Position numbers and translations under genes: made by a program. Below the pieces are notes generated by a model. It searched no databases, was not told where the DNA came from, and saw only the letters and a list, made by a program, of their open reading frames with translations. A DNA stretch of 64,000 bases from Thalassotalea ponticola (GTDB lineage Bacteria; Pseudomonadota; Gammaproteobacteria; Enterobacterales; Alteromonadaceae), in assembly GCF_041379045.1 (NCBI RefSeq), contig NZ_CP166871.1, positions 3,038,001 to 3,102,000 of the forward strand, given 5' to 3'. Of this stretch, positions 1-64,000 are shown piece after piece (the stretch's first letter is position 1; every line of letters begins with the position of its first letter).

Positions 1-1
1 A

Positions 2-1717
2 CAATGGGCTGTTGCGACGGTAAAACAAGAAACACCAGCGCTAATACAAAGCGCCATCGATTATGTCATTGACGGCGATCAGCAATTCAGAGCTTTGGAA
101 AAACAGTTATCATCGGCACGACAAGCGAATAACGGCGCCCTCGAAGCGACGTTACTCGACCAAATCGACGCCATAAATGGCTACTCTCTCAATGCGCGTG
201 CAGGCGAGTTACTGCACGGTCTAGGTTTTACTCAGGACCAACTCACTGAGCCTGTTAAAAGTTTTTCCGGTGGTTGGCGGATGCGTTTAAACTTAGCTCA
301 AGCACTGATAAGTCGAGCCGATTTGATGTTGCTCGACGAACCAACTAACCACTTAGATTTAGATGCTGTCCTTTGGTTACAAAAGTGGTTAAATCGCTAC
401 CAAGGTACCCTAGTGCTCATTTCTCACGACCGCGACTTCCTTGACGCTGTGGTTAACGAAGTACTGCATATAGAGCATGCGACGGCGAAACTATACAACG
501 GCAATTATTCCGCGTTTGAGCGCCAGCGAGCCGAACACCTTGCCCAGCAAGACGCAATGTATCAAAAGCAAGTAAAAGAACGGCAACAGTTAACGGCGTT
601 TGTCGATAGATTTCGCGCCAAAGCATCGAAAGCCAAACAAGCACAAAGTCGCCTGAAACGCTTAGAAAAATTACCCGACTTAACGCCGGCCCACGTTGAC
701 AGCCAATTTAGTTTTGAGTTCAGCAATCCGTCGTATATGCCATACCCTTTGTTGTCGCTTGAAAACAGTGATTGTGGTTATGGCGACGAGGCAAAAATTT
801 TATCTCAAGTATCGCTCAATTTAGTACCCGGCAGTCGCATTGGTTTACTCGGTCGCAATGGCGCTGGTAAATCAACACTGATCAAATCGCTCGCCGGCGA
901 GTTGGCGCTAATGTCAGGTACTCGCTTTAGCGCTCAAGAGCTCAATATTGGCTATTTTTCTCAACACCAGTTAGAGCAACTGCACACTCTTGATACCGCT
1001 GTTAATCAGGTGTTACTTGCGCACCCGAGCTTAACCGAGCAACAAGCGCGTAATCACTTAGGTCGCTTTGGCTTTAGTGGCGATCAAGCGTTGAGTGTTA
1101 TTGATACCATGTCAGGTGGTGAAAAAGCGCGTTTGGTTCTCGCTTTAATCGTACTCGATCAACCTCAATTGCTATTACTCGATGAACCGACAAACCATTT
1201 AGATTTGGAAATGCGTCAAGCACTGGTGCTGGCCTTGCAGAATTTTAATGGCGCAATCATTCTCATCGCCCACGATCGCTATTTACTCGAATCGTGTGTT
1301 GATGAGTTCTATTTAGTTGGTCAAGGCTTAGTACAACCATTTGATGGCGACATTGACGACTATCAAAAATGGTTAGACGACGACAAAAAGGCGCTGCAAA
1401 GTAAGCAAAACCCTACCGACAACGTCGATAAGGTAGATAAAAAAGAACAACGTCGCTTACAGGCTGAATTACGCAAAAAAGCCGCTCCGTTAAAGAAGCA
1501 AGCCGATAAGCTTGAACAACAAATCGAATCGTGGCAGCAATCACTCGACGAAATCGAACAGCAAATGGCAGATCCGGCTACCTACGACGAGCAAAACAAA
1601 GACAAACTCAGCCAACTGTTGAAGCAACAATCTGAGCTAAAACCAAAACTCGAACAAGCTGAAGAAACCTGGATGACGTTACTCGAGCAAATTGAGGATA
1701 TCATGGCAGCCGAGTAG
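2..1717 (+). CDS. yheS: ABC-F family ATPase YheS (5' end outside window)
   Basis: Cytosolic ABC-F protein: two ATP-binding cassettes without membrane segments, a class acting on ribosomes rather than in transport. The reading frame is open from base 2, so the first Walker A lies upstream; the TTG at 95 is internal. Visible are the first signature (SGGWRMRL), a Walker B with DEPTNHLDLD, the inter-domain linker rich in Lys/Arg/Gln, the second Walker A (GLLGRNGAGKST), the second signature (SGGEKARL), a second DEPTNHLDLE and a charged C-terminal coiled coil. The sequence closely resembles E. coli YheS from memory, and yheT and yheU follow downstream as in E. coli. The exact ribosomal role of YheS is not settled. 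Confidence 0.95.
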   Translation, partial: QWAVATVKQETPALIQSAIDYVIDGDQQFRALEKQLSSARQANNGALEATLLDQIDAINGYSLNARAGELLHGLGFTQDQLTEPVKSFSGGWRMRLNLAQALISRADLMLLDEPTNHLDLDAVLWLQKWLNRYQGTLVLISHDRDFLDAVVNEVLHIEHATAKLYNGNYSAFERQRAEHLAQQDAMYQKQVKERQQLTAFVDRFRAKASKAKQAQSRLKRLEKLPDLTPAHVDSQFSFEFSNPSYMPYPLLSLENSDCGYGDEAKILSQVSLNLVPGSRIGLLGRNGAGKSTLIKSLAGELALMSGTRFSAQELNIGYFSQHQLEQLHTLDTAVNQVLLAHPSLTEQQARNHLGRFGFSGDQALSVIDTMSGGEKARLVLALIVLDQPQLLLLDEPTNHLDLEMRQALVLALQNFNGAIILIAHDRYLLESCVDEFYLVGQGLVQPFDGDIDDYQKWLDDDKKALQSKQNPTDNVDKVDKKEQRRLQAELRKKAAPLKKQADKLEQQIESWQQSLDEIEQQMADPATYDEQNKDKLSQLLKQQSELKPKLEQAEETWMTLLEQIEDIMAAE

Positions 1718-1805
1718 TGGTTATTTCGTCGATATATAGACAAAGTCGGCAGATGTTGTGCAAAACCGACTATTCTTAAAAAGACAATTTTGATGGAGCA
1801 TTAAA

Positions 1806-2249
1806 ATGAAACTGTTACATACAAGTGTGTTGCCGATTGCATTATTGGCTTTGACAGCCTGCCAAGAGGCGACGAATACCAGCGCCCCGGCAGAAAGCGC
1901 ACCACTAATCGGTTCTGTTTGGAACTTGGTTGAACTTGCAGGCAATCCCGAATCAACCGGTGATGAGGGCAAAACGATCTTTGTTGAATTTAACCAAGAA
2001 GATCAGCGTTATTTCGGTTTTGCCGGTTGTAATAATTACCAAGGAAAATACAGCATCGATGGATCAGATATAGATTTTGGCATCGCCGCGGCAACCAAAA
2101 AAATGTGTCAACAAGGTATGCAACAAGAAGATGCTTTGTTTGTCGCCCTAGATCAAACCACGAATTATCAAATAACCGGTTCAACGTTAACCCTATCCGA
2201 TGCATCAGGGCAAACATTAGCCGTGTTTCGCGTTGCTGCGAACAATTAA
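1806..2249 (+). CDS. META-domain lipoprotein (HslJ-like)
   Basis: 147-residue predicted lipoprotein. The N-terminus is a short basic-hydrophobic signal ending in a lipobox (LTAC, Cys about residue 19), so it should be lipid-anchored; no Asp follows the Cys, which favours the outer membrane. Residues from about 38 to the end match the META/HslJ fold: a W-x-L-V start, the FAGCNNYQGKY segment, an MxC pair and a beta-rich tail. HslJ is linked to heat and novobiocin tolerance in E. coli, but the function of most META lipoproteins is unknown. A GGAG sits about 8 bases before the ATG. It separates yheS from yheT, so it is an insertion relative to the E. coli order. Confidence 0.85.
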   Translation: MKLLHTSVLPIALLALTACQEATNTSAPAESAPLIGSVWNLVELAGNPESTGDEGKTIFVEFNQEDQRYFGFAGCNNYQGKYSIDGSDIDFGIAAATKKMCQQGMQQEDALFVALDQTTNYQITGSTLTLSDASGQTLAVFRVAANN

Positions 2250-2285
2250 AACAAGTCACCCATAGTGGCTTCTCTCATATTGACT

Positions 2286-2302
2286 GAGGGCATACAGCCC
2301 TC
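2286..2302. terminator. short GC hairpin after META lipoprotein gene, possible terminator
   Basis: GAGGGC (2286-2291) pairs with GCCCTC (2297-2302) over a 5-base loop, 36 bases after the lipoprotein stop codon. No T-run follows, so termination here is uncertain. Confidence 0.3.
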
Positions 2303-2410
2303 TATCAACGCCTTAGACATGCCGTCAAAACGGCCTTGATACCTGTTTAATTAACGAAAACACGGTATAATCATCAGCTTGTTCACGGTTGATAAACAAC
2401 ACACGAAAAA

Positions 2411-3391
2411 ATGAAACTAGACAGTAATTTTAAACCTGCTTGGTGGTTGCGCAATTGTCATTTGCAAACCATGGCCGGTAAGCTTCTGAGAAAAAACTTA
2501 CATCTAGATACGATCACTGAAACGGTAGAAACCCCTGATGGTGATTTCGTTGAGTTGGCGTGGACTGAGGATCCTGCTCATTCTGCACAAAAGCCCATCG
2601 TGTTTGTGTTGCACGGATTAGAGGGTTCTATCGATAGTCATTACGCCAAAGGTATGATGGCAGCAATTAAGCAGCGTGGCTGGATTGCCGTGTTAATGCA
2701 CTTTCGCGGTTGCTCGGGCAAACCCAATCGGCACGGTCCGAGCTATCACAGCGGCGACACGTATGATGTCCATTATTGCGTTCATTATTTACAGCAGCGC
2801 TTCGCAAATCGTCAGTTGGCTATTTTGGGCTTTTCGCTCGGTGGCAATGTATTGGCGAATTACCTCGCCCAAGATCAGCACACCCCGTTTCAAGCAAGCG
2901 CTATTATTTGTGCGCCGTTGCACTTGCACAGTTGCAGTACCCGCATATCGCAAGGTTTCTCTAAGGTCTATCAAAAGTATTTGGTCGATATGCTAAAAGC
3001 AAGTACGCTCACTAAAATTGAACTCGGCTTAATCAATCACATTGACAAAGAGGCATTGCGAAATATTCGCTTACTTGCCGACTTTGACGAGTCGGTTACC
3101 GCCCCGATTCACGGTTTTGACAGTGCCATCGATTACTATGAAAAAGTCAGTGGCTTGTATCAATTGGCACAAATTCGTACCCCTACTCTGGTCTTGCACG
3201 CCCTCGACGATCCGTTTTTATGCCATCAGTTCATTGATAAGCTGCCTGAAAGTCGATACCTAACTTATGAAATCAGTAAGCGCGGTGGTCATGTTGGCTT
3301 TATTGGTGGACACAATCCATTAAAACCGAGTTACTATATTGAGCAACGGGTGCTTGATTACTTTGAACAGACTTGGCCACAGGCGCTATAA
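2411..3391 (+). CDS. yheT: YheT family alpha/beta hydrolase
   Basis: 326-residue predicted cytosolic hydrolase of the AB-hydrolase YheT family. The N-terminal W-W-x-R-N-x-H-x-Q-T pattern is typical of YheT. The oxyanion-hole segment VLHGLEGS lies near residues 67-73, the nucleophile elbow GFSLGG places Ser at about 142, Asp lies in ALDDPF near 267 and His in GGHVGF near 294, giving a complete triad. Substrate is unknown; relatives are annotated as esterases. A TATAAT at 2366-2371 may serve as its promoter, though no good -35 is spaced correctly. yheU follows 16 bases after the stop, so the two are probably cotranscribed. Confidence 0.93.
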
Positions 3392-3407
3392 CTACCGAGA
3401 TTTACCG

Positions 3408-3635
3408 ATGATAATCCCGATCGAACAGATAAACAGCGACACCTTAGATAATCTCATTGAATCCTATGTACTGCGCGAAGGTACAGACTACGGTGAACAC
3501 GAGTTATCTTTAGCGACGAAAAAACAGCAACTAAAACAGAAGTTGCAAGCTGGCGAGTACGTTATCGTCTATTCCGAGCTACATGAAACCATCAATATCG
3601 TCGAAAAAAGCCAGTTTTTGCAAGCAGGTGACTAA
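3408..3635 (+). CDS. yheU: YheU family protein
   Basis: 75-residue small cytosolic protein of the UPF0270/YheU family. The start at 3408 (MIIPIEQ) is chosen because the protein then aligns end to end with E. coli YheU (72 aa), including [11 protein letters not shown] and the SELHETINI segment near the C-terminus; the longer frame from 3339 would overlap yheT. Function is unknown. Position directly after yheT reproduces the E. coli order. Confidence 0.93.
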
Positions 3636-3651
3636 GGCATCGCCACCGACA

Positions 3652-3682
3652 CAAGTGGTGTCAGGTATAAGCACACCACTTG
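3652..3682. terminator. hairpin between convergent yheU and yceI-like gene
   Basis: A perfect 10-bp stem (3652-3661 with 3673-3682) and an 11-base loop lie in the short gap between two converging genes. There is no T-run on either strand, so it is only a possible terminator. Confidence 0.35.
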
Positions 3683-3701
3683 CGGTTATCGCGTTGAGCG
3701 A

Positions 3702-4283
3702 TTAACGGGTAAACACTAGGCTAAAGGTTACCGGTACGGCATTTGAAATGCTCGGCAAGCCAGCAATTTCTGTCAGTTTAGTCACCCCTTCGCTTAACCC
3801 AAAATCACTGGCACTGATAACAACAGGTTGGCTGGTTGAGACAAATAAAGTATTTTTATCAACGCGAATCACACGACATTTGGCCGTGAATGGTTGGCTT
3901 TTACCGTGTAGGTCAAGGTGCCCCTCAAGCGTTAAGGGATGCACCTGGCCGAGGGTTAACCCAGCTAGCATACTTTCGCTTACCTCGGCTCGCACCACCG
4001 CGGTGGCAAATTGGTCTGTATTAAACAGCATTTGCTTCATCCGCGTATCTCTAATATCAATACCTGTATTAACACTGTTTAAGGCAATGTCTATTTGCGC
4101 TTGGCCATCGTCATTAATGAAACCCGATAGCCTGTCAAAACGATGGACTTCTGCAATATCTTGCTTCTTGATACTGACAAAGCTCAACGATGATTGTTGC
4201 CCTTCCAGTTGCCAATTTGCCAGTGCGGTAAAGCTTGTACAGACAAAAGTGGCGATTACTACGCTGCGTAAAAAGGTTATCAT
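3702..4283 (-). CDS. YceI-family periplasmic protein
   Basis: 193-residue exported protein. A signal peptide (basic start, hydrophobic core, ALA/NW cleavage near residue 22) precedes a YceI-like lipocalin beta-barrel that begins W-x-L-E and ends in SVTFSLVF-type strands. Family members bind isoprenoid lipids such as polyprenyl chains; binding here is inferred from family only. It is single-copy and convergent to yheU, and starts 36 bases beyond the cysQ stop on the same strand, so it may be read with cysQ. Confidence 0.85.
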   Translation of the reverse strand: MITFLRSVVIATFVCTSFTALANWQLEGQQSSLSFVSIKKQDIAEVHRFDRLSGFINDDGQAQIDIALNSVNTGIDIRDTRMKQMLFNTDQFATAVVRAEVSESMLAGLTLGQVHPLTLEGHLDLHGKSQPFTAKCRVIRVDKNTLFVSTSQPVVISASDFGLSEGVTKLTEIAGLPSISNAVPVTFSLVFTR

Positions 4284-4318
4284 ATCGCTTCCCTCACATT
4301 AAAAGTATCGGTATAAAA

Positions 4319-5146
4319 TCAGTCGCTACTGCGACTGCATCGATGTGGAATGATCACAGATTGCCAATCGATATTACCATTGCCCAAACCAATAAAGTCT
4401 GGATTCATTAAACTCGGACGTCGATTATAGCTTAGTGCATTCAATTCACTGTCGACAATATTACCACCGGCCTCTTGTAAAATAATATGGCTAGCACCGG
4501 TATCCCACTCACCGGTGGGACCAATGCGTATGTACAAATCTGTACTGCCTTCTGCAATCTGACAACTTTTCAGCGAACAACTGCCCAGTGGCTTGTGTTG
4601 ATAGGCGTAATCCTGATTTAAATAAGGCTCGATAACCGCTAGCTTTTGTCGACGGGAAACGCCAACATTGAGCGGTCGACGCCCGTCGTAATCGGCTACC
4701 TGTATACGTTGGGTATGCGCAAGTGATTGCTTATACGCCCCCTCGCCTTTACTGGCGTAGTACGTCACTTGATGTGCTGGCGCATGAATTACGCCAATCG
4801 TTGGCCAATTGGCTTCCACTAAGGCGATATTGACGGCAAAGTCACCACTTCTGGCGATAAATTCCCCGGTACCGTCAATGGGATCGAGTAGCCAGTACCG
4901 TTGCCAGTGTTGTCGTTGTTGCCAGTCGAGGTTAGTGCTCTCTTCAGAAATGATTGGAATATCGGGTGTTAGCCGTTGTAAGCCATCAATTAACACCTGA
5001 TTTGCCGCTAAATCAGCGCTGGTTACCGGTGAGTCATCCGCTTTTTGATATTGCTCAAAATTGCCCTGGTGGTAAAAGCGCATCACCTCCTCACCAGCGG
5101 TTTGCGCAAGTTCTATGGCGATTTCTAACAACCTAGCGTGATTCAT
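4319..5146 (-). CDS. cysQ: 3'(2'),5'-bisphosphate nucleotidase CysQ
   Basis: 275 residues, somewhat longer than E. coli CysQ (246), with an extended C-terminus. It belongs to the inositol-monophosphatase fold: ISEES near residue 68, the metal-binding DPIDGTGEF near 92, and WDTGASHIILQEAGG near 214. The enzyme removes the 3' phosphate from PAP, a by-product of sulfate assimilation and acyl-carrier-protein charging. The nudE stop is 2 bases before its ATG, so nudE and cysQ form one transcription unit of nucleotide clean-up enzymes. Confidence 0.93.
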   Translation of the reverse strand: MNHARLLEIAIELAQTAGEEVMRFYHQGNFEQYQKADDSPVTSADLAANQVLIDGLQRLTPDIPIISEESTNLDWQQRQHWQRYWLLDPIDGTGEFIARSGDFAVNIALVEANWPTIGVIHAPAHQVTYYASKGEGAYKQSLAHTQRIQVADYDGRRPLNVGVSRRQKLAVIEPYLNQDYAYQHKPLGSCSLKSCQIAEGSTDLYIRIGPTGEWDTGASHIILQEAGGNIVDSELNALSYNRRPSLMNPDFIGLGNGNIDWQSVIIPHRCSRSSD

Positions 5147-5148
5147 GG

Positions 5149-5706
5149 TTAACCTTTTTGTCTATCTAGCAATAACATTAGCGCACTGATACTGCGTGCC
5201 TCGGTAAAATCTGGTTGCGCCAGTAATTGGTGATAATCTGCTAATTTCCAATGCACTTGTTGCAATGGTTCAGGCTCATCGCCTTCGAGTTGGCTAGAGT
5301 AAAGCCCGCGCGCAACATACAGTTGCATCGTGGCATTAAAAAACGCAGGTGCTAAGCTCACCTGATGCAAAAATTCAATCGACTTTGCGCCGTAGCCAAT
5401 TTCTTCTTGCATCTCCCGATTAGCCGCTTGTTCGCCACTCTCGCCGGGGTCAATAAGGCCTTTGGGAAACCCCAACTGATATGAATGTGTTCCGGCGCAA
5501 TACTCGCGCACTAGAATCATCGTGTCATCATCTAACATAGGCACCACTAGCACGGCGCCCGAGCCACTGCCTTTTATTTTTTCATAGGTGCGCAGCTGAC
5601 CGTTACTAAAGCGAAGATCAATGGCCTCAACTGTAACTAAGCGACTTTTCGCAACATCTTGGCTATGCAATATCTCGGGTAATTGTAATTTGTTATCGTT
5701 ATTCAT
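5149..5706 (-). CDS. nudE: ADP compounds hydrolase NudE (Nudix)
   Basis: 185-residue cytosolic Nudix hydrolase. The Nudix box is intact: G-L-I-D-P-G-E then REMQEEIG, near residues 92-114. Length and the N-terminal region match E. coli NudE, which splits ADP-ribose, Ap3A and NADH. It is divergent from the yrfG-like gene and upstream of cysQ; nudE next to yrfG is a conserved gammaproteobacterial pairing. Confidence 0.9.
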   Translation of the reverse strand: MNNDNKLQLPEILHSQDVAKSRLVTVEAIDLRFSNGQLRTYEKIKGSGSGAVLVVPMLDDDTMILVREYCAGTHSYQLGFPKGLIDPGESGEQAANREMQEEIGYGAKSIEFLHQVSLAPAFFNATMQLYVARGLYSSQLEGDEPEPLQQVHWKLADYHQLLAQPDFTEARSISALMLLLDRQKG

Positions 5707-5846
5707 ATAGCTCTATACTTCTCATCCATCGCGCAACGTAAAACAACGGCATGCCCATGACCCAAAACTTCTCTTTTAAGCATAGCAAAACGATGTTAGT
5801 TTCTTAATAATATACTTAAATGATAGCCGTATTGATAGGGTAAACG

Positions 5847-6524
5847 ATGCTAGATTGGGCAAACATAAAAACCGTATTGTTAGATATGGATGGCACCATA
5901 TTAGATTTGCATTTTGACAACTATTTTTGGTTACAACACCTGCCCAAACGATACGCACAGGTGCACGGCATCAGCGTTAGTGAGGCACAAGACTTTTTGG
6001 CGCAAAAATATCGCGATGTAGAAGGAACCATCTCTTGGTATTGCCTCGATTATTGGGCCGAACAAACCAATATGGCCATTACCGAAATCAAGCGAGAAAT
6101 TGATCACCTGATCCGGTTGCGCGATGACGCGCACGACTTTATGCAGGCGCTGAGACAATCTGGTCGACAGGTTATTTTAGTCACCAATGCCCACCCTGAT
6201 AGCTTGAGTTTAAAAATCGAAAAAACTGCGTTAGATAAATATTTTGACCGACTGATTTCATGCCATCAATACGGTGTCAGTAAAGAGTCGCAACAACTGT
6301 GGCGGCAATTGCAACATGATATTGGTTTTGACAAACAACACACATTATTCGTCGATGATACCATTAGCGTGCTCGATGCCGCCAAACGCTATGGTATCGC
6401 TCACCTATTGGCGATAGCCAACCCTGACAGCCAGCAACCCGTGCGCCACATTGAGCACTATCCTGCCATCGCTAATTACGACGTGTTGATCAAAGATATT
6501 CTCACTCAGGCACCTGCGCCGTAA
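5847..6524 (+). CDS. yrfG: GMP/IMP nucleotidase YrfG-like (HAD)
   Basis: 225-residue HAD hydrolase. Motif I is LLDMDGTILDL near residues 12-22 (nucleophile and acid/base Asp), motif II VTNAHPD near 119, and motif IV VDDTISVLDAA near 172. The opening block with HFDNYFW and HLPKRYA is characteristic of YrfG, a purine 5'-nucleotidase in E. coli. It is divergent from nudE with a 140-base promoter gap. Substrate is assigned by family likeness only. Confidence 0.88.
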   Translation: MLDWANIKTVLLDMDGTILDLHFDNYFWLQHLPKRYAQVHGISVSEAQDFLAQKYRDVEGTISWYCLDYWAEQTNMAITEIKREIDHLIRLRDDAHDFMQALRQSGRQVILVTNAHPDSLSLKIEKTALDKYFDRLISCHQYGVSKESQQLWRQLQHDIGFDKQHTLFVDDTISVLDAAKRYGIAHLLAIANPDSQQPVRHIEHYPAIANYDVLIKDILTQAPAP

Positions 6525-6543
6525 GTAGTCATACGATGGCGGC

Positions 6544-6577
6544 GCTTGGTGGTTGTATCGCATACGAACCACCAAGC
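6544..6577. terminator. long hairpin between convergent yrfG and pepD
   Basis: A near-perfect stem of about 15 bp (6544-6558 with 6562-6577, one bulged C) fills the 62-base gap between the two converging stops. A U-tract is missing on both strands, so it may act as a weak bidirectional terminator or protect the RNA 3' ends. Confidence 0.4.
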
Positions 6578-6586
6578 ACATGATCG

Positions 6587-8044
6587 CTATTTATGAGGAA
6601 TGTTAGCCAGAACGCGGGTTAATAGCTTCCAATATTCACTTACCGATGTAATATCGACTTTTTCATCCGGTGAGTGAGGAAACTTTATCGTTGGGCCAAT
6701 GGACACCATATCTAAATGTGGGTATTCGGTTTTAAACAGTCCACATTCTAAACCGGCGTGAATGACCATCACCTCTGGCCAGTTATCAAATAACTGATGA
6801 TATGTTTCACGCACTAAGTGCATGATAGGTGAATCCGTACTCGGCTTCCATCCTGGGTAAGCGCCTGAGAACTCTACCTGTGCACCGGCTAAGCTAAACA
6901 GTGACTCAACCTGTTCTTCGATTTGAATTCGCCCGTCGTCATGCAGTGAGCGGATCAAGTTAAGCACTACCAGTTTAGGCCCTTTGCAACGTATCACGCC
7001 GAGGTTAATTGACGTTTCAACAATACCTTCAATATCATCACTCATGCGCTGCACGCCATTAGGTGCCGCATTAAGCGCTGATAAAATACGGTGCTGACAC
7101 TCTTTACTCCACATTTGCTCAAACTCTTCAGGCTGAATTAGCATCATGGTTAATTCTGGCTCTACCACGGCTAAATTTGTCTGAATTTGGGCTAAATATG
7201 TCGAAAATGCGTTTTGCAATGCATCGATGTGTTTTGCATCAACGACAAAGCTAGCGTTTGCTTCGCGAGGAATTGCATTGCGTAAACTACCACCGTTGAG
7301 TTCGGTCAGTTGGATGCCAAACTGCTTACTTGCCTGCAGTAAAAAGCGCACTAGCAACTTATTGGCGTTACCGCGACCGAGGTGAATATCGACACCCGAG
7401 TGACCACCTTTTAAACCGGAAATACTCAAATTGAACGATTGCCAGTCCGTTGGTACTGCTTGCATTTCTAATGGAAAAGTTGCTGTTGCATCAACGCCAC
7501 CAGCACAGCCCATGTATACTTCGCCCTCTTGCTCTGAGTCTGTATTGATCAAAATATCGCCGTCTAACCAACCTGCTTTGAGGCCAAACGCGCCACTCAT
7601 ACCGGCTTCTTCATCAATCGTAACTAACACTTCAAGCGGGCCGTGTTTAAGGTCGTCACTTGCCAATACCGCCAATGCCGAAGCCAAGCCGATACCGTTA
7701 TCAGCGCCTAGCGTCGTCCCCTCTGCAGTTACCCACTCACCATCGATATAAGGGCGAATCGGATCGTTGAGAAAGTCGTGCTCTGTGCCGGCATTTTTCT
7801 GCGGCACCATGTCCATATGAGCCTGTAAAATAACTCCTTTACAGTTTTCCATGCCTGGCGTTGCTGGCTTCTTTAAAAATAAGTTACCGACGGTATCTTC
7901 TTTACACTCAATACCCAGTTCACACGCCCACTGCTGAATCCACGCAGAGATCTTTTGTTCGTGCTTTGACGGGTGTGGAATAGCACAAATATTGGCAAAT
8001 ATAGACCATAAAGACGATGGCTGTAACTGACTTAATTCACTCAT
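6587..8044 (-). CDS. pepD: Aminoacyl-histidine dipeptidase PepD
   Basis: 485-residue zinc dipeptidase (M20 family) that cleaves Xaa-His dipeptides such as carnosine. The start at 8044 (MSELSQL) is preferred over the upstream ATG at 8077: it has a GAGTG box upstream and gives exactly the E. coli length. Metal ligands visible in order: AHMDMVPQ, GADNGIGLA, DEEAGMSGA, NTDSE and the C-terminal HAGLECG. A hairpin separates it from slmA upstream, so it is probably its own unit. Confidence 0.95.
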   Translation of the reverse strand: MSELSQLQPSSLWSIFANICAIPHPSKHEQKISAWIQQWACELGIECKEDTVGNLFLKKPATPGMENCKGVILQAHMDMVPQKNAGTEHDFLNDPIRPYIDGEWVTAEGTTLGADNGIGLASALAVLASDDLKHGPLEVLVTIDEEAGMSGAFGLKAGWLDGDILINTDSEQEGEVYMGCAGGVDATATFPLEMQAVPTDWQSFNLSISGLKGGHSGVDIHLGRGNANKLLVRFLLQASKQFGIQLTELNGGSLRNAIPREANASFVVDAKHIDALQNAFSTYLAQIQTNLAVVEPELTMMLIQPEEFEQMWSKECQHRILSALNAAPNGVQRMSDDIEGIVETSINLGVIRCKGPKLVVLNLIRSLHDDGRIQIEEQVESLFSLAGAQVEFSGAYPGWKPSTDSPIMHLVRETYHQLFDNWPEVMVIHAGLECGLFKTEYPHLDMVSIGPTIKFPHSPDEKVDITSVSEYWKLLTRVLANIPHK

Positions 8045-8059
8045 AATACACTCTTTTAA

Positions 8060-8097
8060 ATAAAATAAAGCCAGCAAAGAAAGTTCCTATTGCTGGC
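8060..8097 (-). terminator. Rho-independent terminator of slmA
   Basis: On the minus strand GCCAGCAA pairs with TTGCTGGC (8090-8097 and 8070-8077) and is followed by TTTATTTTAT. It lies between the slmA stop and the pepD start. Confidence 0.6.
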
Positions 8098-8135
8098 CTG
8101 ACATTAAATACAAACCGGTTAGTAAAAATCGCTTA

Positions 8136-8720
8136 TTAACACGAGGCGGTTAAAAACTGCCATTGCTCCGCGAAACTTTCACTTGGCTTTTTCTCGAAAC
8201 CCGAACGCACATAGGCGCCGATTTTGCCTTCGCAATAGCTCAATAAAATATTCGCTAACGCACCTTCGGCTATACTGAAGCTCTTGCCCTCACGCAATTT
8301 GCGTTCGCGCAGGATTTGCTTGAATTGGGTTTCAAGTTTCTCGAATAACTGATGCACTCGGGCTCTGAGGCGTTCGTTTTCGCCAACCAGAGCATCACCG
8401 GCTAAAATTCTGCACATACCCGGATTGCGTTCGGCAAAGACAAGAATCACATGTGCAATGTGCTGACAACGCACAAGTGTTTCTTTTTGCTCAGATAAAA
8501 TAATATTAATTCTTGAAAAGATCGCTTCTTCGATGTACTCAATCAAACCTTCAAACATACGGGCTTTTGAAGGGAAGTGACGATACAAAGCAGCTTCAGA
8601 AAAACCAACTTCACCCGCCAGCTTTGCCGTGGTAATGCGTTGCCCTGGGCTCGTTTCTAACATGTGCGCCAAGCACTCTAGAATTTGTTGTCTTCTATTC
8701 GTTTTTTGATTCTCTGACAT
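8136..8720 (-). CDS. slmA: Nucleoid occlusion factor SlmA
   Basis: 194-residue TetR-fold DNA-binding protein that blocks FtsZ-ring assembly over the chromosome. The N-terminal helix-turn-helix ([20 protein letters not shown], residues about 29-49) and the following [17 protein letters not shown] segment are those of SlmA, and length matches E. coli (198). It lies downstream of coaBC as in E. coli, but dut, normally between them, is missing here. Confidence 0.93.
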
Positions 8721-8814
8721 TGGATTATTCTTCTTTAGTTTACGTCTACTGATGGCAGCTATTATTCGACCACAGGTGCCACAGATTTATTGTTATCAGC
8801 CGTCTGTGCAGCCG

Positions 8815-10023
8815 TTACCCATGCATTTTCTGCTGAATTAGTAAAACCAGCGCATCCGCTAGTGACTGTTTATTTTGCAATGGCAATTGCTGTTCTCCAT
8901 CAGACCAAAATACCATCAACGCATTATCGTCACTGTTAAAACCCTGTCCCTGTTTGGCAACGTCGTTTGCGGCGATCATATCAAGGTTTTTACGCTGTAG
9001 TTTGCCTTTTGCGTAGTTTTTTACATCTTGTGTTTCGGCAGCAAAGCCGACGGTAAAAGGCTTATTAGTGAGCTTGGCGACGCTTGCCACGATGTCTGGA
9101 TTTTTCACCAGTTGTATCGACATTTGCTCATTGTCATCGGTTTTTTTGATTTTTTGCTCACTGACGTGGGCCACTTTATAATCGGCGACCGCTGCGCAGC
9201 CAACAAATACGTCGCAACAACGCACTTGCTCCATAACCGCATCGTACATTTGTTGACCGCTGTCTACATTGATTCGTTGACAGCCGCTTGGTGTGGATAA
9301 CGCAACCGGCCCGGATACGATGGTCACTTTGGCACCGAGTTTGTGGGCGGCGGCGGCGATAGCATATCCCATTTTACCGGAAGAGTGATTACTGATGTAA
9401 CGCACCGGATCGATGGCTTCACGGGTTGGCCCTGCACTAATGAGCCAATGTTGCCCCGCAAGGAGCTGTTGCTGGTCAGTATTAAAGTGCGCCACTACCT
9501 GTGCAACAATATCATTGGGTTCTAACATTCGACCATAGCCAACATCCCCACACGCCTGTTCACCTTGTGCGGGTCCCCAAATAGCGACCCCACGCTCGTT
9601 TAACACGGCAACATTGTTCTGGGTGGCTTTAGCTCGCCACATTTGTTGATTCATCGCAGGGGCAATAGCTATAGGCGCAGGTGTTGCTAATACGGTCGTC
9701 ATCAACAAATCATCCGCCATACCTGTCGCCATACGAGCAAGCGTATTTGCAGAAGCCGGAGCGATAAGCAATAAGTCGGCCCACTTCGCTAATTCTATGT
9801 GTCCCATCGCCGCTTCTGCCGCTGGGTCGAGTAAGCTGTCTGAAACGGGGTTTGCCGACACCGCTTGTAGGGTTAACGGAGTAATAAACGCTTTAGCGCC
9901 ATCGGTCATAATCACTCTCACGTTAGCACCTTGCTCTTTTAAGCGGCGAATTAACTCAGCACACTTATAAGCGGCAATACCACCAGTGACACCTAAAACG
10001 ATATTTTTATTCTGTAAAAACAT
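8815..10023 (-). CDS. coaBC: Bifunctional phosphopantothenoylcysteine decarboxylase/synthetase CoaBC
   Basis: 402-residue cytosolic enzyme for two steps of coenzyme A synthesis. The N-terminal flavoprotein (CoaC) half shows [10 protein letters not shown], the active-site HIELAKWAD histidine near residue 75, PAMNQQMW near 122 and the [10 protein letters not shown] cysteine near 158. The C-terminal CoaB half has [24 protein letters not shown] near 195-218 and the KxKK segment near 290. It is divergent from radC with 181 bases of shared promoter space. coaD of the same pathway lies at 16.4 kb. Confidence 0.96.
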
Positions 10024-10204
10024 CTTATCCTGCTAAAATTAACGACACGGTTGTCGCTGTATCTAATGATTGTGCCGATAAGATAGCACGTATTTAAATG
10101 GATATTAAATACTTATCCGACGATTAGTGGTCATTCACTCTGCCCAGACACACCGCTGAATCAGTATCCGGCAATGACAATGCAACAAAGCAAGGATCGC
10201 TAAC

Positions 10205-10876
10205 ATGTTACGAAATTGGCCAGAAAACGAACGCCCTCGCGAAAAACTTATCTCTCATGGTGTTGAACACCTAACAGACGCCGAGCTGCTCGCTATTTTT
10301 CTTGGTTCAGGAACCAAAAATCTCGATGCAGTAGCGCTTGGACGTCAGCTCCTTAGCAATTTTGGTTCGCTACACAATTTGTGTATTGCCGAGCGCGAGG
10401 CGTTTTGCCAACAACTCGGTGTTGGCAATGCCAAATACGCACAATTGCACGCGTGCTTGGAGATTTCTCGACGATTTCTCGCTAGTAAACTCGATGCGGG
10501 GGTTAGCTTGCGTTCGTCGAGCCATACCAAACAATACCTCATCAGTCAGTTAAAACACGAACCTCATGAAGTGTTCTCAATTTTGTTGTTGGATAGTCAA
10601 CACAAAGTACTGGCTTATAAAAAGCTATTTTTTGGCACCATAGACTGCGCGAGTGTGTACCCGCGGGTGGTCGTTGAAACCACTTTAAAATATCGGGCTT
10701 GCGCACTGATTTTGTCGCACAACCATCCGTCGGGAATAGCCGAGCCCAGTTTAGCCGACAAACAAATTACCGAAAAATTGGTTAAGGCGTTGGCACTTAT
10801 TGACGTAACGGTGTTAGATCACATTATTGTAGCAGGACATCTGGCTTGTTCGTTAGCAGAACGCGGCGACATGTAA
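10205..10876 (+). CDS. radC: RadC family JAB-domain protein
   Basis: 223 residues, the size of E. coli RadC (222). The N-terminal half is helix-hairpin-helix-like (LTDAELLAIFLGSGT and QQLGVGNAKYAQL). The C-terminal JAMM/MPN+ metal site is complete: SHNHPSG (His 172, His 174) and Asp 185. The historic link to DNA repair is doubtful; a metal-dependent hydrolase activity is possible but unproven. It sits divergent from coaBC, the usual enterobacterial pairing. Confidence 0.93.
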   Translation: MLRNWPENERPREKLISHGVEHLTDAELLAIFLGSGTKNLDAVALGRQLLSNFGSLHNLCIAEREAFCQQLGVGNAKYAQLHACLEISRRFLASKLDAGVSLRSSSHTKQYLISQLKHEPHEVFSILLLDSQHKVLAYKKLFFGTIDCASVYPRVVVETTLKYRACALILSHNHPSGIAEPSLADKQITEKLVKALALIDVTVLDHIIVAGHLACSLAERGDM

Positions 10877-10947
10877 CGAGTGATAGTCGAGCCAATTGTT
10901 TTTGCGGCCGCTGGCATACCAATCCCCTGGGTTACACCGACCAGCAT

Positions 10948-10969
10948 CTAGCTTGTCTGAGCAAGCTAG
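10948..10969. repeat. Perfect inverted repeat, 8-bp arms
   Basis: CTAGCTTG (10948-10955) pairs with CAAGCTAG (10962-10969) over TCTGAG. It sits between convergent radC and the YpfJ-like gene. There is no T-run; it could end transcription weakly or be a binding site. Confidence 0.35.
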
Positions 10970-11078
10970 CTCGTGTCTATGGTCTTTTGGCTATAACCAC
11001 TCATAACTAGTGCTATCTTGCAAAAATGCAAGGCAAAATCATTGCAACAACAAACGACAAAAGCCAACAGCCCCTAGA

Positions 11079-11969
11079 TCACAAGGCGTTACTGTCAAAG
11101 GTATTGCACATGGTAAAGTCGCCGTTGTCGAAGCCGCGCTTAAACCAGCGCACTCGTTGCTCCGAGCTGCCATGGGTAAAGCTGTCAGGCGTTACTCTTC
11201 CTTGCGCCTGCTTTTGCAATCGATCGTCGCCAATCGCAGCCGCTGCGGTCAGAGCTTCCTCTAAATCACCGGCTTCGAGCATGTTTCGTTTGGTGTGTGC
11301 GTGATATCCCCATACGCCAGCAAAACAGTCGGCTTGTAACTCAAGGCGGACCGACAGTTGATTGGCCTCACTTTTGCCCAGGCTTTGCTGTGCTCTGTGT
11401 ACCTTGTCGGTGGTACCAAATATCTTTTGTAAGTGATGCCCCACTTCGTGAGCGATAACGTAGGCTTGTGCAAAGTCACCCGGTGCACCATGGCGGTTTT
11501 TAAGGTCTTGGTAAAATGATAAGTCAATGTACAGTTTTTCATCAGCTGGGCAGTAAAACGGCCCAACGGCTGAGCTTGCCGTACCACATGCAGATTGCAC
11601 AGCTTGAGTAAACAGCACCAATACAGGTTCGCGATAGCGCACTTGGTGTTGTTGTAACAACTGTGTCCACGTATCTTCGGTATCGGCCAAGACCACAGAA
11701 ACAAATTCACCGAGCTGTTGTTGTTGAGGTGTTAGTTCAACACTGCCCTGGGTAGTGCCAGAACTCAAGTTGGGTGCCAAATTAAAGCCCAACATTTGGG
11801 CGCCAAAGTAGCCGACAACCCCGACGATTAAAACCATTCGTCCCAATTTACTCTTTAACAAGTAAGGAATAAACCTCACCACTCCAGCCAGTAATCCCGC
11901 CCCAGCGACAACTCGTTGCCCTCGTCTGTCTTCTACGTTCGTACTTTTTCGTTTACCTTGCCAACGCAT
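11079..11969 (-). CDS. ypfJ: YpfJ-type neutral zinc metallopeptidase family protein
   Basis: 296 residues. A basic N-terminus (MRWQGKRKS, then EDRRG) is followed by one membrane segment near residues 44-60, leaving most of the protein outside the cytoplasm. The zinc signature HEVGHH lies at residues 174-179 (His 174, Glu 175, His 178). C-terminal features include the RLELQADCFAG block and GSSEQRVRWFKRGFDNGD, all typical of the YpfJ/DUF zinc-peptidase family. Proteolysis has not been shown for most members. It is a single gene convergent to radC. Confidence 0.9.
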   Translation of the reverse strand: MRWQGKRKSTNVEDRRGQRVVAGAGLLAGVVRFIPYLLKSKLGRMVLIVGVVGYFGAQMLGFNLAPNLSSGTTQGSVELTPQQQQLGEFVSVVLADTEDTWTQLLQQHQVRYREPVLVLFTQAVQSACGTASSAVGPFYCPADEKLYIDLSFYQDLKNRHGAPGDFAQAYVIAHEVGHHLQKIFGTTDKVHRAQQSLGKSEANQLSVRLELQADCFAGVWGYHAHTKRNMLEAGDLEEALTAAAAIGDDRLQKQAQGRVTPDSFTHGSSEQRVRWFKRGFDNGDFTMCNTFDSNAL

Positions 11970-12185
11970 AGCTCACCTCACATTGTGTTACGTTTAAAAT
12001 TTAGCAGTGAACTGGCTTGAATCCCAATTTAACGACTTATTTAATTAACCTTTATTTACAAGATATCCCGCGAGTAAGCGCCTTATCAGCGTCGTTAATT
12101 AATTTCCCAGCTTATCAGCTGGCCGATAAACTAATGATTTGATCGCTATTTACGTGAAAAAAGCGACAATAGAGATGAAATTTTG

Positions 12186-12214
12186 TTGGGTTTTTCTACA
12201 AATACACGTATAAT
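12186..12214 (+). promoter_or_regulatory. Upstream promoter of rpmB-rpmG (P1)
   Basis: TTGGGT (12186-12191), a 17-base spacer, and a perfect TATAAT (12209-12214). It would give a leader of about 150 bases. The stretch 11970-12185 before it is AT-rich divergent promoter space with no other feature seen. Confidence 0.6.
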
Positions 12215-12258
12215 CGCGCCCATTAACAAACATCAGCTTAATTTGTAGCCGATAATGC

Positions 12259-12287
12259 TTGATCATTTAAAAGGACGTCTATATAAT
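12259..12287 (+). promoter_or_regulatory. Main promoter of rpmB-rpmG (P2)
   Basis: TTGATC (12259-12264), 17-base spacer, TATAAT (12282-12287), near the sigma-70 consensus. Transcription would start near 12294, giving a leader of about 80 bases. Confidence 0.7.
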
Positions 12288-12302
12288 TTGCGACCTTTTT
12301 CA

Positions 12303-12328
12303 GGCTCCCATAGGCGACGGCCTGGGAG
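12303..12328 (+). promoter_or_regulatory. Hairpin in the rpmB mRNA leader
   Basis: CTCCCA (12305-12310) pairs with TGGGAG (12323-12328), with an inner GGC/GCC pair set, in the untranslated leader about 45 bases before the rpmB start. It could be a ribosomal-protein feedback element or simply stabilise the RNA; no known family is recognised. Confidence 0.45.
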
Positions 12329-12372
12329 ATTAAACAAGCTCGAGCTGAAATTAATTATTTGGAGTGACTCAC

Positions 12373-12609
12373 ATGTCTAAAGTTTGCCAAGTTACAGGCA
12401 AAAAACCGATGGTAGGTAACAACCGTTCACACGCTTTGAACGCTACTCGTCGTCGTTTTTTACCAAACCTACAAACTCACCGTTTTTGGGTTGAAAGTGA
12501 AAATCGTTTCGTAAAATTGCGCACTACTCCTAAAGGAATGCGTATCATCGATAAAAAAGGTATCGATGCTGTGTTAGCAGACATCCGTGCCCGTGGCGAA
12601 AATATCTAA
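12373..12609 (+). CDS. rpmB: 50S ribosomal protein L28
   Basis: 78-residue basic protein of the large ribosomal subunit. Start 12373 ([10 protein letters not shown]) fits the family; the in-frame GTG at 12364 overlaps the GGAG box, which lies at ideal distance from 12373. Recognisable blocks: [33 protein letters not shown] and the C-terminal [16 protein letters not shown]. rpmG follows after 11 bases, the standard operon. Confidence 0.98.
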
Positions 12610-12620
12610 GGAATTGAACA

Positions 12621-12776
12621 ATGCGTGATAAAATTCGTTTAGTTTCATCTGCTGGTACTGGTCATTTTTATACTACTGACAAGAATAAAAAGACCATGCC
12701 TGAAAAGATGGAAATCAAAAAGTTTGATCCAAAAGCTCGCAAGCACGTGATCTACAAAGAAGCAAAAATCAAGTAA
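12621..12776 (+). CDS. rpmG: 50S ribosomal protein L33
   Basis: 51-residue large-subunit protein, too short for common ORF cut-offs. It reads [19 protein letters not shown], then [18 protein letters not shown] and [14 protein letters not shown]. It lacks Cys-x2-Cys pairs, so it is the zinc-free (C-minus) form. The start at 12621 follows AAGGAATTG. The second gene of the rpmB operon, it is followed directly by a strong terminator. Confidence 0.98.
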
Positions 12777-12792
12777 TTGACTGCGCTTTCTT

Positions 12793-12822
12793 AAAAAACC
12801 CGGTATCGCACCGGGTTTTTTT
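12793..12822 (+). terminator. Rho-independent terminator of rpmB-rpmG
   Basis: ACCCGGT (12798-12804) pairs with ACCGGGT (12810-12816), flanked by an A-run and followed by seven Ts. It lies 17 bases after the rpmG stop. Confidence 0.92.
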
Positions 12823-12967
12823 ATATCTAATGTTCAACCCCCCCTCGCCTTGGCTAACACAAGGCCCGCTCACCCGGCAAGCAGTGTCATTTACTACTTG
12901 CACCATTTAGCTACAACAGATAAATTAACATTTATCTAACATTCAGATCAGCAAACGGGAGCTCAGC

Positions 12968-13561
12968 ATGGGTTTTTGGATATTTCTTGCGGTTGTCATT
13001 GTCGCCGTACTCTACTTTATTGGTATTTTTAATCAGCTTGTCGCATTAAAGAACCGTTACAAAAATGCCTTTGCCCAAATTGAAGTACAGCTAAAGCGGC
13101 GTTATGACTTAATACCGAACCTGGTTGAAACAGCTAAAGCGTATATGAGTCACGAACGAGAAACTCTCGAAGCGGTAATTACCGCCAGAAACAATGCCGC
13201 AAACGGACTGGCCGCCGCTGCCGCAAGCCCCGGCGACCCACAAGCGATGCAAGCGTTAATGGGCGCAGAGGGATCTCTAATGGGAGCGCTGAGCAAACTG
13301 AATGTGGTGATGGAAGACTACCCTGAGCTTAAAGCAAATGAAAATATGATGCAGCTCAATGAAGAGTTAGTAAGTACTGAAAATCGAGTCAGTTTTGCTC
13401 GCCAAGCCTTTAATGACCAGGTAATGAGTTACAACACCTATAAGCAAAGTTTTCCACAAAACATATTAGCAGGCATGTTTGGCCACGGTGTTGATGCCCA
13501 ATTACTTGAATTTGAGGATTCAGAACAAATTCAAAAAGCGCCATCTGTATCGTTTAAATAA
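12968..13561 (+). CDS. LemA family protein
   Basis: 197 residues. One N-terminal membrane segment (residues about 2-22) anchors a long alpha-helical domain with the LemA hallmarks: KNRYKNAFAQIEVQLKRRYDLIPNLVE, an Ala-rich helix near 80, then LNEELVSTENRVSFARQAFNDQVMSYN and the P-x-N-x-x-A motif (FPQNILAGMFG). GGGAG precedes the ATG. It is coupled with an M48 peptidase gene 22 bases downstream, a frequent pairing. The biochemical role of LemA proteins is not known. Confidence 0.9.
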   Translation: MGFWIFLAVVIVAVLYFIGIFNQLVALKNRYKNAFAQIEVQLKRRYDLIPNLVETAKAYMSHERETLEAVITARNNAANGLAAAAASPGDPQAMQALMGAEGSLMGALSKLNVVMEDYPELKANENMMQLNEELVSTENRVSFARQAFNDQVMSYNTYKQSFPQNILAGMFGHGVDAQLLEFEDSEQIQKAPSVSFK

Positions 13562-13583
13562 TCCGTTTACAGAGTAGTATCCA

Positions 13584-15518
13584 ATGGATTTTTTTCAGGC
13601 TCAACAAAACGCTCGACGCAAAACAGCGCAGTTAGTTTTCTTGTTTGTGGCCGCGGTAGTCAGTTTAATAGTCATGACCTACACAATGGTGATGGCATTG
13701 CAGGCGTTCTTGGTTAAAGATGCCAATCAGTATTTCAGTTGGCAGTTAGTGAGCGCCCAATTTGATTGGCACGCTGCTATTTTTGTCGCCTGTATCGTGA
13801 GTCTGATTATTTTTTCAGGTAGCGCCTACAAAAGTATCAGCTTGGGGGCCGGTGGTAAAAAAATTGCCGAGCTGTTAGGTGGTAAACGGATAACCCATGA
13901 CACCCGAGATAGCAAAGAAAAACAATTGCTAAATGTCGTTGAGGAAATGGCTATCGCCTCGGGGACTCCTGTGCCTGGTGTGTATGTACTCGATGACGAA
14001 CACGCGATTAACGCCTTTGCTGCTGGCTATCGCACGTCTGACGCTGTAATTGGCGTCACCCGAGGGTCACTTGATTTACTTTCGCGCCAAGAGTTACAAG
14101 GGGTTATTGCCCATGAGTTTAGTCACTTACTCAACGGTGACACACGCCTTAACATGCGCCTGATCGGTATATTACACGGTATCTTGATTATCGGTTATAT
14201 CGGCTATTATTTGCTGCGCACGATTCGCGGCAATGACAAGAATGCTGGCGCGATTTTGGGATTGGGCCTCGCTTTAGTTGTTATCGGCTTTAGCGGTAAT
14301 TTTTTTGGTGGGTTAATCAAAGCCGCAGTCAGTCGCCAGCGCGAGTACCTAGCTGATGCCAGCGCGGTTCAGTTTACCCGTAGTAAAGAGGGCATAGCCG
14401 GCGCGCTGTCCAAAATTCGTCAATCCCAGGTCGGCTCTCAATTGAGTTCACCCCTGGCGCCACAAATGAGTCATGCCTACTTCAGTCAAGGAGTAAGTAC
14501 ATTTGTCGACTCATTGTTTGCCACTCACCCGCCTCTCGCTCGGCGTATCAAGCGCATATCGCCACATTTTGAAATTCAGCAAAAAATCAACCGACAAAAC
14601 AAGGCAGAACGTGCGCAGCCACAAACAGCTGAAAAAACTCAGGATCAAGCGACAGATAACAGGCAACGCGGTGAAACCTTGGTCAAAACCATCACCGCGG
14701 CTGCTGTTGCTCAACAAGCAATCGACAGCATAGGACAAATAAGCGATCAACAGCTTGATTACGCCCATCAATTATTATTGGAAATGCCGGTCAATGTACT
14801 TGACGCAGTGCGCAATCGAGTTGGTGCACAAGCGGTTATTTACGGCTTATTACTCGACTCCAAAAGCGACATTAAGCAACGCCAACTCAACTATTTGCAA
14901 CAACACTGTTCCACCGAATTGACCTCTCAACTGCACGCTATCGATCACACCTTGGCGACACTACATCCGCGTTTTCGCTTGCCGTTGATTGATATGAGTA
15001 TTCCTTTATTGCAAACACTGGCAGAGAATCAATATCGAGACATGCTAACACATATGCAAGTGTTGATTGATAGCGACCAACACGTTGCCCTGTCTGAGTG
15101 GGTATTACTGCGTATGATTCGCCGTCACGTCGGAGGGGCGTTTGAAAAAGCCAATCGCGTCGATAAGCAACACACGCCAAGTCAGTGCTATCACAGTGCC
15201 GAGGTATTATTTAGTGCTCTACTGCATCACTTGGTCGACGATCAACAAGAACAACAGCGCTTGCTACCGCTGATCAAACAAACGGCAGAAATGCCAGAGC
15301 TCAACTTGTTGAGCAAAACACAGTGCCAATTTAACCACCTTGATCAGGCGTTATCTCAATTAGTCAATTTACAAGTGCAAGCCAAGCCAAATATTTTAAA
15401 AGCGTGTTTGTTAATTGCGACTAGTGATAAACTGTTTACTCACCAAGAAATGGAGCTGGTTCGTGCGATTGCCGATACGCTTGACTGCCCTATGCCGCCG
15501 AATTTATCTGCAAATTAA
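13584..15518 (+). CDS. M48 family membrane metallopeptidase with C-terminal extension
   Basis: 644 residues. Two membrane segments (about 17-42 and 62-80) precede an HtpX/Ste24-like protease domain: HEFSH with His 177, Glu 178 and His 181, a further pair of hydrophobic segments near 193-245, and the third zinc ligand in SRQREYLADASA near 254. Residues from about 340 on are an extra soluble region; its last 60 residues (ACLLIATSDKLFTHQEMELV) resemble a TerB-type helical motif. Likely acts in membrane-protein quality control with the LemA partner. The extension is much larger than in HtpX (about 290 aa). Confidence 0.85.
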   Translation: MDFFQAQQNARRKTAQLVFLFVAAVVSLIVMTYTMVMALQAFLVKDANQYFSWQLVSAQFDWHAAIFVACIVSLIIFSGSAYKSISLGAGGKKIAELLGGKRITHDTRDSKEKQLLNVVEEMAIASGTPVPGVYVLDDEHAINAFAAGYRTSDAVIGVTRGSLDLLSRQELQGVIAHEFSHLLNGDTRLNMRLIGILHGILIIGYIGYYLLRTIRGNDKNAGAILGLGLALVVIGFSGNFFGGLIKAAVSRQREYLADASAVQFTRSKEGIAGALSKIRQSQVGSQLSSPLAPQMSHAYFSQGVSTFVDSLFATHPPLARRIKRISPHFEIQQKINRQNKAERAQPQTAEKTQDQATDNRQRGETLVKTITAAAVAQQAIDSIGQISDQQLDYAHQLLLEMPVNVLDAVRNRVGAQAVIYGLLLDSKSDIKQRQLNYLQQHCSTELTSQLHAIDHTLATLHPRFRLPLIDMSIPLLQTLAENQYRDMLTHMQVLIDSDQHVALSEWVLLRMIRRHVGGAFEKANRVDKQHTPSQCYHSAEVLFSALLHHLVDDQQEQQRLLPLIKQTAEMPELNLLSKTQCQFNHLDQALSQLVNLQVQAKPNILKACLLIATSDKLFTHQEMELVRAIADTLDCPMPPNLSAN

Positions 15519-15590
15519 CCACGATCAGCCAGTAACCCAAAATCGATATAATGGCGTGATGCCAAAGCTGGAACGCCACATTTACATACT

Positions 15591-16903
<1,313 letters not shown>

Positions 16904-17097
16904 TCACTACTTATATCTTGATGATTTTGCCATTTTAGCCTGTCTCGCTTACAAAGCAAATGCAGATACAAATTAAAGCATATACTCAAAAATGTTTCTT
17001 TTGTTAGTAAATTGGTAGTATGATGATATCACTGTGTAAACTTTCTTTCACCGCGACATTTATCAATGTCAGGCAGACAACAAGAGCTTTGCGAGAA

Positions 17098-17757
17098 ATG
17101 AAAACAAGAGATAAAATTATTCACGCTAGCATCGAGCTATTCAATGAACAAGGTGAACGCAATATCACCACCAATCACATTGCCGCCCACCTCGGTATTA
17201 GTCCGGGTAATTTGTATTACCATTTTCGCAACAAAGAAGACATCATTGACACCATATACAGCGAATATGCCGACGACTTAATCTCGCAATTTGAAAACTT
17301 GAAAGATACCGAAGATCCGCTAGACAGCATTCTATTGTACATGGATATCGTGTTCCAATTGATTTCCAAGTTTCGCTTTTTCTATTCCAACTTACCGGTA
17401 TTACTTGCCAAGAATCCGGCGTTGAAGAAGCGCTTTAGCGAAATACAGCGACAAATCAAACAACGCGTACTGAATATGCTGCACTCACTAAATGATGCCA
17501 ACATATTAGACATTGCCGAAGATGAATACGAAGATTTAACGTGTTTATTGCGCTTAACCACCACATTTTGGTTAAGTTATTTGCAAACTCAAGTCGATGA
17601 CGAACCTGAAATAAATGACCAACGCATTTATGAAGGCTTACTTAAAATATTTGCTCTGTTGAGCCCCTATGTCACCAACGATGCACGCGATGCCTTTGAA
17701 ACCGCTCGAGGCAAATACAAAAACCTATTACAACAGGCGATGCAGGAAGAAAGCTAA
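17098..17757 (+). CDS. TetR family transcriptional regulator
   Basis: 219 residues from the start at 17098 (MKTRDKIIHAS), preferred over 17020 because TetR proteins begin just before the first helix. The N-terminal helix-turn-helix is clear (TTNHIAAHLGISPGNLYYHF, residues about 25-44). The all-helical C-terminal half should bind a ligand, unknown here. Neither neighbour (coaD, Kdo kinase) is an obvious target. Confidence 0.85.
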   Translation: MKTRDKIIHASIELFNEQGERNITTNHIAAHLGISPGNLYYHFRNKEDIIDTIYSEYADDLISQFENLKDTEDPLDSILLYMDIVFQLISKFRFFYSNLPVLLAKNPALKKRFSEIQRQIKQRVLNMLHSLNDANILDIAEDEYEDLTCLLRLTTTFWLSYLQTQVDDEPEINDQRIYEGLLKIFALLSPYVTNDARDAFETARGKYKNLLQQAMQEES

Positions 17758-17862
17758 AGCGTCCGCTTGTAGACTGTTTATGGCGTTCGTCGCCGCGCGT
17801 TAACGGCGCCCTTAGCGATGGCGCCAGCATCTGTTTTTGCGCAAGTAGTGGCGGTGACGTAG

Positions 17863-18606
17863 TCAACCTTGCTGATATCCCTGCACTAGCGATTGCCAAT
17901 TTTGCTCGGTAAAATTAAAGTTGGTCAATTGCGAGCGCTCTTTGACAAACGATCGGTGCAAGCGATCCAGGTTTTGCTGCTGCCACGCCCCTTGCTCGGG
18001 CATTTGTTTGCCTTGGTCAAAATCAATCAACCAGACTTTAGCATTGTTGTCCAACATGATGTTGTGCGCATTCAAATCGTGATGATAGATACGCTGTTGA
18101 TGAAAGCGCTTAATGCATTGGCCAATGCTGAGCCAAGTATCATGATCTAACGCTTGTTTACTTAGAATCGCAACCAAGTCTTGGGCATCTCTAATCAGCT
18201 CAATTAAAATATCTGCGCGATACGTCAACCCTTGCTGTTGTACTTTAATAGCCAGCGGTTTAGGCGCCGGCAAATGTAATGTTTGCAGTGTTTTTAGCAA
18301 CACAAATTCGCGCGCTGCGCGGGTGTTCATTAACCCTGCAAACACATAGCTGTCGTTGACGAGCTTACCGATTAAACCGCCGCGATAATAATGGCGCAAC
18401 ACCATATTGACGTTCTGATGTTTAACAAACCAAGCAGTCCCCCTACCGGTGGACGAACCCAGAACTGCATCGCGCTGTTGCCAATACTCGGGATCAAACA
18501 TGTCGACGCTAAAGTCACTGAGCAGTTCAGCATCATACAAACAGGTGATGTTGCCTTGTTGAGAAAGATTTATGCCTGAATGTTTTACAAATCTCGCTAG
18601 GTTCAA
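17863..18606 (-). CDS. kdkA: 3-deoxy-D-manno-octulosonic acid (Kdo) kinase
   Basis: 247 residues. A small protein-kinase-fold enzyme that phosphorylates the Kdo of lipopolysaccharide at O-4. The YYRGGLIGKLVNDSYVF block (about 95-111), catalytic HHDLNAHNIMLD (about 176-187) and metal-binding DFDQGK (about 196) are those of KdkA. The start codon is TTG at 18606 with AAAGG upstream; there is no usable ATG. It sits divergent from the GT9 gene and near waaA, supporting an LPS-core role. Confidence 0.9.
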   Translation of the reverse strand: MNLARFVKHSGINLSQQGNITCLYDAELLSDFSVDMFDPEYWQQRDAVLGSSTGRGTAWFVKHQNVNMVLRHYYRGGLIGKLVNDSYVFAGLMNTRAAREFVLLKTLQTLHLPAPKPLAIKVQQQGLTYRADILIELIRDAQDLVAILSKQALDHDTWLSIGQCIKRFHQQRIYHHDLNAHNIMLDNNAKVWLIDFDQGKQMPEQGAWQQQNLDRLHRSFVKERSQLTNFNFTEQNWQSLVQGYQQG

Positions 18607-18713
18607 GATAATAAGCCTTTAAGTAAGCGCTTGCTGTTACGTGATATTCTCTAACGAGGGAAACACGCCGAGGTGCAAGCACGAGTTTTAACATTAATTG
18701 TGGTGAATCCTTT

Positions 18714-19751
18714 ATGGCGGGTCAACTTCCAACTGAGCCAAAATCTCTGTGTATTTTAAGACTGTCAGCAATTGGCGATGTTTGCCATGCCGTTGCCATG
18801 GTACAACAAATTCAAAAGCAATATCCACAAACGCAAATCACTTGGGTCATCGGCAAAGTTGAGCATATGTTGCTAAGCGGCTTACCCGGCGTTGAGTTTA
18901 TCGTATTTGACAAGTCTAAAGGTTGGCGTGGCTACCGACAATTGCAACAGCAGATGTCAGGCCGACGCTTTGATGTATTACTGCACATGCAAGTAGCGCT
19001 AAGAGCGAGTATCGCCAGTCTTTTTATACCTGCCAACGTCAAAATCGGCTTTGACAAAAGTCGCGCCAAAGAAGGGCAATGGTTGTTTACTAATCACCAA
19101 ATAGACGCACAAAGTGAGCCCCATGTATTAGACGGCTTTCTCAATTTCGCCAAAGCCATTGGCGTCAAAACGAGCGAACCGAGTTGGTTGATGCCTTTTG
19201 GCGACGAAGAAAGGCAGTGGACTAAGCAGCATATCAGTCAAGACAAACTGTACTGTGTTATTGCGGCGGCGGCGAGTAAAGCTGAGCGAAATTGGCATGC
19301 TAAAGGCTACGCAGAAGCGGCTGATCACATGGCCAAGCAAGGCTATAACGTGGTGTTGTGTGGTGGGCCAGCAGAGTTGGAAAAACAGTTGGCGCGTGAT
19401 ATTGAAGCGTTAACTGAGTGCTCACCGATTAATCTCGTTGGCAAAACCAACCTCAAGCAAATGCTAGCGGTACTAGAGTCGGCCAAGTTGGTGATTGCTC
19501 CAGACACTGGCCCTGCACATATGGCAACGGCGGTGAACACCCCTGTTATTGGTCTGTATGCTCATTCTAATCCAAAGCGCACAGGTCCGTATTGCGATCA
19601 AAACTTAGTTGTTTCTGTTTATGAGCAATGTATCGAGCAACAACACGGCAAAACCAGTGCTCAATTGCCATGGGGAATACGCGCTAAAGGCAATTTAATG
19701 GATAACATACACATTGACATGGTTACTGATGCCATCGAGAAAGCTCTTTAG
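18714..19751 (+). CDS. Glycosyltransferase family 9 (ADP-heptose:LPS heptosyltransferase-like)
   Basis: 345 residues, GT-B fold. The N-terminal LRLSAIGDVCHAVA loop and the C-terminal APDTGPAHMATAVNTPVIGLYA donor-site block are hallmarks of GT9 heptosyltransferases. It should add L-glycero-D-manno-heptose to the inner LPS core at the cytoplasmic face. WaaC, WaaF and WaaQ types cannot be separated with certainty; the position beside Kdo kinase and Kdo transferase favours heptosyltransferase I. Confidence 0.85.
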   Translation: MAGQLPTEPKSLCILRLSAIGDVCHAVAMVQQIQKQYPQTQITWVIGKVEHMLLSGLPGVEFIVFDKSKGWRGYRQLQQQMSGRRFDVLLHMQVALRASIASLFIPANVKIGFDKSRAKEGQWLFTNHQIDAQSEPHVLDGFLNFAKAIGVKTSEPSWLMPFGDEERQWTKQHISQDKLYCVIAAAASKAERNWHAKGYAEAADHMAKQGYNVVLCGGPAELEKQLARDIEALTECSPINLVGKTNLKQMLAVLESAKLVIAPDTGPAHMATAVNTPVIGLYAHSNPKRTGPYCDQNLVVSVYEQCIEQQHGKTSAQLPWGIRAKGNLMDNIHIDMVTDAIEKAL

Positions 19752-19797
19752 TTGACCTGCCTAACGTCTGTCGATGGCGCTATTTACCTCATCCAGT

Positions 19798-19830
19798 GCT
19801 CGCTCTGCGCACCTGCTTGCGCAGCGAGCT
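19798..19830. terminator. Hairpin between convergent GT9 gene and waaA
   Basis: GCTCGCT and GCGCA pair with TGCGC and AGCGAGC across a two-base bulge in the gap between the converging genes. The stem is GC-rich but without a T-run, so it is only a possible terminator. Confidence 0.4.
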
Positions 19831-19833
19831 AAG

Positions 19834-21120
19834 TCACTGACTGAGTAGGTTAGCCAACACCTCGATACTTTGCTGCGTTGCCCCTTGATTCGCTGTCACC
19901 ACGCGTTGTGCATTACGGCCTAAATCAGAGCGCAAATGTGTGTCGTTAAGCAAGTGAAATAAGGTACTCGCTAGTTCTTCGTTGTGAGCTAACTGAACAA
20001 TACCACGCCCATCAATGAGCTGTTGATTAACCTCTTTGAAGTTGGCCATATTGGGGCCGACAACAATTGGTTTGGCAAACAACGCTGGCTCTAATGGATT
20101 GTGGCCTCCTATCGCACTAAAACTTCCGGCGACAACACATATATCGGCTAACGCGTAGCACGCAAATAACTCGCCTAAGGTATCAATTAGCCAAACGTCG
20201 TGCTCAACGTCGACCTGACTTTTATCACTGCGGCGCACACACTTGAAATGGTTGCGATCAATTAACGCGGCAACATCATCAAAGCGCTCAGGGTGACGAG
20301 GTACTACAATCAGCAACAAACCTGGCAACTTGTCTTTGAGTGCGGTTAAGGCTTTGAGCATTTGTGCTTCCTCACCCTGATGACTACTGCCAAACACAAT
20401 AATGCGCCGAGTTGAGGGCGCCAGTGATTGTTTTAGTTCAGCGATCATTTGCTCAACATCGGTGGTCAAGCTGATATCGTACTTTAAGTTGCCACTGACA
20501 GAAACGATATCCGTCTTGGCTCCTAAGGCAATAAAATTATCCGCGTGATCACCGCTTTGGCATAGAATTTGGTCAAACTTATTTAGCGCGGGGCTGATCA
20601 ACCAGGTTAACTTTTTATACTGCTTCATCGATTTATCAGACAAACGGGCATTAATCAGTAACAGTGCTATATCAGACTTAGCACAACGCTGAATCAGCGT
20701 AGGCCATAGTTCCGTTTCCATCAATACGACTGCTTTGGGGCGCAATAACTTAAAGAACAAGTGTACGCAAAAGGAGATATCTAGGGGTAAGTAGCAATGT
20801 TGTACTCGACCTTGAAACGATTTAACCACTTGAGCCGAGCCGGTCGGCGTAAACGTAGTCACTGTTATCGGTAACTCGGGGAAGCGCGCAATAACACCTT
20901 CGACAAACGGCTTAATGGCAATAACTTCGCCGACGCTTGCCGCATGAACAACAATTCCCCCGCTTTTCATCCCACTGCGCACCCAACCAAAACGCTCGCT
21001 TAATCGCTGTCGATATTCGCGATGGGTTACTGAACGCAGCAAAAAAAACACCACCAGCAATGGCGCTAATATAAAAATAACAAGTTGATAAAGGCGAAAT
21101 GCTAAGCTATTGCGAGTCAA
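19834..21120 (-). CDS. waaA: 3-deoxy-D-manno-octulosonic acid transferase WaaA
   Basis: 428 residues. GT30 enzyme that moves Kdo from CMP-Kdo to lipid IVA at the inner membrane. An N-terminal membrane anchor (about 8-28) is followed by YRQRLSERFGW, HAASVGEV, METELWP near 138, and the C-terminal GGHNPLEPA near 327, all family motifs. The start is TTG at 21120; an in-frame TAG lies a few codons upstream and no closer ATG fits. A Kdo kinase nearby suggests this enzyme adds one Kdo only, as in Haemophilus; this is inference. Confidence 0.95.
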   Translation of the reverse strand: MTRNSLAFRLYQLVIFILAPLLVVFFLLRSVTHREYRQRLSERFGWVRSGMKSGGIVVHAASVGEVIAIKPFVEGVIARFPELPITVTTFTPTGSAQVVKSFQGRVQHCYLPLDISFCVHLFFKLLRPKAVVLMETELWPTLIQRCAKSDIALLLINARLSDKSMKQYKKLTWLISPALNKFDQILCQSGDHADNFIALGAKTDIVSVSGNLKYDISLTTDVEQMIAELKQSLAPSTRRIIVFGSSHQGEEAQMLKALTALKDKLPGLLLIVVPRHPERFDDVAALIDRNHFKCVRRSDKSQVDVEHDVWLIDTLGELFACYALADICVVAGSFSAIGGHNPLEPALFAKPIVVGPNMANFKEVNQQLIDGRGIVQLAHNEELASTLFHLLNDTHLRSDLGRNAQRVVTANQGATQQSIEVLANLLSQ

Positions 21121-21395
21121 GTTATTGGCTGCCTAGTGATTAATAATACCCCCAGTATACTGATCCATTTGCGATTTTTAAATTGATTAACAGCGATGAG
21201 GTCGCTCCTAGCGCAATTTACTGGGCTATACTCTTGCATACCGGCAATTGGACGTTACATCAATTTCAACACCGTCGTGTGAGGTTCACCAATTTAGACT
21301 AGGCACTGAGCTCTTAAAAGCGTAGAATGAGCCGCAATTTCAACAGGGTACGAACTGCTTTTCACACCCTATTACAACAAGTAACTGAGGTTTAA

Positions 21396-22589
21396 ATGTC
21401 TGCAAATTTCCTCAATCACCTGCAACAACAAATTGATCAGGTAAAAGAAGAAGGTTTATATAAATCCGAACGCGTTATCACCACGGCACAAAAGGCGAAT
21501 ATCGCGGTAAGCAGTGGCGAGCAAGTCATTAACTTTTGCGCCAATAACTATTTGGGCTTAGCCAATCACCCAAAACTAATCGACGCTGCTAAACAAGGTT
21601 TAGATCACCACGGTTTTGGCATGGCGTCGGTGCGTTTTATTTGTGGTACGCAAGATATTCACAAAACCTTAGAAAACAAACTTAGTGCATTTTTAGGCAC
21701 CGAAGATACTATTTTGTACTCATCGTGTTTTGATGCCAACGCCGGTTTGTTTGAAACCATTTTGGGCCCTGAAGACGCGATTATCTCTGACGCTTTAAAT
21801 CACGCATCAATTATTGACGGTGTGCGTTTGTGTAAAGCAAAGCGCTTTCGTTATGCCAACAATGACATGGCTGATTTAGAAGCTCAATTGATTGCCGCTA
21901 ATGAAGCGGGTGCGCGTTATAAGTTGATCGCTACCGATGGCGTGTTTTCGATGGATGGTGTTATCGCCAACCTCAAAGGCATCTGTGATTTAGCTGACAA
22001 ATACGATGCCTTGGTTATGGTTGATGACTCGCATGCTGTTGGCTTTGTTGGTGAACACGGCCGTGGTTCTCACGAGTATTGTGATGTTATCGACCGAGTT
22101 GACATCATCACTGGTACGCTTGGTAAAGCCATGGGTGGCGCTTCAGGGGGTTACACCTCAGGTAAAAAAGAAATCGTTGAATGGCTACGTCAACGCTCAC
22201 GCCCGTATTTGTTCTCTAATTCACTAGCACCGGCTATTGTCAATGCGTCAATTTGCGTACTGGATATGCTTGCCGATGGCGGCCAATTGCGCGCCACGTT
22301 AAAAGACAATGCGGCATATTTTCGCACTAAAATGGAAGCCGCTGGCTTTACCTGTGCCGGTGCTGATCACGCCATTATTCCTGTTATGTTAGGCGACGCA
22401 AAAATTGCCGCTGACATGGCAGATAGACTATTAGCCAAAGGGATTTACGTCATTGGCTTTTCGTTCCCTGTCGTACCGAAAGGGCAAGCGCGTATACGAA
22501 CCCAAATTTCGGCGGCCCACAGCAAAGCACAACTAGACCAAGCAATTAATGCCTTTATTGAAATTGGCAAAGACATGGGCATCATCTAA
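21396..22589 (+). CDS. kbl: 2-amino-3-ketobutyrate CoA ligase (glycine C-acetyltransferase)
   Basis: 397 residues. PLP enzyme that cleaves 2-amino-3-ketobutyrate with CoA to glycine and acetyl-CoA, the second step of threonine breakdown. The [12 protein letters not shown] opening, [17 protein letters not shown], and the PLP-lysine region [19 protein letters not shown] near 240 are intact. It is first in the kbl-tdh operon, 14 bases before tdh. The 275 bases upstream to waaA are divergent promoter space in which no clear operator was seen. Confidence 0.97.
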
Positions 22590-22603
22590 CCGAAGGTAAT
22601 GCA

Positions 22604-23629
22604 ATGAAATCATTAGCTAAATTAAAACCACAAACCGGTATCTGGATGACCGATTCTCCAATGCCTGAAGTGGGTCCAAACGATCTGTTAATCAAAATTA
22701 AAAAAACGGCAATCTGTGGTACTGATATCCATATCTATAACTGGGATGAGTGGTCACAAAAGACCATCCCCGTACCTATGGTTGTCGGACACGAATATTC
22801 TGGTGTCGTTGTTGGCATGGGGAGTGAAGTTAAAGGCTTTACCGAAGGCGACCGCGTATCCGGTGAAGGCCATATCACCTGTGGACACTGCCGAAACTGC
22901 CGCGCTGGCCGAACCCATTTGTGTAATAACACGATAGGTGTTGGCGTCGACCGCACCGGTTGCTTCGCCGAATACTTAGTGATACCGGCGTTTAACGCGT
23001 TTAAACTGCCCGATGAAGTATCCGACGAATTAGCCAGTATCTTTGATCCGTTTGGCAATGCTGTACACACCGCTTTATCTTTTGATTTAGTCGGTGAAGA
23101 CGTGCTTATAACAGGCGCTGGCCCTATTGGCATTATGGCCGCAGCCGTCGCTAAGCACGTAGGTGCTCGCCATGTTGTCATTACCGATATCAATGAATAC
23201 CGCCTCGACTTGGCGCGTAAAATGGGCGCAACTCGGGCGGTAAATGTAGCTAACGAAAACCTCAACGATGTCATGAACGAGTTAGGTATGACCGAGGGCT
23301 TTGATGTTGGTCTGGAGATGTCCGGCGTGCCATCGGCATTTCACGCCATGCTCGACAGCATGAATAACGGCGGAAAAATAGCGATGTTAGGCATACCAGG
23401 CCAAGACATGGCCATTGACTGGTCTAAAGTCATTTTTAAAGGGCTGATCATCAAGGGTATTTACGGCCGTGAAATGTTTGAGACCTGGTATAAGATGGCG
23501 AGCTTAATCCAGTCTGGATTAGACATTAGTCCGATCATTACCCATCAGTTTAACATTGATGATTTCCAGCAAGGCTTCGATGCGATGTTATCTGGGAATT
23601 CAGGTAAAGTTATACTCAACTGGGATTAA
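22604..23629 (+). CDS. tdh: L-threonine 3-dehydrogenase
   Basis: 341 residues, the exact E. coli length. Zinc- and NAD-dependent medium-chain dehydrogenase converting threonine to 2-amino-3-ketobutyrate. Catalytic-zinc ligands [14 protein letters not shown] (Cys) and GHEYSGVV (His), a structural-zinc four-cysteine loop ([15 protein letters not shown] near 97-111) and the Rossmann GAGPIGIM are present. The gene ends the kbl-tdh operon before a clear terminator. Confidence 0.98.
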
Positions 23630-23646
23630 CGCCTAGGCTATCCAAC

Positions 23647-23677
23647 AAGGCCAGAGCGATGCTTCTGGCCTTTTTTT
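23647..23677 (+). terminator. Rho-independent terminator of kbl-tdh
   Basis: AAGGCCAGA pairs with TCTGGCCTT, followed by seven Ts (to 23677), about 18 bases after the tdh stop. Confidence 0.9.
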
Positions 23678-23757
23678 ATCCCTATTTCAACAATGCATAG
23701 CTGTGTTACAATCGCCATTAGATAGTGACTTTAACAACAGGCCGAGTACGAGCACCC

Positions 23758-24075
23758 ATGAGTTTTAAACATCTACACGTCAATGACGTATATCAAAATT
23801 TAGAGCTGAATAAGTTTGTCATATTAGATATTCGCGACCCTCAATCATTTGCCAGCGGCAGGATTCCAGGTGCGATTCAATTGAGCAATGAAAATCTCGC
23901 CGACTTTTTACGCGAGGCTGATTTTGATGCACCAACCATTGTGTGCTGTTATCACGGTATATCAAGTCAACAAGCCGCCCAATTTTTAATTGGTCATGAC
24001 TTTAGTGATGTCTATTCACTCGATGGTGGCTTCGACTTATGGTCTCGCACCTATCCCGATAAAATTGAACGATAA
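23758..24075 (+). CDS. glpE: Thiosulfate sulfurtransferase GlpE (rhodanese)
   Basis: 105 residues from the start at 23758 (MSFKHLHV), which matches GlpE length (108); the GTG-led frame from 23725 is too long. Single rhodanese domain with LDIRDPQSF near 23-31 and the catalytic loop C64-Y-H-G-I-S-S carrying the active Cys. It transfers sulfane sulfur from thiosulfate in the cytoplasm. It precedes glpG by 6 bases as in E. coli glpEGR, though glpR is replaced here by ubiC. Confidence 0.92.
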
Positions 24076-24081
24076 CACCCG

Positions 24082-24939
24082 ATGCAGCCGTTTGCCCATA
24101 TCCAGCACAAATCTTTAGCGAAGATTTTTATCAGCTACCTCAACAGTTGTGGAATTCGAGCTAAGTTAACGACTGATACCGATAGCGATGCAGATAACGA
24201 GTCGCTCGTTCTCTGGTGTGACACCGAACACCTAGCACAAGCGCAGAGGGAATTTGAGCAATTCATCCAAAACCCAACCGCTGAGCGGTATCAGGCATCG
24301 GCGTGGCATAGTGGCGCATCTCTTGATTTATCCTCAACGGGCAGCTGGGCATCGCTAAAACAGAGTTTTATCAGCAATGCCGGCCCGTTTACACTGCTCA
24401 TTTTTGCCCTGTGTTGGTTGGTGTTTATAGCCACGGTGCTAGTGTTGGGCGATAGCTTGTATCAACTGTTGCTGATCAATCAATATGGCGATTTGCAGCA
24501 AACGTTACAGCAACCGTGGCGCTTCATCACCCCGGCTGTTTTTCACTATTCACTGTTGCACATCGCCTTTAATACCATGTGGTGGTGGCAATTAGGTGGG
24601 CAAATAGAACGGCACGTCGGCAGTCGCTGGTTAATCGCGTTATTTTTGGTATCCGCCCTAATCTCCAACCTCAGTCAGTTTTTTGTCTCTGGCCCGAGCT
24701 TTGCTGGTCTGTCTGGGGTTGTCTATGCGGTATTTGGCTTTGTTTGGTGGTTTGGCTACTTAAACCCTGGTCGCGGTATCGGCTTATCACAGCCTATCAT
24801 TGGCTTTATGCTGTTTTGGTTAGTGCTCGGCTTTACTGATTTTATGCCTATTAATGTTGCCAATACCGCTCACTTTATGGGCTTGCTTTGTGGCGTGGCT
24901 TTTGCTTTTATCTGTCATCAACGCAACGCCAAGGTTTAA
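24082..24939 (+). CDS. glpG: Rhomboid intramembrane serine protease GlpG
   Basis: 285 residues. A soluble N-terminal domain (about 1-90) precedes six membrane segments. Catalytic dyad: Ser 211 in GLSG and His 264 in NTAHFMG; His 160/Asn 164 (LLHIAFNTMWWW) complete the oxyanion site, and L1-loop residues WRFITPAVFH are present. Cleaves membrane proteins within the bilayer. Lies between glpE and ubiC with 4 bases to the likely ubiC start. Confidence 0.94.
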   Translation: MQPFAHIQHKSLAKIFISYLNSCGIRAKLTTDTDSDADNESLVLWCDTEHLAQAQREFEQFIQNPTAERYQASAWHSGASLDLSSTGSWASLKQSFISNAGPFTLLIFALCWLVFIATVLVLGDSLYQLLLINQYGDLQQTLQQPWRFITPAVFHYSLLHIAFNTMWWWQLGGQIERHVGSRWLIALFLVSALISNLSQFFVSGPSFAGLSGVVYAVFGFVWWFGYLNPGRGIGLSQPIIGFMLFWLVLGFTDFMPINVANTAHFMGLLCGVAFAFICHQRNAKV

Positions 24940-24943
24940 CAAT

Positions 24944-25519
24944 ATGGCAAGCTTACATTCTCAATTCCCAATCGGTCTAAATGTTAACTGGGTCAGCACG
25001 GTCGATACACCGGACGTACCCAGCCTGCAGGACTGGTTACTGGACGCCAGTTCGCTGACCGCTCGATTGCAACGACAATGCCAGAACTTTCGGGTCGAAT
25101 TACTCGGTCAACGGGTCGAGCCTTGTCAAGCCCATGAAGCCAATGCAAAAATCCAACAAGGGGAACAAGTCTTGGTGCGTGAGGTAGTGCTATTTTGCGA
25201 TCATCAGCCGACTGTTTTTGCTCGTAGTTTGTTGCCATTGGCCAGTTTAACCGGGCCTCAGCAACAACTAGCCGAACTCGGTGAGCGCCCTTTGGGACAA
25301 GTGCTTTTTAACGACCCGAATCTGCGCCGAGATATTGTCGAGATCGCTGAAATAGCTCCATCATTGAGGGTCTGTGAATTAGCTGCGCTACTCGATTTAC
25401 AGGTAACCCACAGCCTCTGGGGACGTCGCAGTCTCTTTTACATTGGCGACAAGCCTCTTATGGTAGCCGAAGTTTTCTTACCGGGTTCAGCCGCTTATGA
25501 AAACCTAATGAAAAGCTAA
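24944..25519 (+). CDS. ubiC: Chorismate--pyruvate lyase UbiC
   Basis: 191 residues from the ATG at 24944; the longer frame from 24854 overlaps glpG and is unlikely. Family blocks are LDASSLTARLQ, LVREVVLFCDHQP, ARSLLPLASLTGPQQQLAELGERPLGQVLF and the C-terminal WGRRSLF with PLMVAEVFLP. Removes pyruvate from chorismate to give 4-hydroxybenzoate, the ring precursor of ubiquinone; the product feeds UbiA encoded 0.7 kb downstream. Confidence 0.93.
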   Translation: MASLHSQFPIGLNVNWVSTVDTPDVPSLQDWLLDASSLTARLQRQCQNFRVELLGQRVEPCQAHEANAKIQQGEQVLVREVVLFCDHQPTVFARSLLPLASLTGPQQQLAELGERPLGQVLFNDPNLRRDIVEIAEIAPSLRVCELAALLDLQVTHSLWGRRSLFYIGDKPLMVAEVFLPGSAAYENLMKS

Positions 25520-25656
25520 AGCAAACCTCTTTATTTGTCGTTAACAATCTGAAAATAATAGTTATTTTAAAGTAAGCTGCATATTATGTTTGCATCATAA
25601 AGAATTGGTGATGGATACGTATACTCAATGATGGTTACCACATCGGAGAATATACT

Positions 25657-26067
25657 ATGAGAGCGACCATCCCTATCTCAACCCTACTTTGCGGTTCGTT
25701 GCTGTGCTTTAACACCATTGCCGACACCCCTTCTTTTGTTGCTGGCGATGATTCGCTCGCCACTAAATTGTGTGTTTCTGCTGTCACCGACAATTTAAAA
25801 GCGACCAAAAGTCAGATTAAGCGATTGTACCGTGACATCAGTGCTCAATCACAGGTACAAACTCACCTTGCGATACAAAACATCAGTTGTAATGACGCCA
25901 CATTGGTTGAGTTTACCGCGCAGTATGATGCCAACGATACATTCCGTTATCTCAACAACAAGGCGCGATCTAAATACCGCATCGACGACGTTGATATTAT
26001 TGACTTAACACATGCATCAGACAGGGCTTCAGACAGAGGGGTGACCATTGTTGTTACCGCCAATTAA
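25657..26067 (+). CDS. Small exported protein, DUF3718-like
   Basis: 136 residues with a signal peptide (hydrophobic LLCGSLLCFN core, cleavage likely at IADT near residue 23). The FVAGDDSLATKLCVSAVTDN segment after it and two further Cys residues recall DUF3718 proteins of Shewanella and Colwellia; assignment is from memory and moderate. Function unknown; periplasmic location inferred. It separates ubiC from ubiA. A GGAG lies about 7 bases before the ATG. Confidence 0.7.
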   Translation: MRATIPISTLLCGSLLCFNTIADTPSFVAGDDSLATKLCVSAVTDNLKATKSQIKRLYRDISAQSQVQTHLAIQNISCNDATLVEFTAQYDANDTFRYLNNKARSKYRIDDVDIIDLTHASDRASDRGVTIVVTAN

Positions 26068-26087
26068 ATACCTGCCTGACATTGCAT

Positions 26088-26135
26088 AAGTTGGTGAGTT
26101 TGAGCATTGCACCACGCTCTATTCTCACCAAACTT
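26088..26135 (+). terminator. Possible terminator hairpin after the DUF3718-like gene
   Basis: AAGTTGGTGAG pairs with CTCACCAAACTT with one bulge and a long loop. No strong T-run follows; weak candidate. Confidence 0.3.
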
Positions 26136-26249
26136 GTTTACTGATGACGGTGCGCTCGTCACAGACTACCGCGATACTTTATTCAACGTAGCCGATAGGC
26201 TACTATAGCCAGCATAACAACATTTCGCTTTCACAATATCAGCACCGTT

Positions 26250-27113
26250 ATGACTGACTTAATACCAAATTGGCACGCTATTAAACAACTTACTCGTATG
26301 GATAAGCCAATTGGCACCTATCTGTTACTTTGGCCTACATATTGGTCTCTCGTTGTTGCGGCTAACGGCTTTCCCGGCTGGCACCTTATTGCAGTTTTCA
26401 CCCTCGGTGTGTTCATCATGCGCAGCGCAGGCTGTGTTATTAATGATTACGCCGATCGACGAGTTGATGGTCATGTGAAACGCACCGCCAACCGCCCACT
26501 GGTCAGTGGCATGGTTACAGAACGGCAAGCCTTAGCCTTGTTTACCGGGTTGATCACAATCGCATTTGTGTTGGTAATGACATTGTCTTGGTCGACGATC
26601 TTACTCTCACTCGTCGCTTTATTGCTGGCATTTTGTTACCCGTTTATGAAGCGTTACACACATTTTCCACAAGTGGTACTCGGTGCTGCGTTTAGTTGGG
26701 GTATGATCATGGCGTTTAATGAAATTAATGGCCAGATCACCACGGTCGCTTGGCTGTTGTTTTTCGCCAATTTAGCGTGGACTGTCGCTTACGATACGAT
26801 TTATGCCATGGTCGACAGGGACGATGACATAAAGATTGGCATTAAGTCGACTGCCATTTTTTTTGCTCGCTTTGACAAACTTGCCATTGCCCTATTACAA
26901 CTGTTAGCACTGACTATGTTAGTTAAAGTGGGACAATTAGAACAATTTGATGGCTGGTACTACATGGCGCTTGCTTTGGTCGCTGCAAGCTTTGTCTATC
27001 AACACCGGTTGATTGCCAATCGCGAACGCGATAAGTGCTTTAGCGCATTTCTCAATAATCACTGGGGGTTATTGATCATCCTGCTCGGTTTAATAAGTCA
27101 GTACATGTTTTAA
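26250..27113 (+). CDS. ubiA: 4-hydroxybenzoate octaprenyltransferase UbiA
   Basis: 287 residues, about eight membrane segments. Prenylates 4-hydroxybenzoate in ubiquinone synthesis. The two Asp-rich prenyl-diphosphate sites are present: NDYADRRVDGHVKRTANRPL near 67-86 and YDTIYAMVDRDDDIKIGIKS near 178-197. Length equals E. coli UbiA (290). It lies close to ubiC but with the secreted-protein gene between. Confidence 0.96.
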   Translation: MTDLIPNWHAIKQLTRMDKPIGTYLLLWPTYWSLVVAANGFPGWHLIAVFTLGVFIMRSAGCVINDYADRRVDGHVKRTANRPLVSGMVTERQALALFTGLITIAFVLVMTLSWSTILLSLVALLLAFCYPFMKRYTHFPQVVLGAAFSWGMIMAFNEINGQITTVAWLLFFANLAWTVAYDTIYAMVDRDDDIKIGIKSTAIFFARFDKLAIALLQLLALTMLVKVGQLEQFDGWYYMALALVAASFVYQHRLIANRERDKCFSAFLNNHWGLLIILLGLISQYMF

Positions 27114-27200
27114 GCGTTTTTAAAAATCTCTGCTAGGCTAATAATAATCATTCTATATTCACTATAGTGTTGTAATAAAAATAAAGAGATTATTCAAGCC

Positions 27201-29525
27201 ATGGCGAAACTAACAATAATTCGACCTCTTATTTGTGTGCTATTTTGCCTGTCAGTTACCGCTTGCGGAGGCGGTGGTGGCGGCGGCGGTGGTGGTGGCG
27301 GCGGTAACAGTAATACCGGTAGCCTGAACATCGCCAACGATACTATCAGTGGCATATCTGGACGCAAAGGTGCATCCAACCTCAACATTATCAGTAACGA
27401 CAAACTCGGTGGCAAAGCGTTAACGCTTGATGATGCCACGGTGAGAGTGAGCTCCTCACAAGCGCCTCTATCCTTAAACAGCGATGCAACGCTGAATGTC
27501 GCCCCGATGACGTCGGCAGGTAACTATGAGCTTGTTTACGAGGTGTGCTTAAAAAGCAATTCAAGTCAATGTGCTCGTGCAGTGGTCACGGTTCAAGTAG
27601 AAGCGGCGCAATTTACCCTGCGTTCAGATCAAGCGAGCGAGCTCGACGGTGCCTACCCTATTAGCAATATTGTCGATTTGCTTACCAATGACCTCATTGA
27701 CGGAGAGGCCATTCCAGCAAACGAAGTGAATATGAGTATTGCTGCTCCGGAGTTTGTCGATTTTTTCTCTATTCAGGACAATGGCAAACTGGATTCTTTA
27801 GGTGATCTGCCACTGGGTAATCTCGATGTAAAATATCAGGTTTGTGAAAAAATAAACCCAGACAATTGCGCGGTGCAAAGCGTTAACTTAGGGGTAGACA
27901 AGGGCATCTTCATGGATGGCTTTGTACTGGGTATCTGCTATGAAAAATCGTTTGGTGAGACCGGTTGTTTTGACAATTCAGCGCGCTTCACCTGTAAACC
28001 AAATGAAACCATCCGCTTTTTTATTGGCAACGTACAACTGGGAGATGACATTCCTTGTGAAGGGCGAATTAGCCCCTACGATATGGCGCCTGAATCTTTT
28101 TTACCAGACGACCTTGTCAGCGTAAAGCGCTTCTGGAACGAATATTCAAACAGTAGCTTTCCTGGTCGTGGCTTTAATATTGCCGCCCTCATTTACGCAA
28201 GCGATGTCGATCAAGATGCAAGTAACGGCATTGTTATCGACAAGCTTCAGCATGACAGTTGGCGCAACATTGACATCGACTTTTACCAAACTCTCAATAA
28301 TTTTTACGGTGATAATGGTTGGCTAAACGCGCGACAAAAATTGGTTGATGACAATATTTTGAACGATGCTGAACCAATCCACTACATGCGCGCTTTGGAT
28401 ATTCTTATTGCTAGTGAATCAGTGGACAGTCAAAACTATGCAGCCACCAAGATAGAGCAAGATCGCGATGGCGATAACATTATAGATTCTCGAATCACTT
28501 ACGCTCTCGATAATCAAAAGCGCTTTGTCGGTTTTACTGCTGAGACGCTAGAGTCAGGACGTGTGGCTAGCAAAAATGTTGAAACGGTTAGTTTCAACAA
28601 CAACGGTGAGCTATTGAGCGCTACCTATACCAACAACGAAGCACAAGGCAAAATCCTCGAGCGCATTGATGCGACCTACAATGTCAATGGCAGCTTGACC
28701 AAACTCGTGAGCAAAGAGAACGATGTCACCTTTACCAAGCGCTTTGAATACAACAACAAGGGCTACTTAACCAAAGCGGTCGAAGATGTGGATACCGATG
28801 GTGTCAATGATTACCAAGAGGTGTACCAAAGAGATAGCGTTGGCAATGAATTGTCGCTCACAGCCTCATTTATCAACAATGGCAATGTTGTTGATTACAC
28901 CAAAGTCTCTCGTTATGACAATAACGGACGGTTAATTGAACAGGTCTTTGATCACAAATTTTTAGACGAACGCGATTATACCGCAACGTATCGCTACAAC
29001 AGCCAAGGCTTGTTGTCGTTTTATCAGGTCGACCAACAAAATGACGGTACTATTGATGATGGACGAGCACAAATTGTCTACGATTCTCGTCGGCGTATTA
29101 TCGAAGAGCTAAAAACCCATGTCGACCCCGATGTGCGGACTATTTATAGATATGACGGCAATTTATTGGTGTCGATTAGAGAAGACATAAACAACGACGG
29201 TTCTATTGAATTAGACACCCAATTTAGCTATGACGACAACGGTTTTATTACCGGTTTTAACTCATTTGACAACGGCGACTTGGTCAGTCTGGCAATATAC
29301 CAAAATGACCAATTTGGTAACGCCATTATTGCTGACTTAGATATCCAAGGTGATGGTATTTTTGACCGTCGTTACAGCACCGCCAATGAGATAGGGTTAG
29401 TCACTAAAACCGAAGTCGATTTTGGTGCCGATGACACCATTGACTCGACAGTCTTCAACAGTTATCAAAAAGTCAGTTTCATGACTCGCTATTTAATGCA
29501 GACTTATCGGTCGCTGGCTAATTAG
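27201..29525 (+). CDS. Large surface-type lipoprotein with poly-Gly linker and YD-like/Asp-rich repeats
   Basis: 774 residues; not assigned to a known family. The signal ends in a lipobox (SVTAC, Cys 22 encoded at 27264-27266) followed by 13 consecutive Gly codons, a flexible tether seen in many marine gammaproteobacterial lipoproteins. Residues about 45-235 look like two Ig/cadherin-like beta domains ([29 protein letters not shown]). From about 420 to the end come repeats of the type [11 protein letters not shown] and YRYNSQGLL, like YD/RHS repeats, interleaved with Asp-rich loops ([26 protein letters not shown]) that resemble calcium-binding turns. Its stop overlaps the convergent recQ stop. 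Confidence 0.8.
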
Positions 29526-31354
29526 CGCAAACCTTGATGCTCTTCAATTAACTCGATAAAGGCGCGCCCATAGCGCGCCAACTTCGTTTCGCCAACGCCA
29601 CTAATCGCCAAAAATTGCTGACTATTGGTGGGTTTATACTTGGCTATTTCTATCAGCGTTGCATCGTTAAAGACAATAAACGGAGCAATGTCCTCGCTAT
29701 CAGCAATCTCTTTGCGCAATATACGCAGTTTGCTAAACAGCGCCTTGTCATAGTGGACACTGCTCTTACTTTGATGCCAATAGCTTTGGTTTTGTAATCG
29801 CGGGCGCGCCATCATCAAGGCATATTCGCCTTTTAACACGGCTCGCGCGGCAACGGTCAGCAGCAGTGCCGATTGCTTCTCAATATTTTGTTGCAAGTAA
29901 CCCATGTGAATTAATTGCCGAATCACCGAAAACCAATAGCCTCGTGTTTTATCTTTGCCCAAGCCAAACGTCGACACTTTGTGGTGCTCATTGGCGACGA
30001 TTTGTGGACTTTCTTTACCGCGCAGGGCATCAATAACGTACTGGATATCGCCCTTTTGCTCGGTGCGATAAACACAGCTTAGTACTTTTTGCGCATCAAC
30101 TGTTCCGTCATAAGTACTTGGCGGATCGAGGCAGATATCACAATTATTACAACCTTGTTTGGTGTATTCAGCAAAGTAGTTAAGCAGCACTTGACGACGA
30201 CAAGTTTGCGCTTCCGCAAACCCCGCCATCGCTGCAAATCGCTGTAATTCAACGTTGGCGCGCTGCTCGTTTTCATTTTGTGAAATCCGCTTTTTCACCT
30301 TTTCGATATCTTGAGGATCAAAGAGGAATAACGCTTCAGCCGCTAAACCATCGCGCCCCGCTCGCCCCGTCTCTTGATAAAAAGCCTCTAACGTGCGCGG
30401 CATGTCGTAATGGATGACAAAGCGAACATTTGGCTTGTTAATACCAAGACCAAAGGCCACCGTGGCAACCACGACTTGAATGTTGTCTTTGGTAAAACCA
30501 TCCTGAATGATCGCTCGCATATCGGCTTCAAGACCGGCGTGATAACCTGCACAATTAATACCTTGCTGTGCTAGCGACTTGCTTAGCTTATCGACTTGCC
30601 ATCGGCTCGAACAATAGATGATGCCACTGTCATCGGGATTTTGTCGCAAGTATTCAATCACTTGACGCTCAGCGTTATAGCGCTCTGTCAGAGTGTAGCG
30701 AATGTTGGGCCGATCGAAGCTATCAAGGTGAATATACGGTGTATTTAGCCTCAATTGATTAAGGATATCCCGGCGAGTGGTGACGTCGGCCGTAGCGGTG
30801 AGTGCCACTATCGGTGTGTAAGGGAAGTACTCTTTAATTGCACCAAGGCGAGTATACGACGGACGAAAATCGTGTCCCCACTGAGAAATACAGTGCGCTT
30901 CATCGATAGCAAAAAAGCTAATTTTCATCGTCGCTAACGACTGTAAAAAGTACGGGCTTAGCAAGCGTTCCGGAGCTATATATAGCAATTTAATGTTGCC
31001 GTTTGCAATATTAACCATGGTTTGGTTAATGTCTTGCTGTGACAAACTCGAGTTGATAAAGGCAGCGCTAATACCTTGGCGAGTCAGACCGTCAACTTGA
31101 TCTTTCATCAGGGCAATGAGCGGTGACACAACAATAGTTAAACCATCAAGTACCGCAGCTGGGAGCTGATAACACAATGACTTCCCTCCACCCGTCGGCA
31201 TCAGCACGAGACAGTCACGTCCGTTGATTAATTCTGATATCACCTGCTTTTGGCCTGCTCTAAAACTGTCAAAGCCAAAATGTTGACGCAACAAATGGTG
31301 TAATTGTTGGTCGTCGATTGGGTGATGATTATCCGTGGGTGTAGGTAAGGACAT
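29522..31354 (-). CDS. recQ: ATP-dependent DNA helicase RecQ
   Basis: 610 residues, matching E. coli RecQ (609). A 3'-5' helicase for recombination and fork repair. Walker A is [11 protein letters not shown], the box is [17 protein letters not shown], motif VI is [10 protein letters not shown]. The RQC zinc cluster ([10 protein letters not shown] ... [11 protein letters not shown] near 380-410) and a C-terminal HRDC domain (about 530-605) are present. Monocistronic, convergent to the lipoprotein gene, divergent from rarD. Confidence 0.97.
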
Positions 31355-31549
31355 GGAAACTCATGTTGTTATCAATTGCCCTGTTATTTTACTGACTCAT
31401 GCGATGCATAGGTAGTACTTTTTTATCGGTTGGCGAAAAACATCGCCCTGTGCTGTGCACTGCAAACGCCTTGCAAATTTCTCCTGTGGCACTAGGACGA
31501 GTTAGGTGCTACACTCGCGCCACTTTTCTAACGCTCATATTTTTTCGCC

Positions 31550-32464
31550 ATGCAACAAAACACCGATACCAAAGTTGGAATTATCAACGCCCTGTGTGCC
31601 TACACTATTTGGGGGCTTGCGCCGATATACTTTAAATTGTTAACGCACATTGACGCCAGTGAGATACTGGTACATCGCATGGTCTGGTCTTTGGTATTAC
31701 TACTGACAATCGTACTTGGCTTAGGTCACTGGCATAAAGTGAAATCCATTTTTCGCTCGACCAAGACACTCTTGATGCTTGGCTGCACTAGCTTGATACT
31801 GGCAACTAATTGGCTGATCTTTATTTGGTCGGTTACCAACGACCATATTTTAGAAGCAAGCCTGGGCTACTACATCAACCCGTTGTTTAGTGTTGCTTTA
31901 GCCATGTTATTTTTAGGCGAGCGTTTGTCAAAGTGGCAAATAGTCGCTGTTGTACTGGCGTTATTAGGAGTATTAATTCAAGTGATAAGTCTGGGCACTG
32001 TGCCTATTATCGCCATCAGTTTGGCTACCACGTTTGGCTTATACGGCTTATTGCGCAAAAAAATGGCAGTAGACTCTTTTCCTGGATTAACCATTGAGGC
32101 CGCTTGGATGTTTCCTCTTGCCGTCCTTTACTGGACGTTTTTTATAGACTCACCAAGCTCAAATATGTTTGAAAACACATTTCAAATAAATATGCTGTTA
32201 GTACTATCCGGATTAATTACTACCGCGCCATTATTGTTTTTTACCGCGGCAGCTAAACGCTTGCCGTTAACCACGATGGGCTTTTTTCAATACCTCGGGC
32301 CGAGTATTATGTTTTTATTGGCTGTTTTCATCTTTGATGAACCCATCGTCGGAGAAAAGCTGCTGACCTTTGCCTTTATTTGGGCAGCCTTGGCCATTTA
32401 CACCACCGACTCACTTGTCAAACATAAAAAGCGTCGCCAACTCGCGAAAAAGCAACGTTCCTAG
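31550..32464 (+). CDS. rarD: RarD-type EamA permease
   Basis: 304 residues with about ten membrane segments arranged as two EamA halves. The N-terminal NALCAYTIWGLAPIYFKLL and EILVHRMVWSL blocks identify the RarD/YojE branch, predicted metabolite or drug exporters; substrate unknown. The C-terminus is a basic tail. It converges on the alanine-racemase-like gene; the 128 bases between hold an imperfect CCGCC/GGCGG hairpin (about 32513-32542). Confidence 0.88.
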   Translation: MQQNTDTKVGIINALCAYTIWGLAPIYFKLLTHIDASEILVHRMVWSLVLLLTIVLGLGHWHKVKSIFRSTKTLLMLGCTSLILATNWLIFIWSVTNDHILEASLGYYINPLFSVALAMLFLGERLSKWQIVAVVLALLGVLIQVISLGTVPIIAISLATTFGLYGLLRKKMAVDSFPGLTIEAAWMFPLAVLYWTFFIDSPSSNMFENTFQINMLLVLSGLITTAPLLFFTAAAKRLPLTTMGFFQYLGPSIMFLLAVFIFDEPIVGEKLLTFAFIWAALAIYTTDSLVKHKKRRQLAKKQRS

Positions 32465-32591
32465 CGCTGCTTTTTTCGCCGATAATAACGCGTCGAGACG
32501 TTCGCTATGCCACCGCCACAGTGCAGTTATTGCTGTCGGCGGTAATTGACAACACAGCCCGATGTTGACCATATTTATGGGCGTCTATAAA

Positions 32592-33797
32592 TCAACGGTT
32601 TAATCTGGCGGCGACTGGTTTGGCTTTGCGCTGTGACATTATTGACCAGCTTTGCTCTACGCGCACCTGTTGATTATGGCGTCGAATAACCAATATATCG
32701 CCTAACGCGAGTAATTGTGCGTCAATTTTTTTAGGACGGAAAAAGACAAAATCATCAACCTCTAGCGGCCTATCGCTATCGATTAACATTTGTTGTTGAT
32801 TGCTACTCAGACCGTATAAGCAGTTACTGATAAGTTTCGGGTAAGCACATTTGACAGGCCAGCGGCCACCGTATAAGTAAACGCTGTGTTTAAAGTTTTT
32901 AGTCCACTGTTGAATTTTGTTTGGCATCAATGGCATTTGAATGCCGGGTATGCGCTTAAGCACCTGCGTGGCGATAAAGCACGCCCCTCGATACATCGCC
33001 AAATTAGCCGATTCCAGACAGGTTGGCTTTAACAATATCGAACCAACCGATACCTCATTTATACACGAATACTGATGATAAGTGTGAGTCGCGCTACCAC
33101 CACCGTTAAAAATGAAGTCGTCGGCAGTGGGTGTCAGTGCATCAACAAACTGCTGATAGCGATGCTGACTTTGCTGAAATACGCGTTCACGAGAGACAAA
33201 AGGTGTCGGGGCTTTGGTTACATGGCCGTCATACCCCATTAATCCATTGAGTTTTAGATGCTTTTTATTTTGACAAATGAACTGCTGTAAATTTTTTAAT
33301 TGCTCAACATCACTCACACCGCCGCGCTTCATACCGATATCAATTTCTATTGCCACCTTAAAACAGATATTGTATTTGCGCCCCAAGGTGAGTAACTGTC
33401 GCGCCCGTGACTGATCGTCAACAAGCCAATGTATTTGCCCAATCTTAGCCTGCTGCTGTTGCTTAATTAGATATTTAATAATGTGCTCGACGCTATTGGT
33501 GGGCAGTGGTTTGCCCATCAAAATATCTGCCTCGTCAAAATGTTCTAACAACTCGAGGATAAACGGCGTGTGAAAACACATAAAGCGCGAACAATTCAGG
33601 CGCTCGCTGATATAGGACAACAGTTGTAAACTGGGGAGTGACGGCACCACCAAACGCAAGGCTTTATTTGCCACTTGTGCCTGTAATTGCTGAATATTAT
33701 GGTCGAGTCTGTCTAAGTCAATAAATAAGCTCGGGCTGTTAATACCGGCTATTTTTAGGCATTTTTCATATTGTTGATAAGATTCTGTCATTGCCAT
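32592..33797 (-). CDS. Alanine-racemase N-domain-like protein lacking the usual PLP lysine
   Basis: 401 residues. Opening SPSLFIDLDRLDHNIQQLQ and middle IEIDIGMKRGGV and NGLMGYDGHV follow the fold-type III PLP enzymes of the D-threonine aldolase/D-serine dehydratase (DSD1) group. In that group the Schiff-base Lys comes four residues after an Arg (LR-x-x-x-K); here the segment is RLVVPSLPS (about 48-56), with Pro 52 at that place. The C-terminal domain is also divergent. It may be inactive, use another residue, or have a non-enzymatic role. Monocistronic. Confidence 0.7.
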   Translation of the reverse strand: MAMTESYQQYEKCLKIAGINSPSLFIDLDRLDHNIQQLQAQVANKALRLVVPSLPSLQLLSYISERLNCSRFMCFHTPFILELLEHFDEADILMGKPLPTNSVEHIIKYLIKQQQQAKIGQIHWLVDDQSRARQLLTLGRKYNICFKVAIEIDIGMKRGGVSDVEQLKNLQQFICQNKKHLKLNGLMGYDGHVTKAPTPFVSRERVFQQSQHRYQQFVDALTPTADDFIFNGGGSATHTYHQYSCINEVSVGSILLKPTCLESANLAMYRGACFIATQVLKRIPGIQMPLMPNKIQQWTKNFKHSVYLYGGRWPVKCAYPKLISNCLYGLSSNQQQMLIDSDRPLEVDDFVFFRPKKIDAQLLALGDILVIRRHNQQVRVEQSWSIMSQRKAKPVAARLNR

Positions 33798-33982
33798 ATT
33801 CCCTGTTTAGTGTCGCCAATGTAAAACAGCCAACCTCTGTTTATATAATGCTTAACCAACAAACGCAATATCCACACAATTTCTTTAAAAACAACAACCT
33901 AAAAATAGTAACAGATGAATAAAAACCACGCTTATCACAGTGCTTTGGCGATAAAGGTTGCCAAAACGACCTGTTTAGATAA

Positions 33983-34016
33983 CAAAAGCCATCGATAGTT
34001 CAAACTATCGATGGCT
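33983..34016 (-). terminator. Rho-independent terminator of uvrD
   Basis: A perfect 14-bp inverted repeat (33987-34000 with 34003-34016) lies 46 bases after the uvrD stop, with TTTTG following on the minus strand. Confidence 0.75.
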
Positions 34017-34062
34017 GTTCCACACTGCGTTGACCTTTGCCGTATATTTTTACCGCACGTTA

Positions 34063-36231
34063 TTACAACGCCTGCAAATTGGCATAAGCGACAACTAGCC
34101 ACTTACTGCCAACGTCAGTGAAGTTAACCTGAACGCGCGCCTGCTTACCTGCCCCTTCAAAATTGAGCACCACACCTTCACCAAACTTATTGTGCATTAC
34201 CCGTTGACCTAATTTAAATCCACTATCGGCAAACGTATCTAAGCTGATGGTATTGCTAAACCGCCCCGTTGTTTTTGGTTTGCTGACTTGGTTGCGCATG
34301 CGAATTTCTTCCAAGTATTGGTCGGGAATTTCTTTTAAAAAGCGGCTTGGGCGATGGTATTTTTCTTGACCGTAAAGACGTCGCGTTTCTGCGTGGCTCA
34401 AATACAGTTTTTTCATTGCTCGGGTCATGCCTACGTAACACAATCGACGCTCTTCTTCTAAACGAACTAAGTCTTCGCTCGACTGTTGCGACGGAAACAT
34501 GCCCTCTTCCATACCAACCATAAACACCAATGAAAACTCTAAGCCTTTGGCCGAATGCAGGGTCATGAGTTGCACCGCCGCTTCATAATCGTCGGCTTGC
34601 GACTCACCTGCTTCTAGTGCGGCATGAGTTAAGAATGCGGTCAATGGTGACATTTGTTCTTCTTGCTCGTCGACTTCAAAGGTTGAACAGGCGGTGACAA
34701 GCTCGTTTAAGTTTTCAATACGCGCTGCTGCGCGCTCGCCTTTCTCCGCTTGATACATAGCGTGCAAGCCTGAATGATGAATTACCTTTTTCGCTTGCTC
34801 GTCCAAATTTAGATCACAAATATCGTCATCTAATTGCTCGATCAATTCGATGAAGCCCTTAATCGCATTACTGGCACGACCGCTAAGTTCATTGTGTTTA
34901 AGCATATAGCGACACGCGTCCCACAATGTACAACCGTGGCTGCGCGCCGCATCGCGAATGTGGGCCAGTGTTTGATTGCCAACGCCACGGGTTGGCGTAT
35001 TAATGATGCGCTCAAACGAGGCATCGTCATTGCGGTTGTTGATCAAGCGCAAATAGGCCAAGGCATCTTTAATTTCTTGTCGTTCGAAAAAGCGCAAACC
35101 GCCGTATATCCGATAGGGAATTTGTCCTTGTAGCAATGCTTCTTCCAGTAAGCGCGATTGCGCGTTGGAGCGATACAACAGCGCGACGTCGTCTAAGCTG
35201 TTGCCATCATCCAGCCACTGCTTGATTCGCGAAGCAATAAAACGCGCTTCGTCCAGTTCGTTAAAGGCGGTGTATACCGATATTTTTTCACCGTCACCAT
35301 CTGTGGTCCACAGATCTTTGCCCAATCGATTGCTGTTGTTGGCAATAAGCGCATTGGCGGCGTTCAAAATATTGGCCGTTGAGCGATAATTTTGCTCTAG
35401 GCGAATAGTCTTCGCGTTAAAGTCCTTGTTAAAGTTTTGAATATTTTCGATTCGAGCACCGCGCCAGCCGTATATCGACTGGTCATCATCACCGACAATC
35501 ATAATATTGCCGTTTTTTTGCGCCAGTAAATTTAGCCACGCGTATTGAATGGCGTTGGTATCTTGAAATTCGTCAACCAAAATATGACTAAACCGTTGCT
35601 GGTAGTGTTCGAGTAACAACGGGTTATTCAGCCACAATTCGTGCGCTCTTAACAATAATTCGGCAAAGTCCACCAAGCCTGCGCGATCACATGTTTCCTG
35701 ATACACCTGGTAAATTTTAATGTAGGTTGCCTCAGTTGGATCAAATTGGTTGTCGATGTGTTTAGGACGTAAGCCTTCGTCTTTTTTGCCATTGATGTAC
35801 CACATTGCCTGTTTCGCTGGCCATTTTTTTTCATCTAGGTTAAGCGAGCGAACCACGCGTTTAATCAGTCGCAGTTGGTCATCCGAATCAAGTACTTGAA
35901 AGCTTTGTGGTAAATTCGCCTCTTGAAAGTGCATGCGCAACAAACGATGGGCCAAACCGTGGAATGTACCAACCCACATACCATGGACATTACCATTGAC
36001 CGCTTGCTCGACACGCGCCCGCATTTCTGCCGCTGCTTTATTGGTAAACGTTACCGCAAGAATACTGTGAGCTGATACTTGTTCAACTTGCATCAACCAC
36101 GCAATGCGATGTACCAGTACTCTTGTCTTGCCTGATCCCGCACCGGCGAGTACCAATAGGTTTTCATTATCGGCGCCCACCGCTTCGCGTTGTTTATCAT
36201 TTAATGAATCAAGTAATTCAGAGACATCCAT
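34063..36231 (-). CDS. uvrD: DNA helicase II UvrD
   Basis: 722 residues (E. coli 720). Superfamily 1 helicase for nucleotide excision and mismatch repair. Motif I AGAGSGKTRVL near 29-39, motif II VDEFQDTNAIQY near 220, motif III GDDDQSIYGWRGA, motif VI VGMTRA near 571, and the C-terminal tail LGQRVMHNKFGEGVVLN (Tudor-like domain specific to UvrD/PcrA). It is on the strand of yigB and lysA as in E. coli, but the S10 peptidase gene intervenes. Confidence 0.97.
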   Translation of the reverse strand: MDVSELLDSLNDKQREAVGADNENLLVLAGAGSGKTRVLVHRIAWLMQVEQVSAHSILAVTFTNKAAAEMRARVEQAVNGNVHGMWVGTFHGLAHRLLRMHFQEANLPQSFQVLDSDDQLRLIKRVVRSLNLDEKKWPAKQAMWYINGKKDEGLRPKHIDNQFDPTEATYIKIYQVYQETCDRAGLVDFAELLLRAHELWLNNPLLLEHYQQRFSHILVDEFQDTNAIQYAWLNLLAQKNGNIMIVGDDDQSIYGWRGARIENIQNFNKDFNAKTIRLEQNYRSTANILNAANALIANNSNRLGKDLWTTDGDGEKISVYTAFNELDEARFIASRIKQWLDDGNSLDDVALLYRSNAQSRLLEEALLQGQIPYRIYGGLRFFERQEIKDALAYLRLINNRNDDASFERIINTPTRGVGNQTLAHIRDAARSHGCTLWDACRYMLKHNELSGRASNAIKGFIELIEQLDDDICDLNLDEQAKKVIHHSGLHAMYQAEKGERAAARIENLNELVTACSTFEVDEQEEQMSPLTAFLTHAALEAGESQADDYEAAVQLMTLHSAKGLEFSLVFMVGMEEGMFPSQQSSEDLVRLEEERRLCYVGMTRAMKKLYLSHAETRRLYGQEKYHRPSRFLKEIPDQYLEEIRMRNQVSKPKTTGRFSNTISLDTFADSGFKLGQRVMHNKFGEGVVLNFEGAGKQARVQVNFTDVGSKWLVVAYANLQAL

Positions 36232-36418
36232 AGTATTGTGATCTTGCTAGTAAATAAAAGTGAAAGTTAGTATACAACAAGCACTGTATAAAAATACAGC
36301 CCAGCAAGTACACTAACTGATAGGTGTGTTAAGCACGTTCAAAGTATACACCAGCGGCTAACGAATATCGCTTGGCAACGCGGTACACTGTAGCGACATT
36401 GCTCTTGGCTGTGCGCAG

Positions 36419-37972
36419 CTAACGAGGGTATCGCGCCGGCTCGTCAGCGGCAGGTATTGTGGCGTTGATGAACTCGCGAATGTGTTGATTTGAGGTTTTT
36501 AAATCGTCGCGACGCAAATACATCATATGGCCACTTCGATAACCCTCAAATCGCAAGCGAGATTTCATCAACCCACTTGGATCGAGCTGCCACATGGTGT
36601 ACTTGGCATCAAAATAATTGGTTGCGCCATCAAAATATCCGGCTTGGATCATAACATTGAGATACGGATTTTGCGCCATCGCTTGACGCAGTTGTTCACC
36701 GCTGTTGTTATTGCTGCGATCCCACGGGTGAACGTTGCCAAACATATTGTATTTGACATCAGTTTTGTAGTTCAGTTGCTCGCGCAGATAGTAATTAATC
36801 GCCGGCGTAAATGAATGCAACCAAGACGTGAGCTCTGGCCAATAATCTTGTCGATCGCCGCTGTTGCGCTTATCAATACCCAAGTAGCGAGAATCCAAGC
36901 GACCTAAGGTTTTGCGGTCGCCTTTAAGCAAATTTTTCCAGAAGTATTGGTTGCTGACGTCGAGGTTATTATCCAATATTTGCTGTTTAGACAAGCCCGA
37001 GTATTGTGCCATTCGCGTGGCAATTTGGTCTTTTTGTTGCGGCTCGATAAAGCCCCCCAAAGCCAAAGCCGGAATCAGTTCATTGATAGTAAACTGCTCT
37101 ACTTCCTCGACAAATTGCTCCAACGGCTGCGCTTGGTATTGTGGATCAAGCACCTTGTGATGCCATGCCGTGGCCGCGAAATACGGCAGTCTATTGGCTG
37201 CTTTAACCGGTCCGTCGCGTTCGATACCAATATCTGTTGGCGAGACTAAAATAACACCGTTGAGATACATCCACTGACGATTTTGCAATTCCAACGCTAA
37301 CCCTGCAACGCGGGTTGTACCGTAACTTTCGCCAATGAGGTACTTCGGCGATTGCCAGCGATTATGGCGAGAGACAAAGGTATTGATCCACTCAGCTAGG
37401 TATTTAATGTCGGCGTTAACCCCAAAAAACAACTTTTGTTTTTCTGGCTCGGTTAGCGGCGCTTGTCCATCGGCGCTGACAATGCGTGAAAACCCGGTGT
37501 TCACCGGATTGACATATAAAATATCACTGACATCGAGTACCGAATAAGGATTGCTTTTAACACCATAAGGTTGCAGGGGATAACCTTCATCGTCGACGTT
37601 GATAACTTTCGGCCCAGTATACGCTAAGTGCATCCATACCGAAGCACTGCCTGGGCCGCCGTTAAACGAGATCAACAACGGACGGCTTGCTCTGTCTTTT
37701 ACCTTATCGCGAGTGTAATAGGTATAGTGTAGAGATGCGATCACTCGATCTTTATCGTCCCAAACTGGCTGGGTACCCGTGGTCGCGGTGTATGCAAACG
37801 AAGTACCGTTTACCTTTGTCGTGTGTTGAGTTATCACCTTCGACTCCGCCTCTAGTGTGCGGGTTATCGCAGGCGCCTTGCCCTGACTATCGGCCGAGGC
37901 TGAGCTCAGAGGTAGCAGCGCAGTGGTAAACAGTATCAGCGCAATGGAAAAAATGTGTACTAAAAGCTTCAT
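36419..37972 (-). CDS. Secreted S10 serine carboxypeptidase-like protein
   Basis: 517 residues with a signal peptide (hydrophobic 7-24, SASA near 24-27), so periplasmic or secreted. S10 family signs: ISFNGGPGSASVWMHL oxyanion region near 100-115, catalytic Ser in GESYGTTR near 217, Asp in AGYFDGATNYFD and His in SGHMMYL near the C-terminus. Likely trims peptides from the carboxyl end. It interrupts the uvrD-yigB neighbourhood, so it is an insertion relative to the E. coli order. Confidence 0.87.
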   Translation of the reverse strand: MKLLVHIFSIALILFTTALLPLSSASADSQGKAPAITRTLEAESKVITQHTTKVNGTSFAYTATTGTQPVWDDKDRVIASLHYTYYTRDKVKDRASRPLLISFNGGPGSASVWMHLAYTGPKVINVDDEGYPLQPYGVKSNPYSVLDVSDILYVNPVNTGFSRIVSADGQAPLTEPEKQKLFFGVNADIKYLAEWINTFVSRHNRWQSPKYLIGESYGTTRVAGLALELQNRQWMYLNGVILVSPTDIGIERDGPVKAANRLPYFAATAWHHKVLDPQYQAQPLEQFVEEVEQFTINELIPALALGGFIEPQQKDQIATRMAQYSGLSKQQILDNNLDVSNQYFWKNLLKGDRKTLGRLDSRYLGIDKRNSGDRQDYWPELTSWLHSFTPAINYYLREQLNYKTDVKYNMFGNVHPWDRSNNNSGEQLRQAMAQNPYLNVMIQAGYFDGATNYFDAKYTMWQLDPSGLMKSRLRFEGYRSGHMMYLRRDDLKTSNQHIREFINATIPAADEPARYPR

Positions 37973-38066
37973 GGTTAATAACCTTTTTACTTATTCGTGT
38001 GATCGCCAAAGACAGTTAACGAAGACGCTAGAAAACTGAAGATAACTGTCTTGTTGAAACAGTTCG

Positions 38067-38780
38067 CTAAATGAGCAAGCCAAGTTGCTCAACGGAATCA
38101 AATTCTGCATTAGGTAAAATCTTTAACGGCTTTTTACGGATTCCAAACTGCGAATTATTAATCCAAATGGTTTGACAGCCTGCCGCCTGCGCCCCGTAAA
38201 TATCGGCGTGTGTGCAGTCACCCACGTGCAACAATTCTGCTCGGTTAATGGCTAATGCAGCTGATGCTTGCGCAAACATATCGGCTTCGGGTTTTTGTAA
38301 ATTGCCATTGCCAGCAAAAAAGCTAGCAGTAAAGTAGTCGCTAAGACCAATATCATCGATATTGACGTTACCATTTGAAATCGCCACTAACGGATAGCGC
38401 TGCGACAGTTTGAGCAATAACGCTTTAACGCTGTGCGGAACCTGAAAATCATTGCGGTGTTGTAAAAAGTGATCAAATGCCTGTTGTGATTTAGCCTTTG
38501 CATCGCGCTGATCACAGCCGAGTTGTTCCATACCAAGCTGAATGTAAGCTAAGCGCAAGGCACTGACATCGTGGGCGAGCGAAGGTTGTTCGGCGATAAT
38601 GCGCTGGCGTTGCTGTTGCCAAAACTCAGGTCCAAGTGACGCGCACTGTGGCGCTAATTGTTGCAGACACAACTGCAGCTGGTGCTCTGCTTTAGTGATC
38701 ACCGGATGGTTGTCATAGAGCGTGTCATCAAGATCAAAACTAATCGCTTTAAAGTTAGCGAGTCTTTTATAAAATCGCAC
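38067..38780 (-). CDS. yigB: HAD phosphatase YigB
   Basis: 237 residues. Motif I ISFDLDDTLYDN near 14-25, motif II AISNGN near 132, motif IV HVGDCTHADIYGAQAAG near 188-204. E. coli YigB dephosphorylates 5-amino-6-(5-phospho-D-ribitylamino)uracil and FMN; the same role is inferred. It begins 4 bases after the DUF484 stop, so xerC, usually between the two, is absent. Confidence 0.9.
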   Translation of the reverse strand: MRFYKRLANFKAISFDLDDTLYDNHPVITKAEHQLQLCLQQLAPQCASLGPEFWQQQRQRIIAEQPSLAHDVSALRLAYIQLGMEQLGCDQRDAKAKSQQAFDHFLQHRNDFQVPHSVKALLLKLSQRYPLVAISNGNVNIDDIGLSDYFTASFFAGNGNLQKPEADMFAQASAALAINRAELLHVGDCTHADIYGAQAAGCQTIWINNSQFGIRKKPLKILPNAEFDSVEQLGLLI

Positions 38781-38784
38781 ATCC

Positions 38785-39483
38785 CTACCTTAGCTTTGCC
38801 AGCTGCTGTAACAACAATTTTGCCACTAACGTGCGAAACTGCTCGAGTAACAGTGTATCGACGGTCGGATTGAAATGATCGGCATCAACCGAACTGAATG
38901 CCAAAAAGCCCAACACTCTATCAGCATCGGTTAATTTTACTAAGGCCACGGACGCAGCCTCAGTCGAATCAAATAACTGTGACTTCTCAACGTTATCAAG
39001 ACGTCCAAAGTAATAATCATCGTGACTTAGGCGTTTACTGATGATTGCCGAGCAATCGGTACTCAGCATACACGGGTGTTCGCTATCGACCTCTGCATCG
39101 AGCAGATACAGCTTAACCCGAGCTAAATTTAAATATTGCATGGTTTGTTCGATGTGATCTAAAAATTCATTCAAATCAGCACTGTCGAGTAACCTCAGAT
39201 ACAACGCATTGTACACCGAAAACAATTGTTCATTGTGATGCGCCGTCTGCAGTAATTGAGTGATTTCATCCTCGAGCGCATAAATTTTTTGTCGTTGAAG
39301 TTGCTGTTGACGCTCCACTAACGAGACGACGCCCCGCGACGTATCGGTCAGCTTCAGTGATTGCAATACGCTGGGGTTGCGCTGAAAAAAATCGGTATTT
39401 TCGCGTAGGTAGGCACTCACTAACTCATCGTTAACAAGGGAGAGTTCATCGTCTAAATTTAAGTTATTACTGTCGTTATTCAA
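38785..39483 (-). CDS. yigA: DUF484 family protein (YigA)
   Basis: 232 residues. GAF-like C-terminal domain after a helical N-terminus; YLRENTDFFQRNPSVLQSLKL near 24-44 is the family signature, followed by a coiled region and a beta-rich domain ending FRTLVAKLLLQQL. The start is TTG at 39483; no in-frame ATG fits. Function unknown. Conserved between dapF and xerC/yigB in gammaproteobacteria. Confidence 0.88.
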   Translation of the reverse strand: MNNDSNNLNLDDELSLVNDELVSAYLRENTDFFQRNPSVLQSLKLTDTSRGVVSLVERQQQLQRQKIYALEDEITQLLQTAHHNEQLFSVYNALYLRLLDSADLNEFLDHIEQTMQYLNLARVKLYLLDAEVDSEHPCMLSTDCSAIISKRLSHDDYYFGRLDNVEKSQLFDSTEAASVALVKLTDADRVLGFLAFSSVDADHFNPTVDTLLLEQFRTLVAKLLLQQLAKLR

Positions 39484-39510
39484 ACTACATCCAAATTTTG
39501 TTCGCTGCTT

Positions 39511-40341
39511 CTATATATGCAGGTGCCCGTCAAACACGTGTTCTGCAGGTCCTGTCATTTTTACGGGGTGTCCTGGCCCTTTCCAAAATATCTTCAGTTT
39601 ACCACCGGGTAGCTCCACGGTCACATTATTGGCCAGTTTCTGTTGATTCATGGCCACCACCACGGCTGCACATGCTCCGCTACCACAAGCCAGTGTTTCG
39701 CCCGTTCCTCGCTCGTAAACTCTCAGCTTAATGTATTTGTCTGAGACCCGCTCCATAAAGCCGATATTAGCGCCTTCGGGAAAGCGTTCATGTTGGGCAA
39801 GCTCTTTGCCTAAAGTCTCTACCTCAGCTCTGCTTACATCATCAACGCTGATCACACAATGGGGATTGCCCATTGATACCACACCGCAAAAAACGGTTTG
39901 AGTATCAGTGCGTAAAATGTAGGTGCCTTCTACCTTTTGTGCGGTAAATGGAACTTTTGCCGGTTCAAATACGGGCACCGGCATGGTAACTGTCACCTGT
40001 CCGTCGCGCTCTATATGCAAGGTCATTTTACCCGATGCGGTCGAAACCTTAACCTTATTCTTATTGGTTAGACCTTTCATTTTAACAAAGCGGGCAAAGC
40101 AACGAGCACCATTACCGCATTGATTGACTTCACTGCCATCCGCGTTGAATATGCGGTAGTGAAAATCCAAGTCGGGATCGTATGGCGGTTCGACAATGAG
40201 CAACTGATCAAAACCTATACCAAAGTGTCTATCAGCGAGTTTACTGATTTGATCTTTTGACAAAAAGACGTTTTGGGTGACGTTATCAAGCACTAAAAAA
40301 TCATTGCCTAAGCCGTGCATTTTCGAAAAATTCATCAACAT
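39511..40341 (-). CDS. dapF: Diaminopimelate epimerase
   Basis: 276 residues from ATG 40341 ([15 protein letters not shown]), which has a GAG about 10 bases upstream; 40335 (MNFSKM) or 40356 are alternatives. Interconverts LL- and meso-diaminopimelate for lysine and peptidoglycan. The two catalytic cysteines sit in NQCGNGARC near 72 and LACGSGACA near 218 (numbering from 40341). It is just downstream of lysA in one operon. Confidence 0.96.
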
Positions 40342-40359
40342 TGAGTGTCTACTCATAAC

Positions 40360-41607
40360 TTACGGTAATACCTGTTCACCTGACCACAAAGAATCAAGTG
40401 TTTCACGTTTGCGAATCAGGTAATGCTGCTCAGCATCCACCATGACTTCGGCTGCGCGAGGGCGCGAATTGTAATTAGAGCTCATGGCAAAGCCATAAGC
40501 GCCCGCTCCTCGAATGGCGAGCAAATCGCCGGTTGCTACCGCCAACTCTCGTTGCTTACCTAAAAAGTCGCCTGTTTCACACACCGGTCCGACAACATCG
40601 TAAACTTGAGCGGGAACTTTGTGATTGTGTTCCACGGCGATGATATCTTGCCATGCGTTATACAGCGACGGACGAAGGAGGTCATTCATTGCAGCATCAA
40701 CAATGGCAAAGTGTTTTTGCTGGTTAGTTTTTAAGTATTCCACTTGCGTCACTAAAATACCGGCATTAGCCATAATTGCCCGACCCGGTTCATAAATCAG
40801 GGTCAAGTCGACCCCTTTGAGCTTGTCGGCTATCGCTTTGGCATACACACTTGGGTGAGGCGGTTGTTCACCTTGATACGGTACGCCAAGACCGCCACCA
40901 ATATCAAGGTGCGATAACTCGATGCCTAAAGCTTTGAGTCGTTCGACTAACACCAGCACTCGATCCAATGCATCTAAAAACGGTTGCACTTCGGTTAATT
41001 GTGAACCGATGTGACAGTCGACCCCTTTGATCTCGATATGAGACAATTGATGCGCTTGCTGATACACCTCTAATGCGCGCTCAATTTCAATGCCAAATTT
41101 ATTGTCTTTTAGACCGGTAGATATGTATGGGTGCGTGCCCGCATCCACATCAGGGTTGACCCGAATTGAAATAGGCGCTTTGACATTGAGCGATGCTGCT
41201 ACCTCATTGATGCGTGCGAGCTCGGCTTGTGACTCCACATTAAAACAGTAAATTCCCTGTTCAAGCGCATAGCCAATTTCATCGGTTGTTTTGCCAACGC
41301 CAGAGAAAACGACTTTACCCGGATCGCCACCGGCTTGAATCACGCGAGCCAGCTCACCTTTTGAGACAATGTCAAAACCACTACCTAAACGCGCCAACAC
41401 GTTGAGTACCGCCAAATTTGAATTGGCTTTCACCGCATAACAAATCATGTGATTTCGACCTTTGGCGGCATCGGCAAAAGCGTACCAATGGCGTTCAATA
41501 GTCGCGCGAGAATAAATGTAAAGTGGCGTGCCATAGCGTCTGGCCAACGCCTGAACGTCGCATTGTTCAGCGAATAAATGATCACCTTTGCGATTAAAAA
41601 AATCCAT
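40360..41607 (-). CDS. lysA: Diaminopimelate decarboxylase
   Basis: 415 residues, fold-type III PLP enzyme making L-lysine from meso-DAP. PLP lysine in CYAVKANSN near 58, GVDCHIGSQL near 195, EPGRAI near 275, and the substrate-binding GPVCETGDFLG near 345. It follows lptM by about 30 bases and precedes dapF, the usual lptM-lysA-dapF order. Confidence 0.97.
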   Translation of the reverse strand: MDFFNRKGDHLFAEQCDVQALARRYGTPLYIYSRATIERHWYAFADAAKGRNHMICYAVKANSNLAVLNVLARLGSGFDIVSKGELARVIQAGGDPGKVVFSGVGKTTDEIGYALEQGIYCFNVESQAELARINEVAASLNVKAPISIRVNPDVDAGTHPYISTGLKDNKFGIEIERALEVYQQAHQLSHIEIKGVDCHIGSQLTEVQPFLDALDRVLVLVERLKALGIELSHLDIGGGLGVPYQGEQPPHPSVYAKAIADKLKGVDLTLIYEPGRAIMANAGILVTQVEYLKTNQQKHFAIVDAAMNDLLRPSLYNAWQDIIAVEHNHKVPAQVYDVVGPVCETGDFLGKQRELAVATGDLLAIRGAGAYGFAMSSNYNSRPRAAEVMVDAEQHYLIRKRETLDSLWSGEQVLP

Positions 41608-41637
41608 ACGTCTCCCAGCTCAACTAATGCCGATTAA

Positions 41638-41820
41638 CTACCGCTTACCGGTATTATTTGGGTTCGCCTGACCAGCTTCGTTTGGCGCTTCTACCGCCGA
41701 TTTACTCTGCTCGTTAGTGTCTGTTGGCGCCGCTTCATATAAAGGGCCTTTTTGACCACAAGCTGCTAACAGCGATAAAGCAACACAGAACCACGGTAGT
41801 AAACGTAATTTATTAACCAT
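41638..41820 (-). CDS. lptM: LPS translocon maturation lipoprotein LptM (YifL)
   Basis: 60-residue lipoprotein. Signal peptide ends LLAAC (Cys 21), then GQKGPLY, the conserved YifL/LptM motif; the rest is low-complexity. In E. coli LptM assists LptD disulfide maturation at the outer membrane. Placement before lysA is conserved. A TATAAT on the minus strand (41850-41855) could be the -10 for lptM-lysA-dapF. Confidence 0.92.
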   Translation of the reverse strand: MVNKLRLLPWFCVALSLLAACGQKGPLYEAAPTDTNEQSKSAVEAPNEAGQANPNNTGKR

Positions 41821-41981
41821 TTTATTGATCGCATTGATGAGGTAATAGCATTATAATCGCACTTAACGAACAAAATACCAAGCCAAAAAAACGTTAAAAA
41901 TTGCCCTTTTAGCGTTCAATAGACAAATTTTTGGCCGACGTCGTATGAACTGTATCCAAATTGACAAAATAAGGTTTTCGC

Positions 41982-42314
41982 ATGAATGACAGCCAATATA
42001 ACTTAATGGCCGACGAGTTGTTACTCGCGGTAGAAGAAGCGATTGATGACTGTGATGTTGATATTGATTATGAGTCTGCAGGAGGCTTACTTACCTTGAT
42101 GTTCACCACCGGTGAGCACCGCGGTTCTAAAATTATTATCAATAAACAAGCGCCTTTACATGAAATTTGGGTTGCGACTAAATTCAACGGTCACCACTTT
42201 ACTTATCAGAGTGAGCAATGGATCGATAAGCGAGGCGGTGGCGAGTTTTGGCAATTTTTATCGCAAGCGGTCAGCCTACAGGCAGGACAAGACATTACCC
42301 TAAGCGAACAATAG
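41982..42314 (+). CDS. cyaY: Frataxin-like iron donor CyaY
   Basis: 110 residues. Acidic N-terminal helix rich in Glu/Asp (LLAVEEAIDDCDVDIDYE, about 14-31), then beta strands with IIINKQAPLHEIWVATK and HHFTYQ. Regulates iron delivery to IscS for Fe-S assembly. It is divergent from lptM, as in many gammaproteobacteria, and read in the same direction as hemC 22 bases downstream. Confidence 0.94.
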   Translation: MNDSQYNLMADELLLAVEEAIDDCDVDIDYESAGGLLTLMFTTGEHRGSKIIINKQAPLHEIWVATKFNGHHFTYQSEQWIDKRGGGEFWQFLSQAVSLQAGQDITLSEQ

Positions 42315-42336
42315 CGCTCTTTAATCGAAAGCAGAG

Positions 42337-43269
42337 ATGATGAAACAGACATTAAAAATTGCCACCCGTAAAAGTGCTTTGGCCCTGTGGCAGGCCGAAT
42401 ATGTGAAAGCACGACTTGAACACTACCATCCCGACTTAATCGTAGAGCTGCTACCTATGGTGACTAAGGGTGACATCATACTCGATTCACCGTTGTCGAA
42501 AGTTGGCGGGAAAGGCCTATTTGTAAAAGAGCTGGAAGTCGCGATGCTCGAAGGCAAGGCCGATATTGCTGTGCACTCGATGAAAGATGTACCAGTCGAC
42601 TTTCCCGATGGGCTGGGGCTGCACGTTATTTGTGAGCGAGAAGACCCTCGCGATGCCTTTGTCTCAAATCACATAGCGAGCTTTGAGCAACTACCACAAG
42701 GCGCGATAGTGGGTACTTCGAGCCTGCGTCGCCAGTGTCAAATAAAAGCGATGCGTCCAGATCTCGATGTTCGAGACTTGCGCGGTAATGTCAATACCCG
42801 CTTGGCGAAGCTTGACGACGGCCAATACGATGCGATTATTTTAGCCGCGGCAGGCTTAATTCGCTTGGAAATGGCAGAGCGTATTCGCCAATACATTGAA
42901 CCAGAGATCATGCTTCCGGCAAATGGTCAAGGTGCTGTTGGTATTGAGTGTCGCACCGACGACGAGCGCGTCAAGGCTTTATTAGCACCGCTGGAGCACA
43001 GTGAAACACGTCATCGCGTATTAGCTGAACGCGCAATGAATCGCGCCCTGCAAGGCGGTTGCCAGGTCCCGATTGGCAGCTATGCAACTATGGATGGCGA
43101 GACCCTTTATTTGCGCGGTTTAGTCGGTGCTATCGACGGTAGCCGCATTCTAGAGGCCGAGATCAGCGGCGGTGTTAACGACGCAGAGGCACTTGGTGAA
43201 CAGCTGGCTCAACAACTGCTTGATCTAGGAGCAGATACTATATTAAAACAGGTGTATGGCGAACAATAA
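42337..43269 (+). CDS. hemC: Porphobilinogen deaminase
   Basis: 310 residues. Builds hydroxymethylbilane from four porphobilinogens. Blocks: [54 protein letters not shown], and the dipyrromethane-binding Cys in [10 protein letters not shown] near 242. Start 42337 or the adjacent ATG 42340. Heads a translationally coupled hemC-hemD-hemX-hemY operon; hemD begins 14 bases inside its end. Confidence 0.97.
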
Positions 43270-44017
43270 TCTCAACATCCTGATCACTCGGCCTCAGCCA
43301 AAATCACAGGAGCTAGCAACCGTGCTCGCTCCTGTTGCCAACCTCATTGAAATCTGTCCTTTACTACACATACAACCTTTGCCTATCGATCAACATCAAT
43401 GGCATTCACTGAGCCAGCAACCGCCAGATATCCTAATTTTTATCAGTCCTGCGGCAGCTCAATTTGGCGTCGACCTATTACCTCGACACATTTTTAACCA
43501 TGCCAAAGTAATCAGTGTCGGTGCAGCAACGGCCAAGCAGTTAAGCGATGCGGGAATCAGCGACATTGAGACGCCTTTGGTGGAGACTAGTGAAGGTCTG
43601 CTCGAACTCACATCACTGCATCACGTAGCGCAAAAACGCATTGTCATTGTACGCGGCAACGGCGGTCGCGAATTGTTACACGAGCAGTTAACCGATCGGG
43701 GCGCAAATGTCACCTATACTGAAGTGTACCAACGTCAATGGTTAACATTATCAGAACAACAAACGATTGATAAATGGCGTAAACAGAAAATTAATTGTAT
43801 TGTAGTGACATCAAGCCAACTACTTGAAAAGACACTATCTTTAATAGATGACTTGGCATTTGCCAATCAGTGCAGTTGGATAGTCGTAAGCCAGCGCTGC
43901 AAACAGCGGGCAGAGCAGTTAGGTTTGAAGAAGGTTATCAATAGCCAAGGGGCAAGCCATACCAGTATATTGGCGAGCATAACCGAACAGCTAACGGAAA
44001 ATACGCATGACAAGTAA
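43256..44017 (+). CDS. hemD: Uroporphyrinogen-III synthase
   Basis: 253 residues. Poorly conserved family recognised by [15 protein letters not shown] at the start, [14 protein letters not shown] near 62, [15 protein letters not shown] near 85, and [13 protein letters not shown] near 128, plus position. Cyclises hydroxymethylbilane with ring-D inversion. Overlaps hemC by 14 and hemX by 11 bases, indicating translational coupling. Confidence 0.94.
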
Positions 44018-45314
44018 AGACAACGACAAGCCGTCACCATCAGCCGACAACGACAACAAAAAAGTAAGTGCTGCCGATGCGGCGAAAATGGCGGCTCAAG
44101 CAAAATCAAATATTTCACCGCAATCAGGTCCATCAACCGAATCATCGACCAAGCAACCGAGTCGCGGCCAGGAAAAAACCAACAAAAAAAACCTGAGTGT
44201 AGAGGCAAATGATAGCGTTCGTGCTGCAACTAATAAGGCCAGTAATCAATCAACCACCTCAAAAACGGCGATATTGGCATTGCTGTTAGCGTTATCTGCC
44301 ATTGGTGGTGTCGGTGGCCTGTACTATTTTCAAAATCAGCAACTCACACAAACACAGCAACAAGTGAGCAGTGCAAGTCAGCAGCGCATTGAACAATTAA
44401 CGCAAACGGTGGAACAACAGCTAGCGACGATGAAAAAGGCACAACAGCAGCAAGTTAGTGACGTTATTAGCGATGTTGAACAACGCAACAAAAATCGCCT
44501 CGCCGAGCTCGAAGCACAAATTAGTCAATTACTTGAGCGCCAACCGCAAAATTGGCAAATTACCGAGGCGGAGTATCTCGCACGCATGGCCGGCCGCGTA
44601 CTGTGGCTAGAAAAAGATACCGCCACGGCAATTAGCCTGTTAAAAGATGCCAATGCGCGCCTTGTAGAACTGAAAGATCCGCGTTTGTACTCTATTCGGG
44701 AATTACTGCACAAGGACATTGAATCACTGGCAACGTTACCGGCATTGGATAGAGGTGATTTGATCCTGGCGTTAATGGCATTAAGCGAACAAGTTGATCA
44801 ATTACCTCTGTCGTCTGCGCAGGTTCCGCAATCGATCGAAACCACAACCAGTAATGCACTGAGTGAAGACGTCAGTGACTGGCGAGAGAACTTGGCCAAG
44901 AGTTGGCGTAAATTCAAGCGTGAATTTATCACCATTAGCTACCGCCAAGGCAATGTTGAGCCGTTGTTGGCGGCTGATCAAAGTCAAAACTTGATCCAAA
45001 ATATGCAGCTGAAGTTTCAACTTGCGCAGTGGGCGGCTGCAAAAGGTGAAACTGAACTGTATCAGCAAACCATGCAAAGTATCAGTCAATGGCTAAGTGA
45101 TTATTTCGATATGACCGAGGCTAAGACACAGCGCTTTAACGCCCGCTTAATTGAGTTAAGTGTCAAACCAGTGACCGTTGACTACCCTCAACAACTGCAA
45201 TCGCAACAAGCATTGAGAAAACTATTGGACGGTAACGGCCTCAAGCAAACGCCAGCAGCAAAAGAAAAGCAGGCCGAGTCATTGCCGTCTGCATCATCTG
45301 AGGGCGATAGTTAA
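44007..45314 (+). CDS. hemX: HemX family membrane protein
   Basis: 435 residues. Ser/Lys-rich cytosolic N-terminus (1-85), one membrane segment (about 87-108), then a Gln-rich coiled coil and an alpha-helical extracytoplasmic domain with ITEAEYLARMAGRVLWLEKD near 186-205. Despite its name, the proteobacterial HemX role is not established; it is not the uroporphyrinogen methyltransferase itself. The hemY ATG overlaps its TAA by one base. Confidence 0.9.
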   Translation: MTSKDNDKPSPSADNDNKKVSAADAAKMAAQAKSNISPQSGPSTESSTKQPSRGQEKTNKKNLSVEANDSVRAATNKASNQSTTSKTAILALLLALSAIGGVGGLYYFQNQQLTQTQQQVSSASQQRIEQLTQTVEQQLATMKKAQQQQVSDVISDVEQRNKNRLAELEAQISQLLERQPQNWQITEAEYLARMAGRVLWLEKDTATAISLLKDANARLVELKDPRLYSIRELLHKDIESLATLPALDRGDLILALMALSEQVDQLPLSSAQVPQSIETTTSNALSEDVSDWRENLAKSWRKFKREFITISYRQGNVEPLLAADQSQNLIQNMQLKFQLAQWAAAKGETELYQQTMQSISQWLSDYFDMTEAKTQRFNARLIELSVKPVTVDYPQQLQSQQALRKLLDGNGLKQTPAAKEKQAESLPSASSEGDS

Positions 45315-46486
45315 TGAAAAAAATATTACTTGTCCTCGCTCTGCTAACGGCTATTGCCGTCGCGCCATTTTTGATCGATGAAAAAGGCTACATCCTAATA
45401 GCCATGGGTAATTTAACCATTGAAATGACCGTGGTTAGCGCTTTGTTGATGTTAGTTATCGGTACTATCGTTGGGTTATTATTAATTTCAATCATTCGCT
45501 TTGGTTGGAAGATGACTTCATCGACATGGCGCAAGCTGTTGTTTTCAAACGAAGCGAAAGCGAACAAAGCGTTTCAACAAGGTCTTGGTGCATATCTTCT
45601 TGGCGATTATCAAAATGCTGAAACACTGCTTGCTAACAGCGCTGAAAAGGTACAATTTAGCAATACCGCTTGGCTATTCGCGGCAAAATCAAGTGATGCG
45701 TTAAACAACAATGCCAATACACAAAACTACTTGCAATTATTGGTTGAGCACCCTGATGCCAAGCAAGATTTTAGCATCGAAAGCTTGTTGCTAACGGCCA
45801 AATTACAAATGCAGTTAGGCTATTTTGACAAAGCACGACAGTTACTCAACGATAACCACACACTAATTGGTCACGATACTCGGTTGATTGCCCTGGACAT
45901 TGACATTAACACCGCTCTGGACAACTACAATGCGGCACTCGATGGTTTAAAGCGTCTGAGAAAACGCAAAGATATCTCAACTGAGACTTTGTACGAACTT
46001 GAATATGCCGCCTATAAAGGGCTCTATGACCAACTTACTCGCGACAAGAGCATTGATGCCGTCAGTTCACATTATCAAAGCTTATCGCGCAAGGAAAAAC
46101 AAAGTGAAGGCGTGGTATTAGCCTACGCTGATACCTTAATTGCCAACGGACTGAGTAAAGACTTTGAAGGGTTGGTGCTACCTCACATCAATCGCAAGTC
46201 TTCAACTCACTTTATCAACGCCTTGAAAACGTTACCAGTGCGTCACGCCCAGCACGTTATTGATAGTATTCAAAAGCTGTTGCAAAAGAATCCCGATAAC
46301 CCGGTGTGGTTAAGTGCGCTTGCCCACCTGTGCTATGCCGACAAGCAAATTGACAAAGCGCAAAAGGCATTTGTTAGTTTATTTAAAATTAGGCGAGACA
46401 AAGCCGATTTACTCACCTACGCGCGTTTACTTGAAGAGCAAGGCGAACACCAGCAAGCCAATCGAATCTATCGGGAATTAAATTAA
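45314..46486 (+). CDS. hemY: HemY family TPR membrane protein
   Basis: 390 residues. Two N-terminal membrane segments (about 3-20 and 40-65), then FSNEAKANKAFQQGLGAYLLGDY and several TPR-like helical pairs to the end. Proteobacterial HemY is a porphyrin-pathway partner of unknown biochemical role and is unrelated to the protoporphyrinogen oxidase of that name. It starts within the hemX stop codon. Confidence 0.9.
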   Translation: MKKILLVLALLTAIAVAPFLIDEKGYILIAMGNLTIEMTVVSALLMLVIGTIVGLLLISIIRFGWKMTSSTWRKLLFSNEAKANKAFQQGLGAYLLGDYQNAETLLANSAEKVQFSNTAWLFAAKSSDALNNNANTQNYLQLLVEHPDAKQDFSIESLLLTAKLQMQLGYFDKARQLLNDNHTLIGHDTRLIALDIDINTALDNYNAALDGLKRLRKRKDISTETLYELEYAAYKGLYDQLTRDKSIDAVSSHYQSLSRKEKQSEGVVLAYADTLIANGLSKDFEGLVLPHINRKSSTHFINALKTLPVRHAQHVIDSIQKLLQKNPDNPVWLSALAHLCYADKQIDKAQKAFVSLFKIRRDKADLLTYARLLEEQGEHQQANRIYRELN

Positions 46487-47629
46487 GTGTTAAAGCAATC
46501 AGTATTGATGCTAGCGATTGCTAGCATCAGCTTTTTAGGTTGGGCCAATGGCCCTCGATTTGAACTAGAAAACAACCCAGACATTGGCCAGATGACGCTA
46601 CAAAAAGTCAGTGACCTGTGCTTTGTTGCCGATAATACCAATGCCTATCTGCAAAACCCTGAATTGGCCAGCAGAGACAAACAAAGCGTACATCAGGGAC
46701 ATGTATTTGACCAAGGTGTAACCCTTGCTCGAGTACAACGCACACTGCAATTTATTTGCGATACCTATCGCTTTGATGTGCGCAATAACCAACCGAGTCG
46801 CTTACACGATGTCAACTTTATCAAGCAGCACTTTGACTTTTATCGTTGGTACCCAGATAAGACAACCGCTTCTCACATTGCCAGCAAAAGCCTCAATGAC
46901 GCGAAGCAACGCATGCTAAACGATATTCCGAGCGACCAATTATTTATAACTAAATATTACACCAAGCGGTTAACCGCCAGTGAACAAAAATCAAAACAGT
47001 ACCCACAGGCACTGTATGCCTTGCCGTTTGATGAGCAAGGTTTGAGTAAGCAACAAGCGCTCGCTCAGTCTAACTCGCTAACTCGCTTTAAATATACTCG
47101 TCAGCAAATTATCGATGGAGCTTTGTTGGCAAATAAGCTTGCGCAACCCTTGGTATGGCTAAGCGAAGAAGCCTTACACGACGTATTGTTACAAGGTACC
47201 GGGGTGCTTGATGTCAATGGCCGTACCCGCTACTTTAACGTACACCGTAACAATGGCATTGAATACGATTACGCGCTGGGTAAACGCGAACAACAACGCT
47301 ATTGGTATTTTGCTGAAGTACCCGGCATCATGGGCTACGGCGATAGGTTAGAAGATAAAATTGAAGTGCGCCCGCATGTCACCTTTGCCGGTAATGTCAC
47401 TCAACTTGGTTTGGGCAAATTAATCATGATTAATTACCAAGCAAACGGCCGTTCAACCAGCCAAATGGCTGTTTTGGCCGATACCGGTGGAGCGTTCGAC
47501 AATAATTTATTTCAATTGGATTTGTTAGTCGATAGTTACGCTGGATGGAGTGATTATCACGAGGCAAACAAGCACCTCCCCGATTACGCCAAGGCATGGG
47601 TTATGCTGATCAAACAACCAGAAAAATAA
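46487..47629 (+). CDS. Uncharacterised exported protein, possible 3D/MltA-like domain
   Basis: 380 residues; not confidently recognised. It begins with GTG directly after the hemY TAA, so it is coupled to the hem operon. The signal peptide (about 1-20, cleavage near GWANG) predicts a periplasmic location. Near residues 330-350 MAVLADTGGAFDNNLFQLD resembles the 3D domain (Asp-Thr-Gly-Gly) of MltA lytic transglycosylases and related cell-wall proteins. The rest shows no motif I can name. A cell-wall role is possible but inferred from this short match only. Confidence 0.7.
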   Translation: MLKQSVLMLAIASISFLGWANGPRFELENNPDIGQMTLQKVSDLCFVADNTNAYLQNPELASRDKQSVHQGHVFDQGVTLARVQRTLQFICDTYRFDVRNNQPSRLHDVNFIKQHFDFYRWYPDKTTASHIASKSLNDAKQRMLNDIPSDQLFITKYYTKRLTASEQKSKQYPQALYALPFDEQGLSKQQALAQSNSLTRFKYTRQQIIDGALLANKLAQPLVWLSEEALHDVLLQGTGVLDVNGRTRYFNVHRNNGIEYDYALGKREQQRYWYFAEVPGIMGYGDRLEDKIEVRPHVTFAGNVTQLGLGKLIMINYQANGRSTSQMAVLADTGGAFDNNLFQLDLLVDSYAGWSDYHEANKHLPDYAKAWVMLIKQPEK

Positions 47630-47633
47630 TGCC

Positions 47634-47711
47634 GTCATCCCATCATGTTTTTCGACTGCAAGGATGCTGGAGTTAGAGCAACGCATGGAGCAGTTGCCGA
47701 AGATGGGATCT
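47634..47711. repeat. Dispersed intergenic repeat, copy 1 (long form)
   Basis: Begins GTCATCCCATCATG and ends AGATGGGATCTC; the ATCCCATC/GATGGGAT ends are inverted. About 50 bases of unrelated sequence lie between. The same ends occur in copy 2 at 47788-47818, as in short GTCATCCC-type intergenic repeats common in bacteria. Confidence 0.6.
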
Positions 47712-47787
47712 CTATTCATTTTAATGTGGCTTTGATAGGCAGCTTTGTGCCAGTCAGAGTCGCTCAAATAATTACAAACAATTCAGC

Positions 47788-47818
47788 GTCATCCCATCAT
47801 GCTTTTGGATGGGATCTC
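47788..47818. repeat. Dispersed intergenic repeat, copy 2 (short form)
   Basis: GTCATCCCATCATG identical to copy 1 for 14 bases, then the mirror arm GATGGGAT (47808-47815). The 8-bp arms (47791-47798 with 47808-47815) form a perfect hairpin over nine bases. Confidence 0.65.
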
Positions 47819-47903
47819 CTTCAGTTTCGATGTAGCTTGACCGGCCGAAAAGTGCCATTTTCTGCCCGTTAGCAATTGCTAATATACGCTGGTTTCGAGG
47901 TAA

Positions 47904-47998
47904 TAACACCTCAATAAGTGGCGCAAAATAGTTGGCTAAAATAAGCGAGGCACGAGCGCAGCCAACTGTTTTGCGTCCATGACTTTATTGCCTTGTTA
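47904..47998 (-). other. attC-like integron recombination site
   Basis: A 95-base imperfect palindrome of about 30 pairs. Outer stem TAACA/TGTTA (47904-47908 with 47994-47998), then three unpaired bases on each side, then a long inner stem with bulged bases on one side only, ending in AGTTGGCT (47930-47937) with AGCCAACT (47960-47967) around a 22-base loop. Outer AAC/GTT stem, unpaired spacer, long inner stem and extra-helical bases are the architecture of attC sites. It overlaps the stop codon of the neighbouring minus-strand gene, as attC sites do in gene cassettes. No integrase gene is in the window. Confidence 0.7.
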
Positions 47999-48232
47999 TG
48001 GGGATCTGCGCAACTTAAAAAGCTTAAATAAAAAGGCTAAACCAAAACAAATTAAACAAAGGGTTATAAAGCGATCAAAATTTGCTATATGAGTATTGTC
48101 AATATTCTCAGGAGATGAAAAAGCGCCTAAGAAATATAAGCCGATTGTCCATCCGACCAAAATCGGGCTGAATTTGTCAAACGCAAAATGAAAAGCATTC
48201 TTGACGTCCTCTAACACTCTTTTGATCCTCAT
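47996..48232 (-). CDS. Hypothetical small membrane protein (possible integron cassette gene)
   Basis: 78 residues, no family recognised. A charged N-terminal helix (MRIKRVLEDVKNAF) is followed by two membrane segments (about 23-41 and 53-71) and a basic tail, suggesting an inner-membrane protein. Its TAA is the first part of the attC-like palindrome. The ATG has only a weak ribosome-binding site. Base composition is more AT-rich than the flanking hem genes, consistent with transfer. Confidence 0.6.
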   Translation of the reverse strand: MRIKRVLEDVKNAFHFAFDKFSPILVGWTIGLYFLGAFSSPENIDNTHIANFDRFITLCLICFGLAFLFKLFKLRRSP

Positions 48233-48513
48233 AACAGTTGCAATAAGTGGAAATATCCATGAAACACGGAATTATTCCACGTTTTATTAAATGATAATTA
48301 TCGGTATTACTAAACCGACCGTTGATCGCTCGCAACAGCCGTTCGTCAGTGCATGTATTAATCAATAACTTACGCTCTAACTACGACCGATGCAAACCTA
48401 CCAACAGCGGTCAGCTATGAAAGATGTCGAACGTTATTACAACGAAAGAACATTTAGCTTGACTGAATGGTTAAACATCAGAAACATAGATGCTCGATAG
48501 AGTTTAAACTGCG
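48233..48513. other. AT-rich gap with no convincing gene
   Basis: About 280 bases. A minus-strand TTG-led frame (48177-48365, 62 codons) and a 27-codon plus-strand frame starting ATG at 48417 are present, but neither has a family match or good start signals. AATAAC (48364-48369) and GTTATT (48433-48438) are inverted and enclose a GACCG/CGGTC stem; this could be a degenerate attC-like site but pairing between is poor. Confidence 0.4.
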
Positions 48514-48539
48514 TTTTTAACTATCTAAGTAGTTAAAAA
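48514..48539 (-). terminator. AT-rich hairpin at the end of the barrel-protein gene
   Basis: A perfect 10-bp stem (TTTTTAACTA with TAGTTAAAAA) over TCTAAG overlaps the stop codon of the minus-strand gene. Low GC makes strength uncertain. Confidence 0.45.
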
Positions 48540-49174
48540 TTATACGTTGCTCCGATAGATAGTGAATCTACTTCATCACCGTCTACATCAAATAACTCAT
48601 ACTCAACCCGCAGTGAAATCCTATTCCATTCATAAGAAACCCCTGCTCCATAAAATAAATCAGAACCGTCATTTGAATCTGACAAAGAATAACTTTGACT
48701 TGGTATCTCAGGATTATTAGATATTTGATTTAATGTACTATTGAAGTCAGTGTCCCACATAAAAACACCTGCTTTGGCATACAGCGAAAACTTATCTAAA
48801 ACAGGATAAGAAACAACAGCATTAAGGATGTATCCATCAACTTCTAAGGAGCCACTTATTTGATTATCAAACGTTTCAATTGGTACTCCAGGATAACTTG
48901 GGATAGCTAGACTATATAACTCGGAAAACTTTAATTCTCCTAAACTTAAATAACCGCCTTCTAACCCTAAATATTGATTGTATTTATAACCTACAATTGC
49001 TTTAAATGAAGTATCTGAATCGTCTTCACCATCAGCCAAAAACTCATGAGTAGGTAAATCATAATTAGCTTGACCAATTAATCCACCTAAATAGAAATTA
49101 CTTGTCTGTGAATTTGCTGTAGTTGAAAAAATACACGTGGATAAAACTAAAATTGGTAAGCTCAATGATTTCAT
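48533..49174 (-). CDS. Outer-membrane beta-barrel protein (OmpA/OprF-like barrel)
   Basis: 213 residues. Signal peptide with cleavage near NSQT (about residue 22), then NFYLGGLIGQANYDL, alternating strands such as FKAIVGYKYNQYLGLEGGY, SLYAKAGVFMW, DLFYGAGVSYEWNRISLRVEYE and a C-terminal LSIGATYNF ending in Phe, the outer-membrane insertion signal. This is an eight-strand barrel of the Omp-b-brl family. No peptidoglycan-binding domain. Codon use is markedly AT-rich compared with neighbours, suggesting acquisition. AAAGGA precedes the ATG. Confidence 0.8.
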   Translation of the reverse strand: MKSLSLPILVLSTCIFSTTANSQTSNFYLGGLIGQANYDLPTHEFLADGEDDSDTSFKAIVGYKYNQYLGLEGGYLSLGELKFSELYSLAIPSYPGVPIETFDNQISGSLEVDGYILNAVVSYPVLDKFSLYAKAGVFMWDTDFNSTLNQISNNPEIPSQSYSLSDSNDGSDLFYGAGVSYEWNRISLRVEYELFDVDGDEVDSLSIGATYNF

Positions 49175-49319
49175 TTATATTCCTTTATGATCATATTGTT
49201 TTTATTAAATTTTGAGTGTCTGTTTCACGCTCACGGATTTTGCCCCAATAAAATCGACAGTTAATTAACGCCAATTGAGCCAAACACACACAACAAAGGT
49301 CAACAGGGCCTAGAGTAAC

Positions 49320-51332
49320 TTATGGTTGTTTGGTCGCTGGCTCTGTTTTTTTCACGACCGAGATAATCGGCTCTGGCTGCGACATACTCCATTCCCATAA
49401 CCAAGACGCTTGCTTTTGAACTCTAGGGAGATCGCGAGCTAAAAGCCAACCCTGTTTCACACTTTGTTGCGCAATCAGATTTATATGGCTGATGTATGCT
49501 TGGCGATTTTGATAACGGGTAATGATCTTATCCTTAGGCCAACGTCGGGTAGCGCCTCTAAAATCACTCATCTCTTCACTGGCAAACAAGCCGTAACGCA
49601 AGCTCCAAGGAATAAACGTGGCAATGGGAGCCTCAATAAGTGGATGGCGAATACCGCCCAACTCGTGTCCATTGGTATCGACCTTGGCTACACTTGGCAC
49701 AATTTCTGCGAGCACCATAGGCGGCTGATTGGTAATAATCCCTTTAGACCAGTCTTTGCCGTAGTCCAGTGCGTAAGCCGTGTGTGGTTTGAACGGTTTT
49801 TGCACGCCTAACCAAGCCGGTAATTGGTAATGAGAGAATGGCGTCAAGGTGTGATCAGCGTACTTGGGGTAAGCGCTGTTAGGCGGCAGTTTTGAGTCAA
49901 TAACCCAATCACTTAAATGAGTTAACAATGCCCTGAGTTGTACGCGAAAATCAATTGGATTACCTTGGAATAGGTTATCGCTTTGCTCTATTGGCGTTAG
50001 CGCTTGTTGGTCTTCTACATAATGCTGCGTCGATGCCAAGTGATAAATGCGCTCGTTGTCTAATGGCTCCACATCGTGGACACCTTTAGTGTGAATAAGG
50101 GCAGCAGCGCGTCCCCAGTACTCATATCCCGTATTGGTATAAAAGATATTCGGATAAAACGGATCGTGATGTTGTTTTAGCAGACCGTCTTTCTTGTTGG
50201 TGATTGGCGAACGAGTTCGCTCACTGGTAAATGGAAAAATATCAGTGGGATAGAAAAATGCTGACATCCGATGGCCATCGCGAGATGGCTGTGCAAAGCG
50301 GTGATTAAAACTGCCGCGTCCCGCACCAGCCGTATGAATTAACATGCCATCGAACGCTTTACTGCCGGTTTCAGTTTCGTTGAAGCCTTGATAGAGAAAC
50401 TGACGTAAAAAGCGACCTGTTTGCGAGACCCCAAAAGCAATGGTTTTATCGACCTTAAACGGGCTACTCGCTTGCTTTAAATAGTCCGCCGTGTCGCGGA
50501 TAATTGCCAATCCAATTCCGGCAACTAGAGGATCTTTGGCAGGGTAAATCAACTCGTAAATACCTGGCTCAAAACGCCCAGCTATCGACTTGCCGTCAGA
50601 GCTAAACTGCCAATCTTCTCTAGAGACAATGCTCTTTAGACCATCTCGACTGACCCGATAAGTTAACCAAGCTTCTTGCTGTTGCGCAAAATCAACGGGG
50701 TAAACGGTTTCGATTACATTGGGGCGGTGAGCGAGAGACAGCAGAGATTTGGCGCTATCGACCGTCCAGTCACTGCGCACCCAACCAGTTTGTCCAGTAA
50801 CACGAGGCAATTGCGCGCGCATGATATGTTTATCCGATGCTTTAACATCGCCTTGCCAACCAACCCAAACAAGCGACAAACCAAGTTCTTGAATTAAACC
50901 ATCGCCAAGGTGCATTGACGACGATGGTATATCGCTGCTAGAGGCAAAGTTAAAGTAACGCAGGGATGCCTTGGAGCCTCGATTAGAGACTTCAACTAAG
51001 GCGCCTTTGCGCTGCTCAGGGTTCTTATTTTGGATAATTAAATAATTGGCGCTCGCGGTTACAAACCCACTGGCATTCGTCTTAGCCAACGACAAGTCTA
51101 CAATCGCTTGGTTAGCATGGTGCTTTGGGTCTAAGCCCAATTCAAATTGACCGGCGATAACTTCGTACTGTTGGCCTTTAAAACTGTATTCGTATTTTTT
51201 ATCAACCGTATTGCCAATAATTTTGGCGTCAACTGCATGTGGCATCAATAACCACATGCTACAGCAAAACGTCAATATCAGCTTAGAGAGCCCACTTTTG
51301 CCGATTATTAACTTCTGTAACCACATAACCAT
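49320..51332 (-). CDS. Exported alpha/beta hydrolase domain protein (Abhydrolase_10-like)
   Basis: 670 residues from ATG 51332; the ATG at 51338 is too close to the AAAGG, which fits 51332 better. A long hydrophobic segment (SKLILTFCCSMWLLMPHAVDA) is a signal peptide or anchor. Family signs: VEVSNRGSKASLRYFN, LVWVGWQGDV, FGVSQTGRFLRQFLYQGFNE near 305-325 holding the nucleophile elbow G-x-S-x-T-G, and IHTAGAGRGSFNHRFAQPSRDG. Relatives are uncharacterised periplasmic hydrolases, sometimes near aromatic or steroid catabolic genes. Monocistronic. Confidence 0.78.
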   Translation of the reverse strand: MVMWLQKLIIGKSGLSKLILTFCCSMWLLMPHAVDAKIIGNTVDKKYEYSFKGQQYEVIAGQFELGLDPKHHANQAIVDLSLAKTNASGFVTASANYLIIQNKNPEQRKGALVEVSNRGSKASLRYFNFASSSDIPSSSMHLGDGLIQELGLSLVWVGWQGDVKASDKHIMRAQLPRVTGQTGWVRSDWTVDSAKSLLSLAHRPNVIETVYPVDFAQQQEAWLTYRVSRDGLKSIVSREDWQFSSDGKSIAGRFEPGIYELIYPAKDPLVAGIGLAIIRDTADYLKQASSPFKVDKTIAFGVSQTGRFLRQFLYQGFNETETGSKAFDGMLIHTAGAGRGSFNHRFAQPSRDGHRMSAFFYPTDIFPFTSERTRSPITNKKDGLLKQHHDPFYPNIFYTNTGYEYWGRAAALIHTKGVHDVEPLDNERIYHLASTQHYVEDQQALTPIEQSDNLFQGNPIDFRVQLRALLTHLSDWVIDSKLPPNSAYPKYADHTLTPFSHYQLPAWLGVQKPFKPHTAYALDYGKDWSKGIITNQPPMVLAEIVPSVAKVDTNGHELGGIRHPLIEAPIATFIPWSLRYGLFASEEMSDFRGATRRWPKDKIITRYQNRQAYISHINLIAQQSVKQGWLLARDLPRVQKQASWLWEWSMSQPEPIISVVKKTEPATKQP

Positions 51333-51610
51333 ATACATCCTTTTATTATTATAAAACAGATATTAACCGCGTCAGTTGAAAATGCAAGACGTAGCGAGCA
51401 ACGCAAGCGATAAACTTAACAGTTATTGCGCTATGGTGATCTACTATTGCGTAAATTGACTGAAATAGTAACTAATACTTTGTTATATATTAAAAATTTT
51501 TAGTTTTAGTCGCTAACTAACGAGAGGGATTGGTCAGCGCGGCTCGAGCGGAATGCGTCAATAGCCACGCTAATAATTGAGCTGATAATTGAAGTTTTGC
51601 CCGCTAATTG

Positions 51611-51739
51611 TTAGCTATCGGCACTGACTTTGCTCATAAAAAAGTAAACGTAAAAACTACAAATGGCGAGCACTGTCAGCAAACCGCCGAAGGCAAACCA
51701 AATAACCGGATCGTTAAGTAAAAAGCCTATATTATTCAT
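51611..51739 (-). CDS. 42-residue membrane protein, DUF3149-like
   Basis: Short gene, ATG 51739 to TAA 51611, with GGA about 7 bases upstream. It encodes MNNIGFLLNDPVIWFAFGG, then a single membrane span (LLTVLAICSFYVYFFM) and a short polar tail. The L-x-x-DP-V-x-W start and span resemble DUF3149 proteins of gammaproteobacteria. Function unknown. The gap 51333-51610 before the next gene shows nothing else recognisable. Confidence 0.65.
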   Translation of the reverse strand: MNNIGFLLNDPVIWFAFGGLLTVLAICSFYVYFFMSKVSADS

Positions 51740-51837
51740 AACTTATTCCACACTTCTAACAATGGTTTATTCGCTTACAGCATAGAAAAACTGGCGACTA
51801 AAGACTCTGATCCAGATCAACAATCACCGCAAAAACA

Positions 51838-51867
51838 AAAAAAGGAGCAATATCAATTGCTCCTTTT
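51838..51867 (-). terminator. Rho-independent terminator of plsB
   Basis: AAAGGAGCAAT (51841-51851) pairs with ATTGCTCCTTT (51856-51866); on the minus strand a run of Ts follows. It lies 28 bases after the plsB stop. Confidence 0.88.
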
Positions 51868-51894
51868 TGATCAACTCGAATGATATGCACTGTA

Positions 51895-54321
51895 TTAAGA
51901 ATGCAAAATGCTTTGCAGTACTCTTGGTTCGATTAAGTGCTCTATGGTCTCATTGAGCTCAGCCAATTTACTGGTGCCGATGAAATTGCCCTGTTCATTC
52001 GATTCGATGTATTCGTAGTTGCGCAGCGCATTAACCACCGCAGTCTGGGCTTTTTTATCAATAAATTCTGGCGCGTTGATATTGTGTAGAGTCGACATCC
52101 GCTCAGCCAACGCAGTCGCGTCACTTTCTAAGTTAGAACGCGGAATGGGCGAAGAGCTATTGATAATTTTTAGTACCACGGCATATCGCTGTACCGTTTC
52201 ACTAATCGTGGCCGCCATAATGTTCAAGGTGTGAATCGCCTTGTTGTCATTGTTTAAGCTCCAGTAGCCTGCTTTCGACTGCTTGATATACTGTTGTTGC
52301 TCAAAGTAATGCAGTAAAGCTTCTGTTTGGGCCACAATATCATCATGGCTTTGCCATAAGAACAACTCGGCTTTGATTAACTGCATGAGTTGCTCAACCT
52401 TGTTATCGATTTCAGCCGTAGTCAGTTTGTCGTAGGTTTTCAATAAACGGCACACCACGCCCGGTAGCATGTAGGTGTGTAAAATGTTGTTGCGATAATA
52501 ACTCATTTCCAAACACGCCTGTTCAGAAAGTGAAATAATTTGCCCCATTTTATCGTCTATCACATCGACTTTATTCAGCGTGATCACCGAATCAACCAGC
52601 TCGCGTCCGCTTTCTTCTGGAATGTAGATTTGATCGCTAAACGGAACCGCTTTTTGCACCGCGATAAAGAAATCCAGCTGCGATTCCAACTCGCTGCGAG
52701 TCAGCGCTTTATTTTCGGATGTCAGCAAAATCAACGCAGTTAACGTGACCGAGTTAAGAGCCGCTGCCTTATTGATTTCAACCATCACTTGGTCAGCAAT
52801 GTTGTTGACCACGGGCGACAACCACTGAGGTTTGGGTGGGTTTACCGGATCAATACTTTGCTTCCAATCCGGTTGATGCTCTGATAAATAGCTGTTGAGG
52901 TTGATCGGTTCGCCAAAGTTTACATACCCTTTACCGTAATTGCGCAGTTTGCGAATCGCCTTAACCACGCCAAATGCCGATTCCTTTTGCTTGCCACTGC
53001 CCTTGAGTTCTTTGTGGTAACTGGCAACTTCCATCACGTGCTCATAGCCCAAATACACAGGCACAAGCGTCAATGGGCGTTCAATGCCTTTAAGCATGCT
53101 TTGCACGGTCATCGCTATCATTCCGGTCTTTGGTTGCAATAAGCGCCCGGTGCGGCTGCGTCCACCTTCGGTGTAGTATTTCACTGGATAGCCCAAGCTG
53201 AACAGTAGTCCCAGATATTCGCGAAAAATTGTCGAGTACAAGCGATTACCGCGAAAGCTGCGGCGAATGAAAAATGCTCCCGCTTTTCTAAAAATGGGAC
53301 CTGCAGGCCAAAAGTTTAAATTGATACCTGCGGCAATTCGTGGTGTTGCTAGCCCTTGTTGGTAAATCACATAGGTTAGCAATAAGTAATCCATATGTGA
53401 GCGATGACACGGCACATAAATAATTTCATGCCCGGCTTGTGACAATTCGCGCAAGCGGTCGCCATTTTTGACTTCAATCCCACTGTATAAACGATTCCAA
53501 AGCCAAGTTAATACGCGATCGCCTAAACGAATAACAACCGGACGGTAATCAGCGGCGATTTCTTCCATTATATCCCGCGCCTGTTGTTTTATTTGTTGCT
53601 CGCTTTTGCCTTTCGCTTTGGCTTCGTCTTTGATCAGCTGCTTAATCGCAGGATTGGCAAACAAGGCGGTAAATTTTTGGTCTAGGTCTAATAAACGCGG
53701 ACCGGTCGCGGCAACAGATTGACGGAAAAAGTGAATGCGCGACATGCGAAGTAACTTGCGCGCAGCCACCTCATCTGCACCTTGCGTATCGGTCAGCTCG
53801 CGCAGCGAGACCGCCTGGCTAAAACGCACCAGTGCATCACGACCTAAAAACAGCACAATAAAAAATTTGCGCAAAAAGTTTGGCGACGCTTCATCGGCGA
53901 TCACATCGCTGACGTTGACCTTTGCCTTACCAGGCTTACGCCCCCACAACAAGTTGGCCGGGATAAGTGTCGCGTCGCGGTTGGTATCTTTTAAATGAGC
54001 CTGTAACAGCGCTAAAGACGAAGGTAATGCACGGGTTTTTGCCGGCTTGACCCAAGGAAAGATAGAGCTTGGTCGCTCCAAGCAAATACAGCGTTCCATC
54101 ACTTGACCGTTAACGTCCACTTTTTCCAACGGATCGGGTAAGTTCAACGACTTACAGGCCATTTTCAGGGTCAGTAAGTCACTAGCTGATTGATGGCGAA
54201 TAACGTAAAAAACATCTTGGCTATCACCTAACTGAAGCGCGTCTGCGGTATCGGGAATCACCTTACATTTAACCAATAAACGCACAGGTAGTGATAATAA
54301 AAAATAAAGCAAAGATCTCAT
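51895..54321 (-). CDS. plsB: Glycerol-3-phosphate acyltransferase PlsB
   Basis: 808 residues (E. coli 807). Inner-membrane enzyme starting phospholipid synthesis by acylating glycerol-3-phosphate at sn-1. Acyltransferase block I VPCHRSHMDYLLL near 300-312, block II FFIRRSFRGNRLYS near 347-360, block III YYTEGGRSRTGRL near 380-392, block IV LTLVPVYLGYEHVME near 415. Monocistronic, divergent from etfB. Confidence 0.97.
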   Translation of the reverse strand: MRSLLYFLLSLPVRLLVKCKVIPDTADALQLGDSQDVFYVIRHQSASDLLTLKMACKSLNLPDPLEKVDVNGQVMERCICLERPSSIFPWVKPAKTRALPSSLALLQAHLKDTNRDATLIPANLLWGRKPGKAKVNVSDVIADEASPNFLRKFFIVLFLGRDALVRFSQAVSLRELTDTQGADEVAARKLLRMSRIHFFRQSVAATGPRLLDLDQKFTALFANPAIKQLIKDEAKAKGKSEQQIKQQARDIMEEIAADYRPVVIRLGDRVLTWLWNRLYSGIEVKNGDRLRELSQAGHEIIYVPCHRSHMDYLLLTYVIYQQGLATPRIAAGINLNFWPAGPIFRKAGAFFIRRSFRGNRLYSTIFREYLGLLFSLGYPVKYYTEGGRSRTGRLLQPKTGMIAMTVQSMLKGIERPLTLVPVYLGYEHVMEVASYHKELKGSGKQKESAFGVVKAIRKLRNYGKGYVNFGEPINLNSYLSEHQPDWKQSIDPVNPPKPQWLSPVVNNIADQVMVEINKAAALNSVTLTALILLTSENKALTRSELESQLDFFIAVQKAVPFSDQIYIPEESGRELVDSVITLNKVDVIDDKMGQIISLSEQACLEMSYYRNNILHTYMLPGVVCRLLKTYDKLTTAEIDNKVEQLMQLIKAELFLWQSHDDIVAQTEALLHYFEQQQYIKQSKAGYWSLNNDNKAIHTLNIMAATISETVQRYAVVLKIINSSSPIPRSNLESDATALAERMSTLHNINAPEFIDKKAQTAVVNALRNYEYIESNEQGNFIGTSKLAELNETIEHLIEPRVLQSILHS

Positions 54322-54651
54322 GGTAAACGGTGTATCCTCGACAAACCAACGCGCTAACTAGATGCGCACTTTATAATCGCAATTCTATCACTATTATAGT
54401 GGCTGTTGCCACATTAGACTGCAGCCTTGTTTGGCCAGCACAGTTGTTTTACGTCAGCCCTATATACGTCAAATCACCACCGATTAATCACGTTAACGCT
54501 ATCTGCGCACTAGCGACATTGCCAGTTAATCCGTTTGGGGTAGGTATTTGTAACGCCCGATGATTACATTAAAGATCAGTTAGATCTCGCTACCCTGGCA
54601 GGTTGATTACCAGCGCTAGCCAGATTGCGAGTAGCAGATAAAGGGGTATTT
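54322..54651. other. Divergent promoter region plsB/etfB
   Basis: 330 bases with no gene. It holds a perfect palindrome CACTATTATAGTG (54389-54401) whose minus-strand reading contains TATAAT, a possible -10 for plsB, and another TATAAT on the plus strand (54372-54377). AAGGGG lies 7 bases before the etfB ATG. No known operator was recognised. Confidence 0.5.
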
Positions 54652-55404
54652 ATGAAAATTCTGGTCCCAGTAAAACGGGTGATCGATTACAACGTCAAGG
54701 TTAAAGTAAAAGCCGATAAATCCGGGGTTGATTTAACCAATGTCAAAATGGCACTTAACCCATTTTGTGAGATTGCTATTGAAGAAGCGGTGCGACTTAA
54801 AGAACGCGGTATTGCCACTGATATTGTGGCGGTATCTATTGGTGATAAAGCATGCCAAGAGCAGTTGCGAACCGCGCTGGCCTTGGGTGCCGACCGAGCC
54901 ATTCACGTCGAAGCGAACAACGACTTAGAGTCACTTCACATTGCCAAAATATTAACTAAATTGGTGGCCAAAGAATCACCGGATTTGATTATTCTCGGTA
55001 AACAAGCGATCGACTCTGATAACAATCAGACAGGACAAATGTTGGCAGCATTGTGTGATCTGCCACAGGGAACATTTGCCTCAAACGTCGATATTGATCA
55101 ACAAACGGTCACCGTCACTCGTGAGGTCGATGGTGGCTTGCAGCGAGTTAATCTCGACTTACCTGCCGTGGTCACCACCGACTTGCGCCTCAATGAACCT
55201 CGTTACGCATCACTGCCCAATATTATGAAGGCCAAGCGAAAACCGCTTGAGCACATTCACGTCGATGAATTGGGCTTAACGCTATCACCAACGCTTACTA
55301 TCGTTGAAGTTGATAACCCACCTACACGAGATGCCGGTGTCAAAGTAGCTGATGTGGCTGAACTGGTGGCAAAATTAAAAAATCAAGCAAAGGTGATTTC
55401 ATGA
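54652..55404 (+). CDS. etfB: Electron transfer flavoprotein beta subunit
   Basis: 250 residues from ATG 54652 ([17 protein letters not shown]), preferred over the GTG-type start at 54625 by the AAGGGG box. AMP-binding subunit of the ETF dimer that takes electrons from acyl-CoA dehydrogenases to ETF-ubiquinone oxidoreductase. Typical [31 protein letters not shown] and the [18 protein letters not shown] signature near 120. The C-terminal end overlaps etfA by 4 bases (ATGA). Confidence 0.97.
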
Positions 55405-56327
55405 GTACATTAGTTATTGCAGAGCATCAGCAAGGTGCGTTGAAAATTGACACATACAAAGCGATTAACGCCGCATCACAAATCGGCGCAGACATCGATG
55501 TATTAGTTTGCGGTGAACTGCTTAACGCAATTGCCGACGAAATCTGCACAATCTCAGGCGTTAAGCGAGTTTTGGTTTTAGACCACAGCGATTATGCACA
55601 TCAATTAGCTGAAACCACCGCAGAGGTGGTGCTATCAATTGCGGAAAATTATCAACACATCATCACCCCAGCAACGACCACAGGTAAAAACTTCATGCCA
55701 CGAGTGGCGGCGCGTCTTGACGTCTGCCAAATCTCAGATATCTGCGCCGTTATCGATAGCAATACCTTTAAACGCCCGATCTATGCGGGTAATGTGATTG
55801 CCACGGTTAAATCGTCAGATCAAATTAAAGTTATCACCGTGCGCAGTTCGGCTTTTGATGCTGCCGAGCACGGCAACCAAGCGCCACAAGTTGTCGTTGA
55901 GCCAGTGACGGCTAGCAGTAAAGCGCGTTTTATTGACCAGCAGTTTAATCAATCTGAACGCCCTGAGCTGAATGCGGCCAACGTTATTGTTTCAGGTGGC
56001 CGAGGTATGCAAAACGGAGAAAACTTTAGCTTGTTAGAGGGGGTTGCCGACAAACTCGGTGCTGCCATTGGTGCCTCACGCGCAGCAGTTGACGCAGGCT
56101 TTGTTGCCAACGATATGCAAGTAGGCCAAACCGGTAAGATTGTTGCCCCTGATTTGTACATCGCCGTTGGTATTTCGGGCGCGATACAACACTTAGCGGG
56201 GATGAAAGACTCGAAAGTGATCGTCGCCATCAACAAAGATGAAGAAGCGCCGATATTTCAGGTTGCAGATTACGGTTTAGTGGATGACTTATTTACGGTA
56301 CTACCTGAGTTGGAAAACGCCCTGTAA
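55401..56327 (+). CDS. etfA: Electron transfer flavoprotein alpha subunit
   Basis: 308 residues. FAD-binding partner of EtfB. The N-terminal half begins [13 protein letters not shown]; the C-terminal FAD domain has [18 protein letters not shown] sequence near 200, [15 protein letters not shown] near 225, [33 protein letters not shown] and the closing [11 protein letters not shown]. Forms the etfBA operon with translational coupling and ends before a strong terminator. Confidence 0.97.
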
Positions 56328-56345
56328 GTAGGATACAGACACAAT

Positions 56346-56384
56346 AAAAAAAGCGAGCCAGGGAGTAATTGGCTCGCTTTTTTT
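56346..56384. terminator. Bidirectional terminator between etfA and the thiolase gene
   Basis: AAAGCGAGCCA (56350-56360) pairs with TGGCTCGCTTT (56370-56380), flanked by an A-run on one side and a T-run on the other, so it works for both converging units. Confidence 0.92.
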
Positions 56385-56413
56385 ATTTATTATTTTCGGT
56401 TACCGAGAGGCTA

Positions 56414-57616
56414 TTAACACACTTCAAATAAACCGGCGGCGCCCATGCCACCACCGATACACATGGTAACCACAACATATTTCGCATTGCGGCGCTTACC
56501 TTCTAACAACGCATGCCCCACCATGCGCGAACCCGACATGCCAAATGGATGACCAATAGCAATCGCACCGCCATTGACATTTAATTTTTCAAGCGGGATG
56601 TTGAGCTCTTTTTGGCAATAAAGAACTTGGCAGGCAAACGCTTCGTTAAGCTCCCAAAGGTCTATATCATCTACCGTTAAACCGTGGCGCTCTAGCAGTT
56701 TTGGCACGGCGTAAACTGGGCCAATACCCATTTCATCCGCATCGCAACCGGCAACCGCAATACCGCGATAAATGCCAAGCGGTTGAATACCGCGTTTTTC
56801 CGCTTCTTCACGCGCCATTACCACACAGGCTGAAGCGCCATCGGATAATTGTGAGGCATTACCCGCTGTGATATATTCGCCCTGCTTAACGACGTTACCA
56901 TCGCGCCACACAGGTTCTAATTGCGCCAAACTTTGCTCGCTGGTGTTCGGTCGATTACACTCGTCTTTGTCTAACGTTACCGTCTGATACGATGTGGTTT
57001 TTGTTTCCTTGTCAAACACCGCTTGACGAGTCGTAAATGGTGCAATTTCAGCCTCAAACAAACCGGCTTGCTGAGCGTTTGCTGTTCGCTGCTGGCTGAG
57101 CAAGCTATACGCATCTTGTTCTTGGCGGCTAATTGCGTAGCGCTTAGCAACAATCTCAGCAGTTTCAATCATCGGCATGTAGGCGTGTGGGTCCTGTTCC
57201 TTTACGCATTCTGCTTGATTGCGATATACATTTTTGTGTTTGTTCTGAACCAGCGAAATAGACTCTAGACCACCGGCAACCGCAATGTCGTATTCATTGC
57301 ACATAATACTTTTCGCCGCGGTGGCAATTGCCATCAGACCTGATGAACACTGACGTTCAATGGCCATACCCGCAACGCTATTTGGCAAGCCAGCTGCAAC
57401 CGCACACAAACGACCTAAATTGTATGACTGAGTGCCTTGCTGCGCTGCCGCGCCCATGATCACATCATCGACCTCATTGCCTTTAATGCCGACTTTTTCA
57501 AGTGCATGCTTAACCACATGACCACCCATTGCAGGGGCTTCGGTATCATTTAACGAGCCTCGAAAGGCCTTGCCTATCGCCGTTCGCGCGGTGGCGACAA
57601 TAACAGCTTCTCTCAT
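56414..57616 (-). CDS. Acetyl-CoA C-acyltransferase (thiolase)
   Basis: 400 residues. Degradative-type thiolase: nucleophile Cys 90 in [29 protein letters not shown] (catalytic His) and [13 protein letters not shown] (second Cys) near the C-terminus. Cleaves 3-ketoacyl-CoA in beta-oxidation. It is last of the minus-strand run SDR - MaoC - thiolase (stops and starts 2 and 27 bases apart), which together cover hydration, dehydrogenation and thiolysis. It is not FadA of the classical fadBA pair; no fadB is adjacent. Confidence 0.9.
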
Positions 57617-57643
57617 TTTTATATCCTGTTTTTTCTCATTGGC

Positions 57644-58099
57644 TTAAGGGTAGTAGCGCGATATTGTGTCAACGACACAAGCGGGACGCTGCTCACCTTC
57701 AATTAACACACTGACTCGTATGGTGACTTGAATAGCACCTTTTATTTCAACGACGTCGACGATTTGGCCGTGCCCACAAATACGCGAACCAACCGGTACC
57801 GAATTTGGAAAGCGAACTTTGTCACAACCGTAGTTAACGCCCATGCTGATATTTTGTACATCGACCAACTGCGGTAAAAAGTAATTTACCAACGACAACG
57901 TTAAGTAGCCGTGCGCAATACAAGCGCCAAAAGGTCCTTTCGCTGCCTTTTCAGGATCAACGTGAATCCATTGATGGTCGCCCGTTGCTTCAGCGAATAA
58001 ATCAATACGGCTTTGCTCTATCTCAATCCACGGCGTTTGGCCTAAGTCTTTACCCTTGGCCGATAACAATTCATTGGGATGGGAAAATACGGTACTCAT
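57644..58099 (-). CDS. MaoC-like (R)-specific enoyl-CoA hydratase
   Basis: 151 residues, hot-dog fold. The hydratase motif is intact: FAEATGDHQWIHVDPEKA with Asp 41 and His 46, followed by GPFGACIAHGYLTLSL. It should hydrate a 2-enoyl-CoA to the (R)-3-hydroxyacyl-CoA. It begins 2 bases after the SDR stop, so the two are coupled; a stereo-matched (R)-hydroxyacyl dehydrogenase partner is the likely reason. Confidence 0.88.
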   Translation of the reverse strand: MSTVFSHPNELLSAKGKDLGQTPWIEIEQSRIDLFAEATGDHQWIHVDPEKAAKGPFGACIAHGYLTLSLVNYFLPQLVDVQNISMGVNYGCDKVRFPNSVPVGSRICGHGQIVDVVEIKGAIQVTIRVSVLIEGEQRPACVVDTISRYYP

Positions 58100-58101
58100 C
58101 G

Positions 58102-58884
58102 CTATGCTCTCTGACTGCTTACCGAAACGACTTCACCGGTCATATAACTGCTGTAATCACTGGCGAGGAACATCATTACATTGGCAATTTCCCACACTTC
58201 AGCAGCTCGACCGAACGCTTCTTTTTCACTCAAATGTTTGAGTAGCGTTTCAGGCGCCGATTTCTTCAAAAAGTCGTGCATTGCAATACTCGGGCTTACT
58301 GCATTAATACGCACATTACTCTCGGCAGCTTCCATCGCGACGCATCGAGTTAACGCCATTACGCCTGCTTTTGCCGCCGCGTAGTGACTTTGCTCTTGTT
58401 GTGCGCGCCATCCCAACACCGAGGCATTGTTAATGATCACGCCAGTTTGGCGTTCACTCATATGTGGCAGAATCGCCCGCATCATTCGCATCGTACCGGT
58501 GAGCGAAACATCAATCACCTTGTGCCATTGCTGATCGGTCATTTCCACCAGTTTAGTGCTACCGCCTAAGCCCGCGTTGTTAATCAATACATCAACCCCA
58601 CCCGTGGTGCGAATTGCATAGTCAATCAGTTCATCAACCTGATCTTGCTGAGTGACGTCACAGCTGAAACCAAATACCGATTGCAATGGTGTTTCTTGTT
58701 TAATACGAGCAACAGCCTCTTCAATTCGCTGCGGATGAATATCACTGATAATTAAATGCTTACAGCCCTCTTCTGCTGCCTTTTTCGCTGCTGCGAAACC
58801 GATTCCTGAGCCTGCGGCTGCGGTGATCAACACGGTCTTATTAGTCAACAGACCATGACCTTTTACATAATGTGGGGTTTGCAT
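58102..58884 (-). CDS. Short-chain dehydrogenase/reductase
   Basis: 260 residues, Rossmann fold. TAAAGSGIGFA near 21-31 binds the cofactor, an Asp at about 48 favours NAD(H), NNAG lies near 102, and the catalytic Ser 155, Tyr 168 and Lys 172 (SHYAAAKAG) are present. The probable substrate is the 3-hydroxyacyl-CoA made by the adjacent MaoC hydratase. First gene of the minus-strand SDR-maoC-thiolase operon. Confidence 0.88.
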   Translation of the reverse strand: MQTPHYVKGHGLLTNKTVLITAAAGSGIGFAAAKKAAEEGCKHLIISDIHPQRIEEAVARIKQETPLQSVFGFSCDVTQQDQVDELIDYAIRTTGGVDVLINNAGLGGSTKLVEMTDQQWHKVIDVSLTGTMRMMRAILPHMSERQTGVIINNASVLGWRAQQEQSHYAAAKAGVMALTRCVAMEAAESNVRINAVSPSIAMHDFLKKSAPETLLKHLSEKEAFGRAAEVWEIANVMMFLASDYSSYMTGEVVSVSSQRA

Positions 58885-59191
58885 AACTACTCCTTTTTTG
58901 ATGCACCATTATTGCCTCAGCAATAAGGTCAACTCATCGTCAACTCGGACTAAATACACGATTCGCGGCGATATTAGCTGCCCCTGCGAACAACTGTCGG
59001 TGAGTTAGCAGATGTTAATGCAATGGTGTCAAATCAAGGTCATTGACCAACATATGCTGTGTGTCGTAACGCTTTGTATATCCATGCACTTTGGCTTATG
59101 CTAACCAACGGGGATGGCGTTTTGGTGCGAGGTGTCGCAACCCAAGTGAAGCGCCATGCCATCGAACGTATTACCGGTATTGAGGAGCGTT
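58885..59191. other. Divergent intergenic region SDR/csaA
   Basis: About 300 bases without a gene. I see no clear operator or known RNA. GAGGAG lies 7 bases before the csaA ATG. Confidence 0.5.
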
Positions 59192-59530
59192 ATGGAATAT
59201 ATACAGTGGACTGACTTTGCCAAAGTCGACCTTCGCGTTGGTACCATAGTTGAGGTCACCGATTTCGCCGAAGCGCGTAAACCCGCGTATAAATTACGAG
59301 TCGATTTTGGCGAACAGATAGGGATCAAAAAGTCGAGTGCTCAAATTACTGATCTTTACAGCAAGGAGACACTGCTTGGCAAACAGGTACTTGCTGTGGT
59401 TAATTTTGAGGCCAAACAAATAGGCCCGTTTATGTCAGAGTGCTTGATTACCGGCTGTCATCGCCCTGATGGTTCGGTTGTACTCGCCACTGTAGATTTG
59501 CCATTGCCCAATGGTGCTAAACTCGCTTAA
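59192..59530 (+). CDS. csaA: CsaA-type tRNA-binding domain protein
   Basis: 112 residues from ATG 59192 (MEYIQWTDFAKVDLRVG) with GAGGAG upstream. OB-fold of the EMAP-II/CsaA class: VDLRVGTIVEVTDFAEARKPAYKL, IGIKKSSAQIT, and VVNFEAKQIGPFMSECLI are hallmarks. B. subtilis CsaA binds precursor proteins and tRNA; the role in proteobacteria is unclear. It stands alone on the plus strand inside the catabolic block. Confidence 0.9.
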   Translation: MEYIQWTDFAKVDLRVGTIVEVTDFAEARKPAYKLRVDFGEQIGIKKSSAQITDLYSKETLLGKQVLAVVNFEAKQIGPFMSECLITGCHRPDGSVVLATVDLPLPNGAKLA

Positions 59531-59554
59531 CAGGTTGGCTTATAAGGGGCGATA

Positions 59555-59587
59555 AAAAAGGCCAAATGCGACTGCACTTGGCCTTTC
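59555..59587 (-). terminator. Terminator of the Rieske gene, also serving csaA
   Basis: AAAGGCCAA (59557-59565) pairs with TTGGCCTTT (59577-59585) around a central loop with partial further pairing; on the minus strand a six-T run follows. On the plus strand the tract is short. Confidence 0.75.
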
Positions 59588-59612
59588 GATATTATCTAAA
59601 ATATTGGCTAGA

Positions 59613-60710
59613 TTAGGATTCTTCGCTATAGGCAACGGCACCTTTCGGTACGTAGACTCCTTCACACTTGTCCAAAAACTCTTGCTGACGCGCACGCGGG
59701 TTATAAAATTGCTTATACCAAATGCGGGCTTTCATAAATGGACCATCGCTTGGTAAAAACATACCGTTTAAGCACGCTTCTTTATTTGTCCAAACTTCAA
59801 AGTCCTGTGCAAATGCCAGGCGACTTGCTTCTTGGAATTGTGCGGCAAAAATTTTATCTTGGGTGGTCACTTTAGCACTGCCCGACGGCGACTTAACCAA
59901 CAACGCATGCCAAACGTGGACTTTTCCGTCTGTAACCGGAGTATGACAAATCATCAGCACTGACTCGTAATAACCGGTTAAGCGAGACATCAACACGCCC
60001 GGACCGTGATAGGCGGTAATGGTATGCAAAATCGGGCTAACACCGTCTTCACCAACTAGTGTGCGATGTGGACCACATTGACGCTGTATTGCATAAATGC
60101 CTTTAAACTCATTCTCATAGCGCTGTACTGTCGAACCGTGAATCGGTGACAAATGACCGTAATCACAAATGTTATCAATGACTTCTTGTGGGTGATGGTT
60201 TAGTTCACCTAAGTCATCAAAATTCCACTGCACCCAGCTTTCGTCATCCCATTCAGGTAAACTTGGGTGATCCCAATCCGGTGCACCACCTTCAGGATCA
60301 TGCCAAGTCCAAATCGCGCCCAAGCTTTCAACAACTGGCCAAGTTTTGACACACGCGGTTTTGGGGATCGGACCGTCGTGATATGGAATATCATCACACT
60401 CGCCTTTGTCATTGAATCGCCATGCGTGGTACGGACAGCGGATGCCATCTCCCTCAATGTTGGTACCACCACCGTCGATGATCACGTATGAGGTATCATT
60501 AGGTGCCGCTAAGTGCGTTTTCATGTGCGGGCAATATGCGTCCATAAGCACCACTTTACCCGTGGCTTGACCGCGGTATAAACAAAACTCGCGACCAAAA
60601 AATGTTAATGCTAACGGCTTATGGGTGTTAATTTGTTCAGATGTTGCAATCATGAACCACCCTCTTGGGTAAGTATACTCCCCAAGATTATAATCTTTTG
60701 AGGTTGCCAT
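59613..60710 (-). CDS. Rieske-type aromatic/steroid ring oxygenase, catalytic subunit
   Basis: 365 residues from ATG 60710, which has AGGAGAG just upstream; the ATG at 60752 is less likely. Rieske 2Fe-2S ligands: Cys 60 and His 62 (CPHMKTH), Cys 92 and His 95 (CPYHAW). Mononuclear iron site: D/N-x-x-D-Y-G-H-x4-H with His 186 and His 191 (ICDYGHLSPIHGS). The overall pattern recalls KshA-type and DAF-36-like oxygenases more than two-subunit aromatic dioxygenases. No ferredoxin or reductase gene is adjacent. Hydroxylation of a cyclic hydrophobic substrate is inferred. Confidence 0.85.
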   Translation of the reverse strand: MATSKDYNLGEYTYPRGWFMIATSEQINTHKPLALTFFGREFCLYRGQATGKVVLMDAYCPHMKTHLAAPNDTSYVIIDGGGTNIEGDGIRCPYHAWRFNDKGECDDIPYHDGPIPKTACVKTWPVVESLGAIWTWHDPEGGAPDWDHPSLPEWDDESWVQWNFDDLGELNHHPQEVIDNICDYGHLSPIHGSTVQRYENEFKGIYAIQRQCGPHRTLVGEDGVSPILHTITAYHGPGVLMSRLTGYYESVLMICHTPVTDGKVHVWHALLVKSPSGSAKVTTQDKIFAAQFQEASRLAFAQDFEVWTNKEACLNGMFLPSDGPFMKARIWYKQFYNPRARQQEFLDKCEGVYVPKGAVAYSEES

Positions 60711-60791
60711 TCGCTCTCTCCTGTTTACTGTATTTGGCTCATTCTGCGTCACTTTATAGTGACGTACATACTCTATACGGACGATGGCTTG

Positions 60792-62153
60792 TTAACTTTG
60801 TTGTAACTGAGTAACTCGACGCGCATAACCGTTGACACCCAGTGCATAACACGCCGCGGCAACTAAGAAAAAACACAAGGTAATAGCCAAACCAATAGCC
60901 AACCCTTGCGCTTCGCCATGAGATGAAAATACATCGCTTAACACCCCAGTTAAAAACGGGCCAATACCGGCGCCACACAAGGTAACAAATAAGTTTAATA
61001 CCGCCGCACCTGTGGCTCGTTGCTTGTCGGTGGTCAAGTGGCTGACCGCCGCATACGACAGGGTTGGCCACCAACTGTTAAAAAATGAAAAGAACACGAC
61101 AAACAGCATGGCACTTGGCACGGCGATACTGCCAATCTGCCACATCGCATCGGCCGGCGAAAATAAGAAGGCTAAGCCAAATGGAAAACTGATAACGATG
61201 CCGATAATCGGTAACCAAAGCTGCCAACGCTTATCACTTTGGCTGCGCTTATCACAATACCAACCAGAAAATATCGAACCTACGGCGGCAAAGACACCAC
61301 TAGCTAGACCAAACGACAAGCCAGCAATCGTTAAAGAAATATCCCAATGGCGCACCATAAATGACGGTACCCAAATACCAAAGCCATAGCCCGCCAAGCC
61401 GGCAAAGCCACTGGCCGTACACAGCCAAAACATACCCGGAATTTTAATGATTAGACCGAGGCGCTTGACCAACGACAAACTATCTTCAGCGGTTTTAACT
61501 GGCGCAGCTTGTTGTCTTTGTTGACGTGGATCTTTGGTAAACAACCAAAGCAATGCCGCCAACAACAATCCCGGGGCACCGAAAATATAAAACACGTAAC
61601 GCCAACCGTATTCTTGGGCTATATAACCACCGGCAACCATAGCTGCCAGTAAACCAATGTGTGGTCCTAACATCATCACACTAATTGCTAACGAGCGACG
61701 GTTTTTAGGGTATAAATCTGACACCATAGATACCGACGGTGCCATGCCCCCTGCTTCGCCTACGGCTACCGTCATGCGCGCAATGACCAACTGCCAAAAT
61801 TGAGCAACGGCACCACATGCCACAGTTGCCAGACTCCAGAGGGAACAACAAATGGCAATAATATTACGGCGATTGACACCTTTATCGGCCAGCTGCCCCA
61901 TGGGTAAACTGATCAACGCATACAAACTGGCAAAGGCTAGGCCGGACAAAAAGCCCATAACAGAATCCGATACGCCAAATTCTTGGCGAATCGGCTCCAT
62001 CACAATGGCAATTACGTTGCGATCGATAAACGAAAATACATAAATAAGCGCGAGCAGTAATAAAGTAAAGTGGGTGCGCCAATTAACGCGTGGCTCTGTT
62101 TGCGCTGGCAGCGCAGATTTATCTAGAGTAGAAACATTGCTGGAAGTGTTCAT
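60792..62153 (-). CDS. MFS transporter (spinster-like)
   Basis: 453 residues, 12 predicted membrane segments. N-terminal half has FSFIDRNVIAIVMEPIRQEF near 41-60 and the loop-2 motif GQLADKGVNRRN near 96; the half-way loop is charged. The D-R-N-x-x motif is that of hexuronate/spinster-type permeases. Substrate unknown; the position upstream of the Rieske gene (82 bases, same strand) suggests it imports the compound that enzyme attacks. The 262 bases to the divergent ligase gene are promoter space with no clear operator. Confidence 0.87.
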   Translation of the reverse strand: MNTSSNVSTLDKSALPAQTEPRVNWRTHFTLLLLALIYVFSFIDRNVIAIVMEPIRQEFGVSDSVMGFLSGLAFASLYALISLPMGQLADKGVNRRNIIAICCSLWSLATVACGAVAQFWQLVIARMTVAVGEAGGMAPSVSMVSDLYPKNRRSLAISVMMLGPHIGLLAAMVAGGYIAQEYGWRYVFYIFGAPGLLLAALLWLFTKDPRQQRQQAAPVKTAEDSLSLVKRLGLIIKIPGMFWLCTASGFAGLAGYGFGIWVPSFMVRHWDISLTIAGLSFGLASGVFAAVGSIFSGWYCDKRSQSDKRWQLWLPIIGIVISFPFGLAFLFSPADAMWQIGSIAVPSAMLFVVFFSFFNSWWPTLSYAAVSHLTTDKQRATGAAVLNLFVTLCGAGIGPFLTGVLSDVFSSHGEAQGLAIGLAITLCFFLVAAACYALGVNGYARRVTQLQQS

Positions 62154-62414
62154 AATCGTCCTGACATTACAATTTGTGTCCCAGAATGTCGTCTAAATAA
62201 CTTTACAACATCGTCCTTTTGGACCAATCAACACGCGAAACCGATGATTTGCGTTGTCGTTAAATCTCGACCATTATCTATACGGCAAGGTATTTTTGAT
62301 AACGCCTCGAATGCTTGCCTCGCCGGTAAGTAAGCAAAGTTAATAACAACAATTGGCAAACACAACACTGCTGTAATGCTCTATCCAGTTCTGTTTGCAC
62401 AACGGGAGAGGGAT

Positions 62415-64000
62415 ATGATTTCGCCGTCAGCAGCGACTATTCAACAGCAACTAACTCAACCAGGTGCCCCATTTGAGGTAGCTACCGATGAACAAACAGG
62501 CTTAGCCTACTACAAAAATGCAGCGACCAATTTAGCGGTAATGATTAACGATGCACGGCGCGAAGATGATGAACTATTTTTAGTTTATCAACATCAGCGT
62601 TGGAGTTATCGAGATTTCTATCAACGGGTCGATCGAACCGCGGCCTTTTTACAGGACCACGGTGTTACACCAGGTCAGCGCGTTGCTATTGCCATGCGCA
62701 ATCGTCCTGAATGGTGTGTGTTTTTTGTCGCGACCGTACTCATTGGAGCGATACCCGCACCGTTAAATAGCTTTGGCTTAGGCGAGGAGTTATCTGTGGC
62801 CATTGACGATATTGCCGCCGACGTACTTATTTGTGATCAAATGCGCTTTAAGCGCATTGCCAACACGCGACAACAATTACCAAAATTAACCGTGTGCTTG
62901 TATCGCAATTCAGCAGATGAACAGGACACATTAGCACCATACCCACACCTCAATGGGATCGTTAATGCGCAACACGTATTTGCCCATGCAAACACACAAT
63001 GGACACTTGGCCAACGCAGTGGCGATCAACAGGCGTTAATCCTGTTTACCTCGGGAGCCACCAATCGAGCCAAGGCAGTAGTTTCATCACATAACGCGGT
63101 ATGCCAAGCGCTATTTAATATCAATTTCATTGCTGCTATTTCGGCGATGGCATCGCCAACAACCATCGCCTCAATACAACAACAAGCGCTCGCGCCGGTG
63201 GCGCTAACCGCCGTCCCGTTATTTCACGTCAGTGGCTTACACGCCCAACTACTCAGTGGTTTATTGTCATCAAGACGCTTGGTGTTTATTCGCAAGTGGC
63301 ATCCAGATGCCGCACTGGCATTAATGGAACAAGAAAAAGTGACCGTATTTAACGGCGCACCAGCAATGACCATGCAATTGATGCGGCATCCTGAATTCAC
63401 CTCGGGTGCGATTGGCCAGCGCATAGCCGGTCTTGGCTTTGGCGGTGCCGGTATACCGCGTAAATTAATCGCAAAGGTACGACACAGCATGGCCAATAAA
63501 ATGGTCGGTATCGGCTATGGTATGACCGAAACAAACGGCGTTGCTGCAGCCGGTTCAGGGCAAATATTTTTCCACCAGCCCTATGCGTCAGGCCTTATTT
63601 CACCAATTATGCAAGTGCGTATTAAACGGGCGGACGGTTCAATTGGCGATATTGGTGATGTCGGCGAAATCCAACTCAAAGGGGTGACATTGTTAACTGG
63701 CTATGTCGACAGTCAAAACGGCGTCACCTCACCGCTTGATAGCGATGGTTGGTTGAGTACCGGCGATATTGGCTATATCGATGAAGATAACTATTTATTT
63801 GTCGTCGACCGACTCAAAGATATGATAAATCGCGCCGGTGAAAACATTTCTGCAGCAGAAGTAGAGTGTTGTTTGTTACAGCACGACGACGTCATCGAAG
63901 CAGGTGTGACCGGTATCAAGGATGACGAATTGGGCGAAGTGGTTGTTGCGGTTGTCAACAAACTACCGGCAAGTGATGTCAGTGAGTCAGATTTAATCGC
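62415..64000 (+). CDS. Acyl-CoA synthetase (AMP-binding), 3' end outside window
   Basis: 528 codons in frame to the right edge. ATG 62415 is preceded by GGGAGAGGG. Adenylate-forming fold: A3 loop LFTSGATNRAKAVV (residues 210-223), VPLFHVSGLH, GYGMTETNG (A5), DGWLSTGDIGYID (A7) and RLKDMINRAGENISAAEVE (A8). The A3 loop departs from TSG-T-TG-x-PKG. Activates a carboxylic acid as its CoA thioester; divergent from the MFS gene, so a shared promoter region is likely. Chain type unknown. Confidence 0.9.
   Translation, partial: MISPSAATIQQQLTQPGAPFEVATDEQTGLAYYKNAATNLAVMINDARREDDELFLVYQHQRWSYRDFYQRVDRTAAFLQDHGVTPGQRVAIAMRNRPEWCVFFVATVLIGAIPAPLNSFGLGEELSVAIDDIAADVLICDQMRFKRIANTRQQLPKLTVCLYRNSADEQDTLAPYPHLNGIVNAQHVFAHANTQWTLGQRSGDQQALILFTSGATNRAKAVVSSHNAVCQALFNINFIAAISAMASPTTIASIQQQALAPVALTAVPLFHVSGLHAQLLSGLLSSRRLVFIRKWHPDAALALMEQEKVTVFNGAPAMTMQLMRHPEFTSGAIGQRIAGLGFGGAGIPRKLIAKVRHSMANKMVGIGYGMTETNGVAAAGSGQIFFHQPYASGLISPIMQVRIKRADGSIGDIGDVGEIQLKGVTLLTGYVDSQNGVTSPLDSDGWLSTGDIGYIDEDNYLFVVDRLKDMINRAGENISAAEVECCLLQHDDVIEAGVTGIKDDELGEVVVAVVNKLPASDVSESDLI

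Follow-up and report, generated by a model that had tools for sequence, protein, structure and literature searches.

A 480-bp unit on the minus strand of the window (the whole stretch of 64,000 nucleotides that was analysed), located at 47852..48331, consists of an attI-like site, one integron gene cassette and a short tail, and identical copies of it lie at C1:1530.3k and C1:311.8k. We consider it likely that this unit, which carries no integrase, was filled in trans by IntI and copied to the three loci by a second cassette system. The displaced attI-like site would act as an integron entry point without an integrase of its own and would have received the cassette, the exchange probably being carried out in trans by the IntI of the same cell's chromosomal integron. 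The attI-like site, the cassette and the tail would then travel as one piece between a GAGCGA site on the left and a TGGCAC site on the right. The second system, whose enzyme is probably a tyrosine recombinase, would have put the identical copies at the three loci, and new cassettes of this system would enter at the closing TGGCAC site.

The attC site and the gene cassette

The 95-base palindrome at 47904..47998 (minus strand) is, as far as sequence can tell, with certainty a true attC site. The original prediction had described it as a palindrome with the layered attC layout, and both its folding (z = -4.9; none of 200 shuffles equally stable) and its architecture, with an AAC/GTT outer stem, unpaired spacers and one-sided bulges in the inner stem, were reproduced. 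So was its position: the first bases, TAAC, share the stop codon with the 78-codon open reading frame at 47996-48232, and the site ends with GTTA. The search with an attC model that had been proposed as a check gave a clear match. The minus strand, on which the small gene lies, scored 87.5 bits (E 4e-21), the plus strand 23.7 bits. This covariance model (R1) was built, with the window site excluded, from 32 aligned attC sites of other genomes' integrons, chosen from 41 that passed length and end filters out of 79 candidates; 16 of its 25 pairs show pair-keeping changes at both positions. In blastn the site also matched the resident attC array of the genome. Dispersed repeats are abundant in the region, so that a REP/MITE element or a terminator resembling attC by chance might be considered, yet given the score, the double changes behind the model and the likeness to the resident array this is hardly conceivable. 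Nor is the palindrome scattered in the manner of a REP/MITE family, as it was found at three unrelated loci only, each time with the same gene. According to the covariance model it is the only attC in the window. A gathering-threshold scan of the window with Rfam gave zero matches, and in a blastn search of plasmids, which returned 16 records, all 16 rows aligned to the attC part only.

The cassette itself comprises 328 bp (47907..48234, minus strand). At the 3' end its border, GGTG|TT at 47907/47906, coincides with the exchange point of the attC. Its 5' border, on the attI side, is CTG|TT at 48235/48234 and was obtained from a comparison of four leaders, since the leader common to three other loci loses its match there. 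Thus a single gene in attC orientation, with the attC beside its stop codon, lies between two G|TT borders. The original prediction had instead placed the upstream border at the hexamer GTTATT (48364-48369) and arrived at about 460 bases. The hexamer is present but lies within a dispersed repeat, here called U, and 14 of 19 other U copies read GTTATTGATTAAT at its position; as part of a multi-copy repeat it is uninformative on the border of the cassette.

The cassette gene (47996..48232, minus strand) was taken as an ATG open reading frame of 78 aa encoding a small, membrane-bound-looking protein. Translation more likely starts at the GTG at 48217, giving 73 aa, and GAGGA (48226-48230) would be its ribosome site; P0001, the one homologue found in the protein database (78% identity), has its first residue at the position corresponding to this GTG. 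The protein belongs to no Pfam or NCBIfam family and no relative was found in viral contigs. Probably the product is a small protein in the membrane.

The locus is flanked by a gene with an MltA-insert domain (46487-47629) and an Abhydrolase_10 gene (49320-51338). The place between them is variable in the genus: in 11 relatives having the MltA-insert gene, the DNA behind it changes from relative to relative, as judged by eye. Searches with tblastn and blastn of the 3.4-4.1 kb stretches at this gene detected the cassette gene and the 480-bp unit in none of the 11, and these stretches contained no attC above 14 bits; in two of them (L132 and L141) the far flanking gene lies outside the stretch compared. 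Hence conservation of the gene at this locus in all relatives, which had been named as an observation that would speak against a cassette, does not apply. At the same locus of G194 (L136) a TGGCAC-type site is readable by eye.

The attI-like leader and the integron of the same chromosome

Upstream of the cassette lies a leader, P (48235..48331, minus strand), whose relatives at C1:313580 and C1:2712058 share about 94% identity with it, a further leader at C1:3279391 being more distant. The four leaders (window, 313.6, 2712.1 and 3279.4 kb) diverge at one point, CTG|TT, into different sequences. The attI-like site within the window leader extends over 48232..48289 (minus strand), with its exchange point at 48235/48234 and its final three bases already part of the cassette. 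For comparison, 28 attI sites of related integrons were assembled (31 of 78 IntI loci were offered, three of which gave no regex match; L054 and L089 were left out). These mostly end in TAATAAGCTG|TTA or near variants, and in many of them a GGAA..TTCC-type block precedes this end. Aligned to the 28 sites, the window leader reached z 7.4, with none of 300 shuffles as good, and among 84 58-mers ending in CTGTTA, taken from this genome (the window and six further loci), the attI-like stretch ranked first (7.6, the next scoring 6.1). It also aligns well to a displaced attI at 3208.8 kb. With a hidden Markov model of attI the scores were weak (3.2 bits for the window leader, 1.5 for those at 313k and 2712k and no row for that at 3279k; for reference, 12.6 for the resident attI itself and 29.0 for the 3208.8k site), so that the assignment rests on alignment, position and exchange footprint.

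This footprint comes from the sister arrays at 313k and 2712k. Their sequences agree completely over the 97 bp leading to CTG|TT and the 483 bp that follow, except that an additional 1,325 bp with two attC sites stand exactly at CTG|TT in the 313k array. We regard this two-cassette difference, the footprint of an integrase-type insertion or excision at a sister leader, as the strongest evidence for the attI-like nature of P. In the other direction the 97 bp common to both arrays start exactly at GAGCGA, to the left of which there are 0 shared bases. Among the leader and tail repeat matches, for which the joined sequence was not itself a query, none had the leader joined directly to the tail.

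The window leader thus shares with the attI sites of related integrons their homology and a CTG|TT end, at an HMM score of only 3.2 bits, and has no intI beside it: no PF00589 match from the genome-wide domain search falls within the window, as the original prediction had supposed when it saw no integrase gene in view. It is because of the missing neighbour that we call the site displaced and attI-like. That it is a displaced integron entry site appears well, though not perfectly, supported. The idea of a stray cassette integrated at a secondary site has to be given up to this extent, as the cassette occupies an attI-like site.

An ordinary off-target insertion into an attG-type secondary site unrelated to attI would also leave an attC without a nearby intI, and the weak HMM scores of the leader would fit it. 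A 2024 paper in Nat Microbiol on attG sites is said to describe their use by integrases. Several points nevertheless make such an origin unlikely. The leader, whose core aligns to attI, recurs at several loci ahead of differing first cassettes, the sister arrays differ by exactly two cassettes at the same point, and attI-like unit starts occur in G197 and possibly in G198 (see below). The use of attG sites by integrases is mentioned as reported in PMC12901181, and the attG study is cited in PMC11023631.

The integrase proposed to act in trans is encoded on the same chromosome. The search of the genome for PF00589 yielded 11 matches, of which the one at C1 24.1-24.7 kb (C1:24-25 kb) belongs to an uninterrupted intI (TIGR02249, 459.7 bits at a cut-off of 265). 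The largest attC array of the genome (26.0-37.1 kb) adjoins it, so that the proposed search for intI and for further attC arrays found both. The window cassette is located at 3086 kb of the 3,352-kb contig, which is about 290 kb from this intI if the contig is circular. The closest relatives of the IntI are from Thalassomonas sp. M1454 (72%) and Thalassotalea, by which the organism would probably be a Thalassotalea or a near relative; the search of other genomes' contigs gave 78 IntI loci, the top ones mostly from Thalassotalea, Colwellia and Vibrio. In the whole genome the attC model found at least 41 matches at E <= 10 and at least 35 above 30 bits, both being lower bounds as 150 of 1,992 first-look candidates were scored. 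Besides the resident array they form groups at 314-315, 1867-1869, 2197-2202 and 3202-3208 kb, and isolated matches include the window site and its two copies. Transposase genes of the IS110 family were seen beside attC sites in L011 (8442-9596, by Pfam, and 12336-13410) and in L016 (at about 9.58 kb); IS110 relatives that target attC are known.

In the window intI, attI and cassettes are not found together, as they would be in a complete integron, and one may ask whether the locus is the relic of a decayed integron that lost its intI in place and kept the attI and one cassette. The genome does have remnants of this kind. At 3208.8 kb a further displaced attI (HMM E 8.5e-7) is followed by six attC matches (C1:3201.9-3208.9k; L014, L128), with no PF00589 match nearby in the genome-wide search, and a second intI-like gene lies in pieces at C1:2202245-2203214 (L042) with four attC matches beside it. 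For the window locus such decay is very unlikely, as the shared leader measures merely 97 bp and begins at GAGCGA, and as three identical copies of the unit are present at unlinked places. A decayed-integron relic may have been the first source of the leader.

The 480-bp unit and the GAGCGA/TGGCAC sites

The three copies of the unit are identical over all 480 bp, lie at unlinked loci and differ in their flanks beyond the unit. Its left end is a GAGCGA centre (48326..48331, minus strand) with arms at about 48314-48325 and 48332-48343, its right end a TGGCAC centre (47852..47857, minus strand) with a pattern match at 47843-47866. Between the attC exchange point and the right end site lies the tail D1 (47858..47906, minus strand), which contains a perfect palindrome, TTAGCAATTGCTAA, at 47869-47882. 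On both sides the unit is accompanied by dispersed repeats. Upstream this is the U repeat (48326..48412, minus strand), which includes the GTTATT and of which the genome has about two dozen copies (19 others were laid out alongside that of the window). It matched 5 of 196 genomes of the family, the window's own counted, and a scan of other genomes' contigs for a U-core pattern gave 0 matches. Downstream follow the D2 repeats (47690..47849, minus strand) with a period of about 105 bp and a palindrome. Similar elements about 105 bp long, some of them in tandem and each unit with a palindrome and a TGGCAC, were seen here and at many other C1 loci.

These flanks raise the possibility that homologous recombination or gene conversion between U and D2 repeats, and not a second cassette system, produced the three copies. 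Indeed the window and 1530-kb copies both continue into similar repeats on the two sides, and their alignment passes beyond the centres. The 311.8k copy, however, has neither repeat flank and yet ends at the same GAGCGA and TGGCAC centres. Alignments of cassettes from different places point the same way: disregarding 34 of 47 rows, which were overlapping neighbour intervals of one locus, 13 could be used, and 7 of these begin and end no more than 25 bp from the centres. The other 6, which do not break near both centres and to that extent would suit recombination through the flanks, comprise the window and 1530-kb copies, two pairs of G052 arrays whose alignment continues into common neighbours or an insertion, as well as three alignments of a short repeat of about 157 bp. 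On balance we judge recombination between the flanks rather unlikely and retain transfer between specific sites as the preferred reading.

The sites are inverted repeats of about 30 bp, with arms of about 12 bp and a 6-bp centre that is either GAGCGA or TGGCAC. In 44 GAGCGA sites the arms gave 319 complementary matches in register, as opposed to 138-233 at five other shifts. Pairing within a site (319) is no better than pairing between the arms of different sites (mean 326), hence the arms conform to a common consensus and do not covary. The GAGCGA pattern (GAGCGANNNRCRGNC) occurs 32 times in the genome of the window, compared with 2 for the reversed-pattern controls, and the TGGCAC pattern (GNCNGNNNNTGGCACNNNNCNGNC) 13 times, compared with 1. 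The TGGCAC pattern was found in 13 of 14 congeners (14 of 15 genomes with the window's own; control total 2) and is absent from G178. The GAGCGA pattern is present in all 15 genomes of the genus and exceeds the control in 13 of them (12 of the 14 congeners), the exceptions being G196 (3 vs 6) and G087 (4 vs 6). Integron-bearing contigs of other organisms, taken as three groups together, contained the TGGCAC pattern 0 times and the GAGCGA pattern 2 times against 3 in controls; without an excess in these contigs, occurrence beyond the genus is not supported.

In the window's genome and in most of the 14 congeners the sites bound ordered arrays of single genes. When successive sites on the same strand and at most 2.5 kb apart were counted at 12 loci of this genome and 21 of relatives, all chosen because sites were known there, GAGCGA was followed by GAGCGA 90 times and by TGGCAC 30 times, TGGCAC by TGGCAC 6 times and TGGCAC by GAGCGA 0 times. 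Adjacent sites were on the same strand in 125 cases and on opposite strands in 10. The median length of the cassettes was 599 bp, and in 113 of 118 the longest open reading frame lay on the strand of the site (opposite strand, 4; no open reading frame, 1). In the U repeats TGGCAC lies to the left of GAGCGA, the reverse of the array order, and an arm rule excluded most of them from the count; it is a guess that they are non-coding mini-units. A 1,033-bp stretch between outward-facing GAGCGA sites (C1:312548-313580), which we read as mobile, is 99.9% identical to 2277374-2278405 in the opposite orientation, and by eye it holds a TonB-like small gene. Arrays of C1 above 1.7 Mb are mostly on the minus strand, a bias that may follow the direction of replication.

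None of the 11 PF00589 matches of the genome was recognised as the recombinase of this second system. The shortest distance between such a match and an array, about 2.7 kb, is that from a 74-aa fragment to the array at 2041-2043k; a tandem pair at 2723-2725k is separated from the 2712k array by about 11 kb. The arms of the sites appear unlike dif, which speaks against XerCD as a candidate recombinase. Neither XerC nor XerD was recognised in the PF00589 list of the genome. At 38067-40356 of the window, DUF484 and HAD-hydrolase genes (Pfam) follow dapF and are separated by 4 bp with no xerC between them, the position at which related bacteria presumably have it. In another species an IS110-family element (Pfam) was seen beside GAGCGA sites three times (L173 5610-6851 and 11086-12327; L181 4799-6040), the bases ahead of the GAGCGA near these elements being the same in two and showing one difference in the third. 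Taken together, the second system appears strong as a structure, and as a mechanism it is what this structure suggests.

Integron units nested between such sites are, on the same kind of reading, present outside the window too. In G197, another species, one unit has the order GAGCGA, attI-like site, gene, attC, TGGCAC, and another has two attC matches behind an attI-like start; the two leaders gave alignment z values of 9.3 and 6.0 against attI and HMM scores of 7.0 and 0.0 bits. When the first 300 bp at 82 GAGCGA sites were scored, seven starts exceeded 5, namely the window unit three times, those at 313k and 2712k, a G198 start (8.8) and a G200 start (5.4); the G197 units did not figure among these seven. 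As the G200 start scores below the second-best control (6.1), it is G198 in which a further attI-like unit start is possibly present. At C1 1922 kb, an attC with a tail similar to D1 behind it precedes a TGGCAC site; a likeness of the 1922k unit to attI was considered and rejected (its mean score was -0.09, and 2 of 300 shuffles did equally well).

Relation to known systems and significance

CALIN elements are usually defined by two or more attC sites without an intI nearby. With its true attC behind a small gene and no integrase nearby, the window cassette resembles these integrase-less cassettes, and the original prediction of a lone or CALIN-type cassette stands in this respect. With one attC it is below the two-site threshold, and it differs further in the attI-like site ahead of it, in being part of an exact multi-copy unit and in having an integron on the same chromosome. 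What remains of the earlier reading is the real attC and the lone cassette without integrase, and what does not is the 5' border and the stray insertion at a secondary site. The sedentary chromosomal integrons of Thalassotalea and Colwellia share with the unit the sequence type of attC, the attI-like core with CTG|TT and the one small gene per cassette, whereas the unit has no intI and is a single, displaced cassette. Acinetobacter plasmids carry pdif/Xer modules, in which genes are flanked by sites of tyrosine-recombinase type that likewise have a 6-bp centre. They are alike in the modules bounded by 6-bp-centre sites, whereas the sites described here are chromosomal and of one polarity and have arms that we take to be unlike those of dif.

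In delta-attI-type cassettes of class 1 and 2 integrons an attI away from its integrase is reported as a working substrate (PMC12901181). There a partial attI replaces the 3' attC, whereas here the attI-like site lies ahead of the cassette and has taken in insertions. The strand-biased circularizing integrative elements (SEs; PMC9345347, PMC10214605) carry intA, tfp, intB and srap, 19-bp repeats and a 6-bp spacer. They are alike in their imperfect inverted-repeat ends, the 6-bp spacer at the joint and their occurrence in marine Gammaproteobacteria. The inverted-repeat ends with a 6-bp spacer are seen here in the DNA, whereas the intA-tfp-intB-srap set is not, the 480-bp unit having one gene and the open reading frames of the other arrays having been judged by eye. 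The units described here measure about 0.6 kb, mostly hold a single gene and form ordered arrays; their centres are constant and their arms shorter than 19 bp. Within the literature searched, the SE mechanism is the nearest described one.

A possible interpretation, towards which we lean with some reserve, is that the genus has a second cassette system, in which single-gene GAGCGA cassettes of about 0.6 kb are arranged head to tail, closed by TGGCAC and moved by a recombinase acting in trans, and that this system has acquired integron entry sites, units of an integrase-less attI and a cassette being its cargo dispersed over the chromosome, one cassette system nested in another. The origin of integrase-less attC cassettes is an open question, for which the sequence here points to a route: another recombination system would package and scatter attI-like entry sites, which the integrase would then fill in trans. 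Should the second system prove to be a working mechanism, marine bacteria would have a new way to stockpile and shuffle small genes, one that software based on attC would miss and whose sites would lead directly to a search for the enzyme.
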